From assembly GCF_023703795.1 (NCBI RefSeq), contig NZ_CP098518.1, positions 2,356,001 to 2,420,000 on the forward strand: a DNA stretch of 64,000 nucleotides, given 5' to 3'. Source of the stretch: Haloplanus sp. HW8-1 (GTDB lineage Archaea > Halobacteriota > Halobacteria > Halobacteriales > Haloferacaceae). The notes under the pieces were generated by a model that saw only the letters and a list, made by a program, of their open reading frames with translations, was not told where the DNA came from and did no database searches. Positions 1 through 64,000 of the stretch are shown here, one piece after another; the first letter of the stretch is position 1, and every line of letters begins with the position of its first letter. The translations under genes were made by a program, and so were the position numbers.

Positions 1-1
1 C

Positions 2-1483
2 GGCGACGACGCCGGCCCCGGGCGCCGCGAGGTGGCCCACCGGCTCTTCGCCGCCGAGTTCGACGACGCCACCGTCTCCTACGCCGAGAGCGACGAGGAG
101 CGCGCACCGAAGTACGTCGTCACACCGACCGGCGCGCGGGTGAACCGTCTCTTCGCCGTCGGCGTCCTCACCGAAGTCGAGTCGGTCAACGAGGACGTCC
201 TCCGCGCCCGCGTGGTCGACCCCACGGGCGCGTTCGTCTCCTACGCCGGCCAGTACCAGCCCGACGCGGCCGCCTTCTTCGAGCGGGCGTCGTCGCCCTC
301 GTTCGTCGCGCTCACGGGGAAGGCCCGGACGTTCGAACCCGACGACGGCGATCGGATCTACACCTCCGTCCGCCCGGAGAGCGTCGCGGAGGTCGACGCC
401 GAAACCCGGGATCGGTGGACGGTGTCGGCCGCCGAGGCGACGCTCCGACGGATCGACGCGATGGCCGACGCCAAGTCCCTCGACGCCGAGGGCGACGCGC
501 TCGAAGCGGCGCTGCTGGACCGCGGGTACGACCCGTCGCTCGCGGCGGGCATCCCCATCGCCCTCGACCGGTACGGGACGACGACCGCCTACCTCGACGC
601 CCTCCGGGAGGTCGCGCTCGACGCGTTGGCGGTCGTCGCCGGCGACCGCGACGCCGTCCGGTCGCTCGACCGCGCGCCGGCCGACGCGGGCACCTCGTCG
701 CTCGGCCCCCTCCCGGCCGCGATGACCGCCGACTCGATCGACGACGAGGCGCAGACCGTCGACGCGACGGCCGCCGGGACCGACGAAGGCGAGCGCACGG
801 CCGGGAGCGAGGCGACCGCGCCGGACGTCGAGGGGACACCGGCGGACGGCGCATCCGCCGGGGACGCCGACGCCGCCGCTGACGAGCCGGACGCGGACGA
901 TTCGACGCCGACGGCCGCGGAGTCCGCCGGCGGTGCGCCGGACGATTCGACGCCGACGGCCGCGGAGTCCGCCGGCGGTGCGCCGGGCGATTCGACGGTG
1001 GTCGAGGAGTCGGACGAACTCGGCGACTTCGACGACGACGACGACCTCTACGAACTCGACGAGGAGGAGCGCCGGGAGGTCGAGGAGTCCTTCGACGTGG
1101 GATTCGAGAGCGCCGCCGAGGTCGACGATCCGGGCGAGGCGGGTATCGACGTCCCCGGTCCGGAGGAGGTCGCGGAGGCCGCGGAGGCGACGGGCGAGAG
1201 CGCCGCGGCCGACGACGAGGGCGGAGCGGTTGACGACGGGGCCGAGTCAGAGGCCGAGGAGTCGGACGCCGAGAAGGCAGCGGCCGACGTCGATCTCGAA
1301 GCCGCCGCCGTCGACGCCATGGCGGCCCTCGACGACGGCGACGGAGCGGCCCGGGACGACGTCGTCGCGGCGGTCGTCGACGAGTACGGCGCCGATCCCG
1401 GCGAGGTGGCCGACGCCATCGAGGACGCCCTGATGAGCGGGAAGTGTTACGAGCCGAGCGAGGACAGCCTGAAAGCGATCTGA
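2..1483 (+). CDS. rpap1: RPA-associated protein (RPAP1-like), 5' partial
   Basis: Accessory protein of the haloarchaeal single-stranded DNA binding protein RPA. The reading frame is open to the left edge, so the start lies outside the window; residues just before the first internal GTG (GRREVAH) look like family sequence. The N-terminal ~140 residues form the conserved OB-fold-like region (RRLFAAEF-type opening, YVVTPTGARVNRLF, VDPTGAFVSYAGQYQP). The middle is a long acidic, low-complexity linker with two perfect 15-residue repeats. The C-terminal ~60 residues form a small helical domain. The stop overlaps the next start (TGATG), matching the known rpa-rpap-phosphoesterase operons of haloarchaea; the rpa gene itself should lie just upstream. 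The length favours the longer RPAP1 over RPAP3. Confidence 0.85.
   Translation, partial: GDDAGPGRREVAHRLFAAEFDDATVSYAESDEERAPKYVVTPTGARVNRLFAVGVLTEVESVNEDVLRARVVDPTGAFVSYAGQYQPDAAAFFERASSPSFVALTGKARTFEPDDGDRIYTSVRPESVAEVDAETRDRWTVSAAEATLRRIDAMADAKSLDAEGDALEAALLDRGYDPSLAAGIPIALDRYGTTTAYLDALREVALDALAVVAGDRDAVRSLDRAPADAGTSSLGPLPAAMTADSIDDEAQTVDATAAGTDEGERTAGSEATAPDVEGTPADGASAGDADAAADEPDADDSTPTAAESAGGAPDDSTPTAAESAGGAPGDSTVVEESDELGDFDDDDDLYELDEEERREVEESFDVGFESAAEVDDPGEAGIDVPGPEEVAEAAEATGESAAADDEGGAVDDGAESEAEESDAEKAAADVDLEAAAVDAMAALDDGDGAARDDVVAAVVDEYGADPGEVADAIEDALMSGKCYEPSEDSLKAI
896..985 (+). repeat. Two perfect 45-bp tandem repeats inside the RPAP1 linker
   Basis: Two identical 45-bp units abut each other, followed by a partial third unit that diverges after about 12 bases. 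In frame they encode the 15-residue unit DDSTPTAAESAGGAP. The repeat sits in a disordered acidic linker, so copy number is probably neutral in function and may vary between strains. Confidence 0.95.
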
Positions 1484-2250
1484 TGGCGCTCGTCGAACCG
1501 GTTCCGGACGCGCCCGCCGCGGTGGCCGACTGCGGCGACGAACGGGCGCTCGTCGTGGCGGACTACCACGCCGGCATCGAGATCGGCCTCCGGTACGAGC
1601 GCGGGGTCGAACTCCGGAGCGACGCCGGCGGGCGTCGCCGGCGGTTGCTGGCGCTCGTCGGGCGCACCGACCCGGACCGGGTGCTCGTCATCGGCGACCT
1701 GGTCCACCGGATCGGCGACCCGGGCGAGGGGGAACGCGACGAACTCCTCGCCCTCCTCGACGCCCTCGACGTCCCCCTGACGCTCGTCCCCGGCAACCAC
1801 GACGGCGGCGTCGCGGACGCCTACGGCGACCGGATCGAGGTGACCGACGCCGGCGGCTGTCGGCGCGGCGACGTGGGGTTCGTCCACGGACACACCTGGC
1901 CCAACCGGTCGGTGCTGGGGGCGTCGACGGTGTGCATGGGTCACGAACACCCGCAGGTCCGCCTCGAAGACGAGGTGGGCGGCGGCCGCGCGGAGAAGGC
2001 GTGGCTCCGTGGCTCGCTGCGGGTCGATCCCTTCGCCGACGAACTCGGCGTGGTGCCCGATGCGCTCGCGTGGACCGATCCGGGCCCGGAACTCGTCGTC
2101 TTCCCCGCGTTCAACGACCGATCGGGCGGGACGTGGATCAACGTCGAGGGCCAGGCGTTCCTCGCACCGTTCCTCCCGGACGCCCTCGGCGACGACGCGG
2201 AGGCGTACCTGCTCGACGGGACGCGGCTAGGGCCGTACCGACTGATCTGA
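1483..2250 (+). CDS. Calcineurin-like metallophosphoesterase of the RPA operon
   Basis: A 255-residue metallophosphoesterase. The metal-binding blocks are visible in order: DYHAG (D-x-H), GDLVH, GNHDGG, GHTWP and GHEHP. The ATG overlaps the preceding stop by one base (TGATG), implying translational coupling with the RPA-associated protein; an in-frame upstream start within that gene is less likely. In haloarchaea this family is the third member of an rpa-rpap-phosphoesterase operon and is presumed to act in DNA repair or replication (family knowledge). The nucleic-acid substrate is not known from sequence. Confidence 0.88.
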   Translation: MALVEPVPDAPAAVADCGDERALVVADYHAGIEIGLRYERGVELRSDAGGRRRRLLALVGRTDPDRVLVIGDLVHRIGDPGEGERDELLALLDALDVPLTLVPGNHDGGVADAYGDRIEVTDAGGCRRGDVGFVHGHTWPNRSVLGASTVCMGHEHPQVRLEDEVGGGRAEKAWLRGSLRVDPFADELGVVPDALAWTDPGPELVVFPAFNDRSGGTWINVEGQAFLAPFLPDALGDDAEAYLLDGTRLGPYRLI

Positions 2251-2260
2251 CCCGGTGTGA

Positions 2261-2626
2261 TCAGGCGCCGGGGACGCCGAACGCCCCGATCCCGACGCCG
2301 AGTCCGGCGTTCACGACGAAGAGGATGGCCAGCGCCGAGAGCCAGGCGACGACGCCCATCACCGCGGCGGTTCCCCAGCCCCCGGGATACCGCCACTTCA
2401 GTACGCCGATCCACACGATCAGCGCGACGACGGGGCCGACGAGCGGGATCCACGACACGAGCGCCCACCCGACGGCGCCGAGGAGGGCGGTGAGGACGGC
2501 GCGACCGTAGTCGTCGACGTCCGCGACGAGTCGCCCGCTGACGTAGATGGCGAACCCGCCGACGAGCAGGGCGACGACGAACGCGACGAGACCACCGACG
2601 AGCGCACCGACGAACGGAACGGGCAT
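2261..2626 (-). CDS. Conserved four-helix membrane protein
   Basis: A 121-residue very hydrophobic protein with about four predicted transmembrane helices (residues ~5-30, ~42-62, ~63-80 and ~85-115) and almost no soluble part. No catalytic motif is visible. It is convergent with the phosphoesterase, 10 nt away. Small integral membrane proteins of this type are common and uncharacterised in haloarchaea; no function is proposed. Confidence 0.7.
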   Translation of the reverse strand: MPVPFVGALVGGLVAFVVALLVGGFAIYVSGRLVADVDDYGRAVLTALLGAVGWALVSWIPLVGPVVALIVWIGVLKWRYPGGWGTAAVMGVVAWLSALAILFVVNAGLGVGIGAFGVPGA

Positions 2627-2744
2627 ACGTGAGGATGCGGGCCCATCCCGCTAACCCTTGTGGCTCGTGCCGGTGGCCGGGGTCGTCCGGATCGGCCGTC
2701 CCCCGAACGGTGATCTTAATCGGCTCGCGCGACTACGGCGGCCG

Positions 2745-5582
2745 ATGGCAGACACGGAGTCGGCGGGGATGGACGCGTTCACCCACCTCGGCGAGCGGGT
2801 TCGGGCGGCGCTCTCCGAGCGTGGCTTCTCGACGCCGACGGAGCCACAGCGGCGGGCGATCCCTCCGATCGCGGCCGGCGAGGACGCCCTCGTTCTCGCG
2901 CCGACGGGAACGGGCAAGACGGAGACGGCGATGTTGCCGGTGTTCGACGCGATCCACCGCGCCGAGGACCGCTTCGGGATCTCGGCGCTGTACATCACGC
3001 CGCTTCGCGCGCTCAACCGCGACATGCGCGAGCGGCTGGACTGGTGGGGCGAGTACCTCGACGTCGAGGTAGACGTCCGCCACGGCGACACGACGCAGTA
3101 CCGACGGGGGAAGCAGGCCGACGACCCGCCGGACGTGCTGGTGACGACTCCCGAGACGTTGCAGGCGACGCTGACGGGCGAGAAGTTGCGGCGGGCGCTC
3201 TCGGACGTGGCCCACGTCGTCGTCGACGAGGTCCACGAACTCGCGTCGTCGAAACGAGGCGCACAGTTGACGGTGGGCCTGGAGCGCCTGCGCGACCTCG
3301 CCGGCCCGTTCCAGCGGATCGGCCTCTCGGCGACGGTCGGGTCGCCCGGCGAAGTGGGGCGCTTTCTCACCGGCGACCGCGGCTGTGAACTCGTCGAGGT
3401 GGACGCCGGTACGAACGTCGACTTCCGAGTGCGAGAGCCCGAGGTCACCGAGGAGGACGAGGCGCTCGCGGGCACGCTGGCGACGGAGGTGGACATCGCC
3501 AGTCACGTGCGGGCGATCCGGGACGTCGTCGCGGCCAACGAGTCGACGCTGATCTTCGTCAACACGCGCCAGACTGCGGAGGCCCTGGGCTCGCGGTTCA
3601 AGCGGCTCGACGAACCGATCGGCGTCCACCACGGATCGCTCTCGACGGAGGCCCGGATCGAGGTGGAGGAGGCGTTCAAGTCGGGCGAGATCGACGGTCT
3701 GGTCTGTACCTCCTCGATGGAACTCGGCATCGACGTGGGACGGGTAGACCACGTGATCCAGTACGGGAGTCCCCGGGAGGTGGCGCGCCTGCTCCAGCGA
3801 GTGGGGCGTGCGGGCCACCGCCGCGATGCCGTCTCCGAGGGGACGATCCTGACGAGCCACCCCGACGACACGATGGAGGCGCTGGCCATCGCCCGCCGGG
3901 CGGTCGCCGGCGCCGTCGAACCGGCGACGATCCACCACGGCAGCCTCGACGTGGTGGCCAACCAGACGGTCGGACTCGTGATGGACCACGGCGAGATCGA
4001 CGCCCGCGAGGCCTACGAGACGCTGATCCGGGCCTACCCGTTTCGGGACCTCTCGGCGTCCCAGTTCCGAGACGTGGTGCGCGAACTCGCCGCGAACCGC
4101 CTCCTGTGGCTGGACGAGGACGCCGACCGCCTGGAGAAGTCGGGCGGGACGTGGCGCTACTTCTACGCCAACCTCTCGATGATCCCCGACGAGGAGACCT
4201 ACGAGGTGTACGACCTCTCCTCGCGTGAGACGATCGGGACGCTCGACGAGAAGTTCGTCCTCAACTTCGCCGGGCCGGGCGAGACGTTCATCCAACGCGG
4301 CGAGATGTGGCGGATCACGGAGGTCGACGAGGAGGAGTCACGCGTCGAGGTGACGCCCATCGAGGACCCCGCGGGCGAAGTGCCGTCGTGGACGGGGCAA
4401 GAAATTCCGGTGCCCGCGGCCGTCGCCGGCGAGGTCGGCGAGATGCGCGACGTGGCGACGACGCAGTTCGAGGGCGGCGCCGACCGCGCGGCCGTCGCCC
4501 GTGAGTTCCTGTCCCGGTATCCGGGCGACGAACACACCGTCTCCGGGGCGCTCGATCCCGTCGAGCGGCAGGTCGAGGTCGGCGCGCCGACGCCCACGAC
4601 CGAGCGTCTCGTCGTCGAGGGACAGGGCCGTGGCGTCGTCCTCAACGCCCCGTTCGGACACGAGGTGAACGAGACGCTCGGCCGCCTGTGTTCCGCCCTG
4701 ATCGGCCAGAAGACCGGCTCCTCGGTGGGGATGGAGGTCGACCCCTACCGGATCGAACTCGAAGTCCCGGGCCGCACCGGCCCGTCGGACGTGATCGAGG
4801 TGTTGGAGACGACCGATCCCGCTCACGTCGAGGGCCTGCTCGAACTCGCCCTGAAGAACTCCGGGACGCTGAAGTTCACGCTGGCGCAGGTGGCCGCGAA
4901 GTTCGGCGCGCTCAAGCGATACCAGGGTCGGGGTCGGTTCGGCGCCGACCGCCTGCTGGCCGCGCTGGAGGACACGCCGATCTACGACGAGGCGGTCCGC
5001 GAGGTGTTCCACCGCGACCTCGCCGTCGAGGCGACCGCGGCGGTGTTGGAGCGGATCCAGTCCGGCGGGATCGAACTGGTGACCGCTCGGGAGCATACGC
5101 CCATCGGCACGGGTGGACGCTCCAGCGGCCGGGCACTGCTCGTCCCGGAGAACGCGGACGCGAGCGTCGTCGAGACGCTGAAAGAGCGGATCCGGAACGA
5201 CCGCGTCATTCTCGCCTGCCTCCACTGCACGGAGTGGACGCGGAAGACGAAGGTCAGGCGGGTGCCCGATCAGCCGCGGTGTCCGGAGTGTGAGTCGACG
5301 CGGATCGCCTCGCTCAACCCGTGGGCCGACGAGGCGGTGCAGGCGGTCCGTGCCGACACGAAAGACGAGGAGCAGGAACGGTTGACCGAACGCGCCTACC
5401 GGTCGGCCAACCTGGTCCAGAGCCACGGCAAGCAGGCGGTGATCGCCATGGCCGCCCGCGGGGTCGGCCCGCACAACGCCGCCCGGATCATCGCCAAACT
5501 CCGCGAGGACGAGGCCGACTTCTACCGCGACATCCTCGAACAGGAGCGCCAGTACGCACGGACGCAGTCGTTCTGGGACTAG
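2745..5582 (+). CDS. lhr: Lhr-family ATP-dependent DNA helicase
   Basis: A 945-residue superfamily 2 helicase. RecA-like domain 1 carries Walker A APTGTGKT (residues 52-59), TPLRALNRD, TTPETLQ and DEVH (161-164), then SATVGSP. RecA-like domain 2 carries NTRQTAE, HHGSLS, CTSSMELGIDVG and QRVGRAGHR. The winged-helix and Lhr-specific core follows. Near the C-terminus a four-cysteine cluster (CLHC ... CPEC) suggests a zinc or Fe-S knuckle. The ATG was chosen because the domain begins about 10 residues later; the 29 codons upstream to an alternative start look non-coding. Lhr proteins act in DNA repair and recombination. Confidence 0.93.
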   Translation: MADTESAGMDAFTHLGERVRAALSERGFSTPTEPQRRAIPPIAAGEDALVLAPTGTGKTETAMLPVFDAIHRAEDRFGISALYITPLRALNRDMRERLDWWGEYLDVEVDVRHGDTTQYRRGKQADDPPDVLVTTPETLQATLTGEKLRRALSDVAHVVVDEVHELASSKRGAQLTVGLERLRDLAGPFQRIGLSATVGSPGEVGRFLTGDRGCELVEVDAGTNVDFRVREPEVTEEDEALAGTLATEVDIASHVRAIRDVVAANESTLIFVNTRQTAEALGSRFKRLDEPIGVHHGSLSTEARIEVEEAFKSGEIDGLVCTSSMELGIDVGRVDHVIQYGSPREVARLLQRVGRAGHRRDAVSEGTILTSHPDDTMEALAIARRAVAGAVEPATIHHGSLDVVANQTVGLVMDHGEIDAREAYETLIRAYPFRDLSASQFRDVVRELAANRLLWLDEDADRLEKSGGTWRYFYANLSMIPDEETYEVYDLSSRETIGTLDEKFVLNFAGPGETFIQRGEMWRITEVDEEESRVEVTPIEDPAGEVPSWTGQEIPVPAAVAGEVGEMRDVATTQFEGGADRAAVAREFLSRYPGDEHTVSGALDPVERQVEVGAPTPTTERLVVEGQGRGVVLNAPFGHEVNETLGRLCSALIGQKTGSSVGMEVDPYRIELEVPGRTGPSDVIEVLETTDPAHVEGLLELALKNSGTLKFTLAQVAAKFGALKRYQGRGRFGADRLLAALEDTPIYDEAVREVFHRDLAVEATAAVLERIQSGGIELVTAREHTPIGTGGRSSGRALLVPENADASVVETLKERIRNDRVILACLHCTEWTRKTKVRRVPDQPRCPECESTRIASLNPWADEAVQAVRADTKDEEQERLTERAYRSANLVQSHGKQAVIAMAARGVGPHNAARIIAKLREDEADFYRDILEQERQYARTQSFWD

Positions 5583-6031
5583 AGTCCGGCGTCCCGGAGG
5601 TACGCCTCGACGTACGGGTGGAGGTCCGGGAAGGGGGCCTCGAAAATCCGGAGTTCGGCGTGTTGGTCGTCCGCGACGAAGGCGTCGCTTCGCGGCCGGA
5701 CCACGACGCCGACGACGAGGTAATGTTTCGTCGGCACGTCGTCGAACTCGCTGCGCTCCCAGAAATGTTCGTAGACGCCGAGGCGCTCCTCGACGTCGAC
5801 GGCGACGCCGAGTTCCTCGCGAGCCACCCGGTCGATGGCGTCGTCGATCGCTTCGTCTTTCAGCACGCGGCCGCCGGGGACGAACCACTCGCCGCGTCCG
5901 GGCCGGTTCTCCCGCTTGCCGAGGACGACGCCGCCGTCGTGGCGGACGATCAGGTCGACCGAGACGATGGGGACGTTGCGGACGACGGTTCGCCAGGCGT
6001 CTTCGGGGATCGGCCGGTCGGTCATCGTCAC
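5579..6031 (-). CDS. Nudix hydrolase, GDP-mannose-hydrolase-like
   Basis: A 150-residue Nudix protein. The Nudix box occupies residues ~54-76 (GRVLKDE, then RVAREELGV). It departs from the consensus at residue 69, where the usual Glu of REUXEE is Val, although the two catalytic Glu at 72-73 remain. The flanking sequence (WFVPGGRVLKDE, then HYLVVGVVVR) resembles the GDP-mannose mannosyl hydrolase branch (inference from recalled family sequences). A second ATG two codons downstream is equally possible as the start. It overlaps the lhr stop by four bases, tail to tail. Confidence 0.83.
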   Translation of the reverse strand: MTMTDRPIPEDAWRTVVRNVPIVSVDLIVRHDGGVVLGKRENRPGRGEWFVPGGRVLKDEAIDDAIDRVAREELGVAVDVEERLGVYEHFWERSEFDDVPTKHYLVVGVVVRPRSDAFVADDQHAELRIFEAPFPDLHPYVEAYLRDAGL

Positions 6032-6034
6032 CGG

Positions 6035-8248
6035 CTACGTCGCGGGGGGGTTTGAATCCCGTTCCGCGAGCGACGGCGCCACGGCATCGAGCGCCGCCTC
6101 GAACTGCGCGGCGTCCAGCCGTACCTCGTCGGCGTGGTCGTTTGCCTCGGCGCCCGGATAGGCGTCGGCCACCGCCCGCACGGCGAGCATGGCTGCTTCC
6201 CGGCAGACGGCGGCCAGATCCGCCCCGGAGTAGCCCGCCGTCCGCGTCGCGAGGGCGTCGAGGTCGACGTCCTCGCCCAGCGGTTTCCGGCGCGTGTGGA
6301 CATCGAGGACGGCCCGCCGGGCGGCTTCGTCGGGCGCGGGAACCTCGACGTGGGATTCGAGGCGGCCGGCCCGGAGGAGGGCCGGATCGAGGACCGCCTT
6401 CCGGTTCGTCGCCGCGAGGACGATCAGGTTGGGGTTGTCCGCGACGGCGTCGAACTCGGTCAGGAGTTGGGAGACGACGCGCTCGGTCACCTCGCTGTCC
6501 CCCCGGTCCCGATCCGTCGCCACGGCGTCGATCTCGTCGAAGAAGACGATGGCTGGTGCGGTCTGGCGGGCGCGGTCGAACACCTCGCGGACCGCCTTCT
6601 CGCTCTCGCCGACGTACCGATCCAACAGTTCCGGCCCCTGGACGCGGACGAAGTTGACGCCGCTCTCCGCGGCGACGGCCCGCGCGAGCAGGGTCTTGCC
6701 GGTTCCCGGCGGCCCGTAGAGCAGGACACCTGAAGGCGGGTCGGCGTCCGCCGCCTCGAACAGCGGGCCGTAGGTGAGCGGCCACGTGACCGCCCGCTCC
6801 AGCGTTGCCTTCGCCTCGTCGAGGCCGCCGACCGATTCGAACCCCTCGGTCGGTGTCTCGGAGACGTACTCGCGCATGGCGCTCGGATCGACGGCGGCCA
6901 TCGCCGCCTCGAAGTCCTCGCGCGTGACCGCGATGTGGTCCGTGGCCGTCCCCTCGCGCCGGGCGCGCCGGAGCGCCGACATGGCCGCCTCCGTCACCAG
7001 CGATTCGAGGTCGGCACCGACGAATCCGTGGGTGCGGGCGGCGAAGCGGTCCAGATCCACGCCGTCGGTCAGGGGCATCCGGCGCGTGTGGACGTCGAGG
7101 ATCTCGCGGCGCCCCGCCTCTCCGGGGACCCCGATCTCGATCTCGCGGTCGAAGCGGCCGCCTCGGCGGAGCGCGGGATCGAGGTCGTCGACGCGGTTGG
7201 TCGCGCCGATGACGATCACCTCGCCGCGGGCTTCCAGTCCGTCCATCAACGAGAGGAGCTGGCCGACGATCCGGTCTTCCATTCCGCCGCCGTCCTCGCG
7301 TTTCGGCGCGAGGGAGTCGATCTCGTCGAAGAAGACGATCGCGGGGGCGTCCTCGCGGGCCCGTTCGAACACCTGCCGGAGCCGTTCCTCGCTGTCGCCC
7401 TTGTACTTCGAGACGATCTCCGGCCCCGAGACGGAGATGAAGGTGGCGTCGACCTCGTTCGCGACCGCTTTCGCGATCAGGGTCTTGCCGGTCCCCGGCG
7501 GCCCGTAGAGCAGGACGCCCTTCGGCGGGTCGACGCCGAGGCGGGTGAACAGTTCGGGCTCCGACAGTGGGAGTTCGATCATCTCACGCACGAGGTCGAG
7601 TTCGTCGTCGAGACCACCGATATCCTCGTACGTGACGCCGGTCGTCGGGCGAGTCGTCGCGGCGCCGCCCCGGTCGTCGGCGGTCCCCGCTCCGTCCTCC
7701 TCCGCCGTCAGCCCGTCGTTCTGGACCGTCGCGTCGGGCGTGGCGCCCCTGTCGTCGCCGTGTAGGCGGAGATCCGTCCCCTCGACCACGCGGACGGCGC
7801 CGTCGGGGCGCGTCTCCCGCACGACGAACGCGTCCGCATCGAGACTCTCGGCGTGGATCCGGTCGCCGGTGCGGAGCGGACGGCCGTCGAGCGCCCGCCC
7901 GAGTTCCCGCCGGGCCGACTCGCGGGCGACGTCGACGCTGTCGGGCGCCGAGAGGACGACCGCCTCGGCGTCGGCGACGTCGGCGGTCCGCACACGGATC
8001 GTGTCGCCGACGGCCACACCGGCGTTGGCCCGCGTCCCGGCGTCGACGAGGATGGCGTCGTCGGGGACGCCGGCCCGTGCCGGCCAGAGCTTCGCGACCG
8101 TCGTCCGATCGCCCTCCAGCAGCACGGCGTCCCCACTCAGGACGCCGAGGCGTCGCCGGGCGGCCTCCGGGAGCCGAGCGATGCCGCGGCCCGCGTCGCG
8201 CTTCTCGGCGCTGTGTACCGTGAGTTCGATCCCGGCGCTCTCGCTCAT
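6035..8248 (-). CDS. CDC48/VCP-type double AAA+ ATPase
   Basis: A 737-residue CDC48-family unfoldase. The N-terminal double-psi barrel and 4-alpha-beta region covers residues ~1-165. An acidic linker follows, then D1 with Walker A GPPGTGKT at 249-256 and Walker B FFDEID at 307-312. D2 has Walker A at 512-519 and FFDEID near 569. Both arginine-finger/sensor blocks (GATNRVDDLDPALRR and AATNRKAVLDPALLR) are intact. Members extract or unfold proteins and feed the archaeal proteasome. Haloarchaea usually carry several paralogues, so the letter of this one cannot be assigned. Confidence 0.93.
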   Translation of the reverse strand: MSESAGIELTVHSAEKRDAGRGIARLPEAARRRLGVLSGDAVLLEGDRTTVAKLWPARAGVPDDAILVDAGTRANAGVAVGDTIRVRTADVADAEAVVLSAPDSVDVARESARRELGRALDGRPLRTGDRIHAESLDADAFVVRETRPDGAVRVVEGTDLRLHGDDRGATPDATVQNDGLTAEEDGAGTADDRGGAATTRPTTGVTYEDIGGLDDELDLVREMIELPLSEPELFTRLGVDPPKGVLLYGPPGTGKTLIAKAVANEVDATFISVSGPEIVSKYKGDSEERLRQVFERAREDAPAIVFFDEIDSLAPKREDGGGMEDRIVGQLLSLMDGLEARGEVIVIGATNRVDDLDPALRRGGRFDREIEIGVPGEAGRREILDVHTRRMPLTDGVDLDRFAARTHGFVGADLESLVTEAAMSALRRARREGTATDHIAVTREDFEAAMAAVDPSAMREYVSETPTEGFESVGGLDEAKATLERAVTWPLTYGPLFEAADADPPSGVLLYGPPGTGKTLLARAVAAESGVNFVRVQGPELLDRYVGESEKAVREVFDRARQTAPAIVFFDEIDAVATDRDRGDSEVTERVVSQLLTEFDAVADNPNLIVLAATNRKAVLDPALLRAGRLESHVEVPAPDEAARRAVLDVHTRRKPLGEDVDLDALATRTAGYSGADLAAVCREAAMLAVRAVADAYPGAEANDHADEVRLDAAQFEAALDAVAPSLAERDSNPPAT

Positions 8249-8355
8249 CGGCCGACCGTAGGGACGGGCGGGCCTTTACCCTTCCCTCCCGGTCCCGTCG
8301 CGGTGGCCGACGAGCGCGCCACAACCGTTTTACCATCCGCCGCCGACCGATCGTC

Positions 8356-9189
8356 GTGGTCCCGGACCTGATCGTCGTCCCCGTACTGTTCGTCTCGCTG
8401 GGGATCGCCGGCCTCTACACGGGCTGGAAGCGTCGGCGTATCCACGCCCGGATGACCGCGCTCACGCCGACACCCGTCGAAGCGCTCTCCCCGCCCGGTC
8501 CGGTCGAGATCCAGGGGACTGGGACGCCGGTCGACGACCTCGTCACCGCACCGATCACGGGGCGACCCGCCGTCCTCGCCGCCTGGACGATCGAGGAGTG
8601 GGACGAACGCGGTGACACGTCCCGATGGCGCGAGGTCGCCCGTGGCATCGAGGCGGCCGCGTTCGGCGTCGACGACGGCTCCGGATCGGTCCCCGTCGGC
8701 CCACTCTCGAAACGCGAGACTGCGGGCAGATGGACCCAGACGGCCGGTGTCAGCGCCACGAACGGCGTCCGGATCGACGACGTACTCGCCGAGTTCACGT
8801 CGTTCACGGTCGAGGCGGAACTCGGGCCGGCGGAGACGCCACCGGTCGAGATCCGGCGACTCCACCGGGACCACGGTCTCGACGGGGCGCCCGACCCGGT
8901 CACGGACGCCGCCGACGTCGACCGGCCACACGGCACGCGGCGCTACACGCAGGGCGTCCTCGCTCCCGGCGACTGGGTGTACGTCCTCGGGCGGGTCGAG
9001 GAGCGCGACGGCACGGCCTCGCGACCGGAGTCGGCGATCGTGACCACGCCCCGGGACGGTCCCCTTCTCGTCTCGGATCGGGAGGAGTCGACTCTGGAGT
9101 CGACTGTCGCCGCCGCCGCCCGCACCTGGCTCGTCGCGGGCACCGTCTCGTCGCTCGTCGGCCTCGCCGGCCTCGCCGCTCTGCTGTGA
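8356..9189 (+). CDS. GIDE-domain-like membrane protein
   Basis: A 277-residue protein starting at GTG. An N-terminal transmembrane helix (~residues 3-22) is followed by a soluble domain with the pattern VEIQGTG ... APITGRPAVLAAWTIEEW ... AFGVDDGSG ... VPVG, which resembles the GIDE domain of eukaryotic mitochondrial E3 ligases and their prokaryotic relatives. A second helix lies at the extreme C-terminus (TWLVAGTVSSLVGLAGLAAL). There is no RING finger, so ligase activity is not expected. Proteins of this type are widespread but uncharacterised in haloarchaea. Confidence 0.6.
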   Translation: MVPDLIVVPVLFVSLGIAGLYTGWKRRRIHARMTALTPTPVEALSPPGPVEIQGTGTPVDDLVTAPITGRPAVLAAWTIEEWDERGDTSRWREVARGIEAAAFGVDDGSGSVPVGPLSKRETAGRWTQTAGVSATNGVRIDDVLAEFTSFTVEAELGPAETPPVEIRRLHRDHGLDGAPDPVTDAADVDRPHGTRRYTQGVLAPGDWVYVLGRVEERDGTASRPESAIVTTPRDGPLLVSDREESTLESTVAAAARTWLVAGTVSSLVGLAGLAALL

Positions 9190-9276
9190 GCCGTCCGGGG
9201 CGCCCCGTCACCCGTCCGACCGGCTGGTCCGGACGTTCGAACACCTAATATTCCTAGATCGTGGCGTATGCGAACC

Positions 9277-9283
9277 ATTATAC
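9277..9283 (+). promoter_or_regulatory. TATA box of the second Nudix gene
   Basis: ATTATAC is centred 27 nt upstream of the ATG used for the following gene. That is the spacing expected for a leaderless haloarchaeal transcript. It argues against an in-frame ATG 39 nt further upstream, which would lie upstream of this box. Confidence 0.5.
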
Positions 9284-9306
9284 AGACGGGCGAAAACGTG
9301 GTTGAT

Positions 9307-9780
9307 ATGTCACTTCGAGACGTAACGCACGTCAAGAAAGCCTGCGCCTACGTCACCCGAAACGAGTCGGAACTCCTGGTCTTCGAGGGGCCGGGACACG
9401 ACGGGCTTCAGATCCCCAAAGGAACCGTCGAACCGGGGGAGCGACCCCGCGACGCGATGGTTCGCGAGACGGTCGAGGAGAGCGGGGTGGCGACCTTCGA
9501 GGGACTGACTCACCTCGCGACCGACGTCTGGACTCGTCGGGAGTCGCCGCCCAAGCGGTACGTTCGGAGCTTCTATCACGTCCCCGTCCACGAGCCACGC
9601 GACGCGTGGACCCACACCGTCACGGGCACGGGACCGGAACGGGGGGCGCAGTTCGAGTTCTCTTGGGTCGACCTCCCGACCGACGCCGCCTTCGCACTCG
9701 ACCTCGACGACTACCTCCACACGCTGGGCGGGGGGGTCGGCGACCGGGCGGACGCCGACGGCGGCGTCGCGGCCGACTGA
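9307..9780 (+). CDS. Nudix hydrolase
   Basis: A 157-residue Nudix protein with a fully canonical Nudix box at residues 39-61 (GTVEPGE ... RETVEESGV). It begins MSLRDVTHVKKAC; the start was chosen from the TATA box 27 nt upstream. An acidic, disordered tail follows residue ~140. The substrate is unknown; the conserved PKGTVE segment is common in diadenosine/nucleoside-polyphosphate hydrolases, so a house-cleaning role is plausible but inferred. Confidence 0.85.
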   Translation: MSLRDVTHVKKACAYVTRNESELLVFEGPGHDGLQIPKGTVEPGERPRDAMVRETVEESGVATFEGLTHLATDVWTRRESPPKRYVRSFYHVPVHEPRDAWTHTVTGTGPERGAQFEFSWVDLPTDAAFALDLDDYLHTLGGGVGDRADADGGVAAD

Positions 9781-9830
9781 TCGGTCGGCGGGGGTGGGCG
9801 GTGCGGTCGTCGTCACCGACCCGCTTCCTG

Positions 9831-11126
9831 TCACTCCGCGACCGGCTCGAACACGGGTTCGCCGTCCTCGAAGGATAGCGACAGCCACGCCTCGATCGCG
9901 ACGTCTTCGGGTGCCTCCCGGGCGAGCGCCTCGGAGACGCGGAACTCGGAGAGGTGGCCGGTGTCGCGGATCCAGGCCACGCGAACCGTCTCGGGGTCGT
10001 AGGTACCGATGGTCGAGAGCGCCGCTGCGACCGCGCGCTCGTCGTCCGGGAGCACGACCGGGAGCTTCGCCTTGCGCAGCGAGTTGCTGGTGAGCGCGTT
10101 GGTGTACACCTGATCGAGGTCGAGTTCGTCGACGACCCGCCGGGTCGTCAGGTCGGCCACCCCGAGTCCGTTGCCGTTGCCGTGGGTAGCCTCGGTGAGC
10201 CCCCGGACGACGATGCGGTCGATGGCCGGCGTCTCGGGATCGTCCGTATTCAGCACTCGATACCGGCCGGTGACGTTGGTGTCCATGCCCGCACCCGAGA
10301 TGTCTTTGCCGATGCGGTCGACGACCAAGACGTCGATGTCGTCGTACGGGAGCGTCGGCATGTACTCGTCGGCGGCGGCCTTCAGCGGCTCTTCGGCGTC
10401 CGGCAGGGCGTCGGCGGGGACGCCCTCGATGGCGGCGGTGCGGTCGTGGAAGTTCTCGACGATGGCGATCCCGCCCACCAGCGGCGCCGCGTCGCGGATC
10501 ACCTCGAATCCCGCCTCGATGACCGGCACGTACCCCTCGTCGAGCGCGTGTTCGTGGGCCGCCTCCGCGCCGGCCTGTTTTCCGAGGCCGATAGTCGTCA
10601 TCTTCGTCAGCCCGCTCTCGAAGCGTCCCGTGAAGTTCGTGTGGGCCTTCACGCGGTTGACGACGATGATGCCGTCGGCCTCCAGCGCGGCCGTCGAGAA
10701 CGGCACCGGCGCCCCGACCGCCGATTCCCCGAGGACGGTCGTATCCATCCGGGCGTCGATCGGACAGCCGAGGGCGTCCTCCGTGAGGCCGATGCCGGCC
10801 AGCGTCTCGCGTTGCCCCTCCGCGGTCGCTCCGCCGTGACTCCCCATCGCCGGGACGGCGACCGGTTCGAACCCCCGGTCGCGGAGTCCGTCGACGACGG
10901 CCCGTGCGACCGGTACGATGTCGTGGATACCGCGGCTCCCCAGGCCGACGGCGACCGTGGCGCCGTCGGAGAGGTCGCCGAGCGGCAGCGTGTCGAGTTC
11001 CGTTCGGGTCGTGCCCGGTACGTCGTCGAGTTCCGGGGTCTCGGGATCGTACCGTACCGCCGCGAACCGCGGCAGCGACGGTGACGGCAGCACCGCGTCG
11101 ATGACGTCGCCGTCGGGAAAGCGCAT
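9831..11126 (-). CDS. LarA-like (lactate racemase N-terminal domain) protein
   Basis: A 431-residue protein of the LarA/DUF2088 superfamily. Recognisable blocks are VAVGLGSRGIHD (~59-70), PAMGSHGGATAEGQ (~92-105), IIVVNRVKAHTNFTGRFESG and GLGKQAGAEAAHEHA. Characterised LarA uses a nickel-pincer cofactor for lactate racemisation; other family members act on other 2-hydroxy acids. No larB, larC or larE homologue is visible here, so cofactor supply, if any, is elsewhere. It is divergent from a sugar-acid dehydratase gene, which suggests a hydroxy-acid substrate, but this is only contextual. Confidence 0.7.
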   Translation of the reverse strand: MRFPDGDVIDAVLPSPSLPRFAAVRYDPETPELDDVPGTTRTELDTLPLGDLSDGATVAVGLGSRGIHDIVPVARAVVDGLRDRGFEPVAVPAMGSHGGATAEGQRETLAGIGLTEDALGCPIDARMDTTVLGESAVGAPVPFSTAALEADGIIVVNRVKAHTNFTGRFESGLTKMTTIGLGKQAGAEAAHEHALDEGYVPVIEAGFEVIRDAAPLVGGIAIVENFHDRTAAIEGVPADALPDAEEPLKAAADEYMPTLPYDDIDVLVVDRIGKDISGAGMDTNVTGRYRVLNTDDPETPAIDRIVVRGLTEATHGNGNGLGVADLTTRRVVDELDLDQVYTNALTSNSLRKAKLPVVLPDDERAVAAALSTIGTYDPETVRVAWIRDTGHLSEFRVSEALAREAPEDVAIEAWLSLSFEDGEPVFEPVAE

Positions 11127-11222
11127 GGTCGTACGTGGCGACAGCCCGATGTAAACCCTGTCGGTGCCGGTGCGCGGGCGAGTTCACGTAGACATTTGAC
11201 ACCGGGCGACGAACCCTCGTCC

Positions 11223-11318
11223 ATGGCGATCGAAACCGATACGCGTGTGGCGGCATCGAGCCCGACGGACACACCGGCCGACGACGGCGCGATCCGGGTG
11301 GTGACGATCCGTGCGTGA
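11223..11318 (+). CDS. Possible 31-residue leader peptide ORF
   Basis: An ATG opens a 31-codon frame (MAIETDTRVAASSP ... VVTIRA) whose TGA overlaps the first codons of the dehydratase gene. The composition is haloarchaeal but no family is recognised. It may be a translated leader coupled to the downstream gene, or chance; GC-rich DNA contains many such frames. Confidence 0.2.
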   Translation: MAIETDTRVAASSPTDTPADDGAIRVVTIRA

Positions 11319-12528
11319 CTACAGCAACCGGTCGACCCGGCGGGCCGAGGCCCGCGACGTGCGGATCACCGACGTCGAGACGGCCGTGATCGAGGGGAAC
11401 TTCGACTGGAACCTCGTGCGAATCCACACCGACGCCGGCGTCACCGGCCTCGGCGAATCCTACCGTGGCGGCGCGGTGACGGACATCATGGACTACATGG
11501 CCGACTTCCTCGTGGGCGAGAACCCGCTGGACGTCGAACGGCTCTTCCGTCGGATGGTACAGGAGACCTCCGGACACGGCGGCACGACGGGGAAGGTGGT
11601 GACCGCGGCCTCGGGGGTCGAGATCGCGCTCTGGGATCTCGCGGGGAAGCTTCTCGACGTCCCGACCTATCAACTGCTTGGGGGGAAGTACCGCGACGAG
11701 GTGCGCATCTACTGTGATCTCCACGCGGGGGAGGCATACGCCGTCGACACCGGCTACACCGAGTACGGCGAGTCGAAATCCTACCGCCCTGCAGCGTACG
11801 CCGAGACGGCCGAAGAGGCCGTCGAGATGGGCTTCGACGCGATCAAGTTCGACCTCGATACGCCATCAGACAACGATCCGGATCCGTTCAACGGCCGGCT
11901 TTCAGCGGCCGACGTCGCGGAGAAAGGCGAGATCGTCGCGGCGGTCCACGAGGCCGTCGGCGACGACGCCGAAGTCGCCTTCGACTGTCACTGGGACTAC
12001 TCGATCGACAGCGCGAAGCGCCTCGCCCGCGCGCTGGAGCCCTACGATCTACTGTGGCTCGAAGACGTCGTGCCGCCCGAGAACGTCGACGCCCAACGGG
12101 AGGTCGCCCGCTCGACATCGACGCCGCTCGCGACCGGCGAGAACCGCTTTCGCGTCCACGAGTTCTCTGACCTCCTCTATGAGTTCGCCGTCGACGTGGT
12201 GACGCCCGACCCCACAACGTGTGGCGGCCTCGCGGAGTCACGGGCCATCGCCAGTCGGGCCGAGGAGAACTACATCACGTTCTCGCCGCACAACGTCTGC
12301 AGCCCCGTGGGGACGATGGCCTGTGTCCACCTCGGGGCATCGGTCGCCAACTTCGGCTACCTGGAGTACCACGCCCTGGAGGTCGACTGGTGGGACGACC
12401 TGCTCGTTCGGTCGGACCCACTCATCCGTGACGGCCGGATCGCCGTGCCCGAGACGCCGGGACTCGGCGTCGAACTCGACGAGGACGTCGCCGCCGAGCA
12501 CGCCAAAGGCGACGGCCTCTGGTCGTAG
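11311..12528 (+). CDS. Enolase-superfamily sugar-acid dehydratase (gluconate/xylonate type)
   Basis: A 405-residue mandelate racemase/muconate lactonizing enzyme-type protein. The active-site residues are in order: Lys of AIKFDLD, Asp of AFDCHWD, Glu of LWLEDVVPPEN, Glu of TGENRF and His of SPHNVCSPVG. The N-terminal (ITDVETAVIEGNFDW) and C-terminal (PGLGVELDEDV) signatures resemble, from memory, the haloarchaeal xylonate dehydratase XacD and gluconate dehydratase. These make 2-keto-3-deoxy sugar acids in the oxidative pentose or semi-phosphorylative Entner-Doudoroff routes. The GTG start gives an N-terminus matching that family. Which aldonic acid is used cannot be decided here. Confidence 0.85.
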   Translation: MRDYSNRSTRRAEARDVRITDVETAVIEGNFDWNLVRIHTDAGVTGLGESYRGGAVTDIMDYMADFLVGENPLDVERLFRRMVQETSGHGGTTGKVVTAASGVEIALWDLAGKLLDVPTYQLLGGKYRDEVRIYCDLHAGEAYAVDTGYTEYGESKSYRPAAYAETAEEAVEMGFDAIKFDLDTPSDNDPDPFNGRLSAADVAEKGEIVAAVHEAVGDDAEVAFDCHWDYSIDSAKRLARALEPYDLLWLEDVVPPENVDAQREVARSTSTPLATGENRFRVHEFSDLLYEFAVDVVTPDPTTCGGLAESRAIASRAEENYITFSPHNVCSPVGTMACVHLGASVANFGYLEYHALEVDWWDDLLVRSDPLIRDGRIAVPETPGLGVELDEDVAAEHAKGDGLWS

Positions 12529-12544
12529 CCGCCCCGCGCGGTCG

Positions 12545-13489
12545 TCAGACCAGCGACGGATCGAACGGCTCCGCAGGGGTCTCGACCGTCCACACCGTCC
12601 CCGACCCGTCCGGATCGATCAGGCTCACTCGGTCGTGGTCGTAGTGGGCGACGACCAGTCGACCCGTCTCCGGAATCGCGGCCCCGGCGAACGCGGGCGC
12701 CGGGAGGTCGACGCGTTGGTCGTCGGCGAGGGAGTGCAGGACGGCCCGCTCCCGGTCGAGCACCCACGGGGTACCGTCCGCCGCCACGACCGCCCAGGGC
12801 CGTCCACCGACGTCGTGGCGCGTTCGGTCCGAGAGTCTCGGATCGAGTTCGGTCACCGTTCCGTCGTCCCGACCCGGGACGAACAGCCGTCCGGTGGCGA
12901 CCGTCGCCTCGTAGGGGTTCGTGCCGACCGGTGCCACCGCCGAGCGGCCGGACTCGGTGACCCTGGCGATTCGCCCGCCAGCCTGATCAACGGCGTAGAC
13001 AGCGCCGGCACCCGCGTCGACGCCCTGGATCCGCGCCTCGGTGCCGAGGTCGACCGTCCGTCGGAGACGGCCGGCGGCGGGGTCGACCACCGAGACGGTC
13101 CCCTCGGCTCGACTTCCGACGAACGCCAGTCCGTCGCGGACGGCGACGTCGTGAGGCTCCGCGCCGACGCCGACCCGATCGACCAGCCGCAGCGCCTCGC
13201 AGTCGACGACCGCCAGCGCGTCGCCGCCGGTGCAGGGGACGAGCAGGCGGCCGTCGTCGGTGACCGCGAAGTGTGACGGGCCGAGGACCCCGAGGTCGAT
13301 CCGGGCCACCCCGCCGTCCCTGATCGCGGCGACGGCGCGCTCGCCCATCGTCGCCACGAAGACGGTTCCGTCGACCGTCGCGAGGTGAACCGGATGCGAG
13401 CCGACCGGAATCCGCCCGCGTTCGCTCCCGTCCCCCCCGTCGAGCAGGAGTACGCAGTCCGCGCCGGCACAGGGGACGGCGACGAGCAT
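12545..13489 (-). CDS. YncE-like beta-propeller protein
   Basis: A 314-residue repeat protein with about six YVTN/YncE-type propeller blades (e.g. RIPVGSHPVHLATVDGTVFVA, RVGVGAEPHDVAVRDGLAFVG). The ATG overlaps the stop of the rhodanese-like gene (ATGA), so it is the third gene of a three-gene operon. No clear signal peptide is seen at this start; the N-terminus MLVAVPCAGADC is short and carries two cysteines. It could act in the cytoplasm or be exported with its TAT-bearing operon partners. The ligand is unknown. Confidence 0.75.
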   Translation of the reverse strand: MLVAVPCAGADCVLLLDGGDGSERGRIPVGSHPVHLATVDGTVFVATMGERAVAAIRDGGVARIDLGVLGPSHFAVTDDGRLLVPCTGGDALAVVDCEALRLVDRVGVGAEPHDVAVRDGLAFVGSRAEGTVSVVDPAAGRLRRTVDLGTEARIQGVDAGAGAVYAVDQAGGRIARVTESGRSAVAPVGTNPYEATVATGRLFVPGRDDGTVTELDPRLSDRTRHDVGGRPWAVVAADGTPWVLDRERAVLHSLADDQRVDLPAPAFAGAAIPETGRLVVAHYDHDRVSLIDPDGSGTVWTVETPAEPFDPSLV

Positions 13490-14556
13490 CAGCCGGTACA
13501 GGAGAAGCCGCCGTCGTCGTCGCCGCCGACGGAGCCGGTGGTTTCGACGACCGTCGTCGTCTTCGTCTCGACCGGATAGCGCCCGCGGAGCGTCTCGGGG
13601 ACGTTCGCCCACTCCCCGAACCCGCCGTCGTACAACCGGACGTCTTCGGCCTGGAGCGCACGCAGGACGAGCCAGGTGTTCGTCGGGTTGACGTTCCCCT
13701 GTCCGTACACGACGGTCGGACCGTCCATGTCGACGCCGGCCGACTCGAAGTACAGCCCGGCGAGCGTTCCCGGTTCGGCGAGTTGCTGGCCGTTCACGTT
13801 ACCGGTCCAGTGGACGTCGACGGCCCCGGGAAGGTGGCCGTGACGAGCGTTCGAGTCGACCAGTTTGGCGGCGTTTCGCGCACCGAGATACGCCTCGGGC
13901 GGTCGAACGTCGATCAACCCAGGCCCGTCGGCGTTGAACGAGCCGACCCGATCGGCGATCCAGTCGCGCGTCACGATCAGGTCGTCGTTCGGAGACGCCT
14001 CGTACCTCGTCTCGACTGGGACCCGCGATCCGACGCCGACTCGTCCGTTCCAGGCCTCGTAGCCGCCATTGAGCACCGTGATCTCGCCCTCGTGACCGAG
14101 ATATTCGAGGGCGAAGACGACCCGAGAGACACGGGCGCCGACGCTACTCCCGTAGACGACGACGTCCCGGTCGGGGGTCAGGCCGACCGATCCGAGCGTC
14201 GACGCGATGGCGTCCGCGTCGGGGACGAGTCCCGACTCGCGCTCGGCCCGTGCGGTCACCGATTCGACGGGGACGCGACGCGCCCCGTAGACGTGCTCCC
14301 GACGGAACCGTTCGCGACTCCGGGCGTCGAGGAAGACGGCCGACTCCGCGGTCAGTTGGTCCGGACCGCGGAAGTACGCGACGTTGCCGCGAATCGACGC
14401 GGCGCTGGCCACGTCGGCGGGCGTACTGATGCCCGCACACCCCGCGGTGCTCGCGACGCCGGCCCCCGCCGCGGCCGCCAGCAACGAGCGGCGAGTGACG
14501 TCGCCGTCGGCACCGGCATCGTCGTCGCTCGTGTCCTCCGAGTGATCGTCGCCCAT
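13489..14556 (-). CDS. TAT lipoprotein with two rhodanese-like domains lacking the catalytic Cys
   Basis: A 355-residue secreted protein. The twin-arginine signal TRRSLLAAAAGAG ends at a lipobox (STAGC). Two rhodanese folds follow: the first contains FLDARSRERF ... VVVYGSSVGARVSR ... LNGGYEAW, the second LIDVRPPEAY ... GHLPGAVDVHW ... VVYGQGNVNPTNTW ... LYDGGFGEW. In thiosulfate sulfurtransferases the active-site loop reads C-G-x-G-x; here both loops have Gly where Cys is expected. The only other cysteine is in the C-terminal tail (FSCTG). It may bind rather than transfer sulfur. It lies in an operon with two propeller proteins, next to a thiosulfate-type importer. Confidence 0.85.
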   Translation of the reverse strand: MGDDHSEDTSDDDAGADGDVTRRSLLAAAAGAGVASTAGCAGISTPADVASAASIRGNVAYFRGPDQLTAESAVFLDARSRERFRREHVYGARRVPVESVTARAERESGLVPDADAIASTLGSVGLTPDRDVVVYGSSVGARVSRVVFALEYLGHEGEITVLNGGYEAWNGRVGVGSRVPVETRYEASPNDDLIVTRDWIADRVGSFNADGPGLIDVRPPEAYLGARNAAKLVDSNARHGHLPGAVDVHWTGNVNGQQLAEPGTLAGLYFESAGVDMDGPTVVYGQGNVNPTNTWLVLRALQAEDVRLYDGGFGEWANVPETLRGRYPVETKTTTVVETTGSVGGDDDGGFSCTG

Positions 14557-15864
14557 CTACAGTTCGTGCCCGCAGGCACAGTTGCCGATACAGTACGTGG
14601 TGCCCGTGCCCTTCGCGGCGATGTCGATGCCGAGCGTCGCCATCGTCCCCAGCATGTCGGCCGCCGTGTCGGTCTGGGGTCGCACGCGCCCGGCCGTCGC
14701 CCCGTAGGGCTTCGAGCCGACGGAGATCGTCTCGACGATTTCGCCGGCCGCGTGGTCGAGCACTTTCACCTCGTCGGCGGTCTGGACCGGAACGTAGAGT
14801 TTCTCCTGGTTCGGCCCCCACGTCCCGACGAAGGCCGACCCGCCGAGATCGATCCGGTCGGTCACTTCGGCGGACGCGAGGTCGACGACCGTCACGTCGT
14901 TCGTATCCGCGGTGAAGACGTATCCGACCGCAGAGTCCGGGCCGATCTCGCTCGTCAACGGCAGTTCGCCGAGGCCGTCCTCGCTCGTCAGGCGGGCGAC
15001 CTCCTCGGGGTTCGCCGGATCGCTGATATCCCAGACGCTCTCCGTGCCCGTCTCCCCCTCGTTGTTCTCGACGAGCATCGTCTCGCCGTCCCAGGCCGCG
15101 GTGTCCATCCACGGGCGGACGGCGTCGGCGCCGGCCGTGGGTTCGACGGCCACCTGGTTCGCGATCTCGAACGACTCGACGTCGATGATCGAGAGCGTGT
15201 CGCCGAAGATGTCGGGGACGTAGGCGTACTGCCCGTTCGGGTGGATCGTCACGTCACAGGGGCCCGGTCCCTGGTTCTCGCCACGGCCGCCCTCGGGCTT
15301 GCGGTCGATCTCGGCCGTCACCTCGCCGAACGTCCCCGACGTCGGATCGGCGTCGAGTCGGTACTGCATGTGGGTCGGCTCCCTGGCGCTGACGACCAGA
15401 TGCGAGCCATCCGGGGTGACCTCCTGCCAGTTCGCCCCGGAGCCGGTCTCGAACGACATCTCCTCCGAGAGCGAGGCGGCGGTGAACGCCCGGACCCCGT
15501 CTTCGACGTTGAGCCACATGACCGACTCCTCGGTCGCGAGTTGGTCGACGACGTACTGGTTCGAGGGGAACGACGACGTGGCGCCCAGATAGGCGGTCGT
15601 CACCAGTTCGTCGGCCGCGGCGTCGATGACGCTCACGGTCCGGTCGCCGGTGTTGAACACGAACACCGTCGGCGGGCCGCCGTCGCCCGAACCGCCTCCC
15701 GTGCCGTCGTCGGACGATCCTGCACAGCCGGCCGTCGCGGCCATCCCTGCCGCGGCCGAACCGGCGAGGAGCCGGCGGCGGGAGACGCGCCCCGATTCGT
15801 CCCCCGACGCGCGCTCGCCCCCTCGGTTCGGATAGAGTGCTTCGCTTCCGGACGTATCGCTCAT
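14557..15864 (-). CDS. TAT-exported YVTN beta-propeller lipoprotein with Cys-rich tail
   Basis: A 435-residue protein. The twin-arginine signal SRRRLLAGSAAAGM ends at the lipobox TAGC, followed by a Ser/Gly-rich spacer and a seven-blade-type YVTN propeller (TVFVFNTGDRTVSVID, GQYAYVPDIFGDTLSIID, KLYVPVQTADEVKVLD, ETISVGSKPYGATAG). The C-terminus ends in a compact cysteine motif, YCIGNCACG, unusual for this fold and able to bind a metal. The start at ATG was preferred over one 17 codons upstream because the signal peptide needs no longer N-region. It is the first gene of the operon, and its stop abuts the next start. Confidence 0.85.
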   Translation of the reverse strand: MSDTSGSEALYPNRGGERASGDESGRVSRRRLLAGSAAAGMAATAGCAGSSDDGTGGGSGDGGPPTVFVFNTGDRTVSVIDAAADELVTTAYLGATSSFPSNQYVVDQLATEESVMWLNVEDGVRAFTAASLSEEMSFETGSGANWQEVTPDGSHLVVSAREPTHMQYRLDADPTSGTFGEVTAEIDRKPEGGRGENQGPGPCDVTIHPNGQYAYVPDIFGDTLSIIDVESFEIANQVAVEPTAGADAVRPWMDTAAWDGETMLVENNEGETGTESVWDISDPANPEEVARLTSEDGLGELPLTSEIGPDSAVGYVFTADTNDVTVVDLASAEVTDRIDLGGSAFVGTWGPNQEKLYVPVQTADEVKVLDHAAGEIVETISVGSKPYGATAGRVRPQTDTAADMLGTMATLGIDIAAKGTGTTYCIGNCACGHEL

Positions 15865-16019
15865 TACCGGAACTACCGGCCCGACGGGGATAGGTACACC
15901 GGAGCGATGAGCCATTGCCCTTTATCCGAGTATGAAGAAAATATTGCCGGCTTCGGGGTCAAGGGGCAAGGCTGCACCGTACCGTCAGAGCGAGACGCCG
16001 GGAGGTACTCGGTTCCACC

Positions 16020-17228
16020 ATGCTGACACTCTCGCCACTGGGGTATATTGCCCTGTCCATCGGCGTCGGGCTGGCGTTCGGCGTCCTGCTGCAGAAAGCA
16101 CGATTCTGCTTCGTCAGTGCCTTCCGTGACTTCGTCGCGTTTAAAGATACGCGGGTGTTGAAAGGCGTCCTCGCGGGCGTCGTGGTGATGACGCTGTTCT
16201 GGAGCCTCCAGGCGACCCTGGGCTATTTCCGCGGGTTCTGGACGCCGCCGTGGGGGCTCGCGTCGCTGTTCGGCGGGTTCGTCTTCGGCGTCGGGATGAC
16301 GATGGCCGGCGGGTGTGCGTCCGGCACCCTCTATCGGGCCGGCCAGGGCTACGTCCAGTTCTGGATCACCCTGCTGTTCATGGGCATCGGATACGTCCTG
16401 TTCGCCTTCGCCTTCCCGACGCTCCGGTCGGTCTACTTCGAACCGCTCCGGTTCGGCGAGGGGGCGACGCTCTACCTGGCGCTGCCCTGGCCGCCCGCGG
16501 TCACCGGCGTATTGGTCGCGGCGGCCATCGTCCTGCTGTACGCCTTCGTCCGGGGCCGTGCGCGCCTCCCCGAGGAGCCGCGGGGCGGGACGGACGTCGC
16601 CGCCGACACCCGGGCTCAGGCGGCCGCTCCCGGACGCTCGATCACGGCGCTGTCCCTCGGGCTCCGGGAACTCGCCCACGGTACGCGAGACTACGTCGAG
16701 GCCGTCCGGTCGGACGATCGCCCCGTTTCGGCCCGTCTGCGCGACTCCTGGGACGCCCGGGCCGCGGGCGTCGGCCTGGCGCTGGTCGCCAGTCTGTGGT
16801 TCTGGGTCTACGGTGCCTGGGCCATCACCGGGAGCGAAGCCAAGTGGGCCGGCTGGCTGCTCTCCCGGGCCGGTGTCGACGTCGGGAACGTCGAATACTG
16901 GGGCTCCGTCCTCTTTCGTGGCGGCGGCATCTCCGTCACGGTGGACATGCTGATGGTGCTCTCGGTCGTCGTCGGCTCGTTTCTCGCGGCGCGGGCGTCG
17001 GGCGACTTCCGGATTCGGTGGCCCAAGCGCGAGCGTCTCGCGAACCCCATCGTCGGCGGCCTGCTCATGGGCGTCGGCTCCCGGCTGGCACCGGGGTGTA
17101 ACATCGCCAATCTCTTCAGCGGCGTCGCCTTGCTCTCCGTACACTCGATCCTCGCCGGCGCCGGTATCGTCCTCGGGACGTACGTGATGACTCACTGGCT
17201 CTACCGGGAGGTGGGCTGTGCGATCTGA
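16020..17228 (+). CDS. YeeE/YedE (TsuA-like) thiosulfate/sulfur transporter
   Basis: A 402-residue polytopic membrane protein with about nine or more helices. The three cysteine motifs typical of TsuA/YeeE are present: KARFCFVSAFRD (Cys30), AGGCASGTLYRAGQG (Cys99) and LAPGCNIANLFSG (Cys360). In the characterised bacterial homologue these cysteines relay thiosulfate across the membrane. The protein is a fused, duplicated form with a soluble loop around residues 180-240. It is divergent from the propeller/rhodanese operon and precedes the cysteine-synthase-like gene by 84 nt, which supports a sulfur-uptake role. Confidence 0.88.
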   Translation: MLTLSPLGYIALSIGVGLAFGVLLQKARFCFVSAFRDFVAFKDTRVLKGVLAGVVVMTLFWSLQATLGYFRGFWTPPWGLASLFGGFVFGVGMTMAGGCASGTLYRAGQGYVQFWITLLFMGIGYVLFAFAFPTLRSVYFEPLRFGEGATLYLALPWPPAVTGVLVAAAIVLLYAFVRGRARLPEEPRGGTDVAADTRAQAAAPGRSITALSLGLRELAHGTRDYVEAVRSDDRPVSARLRDSWDARAAGVGLALVASLWFWVYGAWAITGSEAKWAGWLLSRAGVDVGNVEYWGSVLFRGGGISVTVDMLMVLSVVVGSFLAARASGDFRIRWPKRERLANPIVGGLLMGVGSRLAPGCNIANLFSGVALLSVHSILAGAGIVLGTYVMTHWLYREVGCAI

Positions 17229-17312
17229 TCGCCCGGCGTCGCCGGAGCGACGCTATCACTGGATCGTGCCGGAGGCGTCACACCCTTCCTCGTCGGCCGC
17301 GGTGGCTACGGT

Positions 17313-18332
17313 ATGAGCGAGTCCCTCGCGTTCGACGAGTCACACATCGGCGAGACGCCCCTGATCGAACTCGCCGTCGACGTCCCCGCAACGGTCTACG
17401 CCAAGGTCGAGTGGCTGAACCTCTACGACGCGCCGTACGGCGGCGGGTCGATCAAGTCACGCATCGCCAAGGGGATGCTCGACGGCGCCGAGAAGCGGGG
17501 TGACCTCACGCCCGGAACGACGGTCATCGAGCCCACCAGCGGAAACACCGGTAGCGAGGTGGCACGTCTCGCGACCGCCCGCGGCTACGACGTGGAGATC
17601 GTCATGCCCGACAACGCCAGCGGGGGGAAGATCGGCGCCGTCGAGGACGCGGGCGCGACGATCCACTTCGTCGACGCCGACCTCGGCTACGACGCCGTCA
17701 TCGACCGCTGCGAGGAACTCATCGCGGAGGACCCCGACCGGTACTACCGTCCCAACCAGTACGAGAACCCCGACAACCCCGGCACGCACGAGCGGACGAC
17801 CGCCCCCGAAATTCGATCGCAGACCGACGGCGACGTGACACATTTCGTCGCCGGTGTGGGCACGGGCGGGACGGTCACCGGCACCGGTCGGGGACTGCAC
17901 GACGCGGGCGACGTGACCGTCGTCGGCTTCGAACCCGCCGAGGTGCTGCACGCCATCGACGGCCTGAAATATCTCCGGACGGGCGACCACTACCACCCCG
18001 AGACGTACGACGAGTCGGTGCTGGACGAGAAGGTCTACGTGAACACGAGCGACGCGTACGACCGGGCACGGGAACTCCGCGAGGTCTACGCCGACGCCGA
18101 GATTCCGGTGGTCGATACGGGTCAGTACGACGAGTCGACGGTTCGTGAACGGCTCCGCGTGGACGGGCAGTTCGTCGTCGGGACGTCGTCCGGCGCCGGC
18201 GTCCAGGCCGTCCACGAACTCCACGAGACGGCGCCGCTGTCCGCGGACGACGTCGTCGTGATGGTGCTCTGTGACCGCGGCGACAAGTACGCCGACATCC
18301 CGCTCTGGGAGGCGTATCTGGACGAGGGATGA
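17313..18332 (+). CDS. Cysteine-synthase family PLP enzyme
   Basis: A 339-residue fold-type II PLP enzyme. The Schiff-base lysine is Lys48 in GGGSIKSR, the substrate loop is EPTSGNTG (73-80), the phosphate-binding loop is GVGTGGTVTG (181-190) and the C-terminal Ser of GTSSGAG contacts the ring. These mark O-acetylserine/O-phosphoserine sulfhydrylases and relatives. The loop around Lys48 has a short insertion (LNLYDAPYGGG) compared with CysK/CysM. Its position between a thiosulfate-type importer and a ThiS-like protein plus E1 suggests it may use a protein thiocarboxylate as sulfur donor, as actinobacterial CysM does with CysO (inference). Confidence 0.88.
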   Translation: MSESLAFDESHIGETPLIELAVDVPATVYAKVEWLNLYDAPYGGGSIKSRIAKGMLDGAEKRGDLTPGTTVIEPTSGNTGSEVARLATARGYDVEIVMPDNASGGKIGAVEDAGATIHFVDADLGYDAVIDRCEELIAEDPDRYYRPNQYENPDNPGTHERTTAPEIRSQTDGDVTHFVAGVGTGGTVTGTGRGLHDAGDVTVVGFEPAEVLHAIDGLKYLRTGDHYHPETYDESVLDEKVYVNTSDAYDRARELREVYADAEIPVVDTGQYDESTVRERLRVDGQFVVGTSSGAGVQAVHELHETAPLSADDVVVMVLCDRGDKYADIPLWEAYLDEG

Positions 18333-18341
18333 CGACCGTGA

Positions 18342-18608
18342 TCAGACCCGGCCGCCGCTGGCCGCCGGAATGACGCGGATCCGGCTCCCGGAGTCGACCG
18401 GGGTGTCGAGCCCGGACACCTCCGACCCGTCAACGTAGACGTTGATGAACTCCTTGATATCGCCGTCCTCGACGACGCTGTCCCGGAGTTCGGGACCGTG
18501 TTCGGCCGCGTGATTCTCGAACAGTTCGGCCAAGGTGTCCCCGTCGACCTCCACCGACGACGAACCGCCACCGCCGCTGAGTACCGCAGGCACCTTAATC
18601 TCGGGCAT
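18342..18608 (-). CDS. ThiS/MoaD/SAMP-like small sulfur-carrier protein with GG-Arg-Val C-terminus
   Basis: An 88-residue ubiquitin-fold protein. The N-terminal strand is EIKVPAVL, the central helix is TLAELFENHAAEHGPEL, and the C-terminal block VDGSEVSGLDTPVDSGSRI then IPAASGGRV is the CysO/MoaD signature. The Gly-Gly pair is at residues 85-86, followed by Arg-Val. ThiS, MoaD and SAMPs normally end at GG, so this form would need removal of two residues before adenylation. QbsE/QbsD is a known precedent for such trimming by a JAMM protease, and a JAMM gene lies 3 kb away. The ATG was chosen because the fold starts there; the upstream extension is not protein-like. Confidence 0.85.
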   Translation of the reverse strand: MPEIKVPAVLSGGGGSSSVEVDGDTLAELFENHAAEHGPELRDSVVEDGDIKEFINVYVDGSEVSGLDTPVDSGSRIRVIPAASGGRV

Positions 18609-18720
18609 GGATCGAGGTTGGACGGTTGGCCGTATAAACGGCACGTCGCCGGCAACCGCGATAGCGGCAGCCGTGCATCTCTCCGTCGGCCTTATCCGCC
18701 GGTAGACCGGACGTGGCTGC

Positions 18721-19581
18721 ATGAGCGACCCCGACCTCGACCTCGATCCCACGCAGCTAGATCGCTACTCTCGCCACATCATCATGGACGACGTCGGCCC
18801 GGAGGGACAGCGGGACCTACTCGACGCGAGGGTGCTGGTGCTGGGTGCCGGGGGACTCGGCGCGCCGATCATCCAGTATCTCGCCGCGGCGGGCGTCGGC
18901 ACGCTGGGTATCGCCGACGACGACGAGGTGGAACTGTCGAATCTCCAGCGACAGGTGATCCACGGCGACGACGACGTGGGACGCAAGAAAGTCGAGAGCG
19001 CCGCCGAGTTCGTGGCCGACCTCAACCCGGACGTCGACGTCGAGCGACACGACCTCCGGGTAACGGCCGACAACGTCGAGGACCTCATCGACGGCTACGA
19101 CTTCGTCGTCGACGGCACCGACAACTTCCAGACCCGATACCTCGTCAACGACGCCTGCACTCTCGCCGGCATCCCCTTCTCGCACGGCTCCATCTTCAAG
19201 TTCGAAGGACAGGTCACCACCTTCGCGGGCGAGGCCGACTCGCCGTGCTATCGGTGTATGTTCCCCGAGGCGCCGCCGGCGGGGATGGTGCCGAACTGCG
19301 CGACGGCGGGCGTCCTCGGTGTCCTCCCGGGGACGGTCGGCTGCATCCAGGCCACGGAGACGGTCAAGGCCCTCATCGGCAAAGGGAATCTCCTCGACGG
19401 CCGGATGGTGTTCTACGACGCCCTGGAGATGGAGTTCGACACGGTCGAGATCACGAAAAAGGACGACTGCCCGGTCTGTGGCGACGACCCGGCCATCGAC
19501 TCCGTCCACGACGTCGAGTACACGGCGTCCTGTGCGATCGACGCGGGGTCGGCGGCGGAGCCGGAGATGTCGGTCGACTGA
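18721..19581 (+). CDS. ubaA: E1-like adenylyltransferase UbaA (MoeB/ThiF family)
   Basis: A 286-residue E1 enzyme. The nucleotide-binding GAGGLG is at residues 42-47, and DNFQTRYLVNDAC is the adenylation core. The zinc ligands are Cys176/Cys179 (CYRC) and Cys250/Cys253 (CPVC). The predicted catalytic cysteine is Cys193 in PNCATAG. The sequence closely resembles what I recall of Haloferax UbaA, which activates SAMPs for both protein conjugation and tRNA/molybdopterin thiolation. Its start is 112 nt from the divergently oriented ThiS-like gene, a natural partner arrangement. Confidence 0.93.
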   Translation: MSDPDLDLDPTQLDRYSRHIIMDDVGPEGQRDLLDARVLVLGAGGLGAPIIQYLAAAGVGTLGIADDDEVELSNLQRQVIHGDDDVGRKKVESAAEFVADLNPDVDVERHDLRVTADNVEDLIDGYDFVVDGTDNFQTRYLVNDACTLAGIPFSHGSIFKFEGQVTTFAGEADSPCYRCMFPEAPPAGMVPNCATAGVLGVLPGTVGCIQATETVKALIGKGNLLDGRMVFYDALEMEFDTVEITKKDDCPVCGDDPAIDSVHDVEYTASCAIDAGSAAEPEMSVD

Positions 19582-19725
19582 CTGTGTATCGTAAGGAGGC
19601 ACGTACAGACGCCCCCGTGAATTGCCTACGAACCGATCCGTGAGCCCCCCCAACCGCGCGACCGTCTCCACCATAGAAATGTATCTCAGTTAATCAAAAC
19701 CACGCAAACGTGTGACGTGGCGGCG

Positions 19726-19735
19726 TTTCTTATAG
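19726..19735 (+). promoter_or_regulatory. TATA box of the PAS histidine kinase gene
   Basis: TTTCTTATAG is centred about 25 nt upstream of the ATG, consistent with a leaderless transcript. The 50 bases preceding it are AT-richer than the surrounding genes. Confidence 0.45.
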
Positions 19736-19755
19736 TAGTATGACTAACACTTTGT

Positions 19756-20769
19756 ATGGACGCCGCCATGGAGGAAGGCGCATATCAGCAACTACTCGAG
19801 GGGGTGGCCGATCACGCGCTGTTCATGCTCGACACGGAGGGGTGTCTCTCCATGTGGCCCGAAACGGCCCAGCAGTTCTACGGCTACGACCCCGGGAACG
19901 CAGTCGGTCGCCGACTGGACGTACTCTTCGCCGAGGAACGGGGAGAGCCGCCTTCCGTCGAAGATCTGCTTGCGGAGGCGAAGGACGGACCGGTCGAGAT
20001 CGACAACTGGCACGAGCGAGCCGACGGGTCGGTGTTCTGGGGAAGTTGCACGCTCTCACCCCTGTCGAACGGGGCGGACGACGGCTACGCGGTCATCGTT
20101 CAGGACACGACCACGCGCAAACAGCACGAGCGGATGCTCGAACGCCAGAACGACCGGCTGAAGGAGTTCACGGACATCCTCTCACACGATCTGCGGACGC
20201 CGCTGGGGATCATCGACGGCCGTCTGGAGTTGTTCCGAGAGTCGGGCGAGGGCGAACACCTCACCGCTATCGAGGAGACGACCGACCGGATGGAACGACT
20301 CGTCGAGGACCTACTCCGTGTCGCCCGACAGGGGCAAGTGGTCGACAATCCCGAACCGACCGATATCGGCAGTCTGCTCGAAATCGCCAGGGAAGGGGCG
20401 CTTCCCGCGACCGCCACGCTCCGGTACGACTCGGTTCCGCGGATGATGGCCGACCCCGATCGACTGGTGCAAGTGTTCGAGAACCTCCTGCGGAACAGCG
20501 TGGAACACGGCGGTGACAGCGTCACCGTCCGGGTTGGGCCGCTCCGCGACGGCTTCTACGTCGAAGACGACGGCCCCGGCATTCCCGAGGGGGACCGTGA
20601 GCGGGTGTTCGATCACGGGCATACGACCCGCGAAGACGGCACGGGGTACGGTCTCTCGGTCGTTCGTTCCATCGTCGGCGCGCACGGCTGGGACGTCTCC
20701 GTCGTTGCCGCGGACCACGGTGGCGCCCGGTTCGAGATCACGGGCATCGAGTTCGTCACCGGCGAGTAA
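19756..20769 (+). CDS. PAS-domain sensor histidine kinase
   Basis: A 337-residue soluble kinase. A PAS domain (residues ~8-120, with LDTEGCLSMWPETAQQFYGYDPGNAVGR) is followed by a DHp domain with the H-box FTDILSHDLRTPLG (phospho-acceptor His144). The HATPase domain has the N-box (VFENLLRNSVEHG), the G1 box (VEDDGPGIP) and the G2 box (GTGYGLSVV). There are no transmembrane segments and no receiver domain. Orphan kinases of this layout are abundant in haloarchaea. A cysteine (Cys30) in the PAS domain might sense thiol state given the sulfur-gene context, but that is speculation. Confidence 0.9.
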   Translation: MDAAMEEGAYQQLLEGVADHALFMLDTEGCLSMWPETAQQFYGYDPGNAVGRRLDVLFAEERGEPPSVEDLLAEAKDGPVEIDNWHERADGSVFWGSCTLSPLSNGADDGYAVIVQDTTTRKQHERMLERQNDRLKEFTDILSHDLRTPLGIIDGRLELFRESGEGEHLTAIEETTDRMERLVEDLLRVARQGQVVDNPEPTDIGSLLEIAREGALPATATLRYDSVPRMMADPDRLVQVFENLLRNSVEHGGDSVTVRVGPLRDGFYVEDDGPGIPEGDRERVFDHGHTTREDGTGYGLSVVRSIVGAHGWDVSVVAADHGGARFEITGIEFVTGE

Positions 20770-20806
20770 CAACGGCCCTCGCAGTTCGCGTGACGGTCCG
20801 TATTCG

Positions 20807-21392
20807 CTACGTTTCCGGGGAGGAGAGGATCCAGCAGTCACTGGAGAGGGTCGCCTCGTCGGGGTACGTGAGCAACTCCCGTACCATCCGGTCTCCCGCT
20901 ACCCGATACCGGACCTTGTGGACGTACGCATCGATCGGCATCGGCGTCGGTGTGCTCCCGTCGGGGCCCCGTCGTCGTCGCCGGCGCCCCCTCGACTTCG
21001 AGTAGGAGACGATACCTCTCGCCCAGGGTCTCGCTTTCGATCACCCGCAGGTTCGCAATCCCGCCATACTCGGACCGCGTCGCCACGGCGTAGACGCGTT
21101 CGAACTCGGTGACGTACGAGCGGATGCTCTCCGCCGTCAACTCGGTTGGGCGTGCAGGCAGTCCGTCGACGTCGGGAAGCGGCTGGCAGGCGTCCGGAAA
21201 CGGGACGGGTGTGCGCGTCGGCGTTCCACCTCCGTCCGTCGACGTCGATGGCGCCCGTGTCGGGGTCGCACTCGGCGCCGACCGCGTCGGTGTCCCCCCA
21301 TCGTCGGCTGTGGAGTCGCTGCCAAGACACCCCGCAACGCCGATCATCCCGAGCGAGGCCGCTGCCATGGCGAGGAGGTCACGACGATACAT
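20807..21392 (-). pseudogene. Lipoprotein gene interrupted by a one-base frameshift
   Basis: The gene starts with a lipoprotein signal (MYRRDLLAMAAASLG ... GVAGC), then a Thr/Ser-rich linker and a small domain (LTAESIRSYVTEFERVYA, ANLRVIESETLGERYRLLLEVEG). At the run GGGGCCCC (20963-20970 on the plus strand) the frame slips. In the initial frame the tail becomes Arg/Gly-rich nonsense ending at 20838. Removing one base gives a convincing continuation, PMPIDAYVHKVRYRVAGDR then ELLTYPDEATLSSDC, ending at 20807. So the gene is about 194 codons long if repaired. The cause may be a real mutation, phase variation in the homopolymer, or a sequencing error. The function is unknown. Confidence 0.8.
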
Positions 21393-21564
21393 ACTCGGTG
21401 ATGGTAGCAGTAATCAAAGTCTTTTGTGGAGACTCACACCGCCGGTTCAGTTTGTGACCGAAGGAGCCGCGTCGGGAGACTGGGGCCGATCCGCCGAATG
21501 CGCGCTCTGCATCTCGGGAGCCGCTACCGAGTGCGCGGTTCGACGGGCCGACGATTCGAACGAG

Positions 21565-21999
21565 TCATTCCACAAGCGCGACCGTCTCCCGCTCGAACCG
21601 CTCGCCGGTCCACCGCCACGATCCCAGATAGGGATAGCCGTCGAACGCACAGATGGCGTAGGAGTATCCCGGCCACGTCGCTCGGGCGGCGTCCGTCTCG
21701 CTCGGTTCGACCGGCCCGGCGGGGTGACTGTGATAGAAGCCGACGACCTCGAGGCCGGCGTCCTCGACTCGCTCGGTGATCTCGAACTGCTCTTCCGGGT
21801 CCATCGCGTACCGGACCTGGGGCCTGTCGGCGACGTTTTCGGCCCGGTGTATCTCGCGAACGACGCTCTGGGTCTCGCCGTACTCGCCGGCGAGGACGCC
21901 ACAGATCTCCTCGTCGCCGCCATCGTAGCCCTGGTAGACGATATCGTCGTAGGCATCACGCGACAGGCGGAGCACGGACCCGTTCCCGTCAGTCGTCAC
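21565..21999 (-). CDS. JAMM/MPN+ metalloprotease (Mec+/desampylase-like)
   Basis: A 144-residue single-domain JAMM protease. The catalytic Glu31 lies in EEICGVLAGE, and the zinc motif H-S-H-P ... S-x-x-D spans His90, His92, Ser100 and Asp103 (H-x-H-x10-D). The GTG start at 21999 overlaps the rhodanese stop by 11 nt; a start 23 codons upstream would lie deep inside that gene. JAMM proteins of this size include archaeal desampylases, actinobacterial Mec+ (releases cysteine from CysO) and QbsD (trims a ThiS-like precursor). Context with a ThiS-like protein ending GG-Arg-Val favours a processing or cysteine-release role (inference). Confidence 0.87.
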   Translation of the reverse strand: MTTDGNGSVLRLSRDAYDDIVYQGYDGGDEEICGVLAGEYGETQSVVREIHRAENVADRPQVRYAMDPEEQFEITERVEDAGLEVVGFYHSHPAGPVEPSETDAARATWPGYSYAICAFDGYPYLGSWRWTGERFERETVALVE

Positions 22000-22312
22000 G
22001 TTCGAGGTCGTACTCCCAGGCGTCGTAGCCGCCCTGCATGCTACGGACCGAGCCGGCGTCCTCGACACCCTCGTAGCTCCCGATGAGACGTGCGGCCTGG
22101 ATCGACGACTGGCCGATTGGACAGGCGACGACGACCTCCTCTTCCCACTCGATCTCGTCGATCCGGCTCGGGAGTTCGCCCATCGGCACGTTGAGCGCGC
22201 CGGGAATGTGTCCGGTGGCGAAGTCGTCGGGATCGCGGATGTCGATGATCTGCGGTCCGTCCCCGGACTCCAGTCGCTCGTGGATCTCCTCGGGGGTGAC
22301 TTCCTCGACCAT
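21989..22312 (-). CDS. Single-domain rhodanese sulfurtransferase
   Basis: A 107-residue rhodanese with the conserved IIDIRDPDDFATGHIPGA block and an intact active-site loop ACPIGQSS with catalytic Cys64, followed by GGYDAW. Unlike the exported rhodanese-like protein nearby, this one should carry persulfide. It is the middle gene of the TusA-like/rhodanese/JAMM operon: 2 nt after the TusA-like gene and overlapping the JAMM gene. It is a likely sulfur donor to the E1-activated carrier, the role the rhodanese domain plays when fused to MoeB in MoeZ/MOCS3. Confidence 0.9.
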   Translation of the reverse strand: MVEEVTPEEIHERLESGDGPQIIDIRDPDDFATGHIPGALNVPMGELPSRIDEIEWEEEVVVACPIGQSSIQAARLIGSYEGVEDAGSVRSMQGGYDAWEYDLERDD

Positions 22313-22314
22313 GG

Positions 22315-22614
22315 TTATCGCTTCCGGAGGAAGATTTGGTAGCGACCGTCCCCGCTCTTCCAGACGTTGGCCTCCGCGAGGTCTTCGACGGCCTTGGGGA
22401 CGTTCTCCGTGCTCGGGACGTGATCGGTCTCCTGTACCAAGAGATCGCCCGCTTCCAGGCTCTGGATCGCCTTTTTGGCCTCGACCTGCGGATACGGACA
22501 GACCTCACCCGTCATGTCCTGTACCTCGTCGGCTCGATCGTAGAGATCCTGTGCCGTCTCGTCGTCGAGTTCGTCCGGGAGGTCGACGACGTCCTCCCAG
22601 TTGGCGTCTGCCAT
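22315..22614 (-). CDS. tusA: TusA-family sulfur-carrier protein
   Basis: A 99-residue TusA/SirA-like protein with the signature EVCPYPQVEAKKAI (Cys39, CPxP). An N-terminal acidic helical extension of ~30 residues precedes the TusA fold. An upstream in-frame ATG exists nine codons earlier, but the chosen ATG gives the more usual N-terminus. It is the first gene of the three-gene sulfur operon. TusA proteins accept persulfide sulfur and hand it to further carriers, here presumably the adjacent rhodanese. Confidence 0.87.
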   Translation of the reverse strand: MADANWEDVVDLPDELDDETAQDLYDRADEVQDMTGEVCPYPQVEAKKAIQSLEAGDLLVQETDHVPSTENVPKAVEDLAEANVWKSGDGRYQIFLRKR

Positions 22615-22789
22615 GCTCCGAAGGAGGGGTTCTGCGGGCATACCCGTTACGAACCTCGCAGACCTCTCCCCTATCTCCGACGCTCCCGGCCCAAACCCTC
22701 TCGGGCGACCCCGGCGGGAGGCTTCTGGCGCGGCACACGACGCGTCCCCAGGCCGGAAGACATCTCCGTGTCGATGCCGACAAACGCGT

Positions 22790-23800
22790 ATGCAAGCGTC
22801 GAACCAGGAGTGGTACTTCGTCGAGCGGCCGGCGGGGGAGCCGACACTAGATTGCTTCGAACTCCGAGACGGTGACGTGCCGACGCCACGCCACGGGGAA
22901 CTTCTCGTCCGCGTCCGCTATCTTTCGGTCGATCCGTACATGCGGGGGCGGATGCGTGATTCGGCGTCCTACGCCGAGCCGTGGGCAGTCGGGGACGTCC
23001 TTCGGGGGGGAGTCGTCGGCGAAGTCGTCACGAGCGAGAGTCCACAGTACGAGGCCGGCGACCTGGTCACCGGCCGAGCGACGTGGTCCGAGTACGCGCT
23101 CCTCGACGCGGACGACGCCGTGCCCGTCGATCCGGCGGTCGCCGACCTCCCGGCGTATCTCGGCGTGCTCGGGATGCCGGGACGGACGGCGTATTTCGGA
23201 TTGCTCGACGTCGCCGAGCCGCGTCCCGGTGACACGGTCGTCGTCTCGGGGGCGGCCGGCGCCGTCGGCTCGACCGTCGGCCAGATCGCGAAACTGAACG
23301 GCTGTCGTGTCGTCGGGTTCGCCGGCACGGACGAGAAGACCGCGTGGCTCACCGACGACCTCGGCTTCGACGCCGCGATCAACTACCGGACGACCGACGC
23401 GTATCGCTCCGCACTCGACGACGTTGCACCGGACGGCGTCGACGTCTACTTCGATAACGTCGGGGGACCGATCACCGACGCGGTGTTCACGAGGCTGAAC
23501 GTGGACGCCCGCGTCGCCGTCTGCGGACAGATCGCCCACTACAACGCCGAGGAGACCCCGACGGGACCGCGCAAACTCCCCCTCCTCATCGCGCCACGAG
23601 CGAGAGTGGAGGGACTTCTCGTCACCGATCACGCACCTCGATTCGACGACGCTCGCGAGCAACTGGAGACGTGGGTGGCCAACGGCGATATCGACCACCG
23701 CGAGACGATCGTCGAAGGGTTGGAGAACGCCCCGGACGCGTTTCTCGGACTCTTTTCGGGGGATAACGTCGGAAAACAGGTCGTCGAAGTCTCCGAGTAG
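22790..23800 (+). CDS. NADP-dependent MDR reductase (prostaglandin/quinone reductase family)
   Basis: A 336-residue zinc-free medium-chain reductase. The N-terminal domain has VRVRYLSVDPYMRGRM, characteristic of the leukotriene B4 12-hydroxydehydrogenase/NADPH alkenal reductase branch. The Rossmann domain has SGAAGAVGSTVGQIAKLNG and the NADP-favouring GFAGTDEK, followed by VDVYFDNVGG. No zinc-binding cysteines are present. It probably reduces alpha,beta-unsaturated aldehydes or ketones. It is divergent from the tusA operon. Confidence 0.9.
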   Translation: MQASNQEWYFVERPAGEPTLDCFELRDGDVPTPRHGELLVRVRYLSVDPYMRGRMRDSASYAEPWAVGDVLRGGVVGEVVTSESPQYEAGDLVTGRATWSEYALLDADDAVPVDPAVADLPAYLGVLGMPGRTAYFGLLDVAEPRPGDTVVVSGAAGAVGSTVGQIAKLNGCRVVGFAGTDEKTAWLTDDLGFDAAINYRTTDAYRSALDDVAPDGVDVYFDNVGGPITDAVFTRLNVDARVAVCGQIAHYNAEETPTGPRKLPLLIAPRARVEGLLVTDHAPRFDDAREQLETWVANGDIDHRETIVEGLENAPDAFLGLFSGDNVGKQVVEVSE

Positions 23801-24046
23801 TTCGATCGCAGGGGAAAGACGCGTACGGAATCCGACGGCGGTCCCGCGTCACCCTCCCGTCGCCGTGGTCGTCCCGCATCGTGTGTCCGAACCGTTCGGG
23901 TCCGTACCGGCCCCGATCGACGGCCGTCGACGCACAGATGGGTTGAGGGCCCGGCCGAGGCACAACGGCACGTCGCGACCGTCGGGCGCCGTCTCCGCTT
24001 CCCGTACCGAAACGCATAGCCCGATCAGGGTCCGAGAACCGGGAGA

Positions 24047-24370
24047 ATGTCGTGGTTCGTTCTGTTCGTTGCGGGCCTGTTCGAGGTCGCCTGGGCGATC
24101 GGTCTGGAGTACTCCGACGGGCTATCGAAGCCGATCCCGACGGGGGGGACGATCCTCGCGCTCGTCATCAGCATGGTGTTGCTCGCGAAAGCGATCCGGG
24201 ATCTGCCGATCGGCACCGCCTACGCCGTCTGGACGGGTATCGGCGCCGTGGGCACCGCGACGCTGGGGATCGTCCTGTTCGACGAACCCGCGACGGGCGC
24301 TCGCCTCCTTTTTATCTCCGTGATCGTCTTCGGCATCGTCGGTCTCCATCTCGTCTCCGGCGGGCACTGA
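24047..24370 (+). CDS. SMR-family exporter (SugE/Gdx type)
   Basis: A 107-residue protein with four transmembrane helices. The membrane Glu is Glu13 in GLFEVAWAIGLEYSDG, a context typical of the SugE/Gdx subgroup (guanidinium exporters) rather than EmrE-type multidrug pumps. The central segment AYAVWTGIGAVGTATLGI is the family hallmark. A GGGAG stretch lies 4 nt before the ATG. It appears to be a single gene, with no SMR partner adjacent. Confidence 0.88.
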   Translation: MSWFVLFVAGLFEVAWAIGLEYSDGLSKPIPTGGTILALVISMVLLAKAIRDLPIGTAYAVWTGIGAVGTATLGIVLFDEPATGARLLFISVIVFGIVGLHLVSGGH

Positions 24371-25078
24371 CGGGCCCGTGCCGACCCCGACCCGCCGGCG
24401 GTACACGACGGGCGTACGCACCGGTGAATCGTCGCCGTCCGTCCGAGGTCGCGTCCCGGCGTCGCCGGATCGACGCGGAGGCGAACACGAGCGGATTCGA
24501 CGGCGGTTGATCCGACGAGATTGATATGACAGATACTTTTTATTCTGACGATACAACATTAGATATACATTTCGAGCGTGCCGTTCCGGACGGTACGCAG
24601 TCGACGCGACGTTCCGGATGGGCTCCCGTGACGACGGTGGGTCGCAGACGGGGGACCTCGCTTCCGTCGACCGGGCATCGCCGGGCGACAAGAACGGCTC
24701 TCCGATCCGAGCCGTTTCCTCGTCGATTCGTGGCCTCTGACGGTCAGTCTCGACCGGGGGTGGTACGCCGCCACTACCGCTCGTCGACGGGTTGAACCCC
24801 GTGGTTCCGTCGATCGAACCGTACCTCGACGCGGCGACGGTGACGGCCGCACGTCGGCGTCCCGTCCCGACCGCCCGCGATGGCTGGAAATGGCACAAAT
24901 ACCAATATAAATATTATTATTTGAAATTGGTAGAAATCTCGAAAGACGGTCACCGATGTCGCCGCCGGATCGGATCTCTCTCCGACTCGACGGTCCCGGT
25001 CCGGGGGAGTCGCTATTTGACCGTTTCGGGCCTACCCATATGTGTAGATTTATTCCATGGAGGAACGAACGGAACCGC
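24371..25078. other. Gene-free interval with two AT-rich patches
   Basis: No convincing gene is seen in about 700 bases. Two clearly AT-rich patches stand out, near 24525-24575 and 24890-24940, in otherwise GC-rich DNA. A short plus-strand frame between them has an Arg/Ser-rich, non-protein-like translation. The patches could hold promoters, a non-coding transcript or the remains of an insertion. The last 35 bases hold the promoter of the aldehyde dehydrogenase gene. Confidence 0.5.
25047..25055 (+). promoter_or_regulatory. TATA box of the aldehyde dehydrogenase gene
   Basis: GATTTATTC is centred about 28 nt upstream of the chosen ATG. This spacing supports that start over an in-frame ATG 41 codons upstream, which would give an N-terminal extension unlike the family. 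Confidence 0.45.
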
Positions 25079-26533
25079 ATGGCCTCAGATTTCCCCCAGC
25101 GGACGGGGCTGTACGTCGACGGCGAGTGGATCGAATCGACCGATGAAACGATAACGGTCACCGACCCCCGGGCGCCGGACGAAGTGGTCGCGGAGTTCGC
25201 GGCCGGCACCCGCGAGGACGCAGGACTGGCGGTAGACGCCGCCGTGGCGGCACAGGACGAGTGGGCGTCGCTGACGAGCCACGAGCGCGGTGCCTACCTG
25301 CACGATGCGGCCGACGCGCTGGAGAGCCGCTTCGACGAACTGGCGGAACTGATGGTTCGGGAGATGGGCAAGTGTCTCGGCGCCGCCGAGGGCGAGACCC
25401 AGCGAGCTATCGACCTCCTGAACTACTACGCCGAAGTGGCCCGGGATTACGGCGGCGACGCGCCGCCGAGCGCGAGCGACGCTACCAGCATCCGCACCCG
25501 TCGGGAGCCGCTGGGTACGGCCGCGCTGATCACGCCGTGGAACTACCCCATCGCCATCCCCGCGTGGAAGATGGGCCCGGCGCTGGTGGCGGGCAACACC
25601 GTCGTCCTCAAGCCTGCCTCCCTGACTCCCGCCATCGGTGCCGAGTTGGTCCGGGCGTTCGACGAGGCCGGCATCCCGGACGGCGTCGTCAACTTCGTCC
25701 CCGGGTCGGGGAGCACCGTCGGCGACGAGTTCGTCACCAGCGAGGGAACCGACGTCGTCTCCTTCACCGGCAGCTACGCGGTGGGAAAGCACGTCCAGCG
25801 CGACGCGGCCGAGATGGGCAAGCGCGTCCAGTGTGAGATGGGCGGCAAGAACCCGCTCGTCGTCGACGCCTCCGCGGACCTCGACCGCGCGGTCGATCTG
25901 ACCATCGCCGGCGGCGTGTCGGGGCTCGCGGGGCAGGCCTGTACCGCGACGAGCCGCGTCGTCGTCTTCGAGGAAGTCGCCGAGGAGTTCACCGAGCGGC
26001 TGGTGTCGGCCGTCGAGGACCTGACCATCGGCGACCCGCTCGACCCCGAGACGGACGTCGGGCCGAAGGCCTCCGGGTCGAACCTGGAGAAGGACCTCGA
26101 ATACGTCGAGATCGGGGATTCGGAGGGCGCGACGCTCCTGACGGGCGGCGAACGCCTCGACCGCGAGGGACATTACGTCTCACCGGCGATCTTCGGCGAC
26201 GTGGATCCGGACATGCGCCTCGCCCAGGAGGAAGTGTTCGGCCCGGTCATCTCGGTCATCTCGGTCGAGGACTTCGACGAGGCCGTCGACGTGGCCAACG
26301 ACGTCGAGTACGGCCTCTCAGCCGGCATCTGCACGAACCGGCTCGACCACGCCGAGGCGTTCATCGACCGCGCCGAGACAGGCGTCGTGAAGGTCAACCA
26401 GACCACGGGCGGCGTCGAGATGCAGATGCCCTTCGGCGGGCGCAAACACTCCAGTTCCGAGACCTACAAGGAGCAGGGCCGACAGGCCATCGACTTCTAC
26501 AGCCACGAGAAAGCGGTCTACGTGACTCGATAG
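25079..26533 (+). CDS. NAD(P)+-dependent aldehyde dehydrogenase
   Basis: A 484-residue ALDH-superfamily enzyme. The N-terminus LYVDGEWIES is canonical. The cofactor region has TPWNYPIAIPAWKMGPALVAGN and KPASLTP, FTGSYAVGKHV marks the Rossmann turn, and the catalytic pair is Glu of CEMGGKNPLVV and Cys of GQACTATSR. EEVFGPVISV and FGGRKHSSSETYKEQG close the protein. Similarity to alpha-ketoglutarate-semialdehyde dehydrogenases is possible, which would fit a pentose pathway with the dehydratase at 11.3 kb, but the substrate is not determined by sequence. Confidence 0.92.
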   Translation: MASDFPQRTGLYVDGEWIESTDETITVTDPRAPDEVVAEFAAGTREDAGLAVDAAVAAQDEWASLTSHERGAYLHDAADALESRFDELAELMVREMGKCLGAAEGETQRAIDLLNYYAEVARDYGGDAPPSASDATSIRTRREPLGTAALITPWNYPIAIPAWKMGPALVAGNTVVLKPASLTPAIGAELVRAFDEAGIPDGVVNFVPGSGSTVGDEFVTSEGTDVVSFTGSYAVGKHVQRDAAEMGKRVQCEMGGKNPLVVDASADLDRAVDLTIAGGVSGLAGQACTATSRVVVFEEVAEEFTERLVSAVEDLTIGDPLDPETDVGPKASGSNLEKDLEYVEIGDSEGATLLTGGERLDREGHYVSPAIFGDVDPDMRLAQEEVFGPVISVISVEDFDEAVDVANDVEYGLSAGICTNRLDHAEAFIDRAETGVVKVNQTTGGVEMQMPFGGRKHSSSETYKEQGRQAIDFYSHEKAVYVTR

Positions 26534-26624
26534 CGAGGGCCACGACCGTCCCTCGACGGACGACTGGGCTTCCGGTCGGCCCGTTTCCCCCACGCTCTTG
26601 AGGGGGCCGGTCCATGAGGCGTAT

Positions 26625-27410
26625 ATGTCCGGCGTACTCGATCACGTCATGTTGCGCGTTGCGGATCTGGAGGCGGCCATCGACTGGTACGGAACCCACC
26701 TCGACTACGAGGAGAAGGACCGCTGGGCGGCCGACGAGTTCACCATCGTCTACCTCGGGCCCGAGGGGATGGGTGAAGACGCGGCGATGCTCGAGTTGAC
26801 TTACAATCACGACGGCCGGTCCTACGAGATGGGCGACGCGTGGGGACACATCGCGGTGCGCGTCGAGGACGTCGACGACGCCTACGAGGAGTTGATGGAC
26901 GGGGGAGTCGAAGACTACCGCGACCCCGACTCCTGTGGCGGGGACTACGCGTTCGTGAAAGACCCCGACGGCCACGAGGTCGAACTCGTCGAGCGCGACC
27001 AGGGAGCCCGGTGGAGCCTCGATCATACCATGATCCGCGTCGAGGACGCCGACGCGGCGCTTGGCTGGTTCGTCCGGAAACTGGGTTACGAACCGGCGGG
27101 CCGGTGGGAGGCGGGCACGTTCGCCAACTACTACGTGCGCCCCCAGGGCGCCGGCGAGGAGGCGATGGCCGTCGAACTCACGTACAACTACGACGGACGG
27201 AGTTACGAGATGGGCGACGCGTGGGGTCACCTCGCCGTTCGGGCCGACGACCTCCACGAGTACTGGGATCGGCTCGTGGAACGCGAGGCCGAGGAGTATC
27301 GCGACCCGTCGTCGTGTGACGATCGGTACGCGTTCACCACGGATCCCGACGGCCACGAAATCGAGATCGTGACGCGTGATCCCGAGTCGGAGTCGCTGTT
27401 CTCGGCGTAG
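26625..27410 (+). CDS. Tandem VOC (glyoxalase-like) protein
   Basis: A 261-residue protein made of two homologous vicinal-oxygen-chelate domains (~1-130 and ~133-261). Each opens with DHVMLRV/DHTMIRV, includes ELTYN[HY]DGRSYEMGDAWGH, and ends DPDGHE[VI]E. The conserved His and Glu in each half could form metal sites as in glyoxalase I. Repetition of the DAWGH segment in both halves indicates internal duplication. A lactoylglutathione-lyase-like detoxification role with an archaeal thiol is plausible but inferred. Confidence 0.85.
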   Translation: MSGVLDHVMLRVADLEAAIDWYGTHLDYEEKDRWAADEFTIVYLGPEGMGEDAAMLELTYNHDGRSYEMGDAWGHIAVRVEDVDDAYEELMDGGVEDYRDPDSCGGDYAFVKDPDGHEVELVERDQGARWSLDHTMIRVEDADAALGWFVRKLGYEPAGRWEAGTFANYYVRPQGAGEEAMAVELTYNYDGRSYEMGDAWGHLAVRADDLHEYWDRLVEREAEEYRDPSSCDDRYAFTTDPDGHEIEIVTRDPESESLFSA

Positions 27411-27574
27411 GAACGCGTCCGCGGGCCGGGCGACCGTGTGTTTGTCGTCACGCACGCGCACGTAGGGCGACGCCGATCGCCGGCTCGACGGTGCCGTGCG
27501 ATCGAAAACCGGGGGATTCGGCTCGGTGAGGTGCTGAATTTAAGTGGGTGAACGAAATAGAGCCGATACCGCCA

Positions 27575-27982
27575 ATGTACAAGATCCTGGTTCCGGTCGG
27601 TAAGAACGATGACCAAGCGCGCAAGCAGGCCTCGTACGTCGCCTCACTCCCCTGTGCCGCCGAAGAGATCGCCGTGACGCTCGTCCACGCACTGACTGGC
27701 TCCGAGAAGGACGTGGACGTGACCATGCAACAGCCGGACCGCGTCAAGTCGGTTCGGGCTGCGAGGGAGGTCTTGGAAGAGGCGGACGTGGACGTCGAAA
27801 CGCAGGGGCTGACCTCTCCGCCGGCGGAGGGCATCGTCACGCTCGCCGAGGACGGCGGTTTCGACGAGATCGTCCTTGCCGGCCGCAAGCGGAGCCCGGC
27901 GAAGAAGGCGATCCTCGGGAGCGTCACCCAGTCCGTCGTGCTGAACGCCACCCAGCCAGTGACGGTCGTCGATCGGGCGTAA
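27575..27982 (+). CDS. UspA-family universal stress protein
   Basis: A 135-residue UspA-like protein beginning MYKILVPVGKNDDQA. It contains the helix AREVLEEADVDVETQ and the ATP-binding-type glycine loop (LAGRKRSPAKKAILGSVTQSVVLN), where G-x-x-S-T usually appears. A TATA-like AATTTAAG lies about 35 nt upstream. Two isoleucine/proline-containing codons upstream of the ATG are in frame but unlikely to be translated. Confidence 0.88.
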   Translation: MYKILVPVGKNDDQARKQASYVASLPCAAEEIAVTLVHALTGSEKDVDVTMQQPDRVKSVRAAREVLEEADVDVETQGLTSPPAEGIVTLAEDGGFDEIVLAGRKRSPAKKAILGSVTQSVVLNATQPVTVVDRA

Positions 27983-28048
27983 CTCCCGGGGGTTTCGGAC
28001 GGCGTTGTCCTCGATCTGCTCCGGTTTCTCGGAATCGGAATAGAATAA

Positions 28049-28055
28049 TATTTAA
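28049..28055 (+). promoter_or_regulatory. TATA box of the Liv-type ABC operon
   Basis: A TATTTAAT-like box within an AT-rich tract is centred about 28 nt before the ATG at 28080. This makes that ATG the preferred leaderless start over one four codons upstream, which would lie too close to the box. Confidence 0.5.
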
Positions 28056-28079
28056 TGACCAGCGAATATGCTATCCCGT

Positions 28080-28994
28080 ATGGTACAGGCAGACCTCTTG
28101 GTACAGATCGTCATATTCGGGATACTGACTGGTGGGGTGTACGCTCTCATCGCGATGGGCCTCTCCCTCATCTTCGGCGTAATGGACGTGGTCAACTTCG
28201 CACACGGGGCGTACCTCATGCTCGCCATGTACTCCTCGTACTTCGCGTGGAGCATCCTCGGGATCGATCCGTTCCTGTCGATTCTGCTGGTCGCCCCGAC
28301 CTTCTTCGTGTTCGGCGTGATCAGCGAACGGTTGGTCATCCACCCGATCATCGACGAACCGGACTTCGCACAGATCTTCGCGACGGTCGGGCTGATCTGG
28401 GTGTTCGAGAACACTGCCCACTACTTTTGGGGGGCCGACCCCCGGGGTATCAGCTCCGGCTACGGTGGGGTCACCGTGCTTGGCGTTACCGTCCAGGAGG
28501 TGCGCGTCTACGGGTTCGTGATCGCGGTGCTCGCGGCGGTGGGGATGTACTTCCTGCTGGAGAAGACCAAGATCGGCCTCGCGATCCGGGCGACCGCTCA
28601 GGACAAGGACGCGGCGAAGCTGATGGGGATGAGCAGCGAGAAGGTGTACATGATCACCTTCGGGCTGGGGATCGGTCTCGTCGGCATTGCGGGGCCGGTC
28701 GTCGCGACCATCTTCTCGACCACGCCCACGGTGGGCGCGAACTACGTCCTCTTGGCGTTCGTCGTCGTCGTCCTCGGTGGTCTGGGGAACGTCTTCGGCG
28801 TCCTGTGGGCGGGGATCCTCATCGGGATCGTCGACGCCATGGTCGCCTTCTACTACGAACCGACGCTGAGTGCCCCGGTGTACTACGTCATCTTCATCGC
28901 GGTGCTCGTCTTCAGGGCGATGGGATACATCGGTGAAGACGGATCGATCATCACGCGAATCAAGAGCGCTGCCACGGGCAGCGGGGAGGCCTAA
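28080..28994 (+). CDS. livH: ABC importer permease, LivH type
   Basis: A 304-residue polytopic membrane protein of the branched-chain amino-acid permease family. Signature segments are GGVYALIAMGLSLIFGVMDVVNFAHG near the N-terminus, IRATAQDKDAAKLMGM (the coupling loop to the ATPases) and VLGGLGNVFGVLWAGILIG. It is the first gene of a compact LivH-M-G-F operon. Family members import branched-chain amino acids, but also urea, amides, aromatic acids and dicarboxylates, so the substrate must be inferred from the neighbouring catabolic genes. Confidence 0.93.
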   Translation: MVQADLLVQIVIFGILTGGVYALIAMGLSLIFGVMDVVNFAHGAYLMLAMYSSYFAWSILGIDPFLSILLVAPTFFVFGVISERLVIHPIIDEPDFAQIFATVGLIWVFENTAHYFWGADPRGISSGYGGVTVLGVTVQEVRVYGFVIAVLAAVGMYFLLEKTKIGLAIRATAQDKDAAKLMGMSSEKVYMITFGLGIGLVGIAGPVVATIFSTTPTVGANYVLLAFVVVVLGGLGNVFGVLWAGILIGIVDAMVAFYYEPTLSAPVYYVIFIAVLVFRAMGYIGEDGSIITRIKSAATGSGEA

Positions 28995-28995
28995 T

Positions 28996-30033
28996 ATGAG
29001 CACGCAAGTCGATGACTCGACAGGACTGGTGTCTCGGATCGTCCGAACAGTCGGTACGCCGAAGGTGTATCTTTCCCTCGTCGTTCTCCTCCTCTCGCTG
29101 GCCATCCCGGTCACCTTCAGTTCGTACATCTCACACATCTTCATCCTCGTGTTCATCACGGGCATCGGGGCCGTCGCGTGGAACATCATCGGCGGCTTCG
29201 GCGGTCAGTTCTCGCTGGGGAACGCCGTCTTCTACGGCCTCGGTGCGTACTCGACGGCGATCCTCGTCACCGACTACGGCACCGGCGTCATCGTCGCCAC
29301 GGCGGTCGGTGTCTTCCTGTCGGTGCTCGCCGCCGTCATCATCGGCTTCCCGACGTTCAAACTCTCGGGACACTACTTCGCGCTGGCGACCATCGCCGTC
29401 GTCGAGGGGCTGTTCTACCTCGCTCGCTTCTTCGGCGACCTCACCGGTGGATCACAGGGGTTCACGTTCATCGCGCCCCCATGGCTGTCGTCGCTGATGC
29501 TCGACAAGGTGGCGGCGTTCTACATCTTCCTCTCGTTTTTCGTCCTCGCGATCCTCATCTCGGTGTGGGTGCGGTACTCGAGGCTCGGCTACTACCTGCT
29601 GGCGATCCGTGAGGACCAGGACGCCGCGTCGGCGCTCGGAGTCAACACGACCCGATACAAGATCTACGGGTTCGTGCTCTCGGCCGCCATGACGGCGTTC
29701 GCGGGGAGCATGCACGCCGCGTACACCACCTTCCTCTCTCCCGGCGCCGCGTTCTCGCTCGACCTGTCGATCCTCTATGCCCTCATCGCGTTGGTCGGTG
29801 GGCTGGGGACCATCGCCGGCCCGATCGTCGGGACGCTGTTCATGGTTCCGATCCAGCAGTACGTCACCACCGTGCTCGGCGGCAACCTCGGATCGCTGGC
29901 CTACGTCGGCTACGGGCTGTTGCTGATCCTGGTCATCATCTACGCCCCGGAGGGAATCGTGAACCGACTGTCCGCCGTCGGCGGCTGGATCACCGACGTC
30001 TTCCCGGAAGTGAGTCCTGATGCTGAAGACTGA
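28996..30033 (+). CDS. livM: ABC importer permease, LivM type
   Basis: A 345-residue permease with about nine helices. Recognisable blocks are AWNIIGGFGGQFSLGNAVFYGLGAYSTA, LAIREDQDAASALGVNTTRYKIYGFVLSA (coupling loop) and ALVGGLGTIAGPIVGT. The ATG follows the livH stop by one base and the 3' end overlaps livG by 14 nt, showing tight translational coupling. Its N-terminal 20 residues are polar and cytoplasmic. Confidence 0.93.
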   Translation: MSTQVDDSTGLVSRIVRTVGTPKVYLSLVVLLLSLAIPVTFSSYISHIFILVFITGIGAVAWNIIGGFGGQFSLGNAVFYGLGAYSTAILVTDYGTGVIVATAVGVFLSVLAAVIIGFPTFKLSGHYFALATIAVVEGLFYLARFFGDLTGGSQGFTFIAPPWLSSLMLDKVAAFYIFLSFFVLAILISVWVRYSRLGYYLLAIREDQDAASALGVNTTRYKIYGFVLSAAMTAFAGSMHAAYTTFLSPGAAFSLDLSILYALIALVGGLGTIAGPIVGTLFMVPIQQYVTTVLGGNLGSLAYVGYGLLLILVIIYAPEGIVNRLSAVGGWITDVFPEVSPDAED

Positions 30034-30724
30034 ACACATCACGAAACGGTTCGGAAGCGTAGTGGCGGTAGACGACGTCAGCATGGAGGTCTCCGACGGA
30101 GAGATCGTCGGGCTCATCGGTCCGAACGGGGCCGGGAAGACGACGCTGTTCAACGTCGTCACCGGCTTTCACACTCCGAACGACGGGACGGTGACGTACA
30201 ACGGCGAGGAGATCAACGGACTCCCGCCCCACCAGATCAGCAAGAAGGGCATCGCGAGAACGTTCCAGGTTCCGAAGCCGCTCAACCAGCTGAGCGTCGT
30301 CGAGAACGTCATCGTCGGTGCCTTCGGCGACGGCCGGAGCCGGGACGAAGCGCTGGAGAAGGCCTACGAGACGCTCGAACGGGTGAATTTCCAGGGCGAT
30401 TACTCGATGACCGCAGACAGCCTGAACGTCGCACAGCTCAAGCGCCTCGAGATCGCGAAGGCGGTCGCGACCGATCCCGACCTCCTGATGCTCGACGAGG
30501 CCGTCGCCGGCCTCAATCCCGACGAGCGGCGCGGGCTGGTCGAGACCATCGAGAAACTGAACGATCAGGGAATAACCATCTTCATGGTCGAACACGTCAT
30601 GGACGTGGTGATGCGGCTCTCGGATCGGGTCATCGTTCTCAACGAGGGGAGCGTCCTCGCCGAGGGAACGCCGGAAGAGATACAGAACGACGAAGAAGTC
30701 ATCAACGTCTACCTGGGAACGTAA
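30020..30724 (+). CDS. livG: ABC importer ATPase, LivG type
   Basis: A 234-residue ABC ATPase. Walker A is GPNGAGKTT, the Q-loop region includes ARTFQVPKPL (LivG-specific), and Walker B is LLMLDEAVAGLNPDE. The signature motif deviates from the consensus: where LSGGQ is usual the sequence reads SLNVAQLKRLEIAKAVA, without the Ser-Gly-Gly core. This happens in some LivG homologues of non-amino-acid transporters, but it may lower the activity of one ATP site. The EHVMDV switch His is present. Confidence 0.9.
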   Translation: MLKTEHITKRFGSVVAVDDVSMEVSDGEIVGLIGPNGAGKTTLFNVVTGFHTPNDGTVTYNGEEINGLPPHQISKKGIARTFQVPKPLNQLSVVENVIVGAFGDGRSRDEALEKAYETLERVNFQGDYSMTADSLNVAQLKRLEIAKAVATDPDLLMLDEAVAGLNPDERRGLVETIEKLNDQGITIFMVEHVMDVVMRLSDRVIVLNEGSVLAEGTPEEIQNDEEVINVYLGT

Positions 30725-30727
30725 ACA

Positions 30728-31447
30728 ATGAACGACGAACCACTCCTGGCGGTCGACGACATCGAGGTGTTCTACGGAGAGACGCAGGCCCTCTTCGGGG
30801 TCTCGCTCGACGTGTACGAAGGCGAACTCGTGACGATGGTGGGCGGAAACGGGGCGGGCAAGACCACCACCCTGCGAACGATCTCGGGGCTGCTCTCGCC
30901 CCGGTCCGGTACCATCACCTTCGACGGAACGGTCATCTCCGATAAGCCATCGGACGAAATCGTGAAGATGGGGATCGCACAGTCCCCGGAGGGACGGATG
31001 CTGTTCCCGGAACTGTCCGTCGAGGAGAACCTCCGGGCCGGCGCCTACCACCGGAGCGACGAGAGCGAGATCGAGGCGGACTTAGAGGAAGTGTTCGAGT
31101 ACTTCCCGCAGCTCCCCGACCTCCTCGATCACGACGCCAACGACCTGAGCGGCGGTCAACAGCAGATGCTGACGATCGGCCGGGCGTTGATGTCCGATCC
31201 CGATCTGTTGTTGCTCGACGAACCGTCGCTGGGGCTCGCGCCGCAGTTGGTTCAGACCATCGGTGGCATCGTCGAGGACCTCCGTGATGCCGGACAGACC
31301 ATCCTCCTCGTCGAGCAGAACGCCGAACTGGCGCTCGACATCGCCGACCGGGGATACGTGCTGCAGACCGGCGAAGTCGTCGCCTCCGGGGCGACCGACG
31401 AACTTCGGGAGACCGACGCCGTTCGCTCCGCGTACCTGGGACAGTAA
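30728..31447 (+). CDS. livF: ABC importer ATPase, LivF type
   Basis: A 239-residue ABC ATPase with Walker A GGNGAGKTT, the LivF-typical Q-loop IAQSPEGRMLFPELSVEENL, the intact signature NDLSGGQQQML, Walker B LLLLDEPSLGLAP, and a Gln in place of the switch His (LVEQNAELA), as normal for LivF. It follows livG by three bases. With its complete signature motif it may compensate for the degenerate one in LivG. Confidence 0.94.
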   Translation: MNDEPLLAVDDIEVFYGETQALFGVSLDVYEGELVTMVGGNGAGKTTTLRTISGLLSPRSGTITFDGTVISDKPSDEIVKMGIAQSPEGRMLFPELSVEENLRAGAYHRSDESEIEADLEEVFEYFPQLPDLLDHDANDLSGGQQQMLTIGRALMSDPDLLLLDEPSLGLAPQLVQTIGGIVEDLRDAGQTILLVEQNAELALDIADRGYVLQTGEVVASGATDELRETDAVRSAYLGQ

Positions 31448-31518
31448 CACCGACCGTCGCGGTCTCCAGAGACTACCGCAAGCACAACCGTTTTCGCCCT
31501 GTCCCCGAATTGGTACCC

Positions 31519-32517
31519 ATGGCAGAGGTTAGATACCTGAGCAGCGAGGACGTAGCAGAGCTAGCAACGACCGAAGAGTACGTCGAGGCCGTTCGCGGCG
31601 CCTACGCCGAGCGGGGCCGGGGCGCGGACGCCCAACCGCGGACGAAACTGGGTCGCGACGACGTCGGCGGCATGATGACTGGCTATCTCGCGGTGCTCCC
31701 CGAGAAGGGATACATGGGCGGATACATGTACGCGGCCGGCTTCGGTGGCAACGACGCGTGGTTCGTCACTCCGGTCTTCGACGCTGCGGAGGGTGACCTA
31801 CTCGCAATCATCGACGGCGCGAGCATGAACCCCTACAAGACGGGGTCGACGGGCGCCGTCGCGACGGACGTCCTCGCCAGGGACGACGCGACGGAACTGG
31901 CCATCATCGGGGCCGGTTCACAGGCACGCGGCCAACTCATCACGACCGCGACGGTTCGCGACTTCGAGGAGGTACGGGTGTTCTCGCCGACGGAGGAGAG
32001 CCGCGAGTCCTTTGCCGCCGACTTCGACGAGCAACTGGACGCCACCGTCGAGGCGGTCCCGAGCACCACGGCTGCGGTGACGGACGCGGACGTGATCATC
32101 ACGGCGACGACGGCCTCCGAGCCGGTTCTGGCGGACGAGGACGTCGAACCCGGCACACACGTGACGGCGATGGGGCAGTACGATCCCGAGAAGCGCGAAC
32201 TGGAGGCGGAGACGGTGGCGCGGGCGACGTACGTCCCCGACCTACGGGAGCGAGCGTTCCAGGACGCCGGCTCGTTCCTTCAGGCGCTCGAATCGGGGGC
32301 CATCGACGACGACCACATCCACGCGGAACTGGGCGAGGTCGTCGCCGGCGAGGCGCCGGGACGCACCTCGGACGAGGAGATCACCGTCTTCGACAGCGGC
32401 GGTACCGGTGTCGAGACCATCGGCGCGGCCAGCATGCTCCTCGAGAACGCCCGGGACGCGGACGTCGGGACGTTCATCGACGTCTTCCCGGCCAGCGAAG
32501 CGATGATCGGTAACTAG
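31519..32517 (+). CDS. Ornithine cyclodeaminase/mu-crystallin (alanine dehydrogenase) family protein
   Basis: A 332-residue protein with the NAD-binding signature LAIIGAGSQARGQL, the substrate-binding YLSSEDVAELATTEEYVEAVRGAYAERG and the C-terminal FDSGGTGVETIGAAS. In archaea this family includes alanine dehydrogenase, ornithine cyclodeaminase, and imine or ketimine reductases. The in-frame ATG three codons upstream is ignored because family members start close to AEVRYLS. It lies 71 nt after livF, in the same direction, so it may be co-transcribed. It could process an amine imported by the ABC system. Confidence 0.85.
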   Translation: MAEVRYLSSEDVAELATTEEYVEAVRGAYAERGRGADAQPRTKLGRDDVGGMMTGYLAVLPEKGYMGGYMYAAGFGGNDAWFVTPVFDAAEGDLLAIIDGASMNPYKTGSTGAVATDVLARDDATELAIIGAGSQARGQLITTATVRDFEEVRVFSPTEESRESFAADFDEQLDATVEAVPSTTAAVTDADVIITATTASEPVLADEDVEPGTHVTAMGQYDPEKRELEAETVARATYVPDLRERAFQDAGSFLQALESGAIDDDHIHAELGEVVAGEAPGRTSDEEITVFDSGGTGVETIGAASMLLENARDADVGTFIDVFPASEAMIGN

Positions 32518-32538
32518 GCGCGCCGTCCAGTCGCCCGG

Positions 32539-32545
32539 TTTTAAG
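32539..32545 (+). promoter_or_regulatory. Putative TATA box of the epimerase gene
   Basis: TTTTAAG is centred about 28 nt upstream of the ATG. It suggests an internal promoter within the catabolic cluster. Confidence 0.4.
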
Positions 32546-32569
32546 TGGACCCCTCGCGCAGGTGCGACC

Positions 32570-33532
32570 ATGAGTGAGCGAGTCGTCCTCATCACCGGCG
32601 GAACGGGGTTCATCGGAGCGTATACGGCGGCTGAAGTCGTCGAACGCGGCGACGCAGCCGTCGCCTTCGATATCGACACCGACACCACGATTTTGCGGAA
32701 GCTCGGCGTTGCGGACGACGTCGAGGTGATCGAGGGGGACATCACGGACCCGACCAGCGTCTTCGACGCGGTCAAGAGGTCCGGTGCGTCACACGTCATC
32801 CATCTCGCGTCGCTCCTGACGAACCTCTCGAACGAGTACCCCCGACGTGCGATCGACGTGAACGTCAAGGGAACGAACACGGTGTTCGAGGCGGCGCGGA
32901 CGTTCGACGACCAGATCGAGCGCGTCGCCTGGGCGTCGAGTTCGGCGGTTTATGCGCCCGAGGACCGATACGAGGATCCCGAGGTGGACGAAGACGACCT
33001 CGTCTACCCCGAGACGCTGTACGGGGCGGCCAAGGAGTACAACGAACATCAGGCGGAGATCTACCGGGACAACTACGACCTCTCCATCGTCGGGGTCCGA
33101 CCGACGCTGGTCTACGGCCCGTACCGCGAGTCGGGGAGCGCCTCCGCGTACGCGCAGGTCATCGAGGGGCCGGCACGGGGCGAGGCGGTGACCGTCGGTC
33201 CGAAGGACCACGTCTTCGACTGGCAGTACGCCCCGGACGCCGCCCAGGCGTTCTACCGGGCGGCGACCGTTCCGGAGGCCGATCTCTCGCGGACGGTCTA
33301 CAACGCGTGTGGCGAGCGGGCGACGCTGGCGGAGGTCGCCGACGTGGTCCGCGAGTACGTACCGGACGCCGATATCACGCTAGCGGAGGGCGAGTCGGCC
33401 CCGTGGAACCACCACATGGTGATGGACGCCGCCCGGTCCGACCTCGACTACGAACCGGCGTACGACCTCGAGTCGGGCGTCCGGGCGTACGTCGACGTCG
33501 TCAGGGCGGAAGCCGGCCTCGAACCACTGTAA
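32570..33532 (+). CDS. NAD-dependent epimerase/dehydratase (extended SDR)
   Basis: A 320-residue extended short-chain dehydrogenase. The Rossmann motif TGGTGFIGAYTA is at the N-terminus; Asp of AFDIDTD favours NAD. The catalytic Ser lies in WASSSAVYAP, and Tyr/Lys in YGAAKEYNE, followed by GVRPTLVYGPYR. These are hallmarks of nucleotide-sugar epimerases, but many cluster-embedded members act on small hydroxy or keto acids. It is 10 nt before the following dehydrogenase gene, so the two are co-transcribed. Confidence 0.88.
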   Translation: MSERVVLITGGTGFIGAYTAAEVVERGDAAVAFDIDTDTTILRKLGVADDVEVIEGDITDPTSVFDAVKRSGASHVIHLASLLTNLSNEYPRRAIDVNVKGTNTVFEAARTFDDQIERVAWASSSAVYAPEDRYEDPEVDEDDLVYPETLYGAAKEYNEHQAEIYRDNYDLSIVGVRPTLVYGPYRESGSASAYAQVIEGPARGEAVTVGPKDHVFDWQYAPDAAQAFYRAATVPEADLSRTVYNACGERATLAEVADVVREYVPDADITLAEGESAPWNHHMVMDAARSDLDYEPAYDLESGVRAYVDVVRAEAGLEPL

Positions 33533-33542
33533 CGAGGTATCC

Positions 33543-34592
33543 ATGAACGACAGTATGAAAACGGTCACGGTGATCGACGACGGCACCGAGCGGCGGCTAG
33601 CGACGGGAGAGGCGCCGATTCCGGACCCCGGACACGGCGAGGTCCGCCTGTCGGTTCGCGCGGCCGGCGTCTGCGGGAGCGACGTCGGGGCCTGGAAGGG
33701 GAAGTCGGTGTACGACTTCGTCGAGACGCCGCGGGTACTCGGCCACGAGTACGTGGGTGTCGTCGACGCGGTCGGCGACGGCGTCGCGAGCGTCGACCCC
33801 GGAGATCGCGTCGTCGAGCGGCCGCTCTACGCCTGTGGCGTCTGTCGGGCCTGCCGGCACGGCGACGAGCACGTCTGTGAGAACGTCGAGATAGCCGGGT
33901 TCCACTTCGACGGGGGGTTCGCCCCGTTCCGTGTGGTCTCCGCCAACGCCCTCCATCCCGTGCCCGACGGGGTATCCGACCGACGCGCCGCCGCCACGGA
34001 ACCGATGGCCGTATCGGCCCGGGCCATCTTCGACCGGGCGTCGGTCACGCCCGGGGACGACGTACTCGTCCTCGGTGCCGGACCGATGGGCGCCTTCAGC
34101 GCCCTCATGGCCGACCACGGCAACGCCAACGTCGTCGTCGGTGGCCTCGCGGCCGACCGGGAGCGGTTCGACGTCCTCGAACGCGTCGGCGTCGCGACGG
34201 TCAACCTCGAACCGACCTCGCTGTCGGCCGTCGCCGCCGAGGTGGCCGACGGTGCCTTCGACCTCCTGATCGATGCGACCGGATCGGCGAGCGCCCTCGA
34301 AGGGGGACTCGACGTCGTTCGTCCCGCCGGCGAAGCGGTCGTCATCGGCATTCCCGGCGACGCGATGGGCGTGCCCTCTCCTTCCTTCGTCCGCGGCGAG
34401 AAGCGAGTGAGTGGCTCTTACGGGGCAACGGCGGCTGACTTCGAGCGCGCGCTCGACCTCATCGGGGGCCTCGACGCCCGGCTTGACCCCCTCCTCGTCG
34501 GGTACGACCCGAACGACCCGGCGGCGGCGTTCCACGACTTCGCCGAGGGTGCGGTCGTCAAGCCCGTCTTCGACATCCCGGAACTTCGGTAG
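33543..34592 (+). CDS. Zinc-dependent MDR alcohol/polyol dehydrogenase
   Basis: A 349-residue medium-chain dehydrogenase. The catalytic zinc site is Cys of AGVCGSDVG and His-Glu of GHEYVG. The structural zinc lobe has CGVCRACRHGDEHVC (four Cys). The Rossmann motif is VLGAGPMGAFSA. Sorbitol or threonine dehydrogenases are the nearest recalled relatives. An alternative ATG lies four codons in. The NAD-loop has GGLAADRE rather than the usual acidic residue at the strand end, so NADP use is possible. Co-transcribed with the epimerase. Confidence 0.88.
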   Translation: MNDSMKTVTVIDDGTERRLATGEAPIPDPGHGEVRLSVRAAGVCGSDVGAWKGKSVYDFVETPRVLGHEYVGVVDAVGDGVASVDPGDRVVERPLYACGVCRACRHGDEHVCENVEIAGFHFDGGFAPFRVVSANALHPVPDGVSDRRAAATEPMAVSARAIFDRASVTPGDDVLVLGAGPMGAFSALMADHGNANVVVGGLAADRERFDVLERVGVATVNLEPTSLSAVAAEVADGAFDLLIDATGSASALEGGLDVVRPAGEAVVIGIPGDAMGVPSPSFVRGEKRVSGSYGATAADFERALDLIGGLDARLDPLLVGYDPNDPAAAFHDFAEGAVVKPVFDIPELR

Positions 34593-34660
34593 TACCGGAC
34601 CCGCCGGCCCCGATTCGACGCCGGCGACACGAACCGGGACGGCGCGAGCGGTTTTACGAA

Positions 34661-34668
34661 AATATTTA
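34661..34668 (+). promoter_or_regulatory. TATA box of the binding-protein gene
   Basis: AATATTTA lies in the 108-nt gap before the substrate-binding protein gene, about 36 nt before its ATG. The binding protein therefore seems to have its own promoter, as expected for the most abundant component of an ABC importer. Confidence 0.45.
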
Positions 34669-34700
34669 TGCATGAACGAGAAAAAGGACTTCTGTCGAAC

Positions 34701-36152
34701 ATGGTGGACGATAATCAATCAAGTCGGATTGGAGAGCAGAACCGTCGCCGTTTCATCAAGGCAGTCACCGGGTCCAGCGTCGCGCTGGCCACGGGACTTG
34801 CCGGGTGTTCGGGCGGCGGAAGTGGTGGCGACGGCGGCGACGGCGGCGACGGCGGCGACGGCGGCGACATGGGCGACGGCGGCACCCAGACGACCAACCA
34901 GGCGAACGGCGACACCAACGGCGGCGAGACGACCGTCAAGATCGGCGCGCTCTACCCGCTGAGCGGTAACCTCGCACAGCTGGGCGAGGAGAGTTTCCGC
35001 GGCGTCGAACTGGCGGTCGAGGAGCGAAACGCCAACGGCGGCGTGAACGGCGCGCAGATCGAACTGGTCCAGAAGGACGCACCGGACGCCAACTCCGGTG
35101 TGAGTGCGGTCGAGAGCCTCACGAACGTCGAGAACGTCGACGTCATCGCCGGGAGCTACTCGAGCACCATCTCGCGGGCGTCGACCCAGCGTGCGGCCGG
35201 CTTCAACATGCCGTACTGGGAGCTCGGCGCCGTCGCGGACGTGATCACCCAGGAGAACCCCGGGAACACGTTCCGGACGAACCCGATGGCCTCCTTCTTC
35301 GGCGAATCCGGAGTCGCGACGACCGAGGAGGTCATCGCCCCCGCGCTGGAGAAGTCCGTCGAAGACATGAACGTCGCCGTGATGTACGAGAGCGGAGCGT
35401 ACGGGAACTCCGTCGGTGGGACGGTGAAGTCCCTCTCCGAGGAGGCCGGCATGAACGTCGTCGCGGACATCGAGTACGACGCCGGCACGAGTGACCTCTC
35501 CTCGTCGATCCAGAAGCTCAAAAGCGCCGATGTCGACGTCATCAACCACACCGGCTACTCGTCGGACATCTACCTCCTCTGGAACCAGAGCGAGGACCTG
35601 GACAACTACATTCCGGCGGCCGTCGGCAACGGCGGCGGCTACTCGCTCCAGGCGTTCGTCGAGAACATCGGGACTCAGACGGCACTCGGCGTCTTCAACG
35701 AGGACTTCACGCAGTACAACACGAACCCCGAGTACGCGCCGGGCATCGAGGAGTTCGTCGGGACGTACAGCGAGGCGTACGGCGACCCGCCGCTGTCGGG
35801 CCACTCGCTGGCCAACTACTTCGGCATGAACGTCCTCCTCGACACGCTCGCGCAGATGGACTCCCCGAGCGACTTCACGCTCAGCGAGATGAAGGACGCG
35901 GCCCTCTCCCTCGACAGGGAAGTCGGCACGAGCGCGACGTCGTGGGGTGTCAGCTTCGAGGAAGGCACGTTGCAGAACACCCGTACCACGGTCACCGGTC
36001 ACCAGTGGCAGGCCGACACCTACTCGGACGACATCTGGCACCCGGACCGGACGGACGGCACGGCGGACCTGTACACCCTCTACCCGGACGAGGGCCGCCT
36101 CGACTTCGCGGAGGTCAAGAACGTCCCCCGGCCCGAGTACCACCAGCAGTAA
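34701..36152 (+). CDS. ABC importer substrate-binding lipoprotein, LivJ/LivK type
   Basis: A 483-residue secreted lipoprotein. The twin-arginine signal NRRRFIKAVTGSS ends at the lipobox LAGCSGG. A 25-residue Gly-Asp repeat linker follows, then a two-lobe periplasmic-binding fold of type I (IGALYPLSGNLAQLGEESFRGVELAVEE, VIAGSYSSTISRA, HTGYSSDIYLLW). The ABC importer genes are 3 kb upstream in the same direction, so this is their receptor. The receptor-type fold is shared by amino-acid, amide and aromatic-acid systems. The ATG 11 codons upstream is possible but gives an unusual signal N-region. Confidence 0.92.
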   Translation: MVDDNQSSRIGEQNRRRFIKAVTGSSVALATGLAGCSGGGSGGDGGDGGDGGDGGDMGDGGTQTTNQANGDTNGGETTVKIGALYPLSGNLAQLGEESFRGVELAVEERNANGGVNGAQIELVQKDAPDANSGVSAVESLTNVENVDVIAGSYSSTISRASTQRAAGFNMPYWELGAVADVITQENPGNTFRTNPMASFFGESGVATTEEVIAPALEKSVEDMNVAVMYESGAYGNSVGGTVKSLSEEAGMNVVADIEYDAGTSDLSSSIQKLKSADVDVINHTGYSSDIYLLWNQSEDLDNYIPAAVGNGGGYSLQAFVENIGTQTALGVFNEDFTQYNTNPEYAPGIEEFVGTYSEAYGDPPLSGHSLANYFGMNVLLDTLAQMDSPSDFTLSEMKDAALSLDREVGTSATSWGVSFEEGTLQNTRTTVTGHQWQADTYSDDIWHPDRTDGTADLYTLYPDEGRLDFAEVKNVPRPEYHQQ

Positions 36153-36319
36153 CGACCCGCAGTCGACCGCGGCTCGGTATTTTTTCGACGACCGGCGCTT
36201 CCGACGGTGAGCCGCGACTGTCGCTCGCTCCGGCGCCCGAGAGACGACCCATCCTCGTCCCGTCATTCGGAGAAAAGAGGAAAAGACCAAGTAAGATACC
36301 GTCCAAGGTGTGAATCAGT

Positions 36320-37456
36320 ATGCCAGACAAGACAGAGGCACTCGTGATGGAAGAGCCGGGCGAGTTGGCCGTCCACCAACTTGACGTCCCCGCGCTGGAA
36401 CCGACGGATCTACTCGTCGACGTAGAACTCAGTGGCATCTGTGGCTCCGACGTTCACATGTTCGAAGGCGGGATGGACCTCGACTTCCCCATCCTACCGG
36501 GACACGAGTTCTCGGGCGTGATCGAGGAGATGGGCGAGGCGGTCGAGACCGACGCGAAAGGCGAACCGGTCGAAGTCGGCGACAAGGTCACGGTCGTGCC
36601 CGGTATCGTCTGTGGCGAATGCTGGTACTGTAACAACGTTCCCGCACGGCCGACGACCTGTGAGAACCGCGACGTGTACGGCTTCCTGAACACCGAGTAC
36701 CGACAGGAGATCCACGGCGGGTTCAGCGAGTATATGATCGCCGACGGTCGGTCGAGTTTCTACAAGCTCCCCGACGACATGGACGTCGAACTCGGCGCGC
36801 TCGCCGAACCGCTCGCCGTCGCTACGCGTGCCTTCGAGCGCAGCTACGGTCCGGGTATCCCTGACGCCCGCGAAGGGTTCGGCGTCGGGAAGTCCGTCGC
36901 CGTGCAGGGTGCCGGTCCCGTCGGCCTGCTCGTCATGAGCGCCGCGGCCGCGGCCGGTGCCGGGCAGATCATCGCCGTCGACGCCATCGAGGATCGGCTG
37001 GATCTGGCCGCGGAGTTCGGCGCGACCGATCTCGTGGACATCACCGACTTCGACGGCGACGAGGACCTCATCCGGGGCGTCAAGGAGCGCACCCCGGGTA
37101 ACGTGGGGCCGGACGTGGCAGTCGAGGCGGCGGGGATCCCCGACGCGTTCCAGCAGGGGATCGAACTCCCGCGCGACGGAGGGACGCTCGTCGAGGTCGG
37201 TCACTACGCCTACAGCGGCGAGACGGAGGTCAACCCGACCCGGGTCGTCCAGAAGGACATCAACATCCGCGGGAGCCTGGCGTACCCGCCGAACCAGTTC
37301 GAGACCGCCATCTCGCTGCTCGATCAACTCAAAGACGAGGTGCCGTTCAGGAAACTGTTCAACCACAAGGTCGGATTCGACGAGGCCGAGTCCGCCTACG
37401 AGAAACAGCAAAGTGGCGAGGCGTTCCGGGCGACGATTCACCCGTCCGGCGTATGA
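36320..37456 (+). CDS. Zinc-dependent MDR dehydrogenase (butanediol/polyol type)
   Basis: A 378-residue medium-chain dehydrogenase. The catalytic zinc residues lie in SGICGSDVHMFEGG and PGHEFSGVI. The structural zinc region CGECWYCNNVPARPTTC has four cysteines with an enlarged last spacing. Rossmann: AVQGAGPVGLLVMSAAAAAGA, with Asp of IAVDAIEDR favouring NAD. The insertion before the Rossmann fold (GPGIPDAREGFGVG) recalls 2,3-butanediol or polyol dehydrogenases. It overlaps the next dehydrogenase gene by four bases (ATGA), implying successive steps in one pathway. Confidence 0.88.
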   Translation: MPDKTEALVMEEPGELAVHQLDVPALEPTDLLVDVELSGICGSDVHMFEGGMDLDFPILPGHEFSGVIEEMGEAVETDAKGEPVEVGDKVTVVPGIVCGECWYCNNVPARPTTCENRDVYGFLNTEYRQEIHGGFSEYMIADGRSSFYKLPDDMDVELGALAEPLAVATRAFERSYGPGIPDAREGFGVGKSVAVQGAGPVGLLVMSAAAAAGAGQIIAVDAIEDRLDLAAEFGATDLVDITDFDGDEDLIRGVKERTPGNVGPDVAVEAAGIPDAFQQGIELPRDGGTLVEVGHYAYSGETEVNPTRVVQKDINIRGSLAYPPNQFETAISLLDQLKDEVPFRKLFNHKVGFDEAESAYEKQQSGEAFRATIHPSGV

Positions 37457-38529
37457 GGCGGCAACTCCTCGCGCCCGCGTCGTACGTCCAGGGGGACGGC
37501 GTCCTCTCGACGGGAGCCCCGTTCGAGGACCTCGCGGGCACGACCGCCTTCGTCCTCGGTGGGAACACGGCGCTCTCGACGACCGAAGACCGGATTCGAG
37601 CGGGGCTAGAAGCCGCCGGTATCTCCGTCGCGGCGGTCGAATCCGGCGTCGACAGCTGTACGTTCTCCCTCATCGACGACATGACGGCTGCGGCGTCGGC
37701 GGTCGACGCGGACGTCGTCGTGGGCGTGGGTGGCGGTGTCGCCCTCGATACGAGCAAGGGCGTCGCCGAGGCCATCGACGCGTCGCTGGTGACGGTGCCG
37801 ACCATCGCCAGCACGGACGCCCCCTGTAGCTCCGTGGCCGTCGTGTACGACGAGCAGGGCAACTTCGACGGCTACGTTCATCGGGGTCACGACCCCGAAC
37901 TCGTCGTCGTCGACACGGGCGTCATCGCCGCTGCTCCCTCCCGCTTTCTCCGGTACGGCATGGGCGACGCGTTCGCGACCCGCTTCGAAGCCGAGGCCGT
38001 CGCTCGCTCCGGCGCCCGGACACACGCGGGCGGACAGCCCACCGGAGCGGCGACGACGCTGGCCGGCCTGACGTTCCAGAACCTGGCCGACTACGGCGAA
38101 CGAGCCCTCGCGGCCAACGACCGAAACGCCGTCACCCCGGCGCTCGAATCCATCGTAGAGACGAACACGCTGCTCTCCGGGATGGGGTTCGAATCCGGCG
38201 GCCTCGCCGCGGCCCACGCGTTCGGCAAGGGCTTCTCGAAGGCGGACGTCGACGCGCCACACGGGCTCCTCATCGCGTTCAGCACCATCGCCCAACTGGT
38301 CTTGGAGGATCGCGATCCCGATCTCCTGTCCGAGGCCCTCGGCGTCTATCACGACCTCGGCCTGGACAGGCGCCTCGATGACTTCGGCATCGACGACGAC
38401 GCGGTCACCCGTGTCGCGGAGAACGCCTGCGGCGAGGACACGACGATGTCCAACGAACCGGTCGAGGTGACCCCCCGCGCGGCGGCGGACGCGCTACGCA
38501 CGGCGGACGAACTCGTCGCCCGGTACTGA
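37453..38529 (+). CDS. Glycerol-dehydrogenase-like iron/zinc alcohol dehydrogenase
   Basis: A 358-residue group III dehydrogenase. The NAD-binding VVGVGGGVALDTSKGVA, the conserved PTIASTDAPCSS, and the metal ligands Asp of YGMGDAFATRFE, His of GLAAAHAFGKGF and His of DAPHGLLIAF are all intact and match GldA-type enzymes. Start and stop overlap its neighbours tightly. It probably oxidises glycerol or another vicinal diol to a hydroxyketone; with the preceding MDR enzyme and the following acetoin/pyruvate-type complex this suggests diol catabolism (inference). Confidence 0.9.
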   Translation: MRRQLLAPASYVQGDGVLSTGAPFEDLAGTTAFVLGGNTALSTTEDRIRAGLEAAGISVAAVESGVDSCTFSLIDDMTAAASAVDADVVVGVGGGVALDTSKGVAEAIDASLVTVPTIASTDAPCSSVAVVYDEQGNFDGYVHRGHDPELVVVDTGVIAAAPSRFLRYGMGDAFATRFEAEAVARSGARTHAGGQPTGAATTLAGLTFQNLADYGERALAANDRNAVTPALESIVETNTLLSGMGFESGGLAAAHAFGKGFSKADVDAPHGLLIAFSTIAQLVLEDRDPDLLSEALGVYHDLGLDRRLDDFGIDDDAVTRVAENACGEDTTMSNEPVEVTPRAAADALRTADELVARY

Positions 38530-38598
38530 CCGCATTCCTCCACTCCGTCGGCGGACTGTAGTGGAAAGCTATTAGGGACCGCCCACGGACCAACTACT

Positions 38599-39582
38599 AT
38601 GCCCGACGATAGCGAGCGCACAGAGATCCACGAGTATCTGCTGTTGAACCGAGTCTTCGAAGAGACGGTCCTCGAAGTGTACGAGGACGAGGGGATCCCC
38701 GAACTCCCTCACCTCAGCATGGGACAGGAGGCGGTCGGCGTCGGCGCGACGTACGCCCTCGAAGACGACGACTGGCTCGCGCCGTCGCTGCGGACCCGCG
38801 CGGTGATGCTGATGCGCCTGTCGATCCGGGACGTCGTGACCGGGATGTACGGGACGGCATCCAGCCCCACCGAGGGTCGGGTAACCGAACACCATCTGGG
38901 CACCTCCGAGAATCACATCCTCGGCACGACCGGACTGGTCGGCAGCCACCTGAACGTCGCGGCCGGCGCCGCCCTCAGTGCCCGACAACTCGACGAGGAC
39001 CGCGTCACTGCCGTGTTCTTCGGCGATGGGGGTGCCACGCGCGGCGAGTTCCACACCGCGATCAACTACGCCGCCGTCGAGGATCTCCCGGTCGTGTTCA
39101 TCATCGAGAACAACCAGTGGATCGAGGAGACGCCGGCGTCGGAGGTCATCGCCGTCGAGGAAGACATCAGCGAGATGGCCGGCCACGACCTTCCGAAGGA
39201 AGTCATCGACGGACAGGACGTGGACGAGGTCATCGAGACCGTCTCGGCGGCGGCGGATCGCGCGCGGCGCGGCGGCGGTCCCACGCTGATCGAGGCCAAG
39301 ACCTATCGCTACCGCCCCCACGCCGAGGTCATCCCCGAACGGCGCGACGAGGCCGAAATCGAGGAGTGGAAGGAACGCGATCCCGTCGAGGTCCACCGCG
39401 AACGACTGCTCGACGCGGGCGTGGCCGACGAGGAGTGGATCGAGGAGACGCGTGCGGAACTCATCGAGGAGATAGAGGCGGCCTTCGAGTTCGCGAAGGA
39501 CGATCCGATGCCGGAGGCAGACGTGATGGACAAAGTCTACAAAGACATGGACGTCGACGAGGACGGAGGTGTCGTTCGATGA
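38599..39582 (+). CDS. Thiamine-diphosphate 2-oxoacid (acetoin/pyruvate) dehydrogenase E1 alpha
   Basis: A 327-residue E1-alpha subunit. The ThDP motif is AVFFGDGGATRGEFHTAINYAAVEDLPVVF then IIENNQW. The HHLGTSENHILGTTGLVGSH region corresponds to the E1 active-site loop. The C-terminal YRYRPHAEVIPERRDEAEIEEW is typical of acetoin/branched-chain-type E1-alpha rather than of the longer pyruvate-specific forms. It overlaps the E1-beta start (ATGA). A TATA-like AGCTATTAG about 28 nt upstream of the ATG suggests that the dehydrogenase-complex genes also have a promoter here. Confidence 0.92.
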   Translation: MPDDSERTEIHEYLLLNRVFEETVLEVYEDEGIPELPHLSMGQEAVGVGATYALEDDDWLAPSLRTRAVMLMRLSIRDVVTGMYGTASSPTEGRVTEHHLGTSENHILGTTGLVGSHLNVAAGAALSARQLDEDRVTAVFFGDGGATRGEFHTAINYAAVEDLPVVFIIENNQWIEETPASEVIAVEEDISEMAGHDLPKEVIDGQDVDEVIETVSAAADRARRGGGPTLIEAKTYRYRPHAEVIPERRDEAEIEEWKERDPVEVHRERLLDAGVADEEWIEETRAELIEEIEAAFEFAKDDPMPEADVMDKVYKDMDVDEDGGVVR

Positions 39583-40556
39583 CCGAGCAAACGGTCAGGG
39601 AGAGCATCAACGAGGCGCTCGCCGAAGAACTCGAACGCGACGAGCGCGTCTTCCTCTACGGCGAGGACGTGGGGGATTACGGCGGCCTCTATCAGGTCAC
39701 CGCCGGCCTGCAAGAGCGGTTCGGCGAGGACCGCGTGTTCGACACGCCGCTCTCGGAGACGACCCTCGGCGGGACCGCCGTCGGCGCGGCGCTCACGGGG
39801 ACGCGGCCGATCATGGAGATCATGTTCGGTGACTTCCTCTCCGTCATCGCCGACCATCTCATCAACTACGCCGCGAAGATGCATTTCAACTACACGGACG
39901 ACACCAGCGTGCCGATGGTCGTCCGGACCACCTACGGGGGCGGCGACCAGTTCGGCCTCCACCACAGCCAGGACCCCATCCCGTGGTTCCAGAACGTCCC
40001 CGGGCTGAAGATGGTCGCTCCCTCGACGCCGTCCGACTACAAGGGCCTCCTCAAGTCGGCGGTTCGGGACGACGACCCGGTCATCTTCTTCGAGAACAAG
40101 CAGCGCTACGAGGTCACCGGCGACGTGCCCGACGAGGAGTACACCGTTCCCCTGGGCGAGGCCGACGTGAAACGCTCCGGCGAGGACATGACGGTCGTCG
40201 CCGTCGGCGGCATGGTAGACGTCGCTCTCGAGGCGGCGGAGTCGCTCGCGGACCGCGGCTACGACTGTGAGGTCATCGACCCGCGCACGGTCGTCCCTCT
40301 GGACAAGGAGACGATCCTCGATTCGGTGAAGAAGACACACGCACTGACCGTCGTCCACGAATCGGCCACGTTCGGCGGTATCGGGGGCGAAATCGCCGCG
40401 ACAGCCGCCGACGAGGCGCTCTTCTACCTCGACGCCCCGGTCAAGCGCGTCGGGGCCCCGTTCACGCCCGTCCCGTTCGCGGAGAACCTCGAACAGGAGT
40501 ACCTCCCCGACGAGGAGGACGTGGAGACGGCCGTCGTCGAAGCACTCGAGGTGTAG
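39579..40556 (+). CDS. 2-oxoacid dehydrogenase E1 beta
   Basis: A 325-residue E1-beta subunit opening MTEQTVRESINEALAEEL, followed by VFLYGEDVGDYGGLYQVTAGL (ThDP pyrimidine-binding), TPLSETTLGGTAVGAAL, MVVRTTYGGG, HHSQDP and the C-terminal transketolase domain (VIDPRTVVPLDKETI). It overlaps E1-alpha by four bases and precedes E2 by four. The three genes make E1 and E2; no dihydrolipoyl dehydrogenase (E3) gene is present in the window, so a shared E3 must be encoded elsewhere. Confidence 0.93.
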   Translation: MTEQTVRESINEALAEELERDERVFLYGEDVGDYGGLYQVTAGLQERFGEDRVFDTPLSETTLGGTAVGAALTGTRPIMEIMFGDFLSVIADHLINYAAKMHFNYTDDTSVPMVVRTTYGGGDQFGLHHSQDPIPWFQNVPGLKMVAPSTPSDYKGLLKSAVRDDDPVIFFENKQRYEVTGDVPDEEYTVPLGEADVKRSGEDMTVVAVGGMVDVALEAAESLADRGYDCEVIDPRTVVPLDKETILDSVKKTHALTVVHESATFGGIGGEIAATAADEALFYLDAPVKRVGAPFTPVPFAENLEQEYLPDEEDVETAVVEALEV

Positions 40557-40560
40557 CCCG

Positions 40561-42069
40561 ATGCAGAAACTCACGCTCCCGAAAAGTGGGCAGTCGATGA
40601 CGGAAGGGACGCTCCTCGAGTGGCACGCCGACGTCGGCGACCCGGTCTCGGAGGGCGACCCCGTCCTCGATTTCGAGACCGACAAGATGGTCAGCGAAAT
40701 CGTCGCCAACCAGGACGGCGTGCTCCTCGAAAGGGAGGTCGAGGCCGGCGAGACGATCCCAGTCGGAACGGTGCTCGGGTACGTCGGATCGGAGGGGGAG
40801 ACGCCTTCCGACGGCGACGCCACCGAAGCAGACGCGACCGACGCCGGCGCCGACGAGAGTGACGGATCGGCAGCCGACGCGGGGACACCCGCGGAGCCGA
40901 CCCCCGAACCGACGCCGGAGATGGCGGCGCTGTCGACCGACGAACCGGCGGCCGAGACGCCGGAGGGCGTCGTCCGAGCCACGCCCACCGCGCGCCGTGA
41001 GGCGAGGGAGGCGGGCGTCGAGATCGACGCCGTGGCGGCCGCGTTCGACACGAATCAGGTCACGCCCTCACACGTCGAGCAGCATCTCCGACGTGGATCC
41101 GCGAACGACCCGACGACACGCCCCGACACGGACCGGACGGACGAGGACATCCTCGGATCGCCCTGGGCGCGCGTCGTCGCGAGCGAGAACGACGTCACGG
41201 TCCAGCGCGTCGGCGAGTATCTCGGCAAGGATCGTATCCGCGAGCGGGACGTCCGGAAGTTCCTCGATGCGTCCGTGGCGACGGAGGAGGCGTCCGCGGA
41301 GGCCGCCGACCCGTCCGCCTCGACGACCGAATCGCCGACTGAGGCGGAGGTGGAGGCGGAGACTGCCCCGTCGGTGCGAGAGGAGATCCAGATCACCGGC
41401 GGCGAGAAAGTCATGCTCGATCAGATGAGCCACGTGGCCCAGAACTACGCGAGCACGACCACCGCCGCCCGCGTGGACGTCACCGACCTCCTCGATCTGT
41501 ACGGGTCGCTCAAGCCGACCTGGGTCGAAGAGCAGGGTGATTCGCTGTCGTTGACCGCCTTCGTCGCCCGTGCGGTCGCCCAGGCTCTCCCCGACTACGC
41601 CCGCCTCAACGCGGAGTACCTCGAAGACGAGAACGCACTCCGTACGTACGACGACGTGAACCTCGGCATCGCGGTCAACAGCGACGACGGACTCATCGTC
41701 CCGACCATCCGTCACGCGGACCGACAGTCGGTCCGCGAACTCTCGCGGTCGATCGAGACTGTCGCCGAGAAGGTCGAGGAGCGGCAGTTGTCCCCGGAGG
41801 ATCTCGAAGGCGCCACCTTCTCCATCTCCAACGCGGGTAGTCTCGGTGCGTACATCAACACCCCGCAGATCAACCCACCCCAGACGGCCATCCTGGGTGT
41901 CTGCAAGATCTTCGATGACGCCGGCGTCGTCGACGGCGAAGTCGTGCCACGAAAGCGGATGCACCTCTGTCTGACCTACGACCACCGCGTCATCGAGGGG
42001 GCGACCGCCGTCGAGTTCCTCCAGACGGTCAAATCGAGGCTCGAATCCCCGTCCTCGCTCCTTTCGTAG
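40561..42069 (+). CDS. Dihydrolipoamide acyltransferase E2
   Basis: A 502-residue E2 core. An N-terminal lipoyl domain carries the lipoylated lysine Lys42 in FETDKMVSE. An acidic linker follows, then two peripheral-subunit-binding domains: TPTARREAREAGVEID (~140-178) and SPWARVVASENDVTVQ (~200-236). The catalytic acyltransferase domain starts near 273. The active-site motif reads DHRVIEG, with Glu where the canonical HxxxDG has Asp. Two binding domains in one chain are uncommon for acyltransferases of this size. Acyl group (acetyl, or branched) is not determined. Confidence 0.9.
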   Translation: MQKLTLPKSGQSMTEGTLLEWHADVGDPVSEGDPVLDFETDKMVSEIVANQDGVLLEREVEAGETIPVGTVLGYVGSEGETPSDGDATEADATDAGADESDGSAADAGTPAEPTPEPTPEMAALSTDEPAAETPEGVVRATPTARREAREAGVEIDAVAAAFDTNQVTPSHVEQHLRRGSANDPTTRPDTDRTDEDILGSPWARVVASENDVTVQRVGEYLGKDRIRERDVRKFLDASVATEEASAEAADPSASTTESPTEAEVEAETAPSVREEIQITGGEKVMLDQMSHVAQNYASTTTAARVDVTDLLDLYGSLKPTWVEEQGDSLSLTAFVARAVAQALPDYARLNAEYLEDENALRTYDDVNLGIAVNSDDGLIVPTIRHADRQSVRELSRSIETVAEKVEERQLSPEDLEGATFSISNAGSLGAYINTPQINPPQTAILGVCKIFDDAGVVDGEVVPRKRMHLCLTYDHRVIEGATAVEFLQTVKSRLESPSSLLS

Positions 42070-42074
42070 GGTTT

Positions 42075-42095
42075 GGAGATCGCAAAACGATCTCC
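42075..42095 (+). terminator. Hairpin after the dehydrogenase-complex operon
   Basis: An 8-bp perfect stem (GGAGATCG with CGATCTCC) encloses a five-base CAAAA loop, starting six bases after the E2 stop. There is no long U-tract, so in archaea it may be a 3'-end stabiliser or part of a termination signal rather than a bacterial-type terminator. Confidence 0.5.
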
Positions 42096-42440
42096 CCTCT
42101 CGCGTGGTGTTTTCCCTCGCGGACCCCCCCGTCGCGGCGTCTCTGGTTCTCAACGGAGCCGACGGGTGATAATCCCCGTCGAGTGGAACGTTGCGTTCCT
42201 TCATGTTTTGTCATCACAAAAGCGACTCTCGCGGATAGTGATCGACGTCCCCCATCCCCCCGACTCCGCCACCTCACTGCTCGGAACGACGATACTCTCC
42301 GTGTGTCGGGACCGTAGCGCCGGACCGGATCGGACGGTTCCGCCGGCCCGCAAGTGACGTGGAGGGCGGAACACCGAGTCACTCGAACCTCGGATCGCCG
42401 GTTCGGTCGGATTCGGCCCCGAATCGTTTTGCGAGAGCCA
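42096..42440. other. Gene-free interval before the IclR gene
   Basis: No convincing coding frame is seen. GC content drops towards the right end, where the promoter of the IclR gene lies. Operators for the regulator might be located here but no clear palindrome could be assigned to it. Confidence 0.5.
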
Positions 42441-42450
42441 AATTATATAC
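42441..42450 (+). promoter_or_regulatory. TATA box of the IclR gene
   Basis: AATTATATAC, a strong archaeal TATA box, is centred about 32 nt upstream of the ATG. A purine-rich GGAGCAAGG directly before the start could serve as a short ribosome-binding leader. Confidence 0.6.
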
Positions 42451-42477
42451 GCTCGTGGTACTTCCGTTGGAGCAAGG

Positions 42478-43281
42478 ATGGCCCGCAATACGGACGGACG
42501 ATCGGTCAAGGCGGTCGAACACAGCATGGAGATTCTGGACCTGCTACAGCAGTCCGGTGGTGCCTCGCTCTCCACCATCGCGGACGCCGTCGACCTCGCT
42601 CCGGGCACGGTCCACACCCATCTCGCGACGCTGTCGACGTACGACTACGTTGTCAAACGCGACGGCCGGTACTACCTCAGCCCCCAACTCGTCACCGTCG
42701 GGGAGCGAGCGCGGAGCCAGGAGCCACTCTACGACGCGGGGAAAGACCCGATACAGAACCTGGCGGACGAGACGGGCGAGACGGCCCACCTCATCCGCGA
42801 GTTCGACTGTCGTATCCTCCCTGTCTACGAAGTGTTCGGCGAACGGGCGATCGGGGTCGACTACCACGTCGAAAAACGGGAACGGTTGGTTCGTCACCTC
42901 CACTGTACCGCCTCGGGGAAGGCGATTCTCTCCCAGTTGCCGGCCGAAGACATCGACCGGATCGTCGAACGGCACGGACTCGTCAAGCGGACGCCGAACA
43001 CGATCGACGAGAAGGATGCCTTGCTCGACGAACTCGACGCGGTGGACGAACGCGGGTTCGCGATCGCCGACGAGGAACAGATGCTCGGCATCCGCGCCGT
43101 CGGCGTCCCGGTGATGCGGGTAGACGGCACGCCCGCTGGGGCGATTAGCGTCTCGGGCCCGACCTCCAGACTCAAGGGGAGTTACCTCACCGAGGAGTTA
43201 CCCGAGATGGTCACGAGGGCCACCAACGTTACTGAGATCAAACTCAACCGCGAGCGCCGGAGCGACTCCGGAGGCAAGTGA
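42478..43281 (+). CDS. IclR-family transcriptional regulator
   Basis: A 267-residue IclR regulator. The winged HTH (SVKAVEHSMEILDLLQQSGGASLSTIADAVDLAPGTVHTHLATL) is followed by the effector-binding domain with HLHCTASGKAILSQLPAEDI, RGFAIADEEQMLGIRAVGVPV and GAISVSGPTSR. It is the last gene of the catabolic block, in the same direction but with its own strong promoter. It most likely responds to the imported compound or an intermediate and controls the ABC and dehydrogenase genes, as haloarchaeal IclR proteins often do for neighbouring catabolic genes. Confidence 0.92.
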   Translation: MARNTDGRSVKAVEHSMEILDLLQQSGGASLSTIADAVDLAPGTVHTHLATLSTYDYVVKRDGRYYLSPQLVTVGERARSQEPLYDAGKDPIQNLADETGETAHLIREFDCRILPVYEVFGERAIGVDYHVEKRERLVRHLHCTASGKAILSQLPAEDIDRIVERHGLVKRTPNTIDEKDALLDELDAVDERGFAIADEEQMLGIRAVGVPVMRVDGTPAGAISVSGPTSRLKGSYLTEELPEMVTRATNVTEIKLNRERRSDSGGK

Positions 43282-44135
43282 ACGACGCATCCGTTCTGGG
43301 CAGTGTCGCGAAGCCTCGGTGCGTCCACGGTCGTACCGGGGACGTGGTCCGTCGTCGCCGCGGGACCGCCTCGAACCCGGACGAACTGCCGTCGTTCTCC
43401 CGTGGATTACAAACATATCGTTGTAAAGGAATGTGGGTAGTCCGAGCGACGACTTTTCGACGCGACCGATTCCCCGGGTCGGCGAACGACCTTCGGTTCC
43501 GATCCTCTCCCCGGATAGCGTCGATACCGAGGGACCAACCTACCGACGACTGGACGGGGACGACTATCTACAGCCCGCACCGTATCGATTCTATCCGCCT
43601 CGTGGTCGTCGACACACCGTAATCGGCCTGTCGAGTCGGGGGCTCCGATTCCGGTTCGTAACTCGAGAGCATCGGACGTCCAATAAACATACGATAGAGT
43701 ATAAAACAACTATAATACCAATTTTCAATGTGTTTTGTTGTGCTGAGTCTGATCACAGAACAAAACAATATTGGGAATATAGTTCTTATATATCTAATCT
43801 ATTCGAGTTTATACTCCATTTTTGGAAAGCAACTGCGGAAAAAATTACTATAGATAAAATTAGACTTCGTGAACGATTCGTACAGTACAGTTCCGAGGAT
43901 AAAGTCGATACAGACTGCCTCTAGGACGATTGAGTCCTCGGACTACCACACGTTGAAGCGAGTTTGGTGTCAAAGTTATCGGTAACTAGTGTATCATAGA
44001 AATATTATGTATCGTATGATGCCAATCGTCACTCCTCGACGGCCGATCCCCACCCGGTGCCATCGAGCCCGCGGACGAAGGATGGGACGGCGACACGCCA
44101 CTCGGCGATAACCTCTCCACGTGCGTCTCGAACGA
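43282..44135. other. Gene-free, AT-rich interval marking the accessory-region boundary
   Basis: The first ~380 bases are GC-rich and without a believable gene. From about 43660 to 44030 the sequence becomes strikingly AT-rich for this genome (runs of TATA, AAAATT, ATATAG). The one frame running through it has a composition unlike haloarchaeal proteins. The shift in composition suggests foreign DNA or decayed insertion material. Confidence 0.55.
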
Positions 44136-44137
44136 AG

Positions 44138-44172
44138 GGTCGTGGTACCCTGACTCTCGGAACTGTTATACC
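44138..44172 (+). promoter_or_regulatory. Conserved cspA promoter block (copy 1)
   Basis: A ~35-base block reading GTCGTGGTACC, then CTCGGAA, then GTTATAC, ends about 27 nt before the cspA ATG. The same block, with few changes, precedes the second cspA copy on the opposite strand (51941-51975). GTTATACC is the likely TATA element; the GGTACC-centred part may be BRE or an operator. Confidence 0.6.
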
Positions 44173-44197
44173 CGAAAGGGCCATACGTTTGTTTGCA

Positions 44198-44404
44198 ATG
44201 TCAAACGGAACGGTTGATTTCTTCAACGACACTGGCGGCTACGGTTTCATTTCGACTGACGACGGCGACCTCGACGACGACGAGGACGTGTTCTTCCACA
44301 TGGAGGACGTTGGTGGTGCGGACCTCGAAGAGGGTCAGGAAGTCGAGTTCGACATCGAATCATCCCCGAAGGGACCCCGCGCGACGAACCTCGTCCGCAA
44401 CTAG
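44198..44404 (+). CDS. cspA: Cold-shock domain protein (copy 1)
   Basis: A 68-residue single cold-shock domain. RNP1-like GGYGFIS and RNP2-like VFFHMEDV are present, followed by EFDIESSPKGPRATNLV. It binds single-stranded nucleic acid and acts as RNA chaperone in other organisms. A second copy at 51.7 kb on the other strand is ~90% identical in protein, and 104 bases near its 5' end are identical in DNA. The start is supported by the TATA block upstream; in-frame codons before it are not conserved between the copies. Confidence 0.93.
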   Translation: MSNGTVDFFNDTGGYGFISTDDGDLDDDEDVFFHMEDVGGADLEEGQEVEFDIESSPKGPRATNLVRN

Positions 44405-44647
44405 CGACCACTTCCGCCTGTCGTTTGTAGCGATGGTCGGCAGTTCGTTTTTTCAGATCGTCACACTGCGTAGCCAACGCACTCCGTCCCCTCTGTCGTG
44501 AGTGCTTCGGACGTTCGGCGGGAGCGGGCTATAGAGCCTTTGTAAGTCATCGCACACCTGATCGTCGGACTGCGTGCGATCAGGTGTGCAAACAGTTCCA
44601 AACGCTACTATAGGAAGTGAAGCGGGACGGATTGGGTGTGCAAACCA
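44405..44647. other. Interval with a 13-bp hairpin, no gene
   Basis: No gene is seen. It holds a long perfect inverted repeat (44552-44589) and leads into the transposase remnant. Confidence 0.5.
44552..44589. repeat. Perfect 13-bp inverted repeat
   Basis: GCACACCTGATCG and its exact reverse complement are separated by 12 bases, giving a strong potential hairpin. It lies about 60-100 bases before the transposase remnant, so it may be a terminal structure of a former element or a transcription-blocking hairpin. Confidence 0.75.
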
Positions 44648-45046
44648 AGACCTCCCGCTTCGCTGGCGATGGTTGTTTCGCTCGCCAAAACAGTCGTCGT
44701 TGGCGAGCCAGCTCCGGCATACCGACCCGGAAAGGGGGGGTATGCCGACCGGGCGATTCTCGCTGTGCAAGGCTTCAAAGAATCCCTCGACCACGATTAC
44801 CGGACGCTGATGGATGTTCTGCGAGAAATGCCAAGGCTCGAAAACGCACCCGTCGAGAAGCTGACACAGACCGAACTTGCCGAGTGGCACGACATCCGGC
44901 GAAGAACCATCTACAGCTGGCTGATTCGACTCGATACTGACGAACCGCTTGAGCAAGCCGTGTCTGATGCTCGTCGATCCGGAAGATCACGACGGTCGAT
45001 ACCGCTCTTGACCAACCTCGCTTCCAAAGTGAGCAATTACTTCTAA
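44648..45046 (+). pseudogene. Chimeric transposase remnant (IS5-like fragment joined to an IS630-like HTH)
   Basis: The first part resembles the N-terminus of haloarchaeal IS5-group transposases: TSRFA in one frame, then after a frameshift VVSLAKTVVVGEPAP ... GGYADRAILAVQGFKESLDHDYRTLMDVLREMP. At about 44843 the similarity stops. The rest, TQTELAEWHDIRRRTIYSWLIRL then DARRSGRS, looks like the helix-turn-helix start of an IS630-type transposase. No DDE catalytic domain follows either piece. The frame ends with unrelated residues (SNYF). It appears to be the scar of two insertion elements. Confidence 0.6.
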
Positions 45047-45136
45047 CGCCTACTGGCGCCGTTGCTCTCGTTGATGAACTCAAATCCGCCCCATGGTGAG
45101 GATCTACTACTGACATGTCGTGTGTTGTCAATTAAC

Positions 45137-45143
45137 TTAATAA
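45137..45143 (+). promoter_or_regulatory. TATA box of the SDR gene
   Basis: TTAATAA is centred about 29 nt upstream of the ATG, in a locally AT-rich stretch. GAGAGGT immediately before the start may act as a short ribosome-binding site. Confidence 0.5.
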
Positions 45144-45168
45144 GGACGTATGTGAATCGTGAGAGGTA

Positions 45169-45933
45169 ATGTCTCAGAGACTTGAAAACGAGACGGCAGT
45201 AGTGACCGGAGCGTCGTCGGGGATCGGTCGTGCCACGGCCCGGCAGTTCGCCCGTGAGGGAGCCAACGTCGTCGTCGCGACACGTCACCGCGAACCGCGG
45301 TTGGGTGGGGCACCGACGGTCGAACTCATTGAGGAGGAAGGCGGGGAAGCGATGTTCAAGCAGACGGACGTTCTGCGACTCGGTGATCTTGAGGACGCGG
45401 TCGACGCCGCCGTCGAAGCGTACGGTTCGCTGGACGTTATGGTGAACAACGCAGCCGTTTTTGAGACCCGACCGATCGAGGAGGTCGACGAGGAAAACTA
45501 CGACTGGATGATGGACACGAATCTCAAAGGTGCGTTCTTCGGCTGTCAGGCTGCCATCCAGCAGATGGAAGCACAGGATGAGGGCGGAACCATCGTCAAC
45601 GTCTCCTCGACCTCGGGCCTCTATGGACTCCCGGAGTCGTCGGTCTACTGCGCAGCGAAGGGCGGGGTGACGAACCTATCGCGGTCGCTAGCCTACGAGA
45701 AGGGACCGGAGGGAATCCGGGTCAATTCGGTCAATCCGGGGATCATCGAGACGGCGATGACGAAAGAAGACGAGGGCGAGCTCGTCACGTTAGCCGAGGA
45801 GGTTCCGCTGAAATACATCGGTGATCCCGAAGAGGTCGCGACCGTGGTCGCCTTTCTGGCGAGCGACGAGGCCTCGTACATCAACGGTCACAATCTCGTT
45901 GTCGACGGTGGGGTTACTATCAGAGAGGTCTGA
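45169..45933 (+). CDS. Short-chain dehydrogenase/reductase
   Basis: A 254-residue classical SDR. The cofactor motif TGASSGIGRA and VNNAAVF are present. The catalytic Ser is in NVSSTSGLYG and Tyr-x-x-x-Lys is YCAAKGG. The C-terminus (FLASDEASYINGHNLVVDGGVTI) is that of 3-oxoacyl-ACP-reductase/glucose-dehydrogenase-like members. An Arg in ATRHREPR after the second strand favours NADP. It sits alone between an IS remnant and tRNA fragments, so it is part of the accessory region. Confidence 0.9.
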   Translation: MSQRLENETAVVTGASSGIGRATARQFAREGANVVVATRHREPRLGGAPTVELIEEEGGEAMFKQTDVLRLGDLEDAVDAAVEAYGSLDVMVNNAAVFETRPIEEVDEENYDWMMDTNLKGAFFGCQAAIQQMEAQDEGGTIVNVSSTSGLYGLPESSVYCAAKGGVTNLSRSLAYEKGPEGIRVNSVNPGIIETAMTKEDEGELVTLAEEVPLKYIGDPEEVATVVAFLASDEASYINGHNLVVDGGVTIREV

Positions 45934-46155
45934 CGCCCTCTACCGGTTCGACTCTGGAACGGCTTCTGACCGATCGATTGCTGTCTCATACGGATGGGAC
46001 ACCGACCACGAGAGAAGTGTCGGGCAAGTTACTGAATTTGCCCGTAAATCTAATGCCCCGACAGGGATTCGAACTACGGTCGCGGCGAGGCCGCTCCCCG
46101 ATTCGACTCCTGTCACGTACGGTTCGCTCGCGTCACGGAGTGACGCTCGCTGTAA
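45934..46155. other. Intergenic with hairpins and a decayed tRNA-Glu 3' fragment
   Basis: There are two hairpins: CGGGCAA/TTGCCCG (46021-46044) after the SDR gene and CGTCAC/GTGACG (46131-46145). Between them, 46054-46081 resembles the 3' end of tRNA-Glu with changes in the acceptor and T stems, suggesting an older attachment-site copy. No gene is seen. Confidence 0.55.
46054..46081 (-). repeat. Degenerate tRNA-Glu 3' fragment (older att copy?)
   Basis: TGCCCCGACAGGGATTCGAAC matches the tRNA-Glu 3' end except for one base in the acceptor stem, then diverges in the T stem. It is preceded by the same TAA as the better-preserved copy 102 bases further on. Confidence 0.55.
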
Positions 46156-46200
46156 TGCTCCGACAGGGATTCGAACCCTGGTCATTGCCGTGAGAGGGCA
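46156..46200 (-). repeat. 45-bp direct repeat, distal attachment site
   Basis: Identical to the 3' 45 bases of the tRNA-Glu gene, from the discriminator base through the anticodon stem-loop. Bases on either side differ from those at the tRNA copy, so the match is bounded exactly here. Confidence 0.9.
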
Positions 46201-46477
46201 CACCTCGCTCACGAACGGAGACTGCCTGCAAGCACGGTCAATCCGGGCTTTTCTCGTCTATATTGGCTCAAACACCGTGGCTACCAGGTACTTTCCGGGG
46301 CTTTCTATATAAATTCCCGGAGCGATGCCCAACGGGCAACTTACATTGGATTAATAAATTCAATATTTAAACTGGTGCGTGTAAATCCCCATACCTAATT
46401 CATCAATAAAGTCAGATACAGCCACTTCTGTTCTCTCTACCTATTTTTACCCTTTCAGATGTATCATATACGATATC
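46201..46477. other. AT-rich, gene-free element end
   Basis: Strongly AT-rich in the second half, with no coding frame. TATATAAATT and TATTTAAAC stretches look promoter-like but no gene start follows at the right distance. Confidence 0.45.
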
Positions 46478-46591
46478 TTATTTTTCTCGTCGAGGCCGCA
46501 CGAGGCCCAGTAACTCATCGGGTTGTTGCAACAACTTTTCGCGATCAGCTACAGTAATATCGGGGTTAAAATCCGAAACTTCGAGATCAAT
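46478..46591 (-). pseudogene. Possible C-terminal gene fragment
   Basis: A minus-strand open frame of 37 codons without a start codon reads IDLEVSDFNPDITVADREK, then LLQQPDELLGLVRPRREK, a protein-like acidic/charged sequence ending at a TAA. It is bounded upstream by an in-frame stop and by an insertion-sequence relic at 46602. This could be the tail of a gene whose front was lost. The frame contains a perfect 14-bp palindrome (GTTGTTGCAACAAC at 46522-46535). The family is not recognised. Confidence 0.3.
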
Positions 46592-46601
46592 TCATGCAAT
46601 C

Positions 46602-46670
46602 GGTTCTGTTGAAACCCTCAATCGCTGATAGGATTCACGGGGCGTGCTGAATACAGGGCGCGAGTCGGTC
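46602..46670 (+). repeat. Insertion-sequence-end-like relic, copy A
   Basis: Contains GGTTCTGTTGAAACCCTCAA and GTGCTGAATACAGGGCGCG. Related sequences occur at 47190-47250 (copy B) and inverted at 47757-47823 (copy C). Shared spacing and motifs suggest solo ends of one insertion-element family or a MITE. Confidence 0.5.
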
Positions 46671-46778
46671 AGCGCCATCAGCACCGTTTCACGATCAAAC
46701 CATACTCGTCTCAGCGGCGGGTACGCGAATCCCCGCAGTATTTGAATATCGCGGGAGACGACACGCTTGGTGCCCTCC

Positions 46779-47066
46779 ATGATCGATGAGATCGTGTTCG
46801 GCGAGCCCTCCAGAGGGGTTGGGCTGGTTTTCCTCTGTGGTGCACTTCTGCTGGCCGGGCAACAGGCGTACTACGTCATTGTAGAAGGGGCGACGCCGTT
46901 CTATGCTAGCCTGTTTCTGATCGCTGGGATGGCCCTCTCAGGCATTGCCGAGTCCTTGCCGAAATCTCGCCGACGGGCTGCTGGTGCCCTGCGACTTACG
47001 GCGATCGCTGTACTGGTGAGTCTTCTCGTAATCGGCTTCGTCACGCCCGAACTCCTCTCAGCGTAA
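46779..47066 (+). CDS. Small three-helix membrane protein
   Basis: A 95-residue hydrophobic protein with three predicted transmembrane helices (~15-35, ~38-58 and ~70-90) separated by a basic loop (PKSRRRAAGALR). The start shown is the second of two nearby in-frame ATGs. No family is recognised. Gene-like composition and good hydrophobic periodicity make it a likely real gene of the integrated element. Confidence 0.55.
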   Translation: MIDEIVFGEPSRGVGLVFLCGALLLAGQQAYYVIVEGATPFYASLFLIAGMALSGIAESLPKSRRRAAGALRLTAIAVLVSLLVIGFVTPELLSA

Positions 47067-47170
47067 TCGAGCCGGTCGGATTGAGTTCACCGCTCTTGCT
47101 ACGAGTTCATTCCCACGGAGACTCTTTTGGAGTGACCGAAAAGACAAGAGGTGAAGTTGCTACACGCAAC

Positions 47171-47250
47171 CTCTACATTCAGCACGAGGTTCCTGACAGC
47201 CTCGGGGTAGATTTCACGGGCCGTGCTGCATAGAGGGCGCGTATCTCCCA
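47171..47250 (+). repeat. Insertion-sequence-end-like relic, copy B
   Basis: GATTTCACGGGCCGTGCTGCATAGAGGGCGCG aligns with copy A with several mismatches. An inverted half copy (CCTCTACATTCAGCA) lies just to its left, so B seems to be two ends facing each other. Confidence 0.4.
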
Positions 47251-47293
47251 CGATGCGCGTCCGGAAGCTGATTTTTTCGAGCAAGGAACGAAG

Positions 47294-47302
47294 CACATAT
47301 AC
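47294..47302 (+). promoter_or_regulatory. TATA box of the cupin gene
   Basis: CACATATACC is centred 27 nt upstream of the GTG, supporting a leaderless start there. Confidence 0.45.
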
Positions 47303-47324
47303 CCGGCACCCACATATGTAAATC

Positions 47325-47654
47325 GTGGATAAAATCAACGTTACTGACATTGCGGACCAACTGGCCGAGGACGGGGAGATGGAAACCGAAGCGATGCGTG
47401 CAGTGTCGTTCAGCCTCCAAGTGATGCGGTTTGAGCCGGGCGACGCGGATCCGATGCACGCGCACGCCGAGGAAGAGATTTACCGTATCGATATGGGCGA
47501 GGCGACGCTCGTGACCGACGACGAGTCGGTGGAGGTCGAGCCGGGTGACGTTGTCCATCTCCGTCCCGGGACAGACCACCAGTTCACCGATTTCGACGGC
47601 AAGTTCGTGGTCACGGTTATGTACGCGCCCGCCGAAGGCTCTCAGGCAACGTAA
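47325..47654 (+). CDS. Single-domain cupin
   Basis: A 109-residue small cupin starting at GTG. Motif 1 is GDADPMHAHAEEEIYRIDMGEATL with His, His and Glu in metal-ligand positions; motif 2 is EPGDVVHLRPGTDHQFTD with the final His. All four metal-binding residues are therefore present. Small cupins range from dioxygenases to sugar isomerases and regulators; nothing in the context decides this one. Confidence 0.8.
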   Translation: MDKINVTDIADQLAEDGEMETEAMRAVSFSLQVMRFEPGDADPMHAHAEEEIYRIDMGEATLVTDDESVEVEPGDVVHLRPGTDHQFTDFDGKFVVTVMYAPAEGSQAT

Positions 47655-47967
47655 CGACAGGTCGCACCCTACGCCTGTAGTCCCGTCGAGTACGACCTTT
47701 CTGCGTCGTTCCGAACGGCCAGTTCGATCCTATCTACCGAACCAGAGCCGACGGTCTACTGAGTACACCCTCTGTATTCAGCAATCCCTTCGAGTCAGTT
47801 ATTGAAGATTTCAGCAGAGCCATCTAAACCTAATTACTCCTCTGGGAGGAGAAGTCGATAACTGCGCCACCGTAACGAGTGATCCACGAGAGTCAGATAT
47901 TGGAATAAACCTTGCCTCAGCCTGCTGTGCTCTAAGAACGGCACTCAGCAGAGGCTATCGAACACAA
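47655..47967. other. Gene-free interval containing relic copy C
   Basis: No coding frame is convincing. An inverted insertion-sequence-end-like relic occupies 47757-47823. The rest, near 47824-47960, is moderately AT-rich. Confidence 0.45.
47757..47823 (-). repeat. Insertion-sequence-end-like relic, copy C (inverted)
   Basis: On the minus strand it reads GGCTCTGCTGAAATCTTCAA and then TGCTGAATACAGAGGG, matching copy A in both blocks. Copies A and C face each other 1.1 kb apart, flanking the small membrane protein and the cupin. Confidence 0.5.
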
Positions 47968-49062
47968 TTATCTCAAATACCACCCGATACCAGACGGATC
48001 CTCAGGTGGAGCTAACGGACTCGACGGGACAGATTGGGCAGACTCGAACTGATGGTACGTAGGCGGCGCAAGGTCGTTCGGACCATCCGGGTAGAAGAGA
48101 GAAGCCAACGCTTGGTTGTGCGCGCGCCCGGCACCGAGTTCGAACATTCCACCTCCGTAGAGGTCGATGTCATTTTCCAAGGCGTAATCGAGGAACTGAC
48201 AGAGAGATTCGAGCCTCCCGAACCGACACGGTTTGACGTTAATGATCTCCGGATCCAAAGGTAGTTCTCGCACGCTTTCAACGTCCGTAATCGGTGCATC
48301 CCAGGCGACGCGGCCAGCGTGTGCTTCGAGTATTCTCCTTGTCTCATCAGTTACTGCGGGATCCTCGACGATTGCATTAGGAAACATCTCGAATACTCGC
48401 CGATACAGTTCCGGATCGGCAGGTACGCCGACGTCCGATCCGTACTGCCCTTTGAGATCGAGTACTCGAACAGCATCCGTTGCTGCCAGTTCTGAGAGAA
48501 ACGTCTCACTTGGATCGCCGGGTACATCGATTTTGAATCCGAGGTCCGGGACTGTTTCACGGATCCGACGTATGGGACGTACGCTCGGTGGCTCACCGAG
48601 CGAGGGACTGGCGACGAATGTCACTGGCTCGTATCTCTGATCAAGGACTGCAGCCAATGTCTGGCCCGACTGTTTGAGCGCTAGATCGAGGGCTGCACTT
48701 TCGATTGCCCACTGCTGGTGGTTGCTATTCTCTCTTCGCGGTGTGTGGTCAGCGAGATGTAATTCAGTATCGAGAGCAATCGCAAACGTGCCGACCGTAT
48801 GCTCGCCAGCTGGGAGCGGAAATCGTTCGGTACGGAGTCGCTTGTGTGCTTCAACCGATGGAGTGGTATCTTCGCCGACTCCCGTGTAACCATCCCCATG
48901 AAGCTGAACGATAGTTCGTTCGAATGTCCGATGACTCGTTTCGATCCGTTTCTCTTCGAAGGTTATGTCTTCGACCGTGACTAGTAATGACTGGAGTGTG
49001 TCGTACAGGTCGGAACGTTCGTTATGGTGTTTCCAGTCATTCTCCCTCCCAGTGTCAACCAT
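47968..49062 (-). CDS. Divergent enolase-superfamily protein
   Basis: A 364-residue protein with the enolase-superfamily layout of dipeptide epimerases and o-succinylbenzoate synthases. The capping domain covers ~25-145 (IVQLHGDGYTGVGEDTTP). The barrel has Lys177 in GFKIDVPGD, candidate metal ligands Asp202 (LDLKGQ), Glu233 (VEDPAV) and Asp255 (AWDAPI), and the opposite Lys277 (INVKPCRFG). The usual KxK pair is K-I-D, so one active-site lysine is missing. GGGMFELGAGRAHNQALASLFYPDG closes the barrel. Substrate unknown; the reaction may be dehydration or ring-opening rather than racemisation. Confidence 0.75.
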   Translation of the reverse strand: MVDTGRENDWKHHNERSDLYDTLQSLLVTVEDITFEEKRIETSHRTFERTIVQLHGDGYTGVGEDTTPSVEAHKRLRTERFPLPAGEHTVGTFAIALDTELHLADHTPRRENSNHQQWAIESAALDLALKQSGQTLAAVLDQRYEPVTFVASPSLGEPPSVRPIRRIRETVPDLGFKIDVPGDPSETFLSELAATDAVRVLDLKGQYGSDVGVPADPELYRRVFEMFPNAIVEDPAVTDETRRILEAHAGRVAWDAPITDVESVRELPLDPEIINVKPCRFGRLESLCQFLDYALENDIDLYGGGMFELGAGRAHNQALASLFYPDGPNDLAPPTYHQFESAQSVPSSPLAPPEDPSGIGWYLR

Positions 49063-49179
49063 ATCTCTGGTTAGGGCACTCTAGTGACGTAATCTCTTTC
49101 TGAAGTAGTAGGTCAGTAGAGTAAAACGCCTGGGCTCCTTGCCGAGTTCCCATTTCCCAGCCAGAGCGTATAGACGGAC

Positions 49180-49608
49180 TCAGCTGGTCTCTGTCACCCA
49201 CTGGGCGACCTGCTGGCTATACGTATCGTACACGGAGAGGCTTGTTTGGAGGGTTTCGTAGACCTCTTCGTAGTCAACATGCCCGTACTCGTGAGCAAGC
49301 ACGTTCCGAAAACCGATTGCGGCGACGAGTGTCTTGGCCGTCTCTTCATCGATGATTCTCTCACGAGAGAGTACGCGAATCGCATCCTTGGATGTCGTTC
49401 CGTCGAACCCGAACTCGCGTGTGGCGATGTGTTGAGCGAGATCCGCACACGCCTGAATTGCGTTTTCGAACATCCGTTCGACGGCGCGTTGCTCGGTCGT
49501 ACTCGAGAGAAACTCACCACGGGAGAGTGTCTCCTGCTTGGCTTTGAGTTCGCCATGATACTGCTCGATCTGTTCGAGTTTGACCGAAACGACTCGTTCG
49601 TCAACCAC
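49180..49608 (-). CDS. hepT: HepT-type HEPN toxin
   Basis: A 142-residue HEPN-domain protein. The RNase/toxin motif R-x4-H-x-Y is intact as Arg101-NVLA-His106-Glu-Tyr108. The preceding region (VERMFENAIQACADLAQHI, IGFRN) matches the DUF86/HepT family. It overlaps the upstream antitoxin gene by eight bases. In characterised MNT-HEPN pairs the toxin is a ribonuclease and Tyr of this motif is AMPylated by the partner to neutralise it. Confidence 0.9.
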   Translation of the reverse strand: MVDERVVSVKLEQIEQYHGELKAKQETLSRGEFLSSTTEQRAVERMFENAIQACADLAQHIATREFGFDGTTSKDAIRVLSRERIIDEETAKTLVAAIGFRNVLAHEYGHVDYEEVYETLQTSLSVYDTYSQQVAQWVTETS

Positions 49609-50032
49609 GTAATCCGTCCTCCGCGATTCGATCGATCACCGCACGCTGCTGGCGACGAAGCGTCTCACGCTGCTCGTCAAATTCCGCCTCGATATCTCTC
49701 TTGAACTGCTCAAATACCTGTTCATCGCCACAGAGGAGTTCACCATTCACGGCATCATGGGCAACATCCAGTGGAAGAGATTCAATATCGGAGACGTCGA
49801 TGAATGGGCGTCCCTCGTGTTGGAGGTCACCGGAAAGGAAACATCGCTTCTCGAATCGATCTCGGTCCGAAAGCTCATTCGCAAACTTGATCGCAAGATC
49901 GAAATCGGAGGACAGCGTGGACTCGCCCGAGATCTGTGATCCGAACAGGACCGCGAATGTAATCTCTGGGTCAGAGCAGACTGCCTCCTCAAGAGCAGAG
50001 ACCACCTGCGAATGCTCGGCACTCGGGCTCAT
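49601..50032 (-). CDS. mntA: MntA-type nucleotidyltransferase antitoxin
   Basis: A 143-residue minimal nucleotidyltransferase. The motif GS-x10-DxD is exact (Gly31-Ser32, then Asp43-Phe-Asp45), preceded by FAVLFGSQ. A long C-terminal helix rich in Glu, Gln and Arg follows. It precedes hepT with an eight-base overlap, the normal MNT-HEPN order. The start at the second ATG was preferred; the first adds only MIIG. The pair may stabilise the integrated element. Confidence 0.9.
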   Translation of the reverse strand: MSPSAEHSQVVSALEEAVCSDPEITFAVLFGSQISGESTLSSDFDLAIKFANELSDRDRFEKRCFLSGDLQHEGRPFIDVSDIESLPLDVAHDAVNGELLCGDEQVFEQFKRDIEAEFDEQRETLRRQQRAVIDRIAEDGLRG

Positions 50033-50141
50033 ACCTATAATCACACTGTATCGTCACAAAAGAATTCCGTCAACACGACTTGTCTTGATATGGAATATCG
50101 GGCATTATAGTTCGATGTTCGTTCGCGATACGAGCGAACCG

Positions 50142-51536
50142 TTACTGGGAGTTCTCGCGAAAGTCCTGATAGAGTCGGATCAACGTGTGAACATCGAGCA
50201 TCGACGCGTCTGGGAGTTCCTCCTGCATCACGTCCCGAAGGTCGCGACAGGCGAGGACGATTCGATAGTACTGTCGAGCGTCGAACCCCGTTTCTAGGGA
50301 CTCGATGTTACTGCAGTCGCTGAAGAACGTCTCGAATCGCTCGTACTGGAAATTCACGTAGTCATCGGGAGAGACACCCATCAGCAGGGTCGAGACGATT
50401 CGGAGTACGTTCCCGTCGGAGACGTCCTCGCTCGCTGCAAATTCGTGGAACTGCTCCAGTCGGTCGACCAGATGTTCATCCTCCGAAAAGAGCGTCGAAA
50501 GCACCGTCGCCGCCCGTTCCGGATCGTCCTCGCACGTCTCGCGGAAATCTCCAAGTTGAACGACACCCCACCGTCCCAGTAAGTACTGTGGCACAGGTGT
50601 CGACAGCATATCCGTGTCAGTGTATTCGTCCGATTTAGTCCAGAAGTCGTCGAAGAAGGGGGTGATATCGTCGGGTGACAGATTCGTGAGTTGGTACGAC
50701 GTCGCGATATCCTCTGCGATGTACGTCGCAAAGTCCCACTTCCACGTCTCGTAGTGCCCGCCAGCCCAGTGATCGGTTTCCAAATCCGCGTAGGCATCGT
50801 TTCGTCGTGCAGCGATATGACCGTCGATAGCTGGGGTCGCTGCGTCGAAGTCGATTTCGATAGGGCCACGATCCGTCGTCGATGTGGAAGGGTAGCCACG
50901 TAGTGCAGAGTAGAGTTCGCCTCGCGGACCGGACGCTTCGGCAGTAATGTGGTCCTGCGTGGCCGTCGTAACGAGAGCGAACAACTGGTCGATCTCCTCG
51001 TAGACCGGAATCGGCTCTGCGGTCGACGCCGTCACGTGACCGGACACAGCAAGGTATACATCTTCGAACGACGTGAGTTGCTCAACCAATCCGTCGAACC
51101 CGCTCGCCGGTTCGATGCCGAACTTGCGGAGGCCATTCCGAGCCTGTTGGCTCACAGTGGGACCGTCTTCATTCGACCTTGAGTAGAGTTCGGGGACTAC
51201 CGTCCCCCAACTCACTCGCTTTTTCCAAGACTCGTCGTACTGCTCGCTAGTTCGCATCTCGTCGAGGAATGTTGCGAGGTCGTCTAAGGTGCCGGACCAG
51301 AGGCTCCGGACGGTACTCGGAAACCACTCGTTCGCGGAAGCGAGTATCTGCTCGTTCCAGAGCGCGTCGAAATTCGCATCGGAGGGGTCCTGAGTAAAGG
51401 CCACTAAGCGCTCTCGGTACTGATCTGATCGTGTCGGTCGGGTGAGGTCGTATCCCGGGCCAGTCGGATGAGTTTCGGCGACGACACCCCACGTCTCCAG
51501 CAGATGGGTCGCCCTCGGTCCGAGCGTTAGGGCCAT
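50142..51536 (-). CDS. Unrecognised 464-residue protein beside the toxin-antitoxin pair
   Basis: A long acidic protein, clearly coding by composition and length. It has no signal peptide, transmembrane helix, Walker or nuclease motif that I can see. Aromatic-rich segments (DHWAGGHYETWKWDFATYIAED, DDYVNFQYERFETFF) and the C-terminal helix bundle (RQYYRIVLACRDLRDVMQEELP, LDVHTLIRLYQDF) recall the N-terminal region of haloarchaeal McrB-type restriction ATPases. The GTPase part is absent, so that relation is tentative. It lies 109 nt upstream of mntA in the same direction; a defence or stress role is possible only by context. Confidence 0.6.
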   Translation of the reverse strand: MALTLGPRATHLLETWGVVAETHPTGPGYDLTRPTRSDQYRERLVAFTQDPSDANFDALWNEQILASANEWFPSTVRSLWSGTLDDLATFLDEMRTSEQYDESWKKRVSWGTVVPELYSRSNEDGPTVSQQARNGLRKFGIEPASGFDGLVEQLTSFEDVYLAVSGHVTASTAEPIPVYEEIDQLFALVTTATQDHITAEASGPRGELYSALRGYPSTSTTDRGPIEIDFDAATPAIDGHIAARRNDAYADLETDHWAGGHYETWKWDFATYIAEDIATSYQLTNLSPDDITPFFDDFWTKSDEYTDTDMLSTPVPQYLLGRWGVVQLGDFRETCEDDPERAATVLSTLFSEDEHLVDRLEQFHEFAASEDVSDGNVLRIVSTLLMGVSPDDYVNFQYERFETFFSDCSNIESLETGFDARQYYRIVLACRDLRDVMQEELPDASMLDVHTLIRLYQDFRENSQ

Positions 51537-51706
51537 GTCTCACTCTCAGATCCCAGTGTGTTGGTTCCTTTGACTCCGCTGAAGGCCTCAGTAGGAGACA
51601 GACTGGACCGTGTTCGGCGTGTACGCATACCGTCGGCTGGGATCTGCAACTGTCCGAAAAATCGGGATCGTTGTCTGTCGCTACGAACGACAGTCGTGTC
51701 TGGGTG

Positions 51707-51913
51707 TTACTGTCGGACGACGTTCGCCGCGCGAGGCCCCTTGGGTGAGGACTCGATGTCGAACTCGACCTCAGTCCCTTCGGTGAGGTCCTCGCCGCCA
51801 ACGTCCTCCATGTGGAAGAACACGTCCTCGTCGTCGTCGAGGTCGCCGTCGTCAGTCGAAATGAAACCGTAGCCGCCAGTGTCGTTGAAGAAATCAACCG
51901 TACCGTTTGCCAT
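51707..51913 (-). CDS. cspA: Cold-shock domain protein (copy 2)
   Basis: A 68-residue cold-shock domain protein differing from copy 1 at about nine positions, mostly after residue 40 (GEDLTEGTEVEFD). The RNA-binding GGYGFIS and VFFHMEDV are unchanged. The promoter block is also shared. It lies inside the tRNA-Glu element, in opposite orientation to copy 1 outside it, so one copy may derive from the other by transposition or by arrival with the element. Confidence 0.93.
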   Translation of the reverse strand: MANGTVDFFNDTGGYGFISTDDGDLDDDEDVFFHMEDVGGEDLTEGTEVEFDIESSPKGPRAANVVRQ

Positions 51914-51940
51914 TACATACGAACGAAGGGTTGGCTGAGG

Positions 51941-51975
51941 GATAACCCTTCCGAGGGTCAAGGTACCACGACTCT
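51941..51975 (-). promoter_or_regulatory. Conserved cspA promoter block (copy 2)
   Basis: On the minus strand it reads GTCGTGGTACC, CTCGGAA, then GGGTTATC, ending about 28 nt before the ATG. It matches the block upstream of copy 1, showing that the regulatory region was duplicated with the gene. Confidence 0.6.
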
Positions 51976-52076
51976 TGACGCTACATTCGCAGGCCTGCTG
52001 AACTATCAGTTCAGCCTCGGAAAGATGAAACAACGGGTCTGGATGATCGATATCGCCGCTATATTCGGCACCAGTG

Positions 52077-52520
52077 TTAGACTTGGCCGACTACGTCTGC
52101 GAACGCGAAGTTGTCTCGTGCTTCCGTAATTTTGATCCGAACCCGGTCCCCCGGACTGGTGTTCTCGACGAATACGACGTAGCCAGGGGGTATGCGTGCG
52201 ATACCATCCCCTTTCTCACCGATATCCTCGATTTCGACTTCTCGGATCTCGCCTTCATCGACAGGCGGCTGATCGAACTCCGTACTGTTATCCTGTCGCT
52301 GCCGTGTTCCCGACAGTTGACCGGTGAACTCCGACGAGTTGCTACCTACATCTTCTGCGGATCCAACCTCACCGGCTTCGAACAACGTCACTTTGTATCT
52401 CTTCCCCTCCTCCAACGATCCTACCTCGATTTCCTGCTCTGGGATCTCCAAAGTATACGACCCATTTCGGCTCGTTACCCGACTGGTGAACATGCACAGC
52501 AACGAATCTAAAAACTCCAT
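52077..52520 (-). CDS. TRAM-domain RNA-binding protein
   Basis: A 147-residue protein. The N-terminal part (MEFLDSLLCMFTSRVTSRNGSYTLEIPEQEIEVG) is the opening of a haloarchaeal TRAM-protein family. A ~30-residue polar linker follows, then a TRAM domain at ~90-147 (REVEIEDIGEKGDGIARIPPGYVVFV, GDRVRIKITEARDNFAFADVV). TRAM proteins bind RNA; the archaeal TRAM0076 type acts as an RNA chaperone, a role complementary to the nearby cold-shock gene. Start at the second of two adjacent ATGs. Confidence 0.85.
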   Translation of the reverse strand: MEFLDSLLCMFTSRVTSRNGSYTLEIPEQEIEVGSLEEGKRYKVTLFEAGEVGSAEDVGSNSSEFTGQLSGTRQRQDNSTEFDQPPVDEGEIREVEIEDIGEKGDGIARIPPGYVVFVENTSPGDRVRIKITEARDNFAFADVVGQV

Positions 52521-52632
52521 CATCGACGGTATCTCTCCGCACCGTTAAAAACAGTCTGCAGTTTTGAAGGTACCTCTCTCGGGTAGACATGCAATGTGAG
52601 CAGAGAGTAACGGAGATTTCGGCACGAATCCC

Positions 52633-52995
52633 TCATTCATCGAATCCGTGTTTGTACTGTCTCCATTTCAGCAACATCCGTCTCGCCTTCTGGCAGTTGT
52701 CCTTGTGGGCATTGCTCTTCTTGATACGCCAACTCCTGCATCCACTCATCCGCGTGTTCGTGAGTTAGATCAGCGACGTATCGTCTCTCTTGCTCCCAGA
52801 CCCGCCGATAGAACATGTCCATCCGATACGAACTGTCTCGAAGGCATAACCCTCGACCTTGTCCGGGTTCTTCCCGAACGTGAGTAACCATTTGAGACAG
52901 TCCTCACGCTGGGATCGATAGTCAGAAAGCTGACGTTCATTCAGCGATTCCTCGCTTGGCTCCGTGACAACCGTGATACCGTCGAGATCGGTCAT
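52633..52995 (-). pseudogene. Tyrosine-integrase N-terminal remnant with two frameshifts
   Basis: Read 5'-3' on the minus strand, frame 1 gives MTDLDGITVV ... LKWLLTFGKNPDKVEGYAFETVR. Frame 2 continues YRMDMFYRRVWEQERRYVADLTHEHADEWMQELAYQ. A second shift then gives SNAHKDNCQKARRMLLKWRQYKHGF and a stop. Together this is the core-binding (SAM-like) domain of haloarchaeal XerC/D-type integrases. The catalytic domain with the Arg-His-Arg-Tyr residues is absent. Its position directly beside the tRNA-Glu 3' end is where such element-borne integrases normally lie. The element cannot excise by its own enzyme. Confidence 0.78.
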
Positions 52996-53159
52996 GATTC
53001 ACCCCTGAATCTTACGTCGAATGTAGTAGCCGGGGCAACAACATGAACCGCAAGACGGCGTCGGGGTGACACGGATTCGATCACGTGTTTGCCTTGTGGC
53101 ATCGTATTCACCTGTGGTCCGCCACGGGCCAAACCCGCAAGACGAGAAAGGAATTGGAG

Positions 53160-53204
53160 TGCTCCGACAGGGATTCGAACCCTGGTCATTGCCGTGAGAG
53201 GGCA
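53160..53204 (-). repeat. 45-bp direct repeat, tRNA-proximal attachment site
   Basis: Forms the 3' part of the intact tRNA-Glu, including the anticodon loop; the exact duplicate lies 7,004 bases away. Tyrosine recombinases commonly use such anticodon-loop to 3'-end segments as att cores. Confidence 0.9.
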
Positions 53205-53234
53205 ATATGATTGGCCGGACTACACTATCGGAGC
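53160..53234 (-). tRNA. tRNA-Glu (anticodon CTC)
   Basis: A complete cloverleaf. The acceptor stem GCTCCGA pairs with TCGGAGC, with discriminator A. The anticodon stem TTGCC/GGCAA encloses CTCTCAC, so the anticodon is CTC. The T arm is CAGGG-TTCGAAT-CCCTG. CCA is not encoded. The 3' end faces the integrated element, and the 5' part is not duplicated. Confidence 0.95.
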
Positions 53235-53353
53235 CCGTCGACGCACGGGGCGTCGATCACATTCACAGCGAAGGGGTGCCAATATTTAAACTCCACTATA
53301 TCGGTCGACCGGGCGGAGAGTAAAGGGTCTCGGGAACGAGGTGTTCGACGACT

Positions 53354-54085
53354 ATGAGTCTCGAAGACAGCGCGACCGTCGTGACGGGTGCGAGTGCCGG
53401 CATCGGAGAGGCGACCGCCCACGAGTTGGCGAGTCGAGGGGCACGGGTCGCTCTCGCCGCACGGAGCGAGGACCACCTTGAGTCGATTGCCGCCGAGCTG
53501 GAAGCGGAGTACGGCGTCGAGACGCTCGTCGTTCCGACGGACGTCCGCGACGAATCGGCAGTCGAGTCGTTGATCGAGACGGTCGTCGACGCCTTCGGTG
53601 GCCTCGACGTCCTCGTCAACAACGCGGGACTCGGCCGCGGCGGCGAGGTGGCCGACCTCTCGACCGAGGAGTACCGGACAATGATGGACACGAACGTCGA
53701 CGGCACGTTCTTCGCCACGCGGGCGGCGCTCCCGCATCTGTCGGCGTCGGCGGGCAACCTGATCTTCGTCGGGAGTTTCGCGGGGCAGTACCCACGGCCG
53801 TCCAATCCGGTCTACGCCGCGACGAAGTGGTGGGTGCGGGGGTTCGCCCACAGCGTCGAAGCCCAGGTCGGCGCCGACGGGGTCGGCGTCACGGTCGTCA
53901 ACCCGACCGAGGTGCGCACGGAGTTCGGGAGCGAGGAGGGTGACGCCTTCACCGAGCGGTTCGAACCGGGCGAGGTGAGCGAGCCGGCGGAGATCGCGGA
54001 CGCAATCGGGTTCGCCGCCGCCCAGAACCACTCGACGGTCCACGAGATCGACGTCTACCGGCGCGACAAGTTCGAGGGGTGGTAG
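53354..54085 (+). CDS. Short-chain dehydrogenase/reductase
   Basis: A 243-residue classical SDR with TGASAGIGEA, ARSEDHL (NADP-favouring Arg), LVNNAGLGRGG, FVGSFAG (catalytic Ser) and YAATKWW (Tyr-x-x-x-Lys). The C-terminal segment DVYRRDKFEGW resembles the YdfG/serine-dehydrogenase-like branch. It stands alone between tRNA-Glu and a convergent hypothetical operon. The substrate is unknown. Confidence 0.9.
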   Translation: MSLEDSATVVTGASAGIGEATAHELASRGARVALAARSEDHLESIAAELEAEYGVETLVVPTDVRDESAVESLIETVVDAFGGLDVLVNNAGLGRGGEVADLSTEEYRTMMDTNVDGTFFATRAALPHLSASAGNLIFVGSFAGQYPRPSNPVYAATKWWVRGFAHSVEAQVGADGVGVTVVNPTEVRTEFGSEEGDAFTERFEPGEVSEPAEIADAIGFAAAQNHSTVHEIDVYRRDKFEGW

Positions 54086-54098
54086 GGACCGGACGGAC

Positions 54099-54305
54099 TC
54101 ACGCGGAGTCGACCGCGTCGACGCCGGCGGTCGGGGCCACGTGTTTGACCCGCTGCAATCGGCGGGCCGCCGCCTGTGGGGTCGGGGCGGCCTCGCCACT
54201 CGTCGCGAGGACCGTCCCGTCGTCGTCGCGGAGTCGCCACCGGAACCCGCCGGCGTCCGTTTCGAACAGCTGAAACGTCGCCTCGGGGAATCGGGCGTTC
54301 GTCAC
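54099..54305 (-). CDS. HVO_2922/YegP-like small protein
   Basis: A 68-residue protein starting at GTG. ATFQLFETDAGGFRWRLRDDDGTVLATSGEA then AAARRLQRVKHVAP follows the pattern of the HVO_2922 (YegP, DUF1508-like) family, with its F-E-x-x-x-G-x-x-RWRL ... SGE signature. These tiny alpha-beta proteins have no firm function. It lies eight bases downstream of the preceding small gene, at the end of the propeller-kinase operon. The start is uncertain; the longer frame upstream is Arg-rich and non-coding. Confidence 0.7.
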   Translation of the reverse strand: MTNARFPEATFQLFETDAGGFRWRLRDDDGTVLATSGEAAPTPQAAARRLQRVKHVAPTAGVDAVDSA

Positions 54306-54313
54306 GGTCTTCG

Positions 54314-54586
54314 TTACGAGAGCTGTCGCGACCACCAACGAAGCCAATCCGCGAGCGGGCCACGCATCCCGTCGACGTGAACGCGAACGGTCCCGTCGAG
54401 GTGCCAGCGGGCGAACTCCGACTCGGAGTCCATCCGCACGGGGACGTCGACGGTCACGTCCTCGAACGTACACTCCAGTTCTTCTTCCCGATCGATCGCC
54501 GTGTCGAGTACGTCGTCGACGAGGTGGAGCCACGTCTGTTCTTCCCTCGACGCTGCCGGGACTCCGTCGGACGCTTCGTTCGGCAT
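54314..54586 (-). CDS. Conserved hypothetical small acidic protein
   Basis: A 90-residue protein beginning MPNEASDGVPAASREEQTW, continuing with EEELECTFEDVTVDVPVRM and a Trp-rich C-terminus (ADWLRWWSRQLS). Strongly acidic, with no signal peptide and no recognised fold. It lies between the propeller-kinase gene and the HVO_2922-like gene in the same direction, so it is probably co-transcribed. Confidence 0.6.
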   Translation of the reverse strand: MPNEASDGVPAASREEQTWLHLVDDVLDTAIDREEELECTFEDVTVDVPVRMDSESEFARWHLDGTVRVHVDGMRGPLADWLRWWSRQLS

Positions 54587-54690
54587 CGAGTAGAGATGGT
54601 CGTGGGGACGGCTTGTATCTTCGCCTCCACGCGGGACAGGTTTCGTTCGGACGTGTCGCGTCGACGCTTCTCGATCCGACGACCGCCCGC

Positions 54691-57114
54691 TCACCGTTCG
54701 TCGTACAGGTCCCGAAGGTCGTCCCGGAAGTACGCCACGTTGTCGTAGCGGTCGTCCTTTCGCTTGGCGAGGGCGGTCGACAGGATACCGTCCAGTCGCT
54801 TCGGGACGTCGGCCACCTCGCTCGGCGGCGTCGGGCGGTCCTCCAACACCGCCCGCATCACCGTCGTGGGCCGTCCCTCGAACGGGGGTCGCCCGGTGAA
54901 CAGTTGGTAGCAGAGCGCGCCGAGTTGGTAGACGTCGGTGATGTCGTCGGCCGGGCCGTACGCCTCGTCGAACTGCTCGGGGGCGGCGTACTGCGGCGAC
55001 AGTCCCTCGACGCTCCGGGAGTGTTCCAGCAGGTGTCTCGAGAGCCCCCAGTCGGCGACCTTCGGGACGTCCCACGCGTCGTCGACCGAGCGAAACAGGA
55101 CGTTTTCGGGCTTGAGATCGAGGTGGGCGACCCCGCGGCGGTGGGCGTGACGCACGCCCTTCGTCACCGAGATGGCCGTCCAGAGTGCCTGCTCGAAGTC
55201 GAGGTTGCCGGCCCGGTCGCCGAGGTGGCCGGCGTCCATATACTCCATTGCGATCCAGGGGAGGGGTTCGGCGCCGTAGTCGACGACGCCCACGACGTGG
55301 TCGTGGTCGTCGAGTTTGTCCCAGGTCTCGGCCTCCTGCATGAGCCGATCGACCGCGTCCGTATGCAAGGTCCCCTGCATCCGGGGAACCTTGATCGCTA
55401 ACGTCACGTCGCCGTCGGGCGTGGGCAGAGTCGCCCTCGTCACGTCGGCGTTGCCCCCGCCGCCGATGGGTTCCTCGTCGGTCAGGGCGTCGTAGTCGAC
55501 CGAGACGTCGGGCGCCCGCGGAATCGTCTCGGGAACGCGCCGGACGCCGCCCCCCTTTCGACCGTCGTCGTGTGGGTCCTCGGCGCCGCCGGTCGAATCC
55601 GTCCCCTCGTCGTGGCCGGCGGCGGACGCGGTCGCTGCCCCGTTCTCCGCCGGCGGGGCGGCATCCTCCGGGAGTGTACTCGTCGTGGGTCCACCTCCGT
55701 CGGTCCCACTCCGCCTCCGCCACCACAGCGCCCCGAGTCCACCGAGGCCGACGGCCCCGGCGCCCAGCGCCAGTCGGGCAACGCCGTCGTCGTCCTGCCC
55801 GCTCCCCGGGCCGCCGGCCGGACGGTCGGTCGAGGACGGCGAAGGGGTAGACGTCGGCGTCGGCGTCGGCGTCGGCGTCTCCGTCCCCGTCGACGTCGAC
55901 GTGGTACGCGTCGGCGATGCCGCCCCGCTTGCGGTCGTCTGGCCGCCGGAGCCTGACAGGGCGTACAGTCGCTGGTCGTCGCTGCCGACGTAGACGCTGC
56001 CGTTCGCCACCGCCGGCGACGAGGCGACGCTCCCGTCCGTCGCGTGGGCCCACCCCTGGCTGCCGTCGCTCGCTGCCAGCGCGTAGACGCTCCCGTCGCT
56101 ACTGCCGACGTAGACGGTGTCGTCCACGACGGCGGGTGCGCCGGTCACGTTCCCCCCGGCTGCGAACCGCCACCGTACCGTGCCGTCGGCCGCGTCCAGT
56201 GCGTACACCGCATCGAAGTCACTGCCGACGTAGACGGTCCCGTCCGCCACCGCCGGCGACGAGTTCACCTCGAACGCGATCCCGTTCCGGTTCTCGATCG
56301 GGACGTGCCACCGCTCGGTTCCGTCCGCCGCGTTCAGCGCGTGGACGCCGGTCGCGCTCCCGACGTAGACGGTGCCGTCCGCCACCGCCGGTGACGAGTG
56401 AACGCCCCCCTCGGGGCCGTCGACCCACCGTTCGGTCCCGTCGCTCGCGTCGAGCGCGTAGAGTCGGTCGCCGTAGACGGGGACGTAGAGCGTCGTGTCC
56501 ACGATCGCCGGCGACAGCGTACCCTGTTTGTCCGTTCCGGTGTCGTACCGCCACCGCTCGGTTCCGTCGCTCGCGTCGAGCGCGGTCACCGTACCGGCCG
56601 CGCTCGCCACGTGGACGGTGCCGTTCGCCACCGCGGGCGACGACGACACGTACCCGTCGAGGTCGGCCGCCCACCGTTCGCTCCCGTCGGCCGCGTCCAG
56701 TGCGTACGCCGAGTCGTCCCAACAGCCCACGTAGACGGTGTCGTCCGTCACAACCGGGGGGCCGCCCCCGGTGTCGAACACCCACCGGGTGGTCCCGTCT
56801 CCCGCCGCCAGTGCGTAGACGTTCCCGTCCCTGCTGCTCAGATACACCGTATCGCCGTCCACGACCGGTGACGACCGGACCCCGCGCCCGGTTTCGAGCG
56901 TCCACCGTTCGTCCACGTCGACGCTCGGGCCGGTGTTGTCCGGGGCGTGACCCGTGTTGGCGTCGTCGTAACCGAACTGGTGCCAGCCCTCGGTCGAGCG
57001 CTGGGCGGTCCCGACGTCGACCGCCGCGGGGAGTACCGCTCGCCCGACGGTCGCACCCGCCACCACGCCGCCGGTCGCCCGGATGAGGTCCCGCCGCGTT
57101 GCGTCTCGGACCAT
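54691..57114 (-). CDS. Exported PQQ-type propeller fused to a cytoplasmic Ser/Thr protein kinase
   Basis: An 807-residue receptor-like protein. The twin-arginine signal TRRDLIRATGGVVAG is followed by at least seven PQQ/pyrrolo-quinoline-type propeller blades (~45-430; each with V-x-DG-T-V-Y-V-G and ALDA-x-DGTERW). After a Ser/Thr-rich stretch comes one transmembrane helix (~445-465, GAGAVGLGGLGALWW, then basic RRR). The kinase domain covers 535-807: glycine-rich GGGGNADV, Lys575 (AIKV), HLDLKPEN with Asp666, DWG with Asp688 in place of DFG, and APEQ. The catalytic residues are complete. The propeller probably senses an external ligand or cell-wall state. Confidence 0.92.
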   Translation of the reverse strand: MVRDATRRDLIRATGGVVAGATVGRAVLPAAVDVGTAQRSTEGWHQFGYDDANTGHAPDNTGPSVDVDERWTLETGRGVRSSPVVDGDTVYLSSRDGNVYALAAGDGTTRWVFDTGGGPPVVTDDTVYVGCWDDSAYALDAADGSERWAADLDGYVSSSPAVANGTVHVASAAGTVTALDASDGTERWRYDTGTDKQGTLSPAIVDTTLYVPVYGDRLYALDASDGTERWVDGPEGGVHSSPAVADGTVYVGSATGVHALNAADGTERWHVPIENRNGIAFEVNSSPAVADGTVYVGSDFDAVYALDAADGTVRWRFAAGGNVTGAPAVVDDTVYVGSSDGSVYALAASDGSQGWAHATDGSVASSPAVANGSVYVGSDDQRLYALSGSGGQTTASGAASPTRTTSTSTGTETPTPTPTPTSTPSPSSTDRPAGGPGSGQDDDGVARLALGAGAVGLGGLGALWWRRRSGTDGGGPTTSTLPEDAAPPAENGAATASAAGHDEGTDSTGGAEDPHDDGRKGGGVRRVPETIPRAPDVSVDYDALTDEEPIGGGGNADVTRATLPTPDGDVTLAIKVPRMQGTLHTDAVDRLMQEAETWDKLDDHDHVVGVVDYGAEPLPWIAMEYMDAGHLGDRAGNLDFEQALWTAISVTKGVRHAHRRGVAHLDLKPENVLFRSVDDAWDVPKVADWGLSRHLLEHSRSVEGLSPQYAAPEQFDEAYGPADDITDVYQLGALCYQLFTGRPPFEGRPTTVMRAVLEDRPTPPSEVADVPKRLDGILSTALAKRKDDRYDNVAYFRDDLRDLYDER

Positions 57115-57293
57115 CGATTGCGGAGTCCTCACGCCGGGAACTACTAACGCTTTGGTTTCCCCCACGCCATCCGTTTCCGGCACGGTCCGTCCCTCGGAGT
57201 CGAACGACTGGGTCGTCCCCCTCGCGGCTCCGGCGGCGCTCGCCGCCGGCAGGTTCCCCAAGCGCTTTGCCCGCGGCCATCCGACCGTGTCCT

Positions 57294-57956
57294 ATGTCAT
57301 CCGTCGATCCCAGTTCCAGTCAGGGGATCGGTGTGCTGTTCGACCGCCGCGGCCTGAACGCCGCCCTCGGATGGACGTTCGTCGGCGTTCTGACCGTCGC
57401 CGTCGTCGTCGCGACCCTCGGCGGGCGACCGCTCTGGGCCGGGTTCACCCTCGGGCTGATCGCCCTCGCCGTCGCGCCGGCGGTCGCCTTTCGCCGCGTC
57501 GACGCGATGGTTCCCTGGGAGGTGCTCGTGCTCGCGTCCGTCCCCGCCCTGGGGCACGTCCTCATCGTCGGACGGACGGTCGGTGGCGTGACGCTCACGG
57601 GGCGGATCACGACGTACGTCGCCGTCGCGGCCGCCGCACTCATCCTCGCGGTCGAACTCGACGTGTTCACCCCCGTGCGCATGACCGTCTCCTTCGCCGT
57701 GCTGTTCGTAGTCGTCGCCACCGTCGCCACGGCGGGTCTGTGGGCCGAGGCCCGGTGGCTCTCAGATACGCTCCTCGGCACGTCGATCCTACTGGACGGC
57801 CGTCCGGAACACGTCATCGAGGAGGCACTCATGTGGGACTTCGTAGCCGCGACGCTCGCCGGCGTCGTCGCCGGCGTGATCTTCGAGTACTACTTCCGGC
57901 GGTTCGCCGACACCACACCCCGGTATCCGATCGACGACCGAACGGGTGGTGACTGA
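57294..57956 (+). CDS. Multipass membrane protein
   Basis: A 220-residue protein with about six transmembrane helices. An N-terminal soluble cap (MSSVDPSSSQGIGVLFDRRG) is followed by helices and a C-terminal segment VAATLAGVVAGVIFEYYFRRFADTTPR. It is divergent from the propeller-kinase gene and directly upstream of another membrane protein with a similar helix arrangement. No transporter motif is seen; function unknown. Confidence 0.75.
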   Translation: MSSVDPSSSQGIGVLFDRRGLNAALGWTFVGVLTVAVVVATLGGRPLWAGFTLGLIALAVAPAVAFRRVDAMVPWEVLVLASVPALGHVLIVGRTVGGVTLTGRITTYVAVAAAALILAVELDVFTPVRMTVSFAVLFVVVATVATAGLWAEARWLSDTLLGTSILLDGRPEHVIEEALMWDFVAATLAGVVAGVIFEYYFRRFADTTPRYPIDDRTGGD

Positions 57957-57957
57957 G

Positions 57958-58617
57958 ATGCGTCTGCGCGACCGACTCGGCCTGAGCACCCGCCGGCAAC
58001 GACAGCTCTCGCGAGTCATGCAGGTGTCGCTGATCGGCCTCGTCTTCGTCGGCCTCTACGAGGGAAACGCGGGCATCGTCCTCAACGCCGCCATCGGTCT
58101 CGGGGTGACCCACCTCCCGGCGGTGCTCGAACGGGACTACCAGATCTCGATGGACCCCGCACTGACCCTCTGGATCACCGCCGCGGTCTTCCTCCACGCG
58201 CTCGGGACGGCCGGCCTGCCGGGCGCGGCGGTCAACCTCTATCGAAGCGTCTGGTGGTGGGATCACCTGACGCATACGCTGTCGTCCTCGATCGTCGCCG
58301 CGACGGGCTATGCCACCGCGCGGGCCATCGAACTCCACTCCGACGGGGTCTCGCTGCCCGACCGGTTCATGTTCGTGTTCATCCTGCTTTTCGTCCTCGC
58401 GTTCGGCGTCTTCTGGGAGGTTATCGAGTTCGGCGTGACGGTCGTCGCCTCGCTGACGGGCACGCGGAGCATCCTCGTCCAGTACGGCCTCGACGATACG
58501 ATGCTCGACCTCCTGTTCGATACGCTCGGCGGCGTCATCGTCGCCGTGTGGGGGACGGCGCATCTGACCGATCTGGTTGGCGTGCTCTCGGATCGGTTCG
58601 GCCGCACGGACGCCTAG
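57958..58617 (+). CDS. YjdF/DUF2238-like membrane protein
   Basis: A 219-residue protein with about six helices. The conserved His-containing segment SVWWWDHLTHTLSSSIVA, FVFILLFVLAFGVFWEVIEFG and YGLDDTMLDLLFDTLGG are the family signature; His, Glu and Asp residues inside the membrane may bind a metal or carry protons. The ATG follows the previous stop by one base, so the two membrane proteins form an operon. The 3' end overlaps the convergent regulator gene by four bases. Confidence 0.8.
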   Translation: MRLRDRLGLSTRRQRQLSRVMQVSLIGLVFVGLYEGNAGIVLNAAIGLGVTHLPAVLERDYQISMDPALTLWITAAVFLHALGTAGLPGAAVNLYRSVWWWDHLTHTLSSSIVAATGYATARAIELHSDGVSLPDRFMFVFILLFVLAFGVFWEVIEFGVTVVASLTGTRSILVQYGLDDTMLDLLFDTLGGVIVAVWGTAHLTDLVGVLSDRFGRTDA

Positions 58618-59144
58618 TCGCCGCGCTCGCTGACGGCCTGTGCGACCGAGACGGCGACGAAGGCCGTACAGACGACGACGGCGTACCCGAGTCCCGGCAC
58701 GGCGGCGAACGGCCGGACGCCGAGGGCGGCCAAGCCGATCGGCACCGTGGCGGCGGCGGCGGCGGCGAGATACCACCGCCACCACCGGACGTGACGTTTT
58801 CCGGCGACGGCGTCCAGATACGGCAGACAGTCCATCGCCCCGTCTGCGAGTTCGATCTTCCCCGCGCGGCGGTCGTAGGAGACGATGTTTCGGTCCGCGA
58901 GTTTGGGCAAATGCATCTGGTAGAGCGCGGTCTGTACCCGCTTGCGCTGTTTGTACGTGACCGCACTCTGCTCGCAGTCGTTCTCGATCGCGGCGATATA
59001 CTCGCTCAACTCGCGCAGATCGACCGGCCCCTCGTGCTCCCGGAGGTAGTTGATAACCTCCCGGCGCCGCTCGTTTCGCAGTATCGAGAACAGTGCATCT
59101 CGGGAGAGTTCGTCGCTGTCGGCGGGAAAGAGTCGCTGTGACAT
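58614..59144 (-). CDS. Membrane-anchored winged-helix protein (DUF7344-like)
   Basis: A 176-residue protein. The N-terminal winged helix (DALFSILRNERRREVINYLREH, LRELSEYIAAIEN, RKRVQTALYQMHLPKLADRNIV, YDRRAGKIEL) is the haloarchaeal DUF7344-type HTH. Two C-terminal transmembrane helices (~120-145 and ~150-170) follow. It may be a membrane-tethered regulator. A conserved H-L-P-K-L-A-D segment is the recognition-helix region. Convergent with the membrane-protein operon. Confidence 0.83.
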   Translation of the reverse strand: MSQRLFPADSDELSRDALFSILRNERRREVINYLREHEGPVDLRELSEYIAAIENDCEQSAVTYKQRKRVQTALYQMHLPKLADRNIVSYDRRAGKIELADGAMDCLPYLDAVAGKRHVRWWRWYLAAAAAATVPIGLAALGVRPFAAVPGLGYAVVVCTAFVAVSVAQAVSERGD

Positions 59145-59402
59145 CGGTTAGCCGACCTGTGTGACGCCACCGGTGGCATTCGATCCCCGTTCCCCTCGGT
59201 GCATGGTTCTACCCCCATCTTCACACGCCATAGTATTATCTCCTGCCTCGCCACCGCCACTCCTTCGACCCGTATCCGGCCCGACGGACGCCGCTCACGC
59301 CCCGAGCGACGACGGACACTACGATCACACCGTGAGCGACGAGCCGCCATCGTTTCACGAGACGAAACGTTATCCCCGTGGAGCGGCAGCCTACGACGAT
59401 AC

Positions 59403-60182
59403 ATGTCCGACGATCACTCCGAGATCTGGGACACCGTTGCCCGACGCGCCGACCTGCTCGCCGAACTGCGCGAGGGACCGCGGCAAAAGCGGGTGCTAGC
59501 GTCGACACTGCCCGTCTCCCGGTCGACCGTCGACCGCGGCATCGCCGACCTCGTCGACCTCGGCCTCGTCGCCGTGACCGACGGCCGCGTCCGCTTGACC
59601 GTCGCGGGCGACCTCGTGGCGGCGCTCTACCACGATGCCACGGCGAGCGTCGACGAACTGCTATCGCTGGCGCCGTCTCTGGAGGGACTCGACGAGTGTA
59701 TCCGGCCGCCGCCGAGTTTCTTCGGGGAAACGGAGGTGGTGACCGCCGACGACCGCGCCCACACGCCGGGTGAACGCCTGATCGATGCCTTCCTCGACGC
59801 GGACCGCTGTCGGCTCGTCCGGGGCGCCATCAGACCCGCCTTCTCGGCCGACGTACGCGAACGCATGGTCGACGGGTCGCTGACCATCGACGCCACCCTC
59901 TGTCCGGACTCCATCGCCTTTCTGCGCTCCTTCCACGGGTCGGACCTGGAGCGAGTTCTCGACCTGGATACCGTCACCGTCCGGGAGTACGCCGAGCCGC
60001 TTCACTCGGGACTGTACCTGTTCGATACCGACGGTCAGTCCCGGGTGTGGCTGTCGGTGCACGACGAGGCGACCGACGACGTCCGCGCGCTGTTCGGCTC
60101 CGACCGTCCCGAGGCGGTCGACTGGGCGGACCGCACCCTCAGCCGGATCCACGACCGCTCCACGCGCGTCCGGACGTCGTGA
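59403..60182 (+). CDS. HTH transcriptional regulator (haloarchaeal, ArsR/DUF1724-like)
   Basis: A 259-residue regulator. The N-terminal winged HTH (RADLLAELREGPRQKRVLASTLPVSRSTVDRGIADLVDLGLVAVTDGRVRLT) is followed by a ~160-residue sensor domain (GERLIDAFLDADRCRLVRGAIRPAF, EPLHSGLYLFDTDGQSRVWLSV). This two-domain layout is typical of a large haloarchaeal regulator family. The start fits the HTH onset; upstream sequence in frame is not protein-like. Target unknown; it does not form an operon with its neighbours. Confidence 0.83.
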   Translation: MSDDHSEIWDTVARRADLLAELREGPRQKRVLASTLPVSRSTVDRGIADLVDLGLVAVTDGRVRLTVAGDLVAALYHDATASVDELLSLAPSLEGLDECIRPPPSFFGETEVVTADDRAHTPGERLIDAFLDADRCRLVRGAIRPAFSADVRERMVDGSLTIDATLCPDSIAFLRSFHGSDLERVLDLDTVTVREYAEPLHSGLYLFDTDGQSRVWLSVHDEATDDVRALFGSDRPEAVDWADRTLSRIHDRSTRVRTS

Positions 60183-60334
60183 GTCGTTCCGTCCCTCGGC
60201 GCCCCGTCCACGCGACCACGCCAGCGGCCGCCGACCGTCGCCCCGTACGCAGTCGGTGACTAGCTTTTTGTCGTGGCCCTTGGTAGCAGTACCCGTCGGG
60301 ATTGAGGCCTCGGCACGAACAAAAAACCCAAACG

Positions 60335-60541
60335 ATGTCTGGCGTATTCAAGAAAATCACGCTGATCGGCCGGAGTCCGGATAGTTTCGACGACGCGGTC
60401 GACGACGCGATCGACCGCGCGACCGAGACGCTCGATCGCGTCAAGTGGATCGAGGTTGACGACCTCGGCGTGGAGATCGCGGGCGCCGAGGATCGGGAGT
60501 ACCAAGCAGAAGTCGAGGTGGCGTTCGAACTCGAGGAGTGA
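60335..60541 (+). CDS. Dodecin (flavin-binding storage protein)
   Basis: A 68-residue dodecin. [36 protein letters not shown] matches the family, and Trp36 of VKWIEV is the residue that stacks on the flavin. The C-terminal strands ([17 protein letters not shown]) complete the fold. Haloarchaeal dodecin forms dodecamers that bind riboflavin and lumichrome. It is monocistronic. Confidence 0.92.
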
Positions 60542-60640
60542 ACTGCGCCACGGCCGCGATCCGGGGGAAGTGACGGTTCGTCCTCGCCTCCCCCGTCAGA
60601 ATAGAATACATTGAAACCGCCCGGGATACTCGAATCTTCC

Positions 60641-61042
60641 ATGACGCTGGTGGTGGTCCCGGTCCGCTATCCGCTTAGTGGACACTCCCGGGCGACGCTC
60701 GCGGAGGCGATCAGGGTCGCCGAGGACCGCGACGCCGATCTCACCGTGTTACACGTCGACCTCTATCAGGAGGGACGCGAAGTGACGCGGACGGACCTGA
60801 AACGCGCCGTGGAGGCGGAGTTCGGCAACGTCGACCGCGTCCGCTACGTCGTTCGGCGGGGCTTTCTCGTCGAGGAGACCATCCTCGACGAGGTGGCCGC
60901 CGAGAACGCCGACGTGGTCGTCATCGGCTCGAAACAGGTCGGCCGATGGCGACGCACCTTCGCTCGCTTCCTCGACGATCCGGACATCGACACGTTCCTG
61001 CGGGAGAAACTCGACTGCGACGTGATCACCGTCAGCGCGTAG
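60641..61042 (+). CDS. UspA-family universal stress protein
   Basis: A 133-residue UspA-like protein starting MTLVVVPVRYPLSGHSRATLAEA, with the central DADLTVLHVDL and the C-terminal NADVVVIGSKQVGRWRR ... DPDIDTFLREKLDCDVITV. The ATP-binding G-x2-G-x9-G pattern is incomplete (Gly-Ser-Lys only), so it may not bind ATP. An AT-rich stretch (AATAGAATACATT) about 35 nt upstream is the likely promoter. Alternative start ten codons upstream is unlikely. Confidence 0.85.
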   Translation: MTLVVVPVRYPLSGHSRATLAEAIRVAEDRDADLTVLHVDLYQEGREVTRTDLKRAVEAEFGNVDRVRYVVRRGFLVEETILDEVAAENADVVVIGSKQVGRWRRTFARFLDDPDIDTFLREKLDCDVITVSA

Positions 61043-61045
61043 GCG

Positions 61046-62080
61046 TCATTCCGTCGGCGACCTGCCGGCCGAAGACTCCGGACCGGCGTCCGTCACGCCG
61101 CTCTCCGTCCGCGTCGTCGCTCCGTCCGCGTCCTCGCCGTCGTCCAGCCCCATCTCGGCCCCGTCTTCGAGTGCGACGCGTGCCTGCCCGCTGTTCTCGT
61201 CGAACAGGAGGTGCTGGTGGGGGTAGGCGATCTCCACGTCCGCCCCGGCGAGGTGCTCCCAGATGCGTTCGCGGACGGTCGACTCCACTCGCGGGATCTT
61301 GTACGGCGTCCGCACCCAGAACCGGAGGACGAGCCGAACCCCGCTGTCGGCGTAGGCGTCGATCAGACAGGTCGGCTTCGCGGGGTAGCGGGCGCTCCCG
61401 ATGCGGATGTCCGGACCGCCCTCGATCACCTCCTCGACGCCGCGCGCGGATCGCTCCATGAGCCGCCGGGCCTCGTCGAGGTCGCCCTCGTAGGTGACGA
61501 GCAGGGGGATCGAGAGCCGGGTCCGCTCGTCCTCGGCGGAGTAGTTGGTGACGTCGCGCTCCCGCATCGACGAGTTCGGGACGACCAGAAACGTGTTTTC
61601 GAGGGTGAAGATCTTGGTGTATCTGAGCGTGATGTCGTCGACGAACCCTCGCCGACCGTCCTCCAGTTCGATCATGTCCCCGATCTCGTAGGGGTTGTCC
61701 GCGAGGACGAACACGCCGTTGATGATGCTGCCGACGATGGGCGCGAGGACGATACCGAGGACGGCGGAGAAGACGGTCACCGAGAGGACGATGTCACCGA
61801 TGCCGAGGCCGAGGATGCTCCCCGCGACGAGGGTCGCGACGACGACCGTCGAGACGCGAAGTAGGCCGAGGACGGTCTGGGCGACGCTCTGTCGCTGGAA
61901 CCGTCGGGCGACCGTGCGCCCGAGCAGTCGCACGAGGAACTTCGAGATGACGGCCCCGGCGACGACGATCAGGCCGGCGACGACCACCCGGACGGCGGTG
62001 ACACTCCACAGCCACCGGACCCACTCCACCGTCCCGATCGGTGGTGCCGTCCCCGCCAGTCCGATCGCCCCGAGTGTCAT
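61046..62080 (-). CDS. MscS-family mechanosensitive channel
   Basis: A 344-residue channel. Helices TM1-TM3 are in residues ~25-135; the pore-lining TM3 is SAVLGIVLAPIVGSIINGVFVLADNPYEIGD. The beta domain has GRRGFVDDITLRYTKIFTLENTFLVVPNSSM, followed by a mixed alpha-beta domain ending near residue 295 and a disordered acidic tail of ~50 residues. MscS-type channels release solutes on hypo-osmotic shock, an obvious need for halophiles. Confidence 0.92.
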   Translation of the reverse strand: MTLGAIGLAGTAPPIGTVEWVRWLWSVTAVRVVVAGLIVVAGAVISKFLVRLLGRTVARRFQRQSVAQTVLGLLRVSTVVVATLVAGSILGLGIGDIVLSVTVFSAVLGIVLAPIVGSIINGVFVLADNPYEIGDMIELEDGRRGFVDDITLRYTKIFTLENTFLVVPNSSMRERDVTNYSAEDERTRLSIPLLVTYEGDLDEARRLMERSARGVEEVIEGGPDIRIGSARYPAKPTCLIDAYADSGVRLVLRFWVRTPYKIPRVESTVRERIWEHLAGADVEIAYPHQHLLFDENSGQARVALEDGAEMGLDDGEDADGATTRTESGVTDAGPESSAGRSPTE

Positions 62081-62173
62081 GTCAGTTCCTCTCCGCGGCC
62101 GAAAAAAAGGGTTTCCACGCGACGGGCGCGGCGATCACAAGCTACTATACCGTCCCTCCCCCAGACGGTATCG

Positions 62174-63331
62174 ATGGATCGACGGACGCGCGAGTATCTC
62201 GCGGGCCGCTTCGGCGATTACTACCGGGATGCCGACCCGACGCTTCCCCCCGACCCGGAGACGCGGGAGTGGGGACATATCCCGTGGACGAGCGGTTCGA
62301 CGACGATGATCCGCCACCGGTCGATCTACGATCTCGGGGACGTGGCCGATTTCCTCCACCGCGAGACGCCTCGCCACGTCTACTTCTCGGCGGCGCGGTA
62401 CGCCGACCCGGATGCGACCTCGATGGACGAGAAGGGCTGGCAGGGCGCCGACCTCGTTTTCGACCTCGACGCCGACCACCTCCCGGGCGTCGACCCGGAG
62501 GCGGCGACCTACGCCGAGATGCTCGCGGCGTGTAAGGACGCGCTGCTGTCCCTCCTCGACCTGTTGGAGGAGGACTTCGGGTTCGAGGACGTGACCGTCG
62601 TGTTCTCGGGCGGCCGGGGCTATCACGTCCACGTCCGGGACGAGGGCCTGGCCGGACTCGAGTCGGCTGCCCGGCGCGAGGTGGTCGACTACGTCCGCGC
62701 GGTCGACCTCGACGTCGAGGGGCTGGTACGTACCCGCGCCGTCGGCGGGACGACTCGACGCGAACTCCGTACCGAAGGCGGGTGGGGTCGTCGGACCCAC
62801 CGCCGTCTCCGCGGGTTCGTCGAGGAGTTGCGGACCCTCGACGAGGACGAGGCGATGGATCGACTCACCGCGTTCGACGGCATCGGCGAGGGACGAGCGA
62901 GCACCCTGCTCGATGCCTTCGTCGACAACGAGCGCGCGGTGGCACGGGGTAACGTCGAGGTCGGCGGACCGGGCGCACGCACGCTCGTCGAGGCGATCGC
63001 CCACGAGACGGTCGAAGCGGAGACGGCACCCATCGACGAACCGGTGACGACGGACACCCACCGCCTGATCCGCCTCCCGGGGAGCCTGCACGGTGGGAGC
63101 GGCCTCGTCGTCCGCCGGATCGATCGGGACGCCATCGACGCGTTCGATCCGCTGGTCGACGCCGTCCCCGAGCGGTTCACCAGACGCGACGTTCGGGTCG
63201 AGGTGACCGAACCGGGAACGGTCGAACTTGACGGCGACAGGTTTACCTTGGACGCAGGAGTGCAAACGGTACCGGAGTGCGTCGGCGTGTTCCTGATGAC
63301 GCGCGACCGGGCCCGGAAGGTCAAAGAATGA
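62174..63331 (+). CDS. priS: DNA primase small (catalytic) subunit PriS
   Basis: A 385-residue archaeo-eukaryotic primase. The opening MDRRTREYLAGRFGDYYRDA is typical. The metal-binding acidic pair is Asp97 and Asp99 in LVFDLDADH, and SGGRGYHVHV (~145-154) is the nucleotide-binding signature. DTHRLIRLPGSLHGGSGL near residue 300 is the C-terminal catalytic block. It synthesises RNA/DNA primers with PriL. Its stop overlaps the start of the GINS gene (ATGA), the usual haloarchaeal priS-gins arrangement. Confidence 0.96.
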   Translation: MDRRTREYLAGRFGDYYRDADPTLPPDPETREWGHIPWTSGSTTMIRHRSIYDLGDVADFLHRETPRHVYFSAARYADPDATSMDEKGWQGADLVFDLDADHLPGVDPEAATYAEMLAACKDALLSLLDLLEEDFGFEDVTVVFSGGRGYHVHVRDEGLAGLESAARREVVDYVRAVDLDVEGLVRTRAVGGTTRRELRTEGGWGRRTHRRLRGFVEELRTLDEDEAMDRLTAFDGIGEGRASTLLDAFVDNERAVARGNVEVGGPGARTLVEAIAHETVEAETAPIDEPVTTDTHRLIRLPGSLHGGSGLVVRRIDRDAIDAFDPLVDAVPERFTRRDVRVEVTEPGTVELDGDRFTLDAGVQTVPECVGVFLMTRDRARKVKE

Positions 63332-64000
63332 ACGTGGAGGAACTGCGCACGGTCCAGCGCACCGAACGACAGAAAGACAGCCTCCAGCACCTCCGGGACT
63401 CGTTCTATCGCGACGTCGCCGAGTACGTCGCCGAGCGCAAGGCCGAACGCCAGCGGGTCGCGGAGGCGGCCGACGATCCCTTCTCCTCGCCGGAGGTCAG
63501 CCGGCTGACCGACGAGATCGAGACCGCCGAGGAAGTCGTCGAGAGCATCTACGAGCGTCGGATCGGCAAGATCGTCAAGCGGGCGACCTTCGCGGCCGCG
63601 GGCATGGCGACCGAGGACGAGGGACTCACGACCGAGGAGCGCGACCTCTTCGAGGATCTGGTCGCCCGCATCGAGCGGAACCGGGAGACGGTCCTCGATA
63701 CGCTCGCCGGCGAGGCCGAGGGCGACGCGACCGGCGGGGCGAGCGCCCCCGCCCCCGCCCACGACTCCGCCGCCGATCCCTCACCCGAAGCCTCGTCCGC
63801 GGCCGATCCCTCGCCGGAGCCATCACCCCAGCCCCCGGCCGACGCCGAGGCAGATCCGGCCCCGGCGCCCGCCCCCGACGACATCCTGGCGGAGGCGATG
63901 GGTGACGAGGGGGGAGCCGACCCGAGCGCCGACGCCACGACTACCGCCGACCGCCCCTCCCGGTCGAGCGAGCCGTCGGCCGACGCGGACCCGGACGCGG
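63328..64000 (+). CDS. GINS complex subunit, 3' partial
   Basis: At least 224 codons, open to the right edge. The N-terminal helical A-domain starts MNVEELRTVQRTERQKDSLQHLRDSFYRDVAEYVAERK, with EIETAEEVVESIYERRIGKIVKRA and LTTEERDLFEDLVARIERNRETVLD matching archaeal Gins15/51 proteins. A Pro/Ala/Asp-rich linker follows and is still running at the window end; the small B-domain should lie beyond it. The four-base overlap with priS couples translation of two replisome factors. Confidence 0.9.
   Translation, partial: MNVEELRTVQRTERQKDSLQHLRDSFYRDVAEYVAERKAERQRVAEAADDPFSSPEVSRLTDEIETAEEVVESIYERRIGKIVKRATFAAAGMATEDEGLTTEERDLFEDLVARIERNRETVLDTLAGEAEGDATGGASAPAPAHDSAADPSPEASSAADPSPEPSPQPPADAEADPAPAPAPDDILAEAMGDEGGADPSADATTTADRPSRSSEPSADADPDA

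Follow-up and report, generated by a model that had tools for sequence, protein, structure and literature searches.

A known precedent for cysteine synthesis from a protein thiocarboxylate is the CysM-CysO-MoeZ-Mec+ pathway of M. tuberculosis, for which PMC3227635 documents the steps that concern us here. Its CysO-like carrier, cysteine-synthase-fold PLP enzyme, MoeB-type E1, rhodanese function, and JAMM are all shared with the haloarchaeal locus described below. The closest operon types in a 2006 survey (PMC1779556) are 4c, 4d, and 4e, which that survey records from bacteria and, in the case of 4e, also from one crenarchaeon (Pyae); type 4c shares with our locus the combination of ThiS/MoaD, E1, JAB, and cysteine synthase, and type 4e shares SirA/TusA where the E1 has no rhodanese domain. 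Archaeal E1 genes linked with cysteine synthase are mentioned in the text available from PMC2948915. The Haloferax SAMP1/UbaA/HvJAMM1 system, as covered by the available part of PMC4443979, has in common with the locus a UbaA-family E1, a JAMM, and a beta-grasp protein with Gly-Gly, and archaeal JAMMs are reported to cleave a SAMP1-MoaE fusion, exactly after Gly-Gly, as well as SAMP precursors (accessible portions of PMC6043591 and PMC4443979). In E. coli, where thiosulfate uptake through the cooperation of YeeE and YeeD (TsuA-TsuB) is established, YeeE- and TusA-type genes similarly accompany a CysK/M-family enzyme, CysM (PMC11073785, in the part available). No previously described haloarchaeal version of a CysO-type pathway was found in the open PMC literature, and the available portion of PMC8305020 contains nothing on one.

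The locus lies in a 64,000-nt stretch of Haloplanus sp. HW8-1 (NZ_CP098518.1, GCF_023703795.1), referred to here as the window, and all coordinates are positions in that stretch. A sequence-only reading had named seven parts of a candidate cysteine locus within 10 kb, and every one of them was recovered in the correct place by family profile matches. These are a YeeE/YedE (TsuA-like) sulfur-compound transporter (16020..17228, + strand; PF04143, 190 bits); PALP, a cysteine-synthase-family PLP enzyme (17313..18332, +; PF00291, 173 bits); a CysO-like/ThiS-type sulfur-carrier protein of 88 aa (18342..18608, -; PF02597, 31.7 bits, cut-off 22.5); UbaA2, a UbaA-type E1 (18721..19581, +; NF047750, 481 bits, cut-off 450); a JAMM/MPN+ metalloprotease (about 21565..21996, exact start uncertain, -; PF14464, 68.7 bits); a single-domain rhodanese with the active-site Cys loop CPIGQSS (21989..22312, -; PF00581, 65 bits); and a TusA-family sulfur-relay protein with the motif CPYPQ (22315..22641, start perhaps at 22614, -; PF01206, 45.6 bits). 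The activities are also encoded as separate genes, as that reading had stated, with the E1 and rhodanese unfused at the locus. Its gene list did not include a PAS histidine kinase and a small lipoprotein that lie between UbaA2 and the JAMM gene; across 36 haloarchaeal loci the kinase had a single weak match (L016) and the lipoprotein had none. Also outside the list were three genes at 12545-15915: prop2, a beta-propeller protein predicted from its open reading frame and translation (12545..13489, -; start codon uncertain, as the frame opens at 13612 and its first internal ATG is at 13489); a double rhodanese with a twin-arginine/lipoprotein-like N-terminus (13489..14556, -; PF00581, 94.6 bits, and sequence); and prop1, a twin-arginine/lipoprotein-like beta-propeller protein with a C-terminal CIGNCAC (14557..15915, -; weak propeller matches and sequence).

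The sequence-only reading had made its proposal depend on co-occurrence of these genes in related genomes, and conservation of the set proved strong, with one caveat concerning PALP given below. Relatives of PALP were collected from the best 80 of 143 matches, which fell into 78 separate loci. Those from haloarchaea number 36 and span several families; having been chosen by PALP, they contain it by construction, and several end at contig edges, so that gene counts there are lower bounds. Besides PALP, the carrier was present at 28 of these loci, UbaA at 30, the rhodanese at 32, TusA at 29, and the JAMM at 27. All six core genes occurred together at 23 of the 36, and their clustering exceeds chance. 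Around the 42 non-haloarchaeal relatives (33-39% identity), a scan with haloarchaeal profiles at E 0.01 found no adjoining carrier, E1, rhodanese, TusA, JAMM, or YeeE, a weak result given that many contigs were short and the profiles narrow.

In an order-wide sample of 145 genomes, a close carrier, scoring at least 92 bits, was found in 9 and PALP in 22, and all 9 carrier genomes also had PALP (hypergeometric p 8e-9, uncorrected for kinship), the PALP match in one of them (G100) being part-length only. The reverse pairing fails, since 13 of the 22 PALP genomes had no close carrier. Twelve of these 13 had lower PALP scores, of 430-544 bits, a range that also takes in the carrier genomes G006 and G008; G110, with a PALP of 602 bits and the arrangement Rhd-TusA-PALP-JAMM, had no carrier, and L035, with a PALP 68% identical, was likewise without one. 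Carrier and PALP go together also without adjacency. The two halves of the cluster lie 72 kb apart in G121, and in G006 and G008 the carrier and JAMM are together with PALP on a separate contig, no match to rhodanese, TusA, or YeeE being found within the stretches examined. Four loci (L009, L010, L020, and L041) with a PALP 71-79% identical in a carrier-less stretch all had a close carrier elsewhere in the genome.

The E1 had been called UbaA, with no mention of a second copy. It is UbaA-type by NF047750, but it is not the sole UbaA of its genome: UbaA2 is a second copy. Two UbaA copies were present in 7 of the 9 carrier genomes, compared with 3 of 136 others (Fisher p 1.8e-8, uncorrected for kinship), G006 and G008 having one each; a second UbaA accompanies carrier and PALP in most cases. 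In a midpoint-rooted UbaA tree built without rows shorter than 240 residues, such as L033, or second copies within a locus (L028), the 33 cluster UbaA copies formed one clade with support of 100/99 in that one tree. Two Halarchaeum rows, first labelled as cluster copies, fell outside this clade, and their PALP loci are without a carrier. The branch that separates the housekeeping copies of two families (f1 and f5) has the single-copy UbaA proteins of four others (f6, f8, f9, and f11) on the same side as the cluster copies. The second genome copy, its distribution, and its separate clade led us to reject the idea that UbaA2 is an ordinary haloarchaeal E1. It scores above the NF047750 cut-off yet belongs to a paralog clade, and its function may therefore differ from that of UbaA. 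From the tree and the linkage of the genes, we infer that the complete set is passed from one family to another together.

The carrier ends in PAASGG-RV. A phmmer search of the PDB placed 4n6e_B (a BexX/CysO complex) and 3dwg_C first, ahead of SAMP1, and three CysO entries led the matches to the predicted fold (Z of 14.2, 13.5, and 13.2), followed by a Thermus MoaD-related protein (Z of 12.2) and SAMP1 (Z of 10.7 or less). By sequence and predicted fold alike, the carrier resembles CysO more than it does SAMP1 or MoaD; it also falls below the cut-off of the SAMP1 model NF041918 (43.4 bits, cut-off 60). A carrier used only for molybdopterin or tRNA thiolation was the other outcome that the sequence-only reading had named against itself. 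So restricted a role is made less likely by the carrier's nearness to CysO, by five further PF02597 matches in the host genome, and by a scan of the proteins near the cluster in which no moaE, thiG, or tRNA-thiolase family appeared.

Of the 42 distinct carriers, 38 continue past Gly-Gly by one to three residues, mostly a single Arg, and so have to be trimmed before use; the sequence-only reading did not remark on this cap. Such a cap is not unique to the CysO-like carrier, as capped C-termini occur on SAMP1-like proteins as well, with or without a cluster. Among the SAMP1-like (PPVSGG) sequences listed, 8 of 23 have 2-6 residues after Gly-Gly, 7 of these 8 being in the window's family, and the PPVSGG proteins of other named families end at Gly-Gly in 12 of 12 cases. 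The JAMM motif HxH(x7)S(x2)D was complete in 11 of 11 aligned sequences. The JAMM had a match in 106 of the 145 genomes, including 97 of the 136 without a carrier (Fisher p 0.11), and a dedicated extra copy is unsupported, with one match (E 1e-10) in 8 of the 9 carrier genomes and two in the other (G087); a second PF14464 gene of the host (37.8 bits) lies outside this match set.

Relative to its CysK-like relatives, PALP has two insertions, of 6 aa and about 26 aa. It scores below the cut-offs of TIGR01136 (250 bits, cut-off 344) and of the canonical CysK model TIGR01139 (212.6 of 350.95 bits). Its best PDB matches by sequence are the cysteine synthase B entries 2bhs and 2v03, which we take to be the E. 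coli enzyme (CysM), and it has no special closeness in sequence to mycobacterial CysM. Fold comparison was tried as a means of assigning PALP to the CysK or CysM type, and the scores tied. The active-site Cys of the rhodanese was conserved in 32 of 32 aligned rows and the TusA Cys in 27 of 29, being missing in L020 and L036. In the double rhodanese, neither active-site loop has a Cys and the C-terminal FSCTG Cys is invariant (16 of 16 aligned rows); the three C-terminal Cys of prop1 were kept in 14 of 14 rows, and prop2 relatives were present at 16 of the 36 haloarchaeal loci. YeeE, found at just 18 of the 36, has four columns with Cys (14, 14, 17, and 17 of 18 rows, some of them partial) and belongs to the wider PF04143 family only, scoring below both TsuA cut-offs (NF052577, 143 of 400 bits; NF041049, 92 of 645 bits).

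The host also encodes CysK elsewhere in its genome (TIGR01139, 360.5 bits, cut-off 350.95) and CysE above its cut-off. The cluster is therefore neither the only cysteine route of the host nor a requirement for cysteine supply as such, and these two enzymes would confound a test for cysteine auxotrophy in this strain. G006 alone of the 145 genomes had neither a CysK-model match (E 1e-60) nor a CysE match (E 1e-15). Loss of CysE is not tied to the cluster; in one genus (g2) CysE was missing from all 9 sampled genomes, of which 3 had the carrier and 6 did not.

We consider it probable that the locus is a haloarchaeal variant of the CysO-type protein-thiocarboxylate cysteine pathway, fed by thiosulfate-type sulfur, and we infer that its parts act together in that pathway. 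YeeE, perhaps aided by the extracytoplasmic proteins, would import thiosulfate or a similar sulfane-sulfur compound, and TusA and the rhodanese would take the sulfur as a persulfide, as their families and intact Cys residues suggest. The residues beyond Gly-Gly would be trimmed from the carrier, probably by the JAMM. By analogy with known E1 chemistry, UbaA2 would adenylate the glycine laid bare by this cut, which would then be turned into a thiocarboxylate by the rhodanese/TusA persulfide. PALP would form aminoacrylate from activated serine and combine it with the carrier thiocarboxylate into a carrier-cysteine adduct, after which the same JAMM would again cleave after Gly-Gly, freeing cysteine and renewing the carrier.

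It is also conceivable, but in our view unlikely, that the locus encodes an E. coli-type thiosulfate route, in which YeeE and TusA handle import, PALP condenses thiosulfate or sulfide directly with activated serine, and the carrier, E1, and JAMM serve other sulfur transfers. The match of PALP to 2bhs and the 13 carrier-less PALP genomes are consistent with this, as is the alignment of Lys219 of PALP with an Arg of 2bhs, although distant CysK-like relatives also have Lys, and YeeE-YeeD uptake itself is well founded (PMC11073785, available part). Such a route leaves unexplained the pairing of carrier with PALP in 9 of 9 genomes, unlinked cases included, as well as the accompanying second E1, and it does not account for G006 and G008, where carrier, JAMM, and PALP are retained although the stretches examined show no match to YeeE or TusA.

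The sulfur could instead pass through a protein thiocarboxylate to another product, such as homocysteine, a thio-amino acid, or a thiolated metabolite. Carriers with this beta-grasp fold are used in making several products, the structure closest to the carrier is CysO with BexX (4n6e), presumably a thiosugar enzyme, and the host already has CysE and CysK; yet the biosynthetic enzyme paired with the carrier is a PALP of cysteine synthase fold, and the scan of proteins near the cluster gave no O-acetylhomoserine sulfhydrylase-type family, which makes this reading distinctly unlikely. A specialized SAMP conjugation system, with the carrier as protein modifier, UbaA2 as its E1, the JAMM as remover, and PALP and the rhodanese as bystanders or targets, appears very improbable. 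UbaA, SAMPs, and JAMM do conjugate in Haloferax (PMC4443979, in the part available), and UbaA and JAMM genes adjoin in at least 12 genomes without a carrier, but our carrier is nearer to CysO than to SAMP1, PALP is in all 9 carrier genomes, and the rhodanese and TusA recur beside PALP at 32 and 29 of the 36 loci chosen by PALP.

If the CysO-type reading is right, cysteine synthesis from protein-carried sulfur would extend to haloarchaea, a model for ubiquitin-like tagging by UbaA and SAMPs. With a second E1 that accompanies a metabolic carrier, and a housekeeping E1 like the one that in Haloferax serves tagging, tRNA, and molybdopterin, these genomes offer a natural pair for studying how a single E1 family divides into conjugation and sulfur transfer. 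A direct prediction from the capped carrier, trimming before use, could be checked with a few purified proteins. We suggest tentatively, and with more doubt than confidence, that the set is a horizontally moving archaeal cysteine module whose own E1 shields metabolic sulfur transfer from protein tagging and whose single JAMM makes two chemically equal cuts, removing the built-in Arg cap from Gly-Gly at the start and the new cysteine from the same Gly-Gly in each cycle. The cap might then be a stand-in for the product that holds a newly made carrier inactive as long as the release enzyme is absent.

HcyS/HcyD of Wolinella and QbsE/QbsD of Pseudomonas are carriers with residues after Gly-Gly that are trimmed by a JAMM encoded by an adjoining gene; the haloarchaeal set differs from them in that its partner enzyme is a cysteine-synthase-fold PALP. 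Compared with the E. coli YeeE-YeeD and CysM system (PMC11073785, available part), the cluster adds carrier, E1, JAMM, and rhodanese, and its YeeE falls under the TsuA cut-offs. Compared with Haloferax SAMP1/UbaA/HvJAMM1 as described in the accessible part of PMC4443979, it has its own E1 clade, a CysO-like carrier, PALP, and sulfur-relay partners. The operon types of PMC1779556 differ from the present cluster, in which TusA, a rhodanese encoded on its own, and a cysteine-synthase-family gene are combined, and which is haloarchaeal. As for the M. tuberculosis pathway (PMC3227635), the haloarchaeal E1 and rhodanese are unfused rather than joined as in MoeZ, and the rhodanese function could still act in trans; TusA and often YeeE are added; the carrier is capped after Gly-Gly; the E1 is a UbaA paralog; and PALP, which carries two insertions, has nearer matches than mycobacterial CysM.

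The cluster occupies positions 12545-22641 of the window, on both strands, as delineated by family scans and open reading frames. Its gene order is a beta-propeller gene (prop2, minus strand), a Tat-type double rhodanese (13489-14556, minus), a second beta-propeller gene (prop1, minus), YeeE (16020-17228, plus), a cysteine-synthase-family PLP enzyme (PALP; 17313-18332, plus), a ThiS-type carrier (18342-18608, minus), a UbaA-type E1 (UbaA2; 18721-19581, plus), a PAS histidine kinase (plus), a small lipoprotein (minus), a JAMM protease (about 21565-21996, minus), a single rhodanese (21989-22312, minus), and TusA (22315-22641, minus). The family scans upheld every gene identity claimed in the sequence-only reading. 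The "active-site-complete" rhodanese of that reading is the single rhodanese, since it has Cys in its active-site loop and inspection of the double rhodanese sequence found no Cys in its loops. The JAMM catalytic motif is complete in alignment.

The neighborhood is conserved in other haloarchaea. A PALP scan of a collection holding one genome per species (84,980 species) gave 143 matches, the best 80 of which resolved into 78 distinct loci: 36 haloarchaeal loci at 50 to 85% identity and 42 others at 33 to 39%. Among the 36, which were selected by PALP, some of which end at contig edges, and whose genes were counted using profiles derived from the haloarchaeal members, we found the carrier in 28, UbaA in 30, the rhodanese in 32, TusA in 29, JAMM in 27, YeeE in 18, the Tat double rhodanese in 16, prop1 in 15, and prop2 in 16. 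All six core genes (carrier, PALP, UbaA, rhodanese, TusA, and JAMM) were present in 23 of the 36, and YeeE joined them in 17. By organism label, the hosts belong to the Haloferacaceae (mostly Halorubrum), Haloarculaceae, Natronoarchaeaceae, Halobacteriaceae, and other groups. Neither carrier nor E1 was found at an E value of 0.01 beside any of the 42 distant PALP relatives. One locus (J07HX64, L028) has two copies each of the carrier and UbaA, a few kilobases apart. Within the window's cluster, the PAS kinase and small lipoprotein span 19756-21392; the kinase had one weak match among the 36 loci (L016) and the lipoprotein had none. The three genes at 12545-15915, two beta-propellers and the Cys-less double rhodanese, form an extracytoplasmic module that accompanies YeeE (double rhodanese in 16/36 loci, YeeE in 18/36). 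C-terminal Cys residues are invariant in the double rhodanese (16/16 aligned rows) and in prop1 (14/14), and the module is possibly a unit for capturing sulfur compounds.

Both phmmer ranking and predicted-fold comparison indicate that the carrier is CysO-like. The phmmer search placed 4n6e_B and Mycobacterium tuberculosis CysO (3dwg_C) above SAMP1, and the AlphaFold model (mean pLDDT, 84.5) matched CysO entries with Z scores of 14.2 (rmsd 2.4, 85 residues aligned), 13.5 (2.7, 85), and 13.2 (1.9, 82), compared with 12.2 for a Thermus MoaD-related protein, 10.7 to 10.2 for SAMP1, and at most 8.9 for the rest. Residues follow the Gly-Gly in 38 of 42 distinct carrier sequences, the other 4 ending there; the cap is R in 28, Q in 2, and RR, RV (the window), QF, SR, AR, QA, CSP, or TRA in one each. 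E1 chemistry requires a free terminal glycine, and capped carriers should therefore be trimmed first. JAMM is the natural candidate for this step because archaeal JAMMs are reported to cleave SAMP precursors and a SAMP1-MoaE fusion (PMC6043591, PMC4443979) and because release of cysteine from a carrier-cysteine adduct would be the same cut. The argument from the cap calls for caution, as 8 of 23 SAMP1-like proteins among those listed, chiefly from the window's own family, also have one; the 12 taken from other named families all stop at Gly-Gly. Within the window's family, SAMP1-like proteins frequently have 2 to 6 residues past VSGG, such as GGTQ or GGSVGR (L001, in the host genome at C1:1923262, and L130, L131, L133, L134, L135, L141, and L111).

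The carrier and PALP occur together. Among 145 genomes of the order, 9 had a carrier-profile match of at least 92 bits and the best match in every other genome was 40.5 bits or lower; all 20 weak matches retrieved were SAMP1-like. PALP was present at an E value of 1e-70 or better in 22 of the 145, including all 9 carrier genomes (hypergeometric p = 8e-9, without correction for kinship of the genomes), the match in one of the 22 (G100) spanning only profile positions 4-194. This association is not due to linkage alone, because several genomes hold the two genes apart. In G121, carrier, UbaA, JAMM, and YeeE lie 72 kb from PALP, TusA, and rhodanese; in G006 and G008 the carrier adjoins JAMM and PALP is on a separate contig; and for PALP loci L009, L010, L020, and L041, which have no carrier beside them, one lies elsewhere in the genome at 144 to 153 bits in all four cases. 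Counting against the tie, a close carrier is missing from 13 of the 22 genomes with PALP. In twelve of these, PALP scores lower (430 to 544 bits), a range that includes carrier genomes G006 and G008; the closer PALPs without a carrier are those of G110 (602 bits) and of L035, outside the 145-genome sample. Five of these twelve genomes, each from family f9, have UbaA within 3 kb of PALP (G034, G102, G107, G117, and G141). In f9 loci L097, L098, and L101, and by coordinates in G102 and G117, this is a single UbaA near a more distant PALP, and no close CysO-like carrier was found in those genomes. The system is rare and patchy, since a phylum-wide draw gave the carrier at an E value of 1e-15 in only 10 of 392 genomes (one at just 60 bits), and the sole further member of the window's genus included in that draw lacked it.

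A second E1 accompanies the carrier. The host genome encodes UbaA at C1:26950 (516 bits to NF047750) as well as in the cluster (480.6 bits), and two copies occur in 7 of the 9 carrier genomes versus 3 of 136 others (G048, G056, and G081; Fisher p = 1.8e-8, likewise uncorrected for kinship); G006 and G008 have one each. In a UbaA tree of 58 rows, the 33 from carrier-bearing clusters formed one clade (support, 100/99), neighbored with moderate support (93/86) by the UbaAs of G006 and G008. A branch with 99/94 support separated 15 rows from families f1 and f5, including the housekeeping UbaA of seven of the same genomes, and the single-copy UbaAs of f9, f11, f6, and f8 fell on the cluster side. 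The UbaA of Halovenus (Haloarculaceae) was nested in a mostly Halorubrum group, as expected if this gene moved between families; from the UbaA tree, we infer that the whole gene set did so.

The data do not support JAMM being an extra gene copy: it matched in 106 of the 145 genomes, nearly always singly, and 8 of the 9 carrier genomes have just one (G087 has two). UbaA and JAMM, picked out by eye, lie within about 3 kb of each other in at least 12 genomes without a carrier, so the pair may be older than the cluster. Such neighbors involve the housekeeping UbaA in, for example, G092, G031, G014, G004, G032, G080, and G143. They run contrary to a 2010 survey, which stated that in archaea Jab genes seldom lie close to Ubl genes (PMC2948915).

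The mechanism that best fits the cluster is the mycobacterial CysO-type scheme, although each of its reactions, the origin of the sulfur, and the final product are inferred for the haloarchaeal cluster. In the mycobacterial scheme, the carrier is adenylated by an E1 and then converted to a thiocarboxylate by a persulfide on a rhodanese, a PLP enzyme adds this to aminoacrylate, and a JAMM protease frees cysteine (PMC3227635). In the haloarchaeal version, UbaA2 would adenylate the carrier, a persulfide on the rhodanese would yield the thiocarboxylate, PALP would join this to aminoacrylate, and JAMM would release cysteine. There is precedent for YeeE and the TusA-type protein YeeD acting together in thiosulfate uptake (PMC11073785). 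The strongest rival is a thiosulfate-CysM route in place of the carrier route, but it gives no account of the carrier and its E1. PALP itself scores below the cutoffs of the CysK, CysM, and joint CysK/M models, and its predicted model (mean pLDDT, 83.5) has the O-acetylserine sulfhydrylase fold, with a tie between many CysK entries (Z, ~32) and M. tuberculosis CysM (31.8). Compared with the host's own CysK and eight CysK-like relatives, PALP differs by two insertions, one of 6 residues ahead of the PLP lysine and one of 26 near residues 259-284, and Ser/Thr replaces the Asp after that lysine (SIKSR/SVKTR versus SIKDR). We have not classed it as an ortholog of mycobacterial CysM. Because the host has its own CysE and CysK, the CysO-type route would be an alternative one, perhaps, speculatively, serving thiosulfate use or oxidizing conditions.

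The kind of operon is already known. A 2006 catalogue records mainly bacterial operons of ThiS/MoaD, E1, JAB, and cysteine synthase, or with SirA (TusA) (PMC1779556), and the 2010 survey reports some archaeal E1-cysteine synthase links (PMC2948915). We found no description of the haloarchaeal set, its E1 paralog, or the capped carrier in searches of open PMC text. Unlike the mycobacterial scheme, the haloarchaeal cluster has E1 and rhodanese as separate genes, plus TusA.

Follow-up and report, generated by a model that had tools for sequence, protein, structure and literature searches.

In the window, that is, the whole stretch of 64,000 nucleotides analysed here, the minus-strand open reading frame at 18342-18608 starts with an ATG at 18608 and stops with a TGA at 18344-18342, and its product of 88 aa ends in ...IPAASGGRV, with the Gly-Gly covered by two residues. 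The codons of this cap, CGG GTC for Arg-Val, are located at 18345-18350 on the same strand, directly 3' of GGC GGC. The statement of the initial annotation that the protein ends in Gly-Gly-Arg-Val instead of Gly-Gly is thus confirmed by this reading frame, as well as by the orthologue copies described below. A TTTATA box (plus-strand positions 18633-18638, serving the minus strand) precedes the ATG by about 27 nt; by consensus match it is a predicted leaderless promoter, its position being that expected for a leaderless haloarchaeal transcript.

The carrier gene is surrounded by genes related to sulfur transfer. On the plus strand at 17313-18332, a profile match detects a cysteine synthase-like PLP enzyme of the CysK/CysM superfamily, which scores under all curated cysteine-synthase cut-offs; the gene is convergent with that of the carrier, with 9 bp between the stop codons, and is not co-operonic. 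Divergent from the carrier on the plus strand (18721-19581) is an E1, i.e. a UbaA/MoeB-like adenylyltransferase, which has 481 bits in the NCBIfam UbaA model (NF047750, curated cut-off 450) and is the second, locus-dedicated of the two E1s that the genome encodes. A JAMM/MPN+ metalloprotease of 144 aa is encoded on the minus strand at 21565-21999, about 3 kb from the carrier just as the initial annotation had placed it, and its start is overlapped by the gene of a single-domain rhodanese (21989-22312, minus strand) that is conserved in most loci, next to a TusA-family sulfurtransferase detected by profile match (22315-22641, minus strand). On the other side there are a YeeE/TsuA-type (Sulf_transp) transporter, a probable thiosulfate importer scoring under the curated TsuA-model cut-offs (16020-17228, plus strand), a two-domain, sulfurtransferase-like rhodanese conserved in many loci (13489-14556, minus strand), and a beta-propeller-repeat protein (14557-15915, minus strand), which by synteny is co-conserved with the island in many genomes.

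On the whole, the carrier, the cysteine synthase-like enzyme, the E1, the JAMM, the rhodanese and TusA are found together across many genera, often accompanied by the YeeE/TsuA-type transporter and the two-domain rhodanese; for 39 of the 49 orthologue copies, the locus includes the cysteine synthase-like gene. Among 35 genomes, those with the full locus have two E1 matches and those without it have one, the Haloquadratum MAG G095 being an exception in kind, since its two matches come from a single, interrupted E1 of the locus and not from two genes. In the Haloquadratum J07HQX50 MAG (L055, 7225-8453), the locus E1 is interrupted, with residues 5-86 and 129-286 about 510 bp apart, and in the related LUM.47 MAG it is intact. 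The context of cysteine synthase, second E1, TusA and thiosulfate transporter, which is absent from the initial annotation, suggests the purpose of the carrier: the conserved locus and the CysO fold point to carrier-dependent cysteine synthesis. In the open-licence literature, no paper describing the haloarchaeal arrangement was found.

The carrier itself belongs to the ThiS/MoaD family, with 33.4 bits in the Pfam ThiS model (cut-off 22.5). Its predicted model is a confident beta-grasp (mean pLDDT 84.5), with low confidence in the last four residues. Among PDB sequences, the CysO proteins of Amycolatopsis and M. tuberculosis are the closest, and the fold ranking also has M. tuberculosis and Amycolatopsis CysO first, followed by Haloferax SAMP1, with MoaD also matched. 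Because it has only 45.2 bits in the NCBIfam SAMP1 model (NF041918, curated cut-off 60) and is also under the archaeal-MoaD cut-off of NCBIfam, CysO-like is a better description of the protein than SAMP. It resembles the CysO type in being nearest to CysO and in being encoded with a cysteine synthase and a JAMM, and in its gene features it also resembles the capped pro-carriers of the QbsE/HcyS type, having residues after the Gly-Gly and a JAMM encoded nearby.

The JAMM of the locus has 157.3 bits in the NCBIfam haloarchaeal desampylase/JAMM1 model (NF041370, curated cut-off 130), and its catalytic residues Glu31, His90, His92, Ser100 and Asp103 are intact and conserved in an alignment of six sequences. 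Structural matches to its predicted model include P. furiosus JAMM1 and the complex of that enzyme with SAMP2. There is one further, weaker Prok-JAB match in the genome of the window, which we take to be of the JAMM2 type. In the JAMM tree, the protein clusters with all carrier-linked JAMMs, whereas the JAMMs of most congeners are in another clade. Every carrier genome checked has a JAMM homologue, and this is located inside the locus in 46 of the 49 copies. The same JAMM clade is also present in genomes without a carrier orthologue (L150-L163), where the gene often adjoins a rhodanese.

We then present an overall view of the cap, based on an orthologue set of 49 copies in 48 genomes, which come from the family of the window and from other haloarchaeal families and represent independent assemblies. 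The motif PAASGG is invariant in all 49 copies. Beyond it, 45 copies carry one to three residues (one in 35, two in six, three in four), and the remaining four end exactly at GG. The caps seen are R (31 copies), Q (3), QF, QA, RR, RV, AR, SR, TRA, CSP, QSK, TGQ and G. The presence of the cap in 45 of 49 copies of independent assemblies rules out chance as well as assembly or annotation error as its origin. The initial annotation had raised the conservation of the two extra residues; their presence is conserved, but their sequence drifts, and RV is found only in the carrier of the window. A conserved cap sequence serving as a recognition signal is ruled out across families, where only a weak preference for Arg/Gln is left. 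When the changes are mapped on a tree built from the adjacent E1s of 42 loci, the first cap residue has changed at least nine times and the cap length at least seven times, and the presence of the cap has been lost once, in Haloquadratum. Within one genus, the Arg codon of the cap shows at least six changes at the third position, two at the second, and no nonsense change. Stop-loss extensions longer than three residues are not seen among the 49 copies. In addition, all 21 more remote relatives, which belong to other archaeal families, end exactly at GG, and there is no JAMM within flanks of about 1.5 kb of these carriers. Taken together, the orthologue counts, the changes on the E1 tree, the codon pattern and the distant GG-ending relatives indicate that the cap is genuine, specific to its lineage, short, and under loose constraint. 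A single assembly (G147) carries two differing copies of the whole locus (L058 and L070), owing either to duplication of the locus or to an assembly of mixed origin.

The usual description of SAMPs has them end at GG, and the initial annotation had considered the extension to be unusual among them. This does not hold in the genus of the window: in a survey of its 12 genomes, 11 of 12 SAMP1-type and 10 of 12 SAMP2-type proteins have short extensions, including TQ, TDRAR, RA, RQ, RGATE, MR, A and T, where the names SAMP1-type and SAMP2-type rest on the PPVSGG and PPVAGG endings and on likeness to the Haloferax proteins, without a formal family test for each. In the genome of the window, the SAMP1-type protein is capped with TQ (G000:C1:1923262-1923525) and the SAMP2-type protein with T (G000:C1:3230633-3230896). 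Therefore, the idea that caps are unique to the carrier of the window is ruled out. Several haloarchaea also encode ThiS-domain proteins with 44-130 residues past PPVAGG (L096, L102, L091, L092, L100, L093), which are possibly natural linear fusions needing cleavage.

The next question is what removes the cap. In vivo, the Haloferax enzyme HvJAMM1 cleaves a linear fusion of SAMP1 and MoaE precisely behind the Gly-Gly, and it also desampylates (PMC4443979), and because of this precise cut the trimming of RV is chemically plausible. Bacterial capped carriers pair with a JAMM, with MV and C as caps, and the product is lost when the JAMM gene is deleted (PMC6006322). With these two precedents, the buried and invariant Gly-Gly, and the presence in the locus of a desampylase-family JAMM with intact catalytic residues, the proposal of the initial annotation that the JAMM trims the carrier is partly supported, but not as the sole role of the enzyme. 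Two Haloquadratum orthologues end at GG, yet the JAMM, the rhodanese, the cysteine synthase and the E1 are kept in their loci. In G177 and G179, which represent two lineages, a cap-less carrier directly adjoins the JAMM on the same strand, the pair being a probable operon. Both genomes have a second, unlinked carrier (L176 and L177) which is capped (GGS, GGST), while the JAMM-adjacent one is cap-less. In lineages f9 and f11, the JAMM-carrier pair occurs in loci that have neither CysK nor E1. Since cap-less carriers retain the JAMM, its conserved job is not trimming alone, and the reading in which it is kept for trimming only is ruled out by these four carriers, two of them in gene pairs. Cap-less orthologues in otherwise identical loci, which the initial annotation had named as evidence against its proposal, are thus partly found, namely in the two Haloquadratum loci and in the two GG-ending JAMM-carrier pairs. 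The trimmer could instead be the second JAMM of the genome or a carboxypeptidase.

We lean slightly towards an account in which the carrier is a capped CysO-like protein and the JAMM both frees its Gly-Gly and later releases cysteine from carrier-Gly-Gly-Cys. The carrier would be synthesised with a short cap at its C-terminus, which is Arg-Val in the protein of the window and one to three drifting residues in most related proteins. A JAMM, most likely that of the locus, would cut after the Gly-Gly to give a free terminus, the Gly of which would then be adenylated by the dedicated second E1. A persulfide on the rhodanese or TusA, probably fed by imported thiosulfate, would convert the carrier into its thiocarboxylate, and the cysteine synthase-like enzyme would join this to activated serine, so that the enzyme would use a protein thiocarboxylate rather than sulfide. 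At last, the JAMM would hydrolyse carrier-Gly-Gly-Cys, giving out cysteine and recycling the carrier, as suggested by the genomic context and by analogy to Mec+ of M. tuberculosis, which hydrolyses CysO-Cys and releases cysteine (PMC3227635). Removal of an encoded residue from Gly-Gly-Arg and release of cysteine from Gly-Gly-Cys amount to one type of cleavage, and so an enzyme doing the second would tolerate the first; by this logic the cap would be free to drift, and cap-less carriers would still keep the JAMM. Weighing against this account are the scores of the CysK-like enzyme under every curated cut-off, the convergent orientation of its gene, the f9 and f11 pairs, the further JAMM or a carboxypeptidase as possible trimmers, and the many genomes in which this JAMM clade occurs with no carrier orthologue.

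Other readings have to be weighed against this one. The cap may be a neutral leftover without any role, short tails past the Gly-Gly being cleared by a haloarchaeal JAMM or by a carboxypeptidase so that drift of the stop codon is tolerated. The differences of cap sequence and length between families, and the several capped paralogues per genome, are in accordance with it, and so is the distribution among 40 relatives, where short caps occur in 8 of the 19 genera that have a JAMM1-type protease and in none of the 10 that lack one, although this is a hand count that ignores relatedness, does not include every carrier, and leaves out a 79%-complete genome from the genus of the window, which has a cap and no JAMM1 match. 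However, the length is held at one to three residues with longer stop-loss extensions absent from the orthologue set, and the Arg codon, with at least six third-position changes against two at the second and no nonsense change, hints at weak constraint. We regard this reading as possible but doubtful.

The initial annotation went further and read the cap as an on-switch, i.e. a regulatory gate keeping the carrier inactive until the JAMM trims it, by which the level or activity of the JAMM would control the sulfur flow. The retention of the cap in 45 of 49 copies, with one loss on the E1 tree despite the drift of its sequence, and the linkage of the JAMM in the locus would agree with a gate. 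Against it, cap-less carriers are present in otherwise equivalent loci, short variable caps are also carried by the SAMP1- and SAMP2-type paralogues, and a regulatory signal was not found, while a constitutive protease makes no switch. The on-switch is thus unproven and in our opinion improbable. We give similarly little credence to the reading that the carrier acts chiefly as a SAMP, modifying proteins, with the JAMM as a desampylase also maturing it and the cysteine synthase being incidental or a conjugation target. It is true that the JAMM is over the desampylase cut-off and the E1 over the UbaA cut-off, and that HvJAMM1 does both desampylation and cutting of a linear fusion (PMC4443979); but the carrier misses the SAMP1 cut-off (45 against 60 bits), its nearest structures are CysO, and its neighbours are sulfur-assimilation genes.

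Under the account of a capped CysO-like carrier, the logic of capped carrier plus JAMM is extended to archaea and tied to a probable cysteine pathway. In addition, pro-forms are common among the SAMP-family proteins of one haloarchaeal genus. If the desampylase must mature these, the phenotypes of JAMM deletion in species of this sort could partly reflect the missing of free SAMP and not of deconjugation. The natural cap-less orthologues are a ready-made control. A broader view, which we put forward tentatively as less likely to hold in full, is that haloarchaea have a protein-thiocarboxylate cysteine pathway in which a JAMM of the desampylase family matures the capped carriers, including the SAMP1- and SAMP2-type paralogues, and releases cysteine, so that sulfur assimilation and SAMP activity would hang on one maturation protease.

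Overall, the locus looks like an archaeal variant of the known bacterial capped-carrier and CysO-type systems. The CysO-CysM-Mec+ system of Mycobacterium, with MoeZR, likewise has a CysO-type carrier, a cysteine synthase, an E1 and a JAMM in one module; there, however, CysO ends at GG while the haloarchaeal carrier is capped, the haloarchaeal rhodanese stands alone instead of being fused to the E1, and the haloarchaeal locus has TusA and YeeE/TsuA in addition. QbsE-QbsD and PtmS2-PtmS1 share one or two residues past the GG and a JAMM encoded with the carrier, but serve siderophore or thioacid natural products, whereas in haloarchaea the carrier is partnered by a cysteine synthase and its cap differs greatly from one species to the next. 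The HcyS-HcyD-HcyF-MetY system of Wolinella, with one residue past the GG of its carrier, an E1, a PLP sulfhydrylase, and a JAMM which trims the carrier and later frees the amino-acid product, is similar in combining capped carrier, JAMM, E1 and PLP enzyme, and differs in that its product is homocysteine via MetY while the haloarchaeal enzyme is CysK-like. Among the operons classified by Iyer et al. in 2006, type 4c comprises ThiS/MoaD, E1, JAB and cysteine synthase and is listed only in bacteria, and type 4e is that with SirA and sulfur transport (PMC1779556). The haloarchaeal locus is an archaeal counterpart of type 4c, with a separate E1 where types 4c and 4e have it fused to rhodanese. Finally, the E1 and the JAMM fall in the same NCBIfam families as those of the Haloferax SAMP1/UbaA/HvJAMM1 system, from which the locus is distinguished by a separate CysO-like carrier group, an E1 that is the second paralogue, and a JAMM clade differing from that of most congeners.
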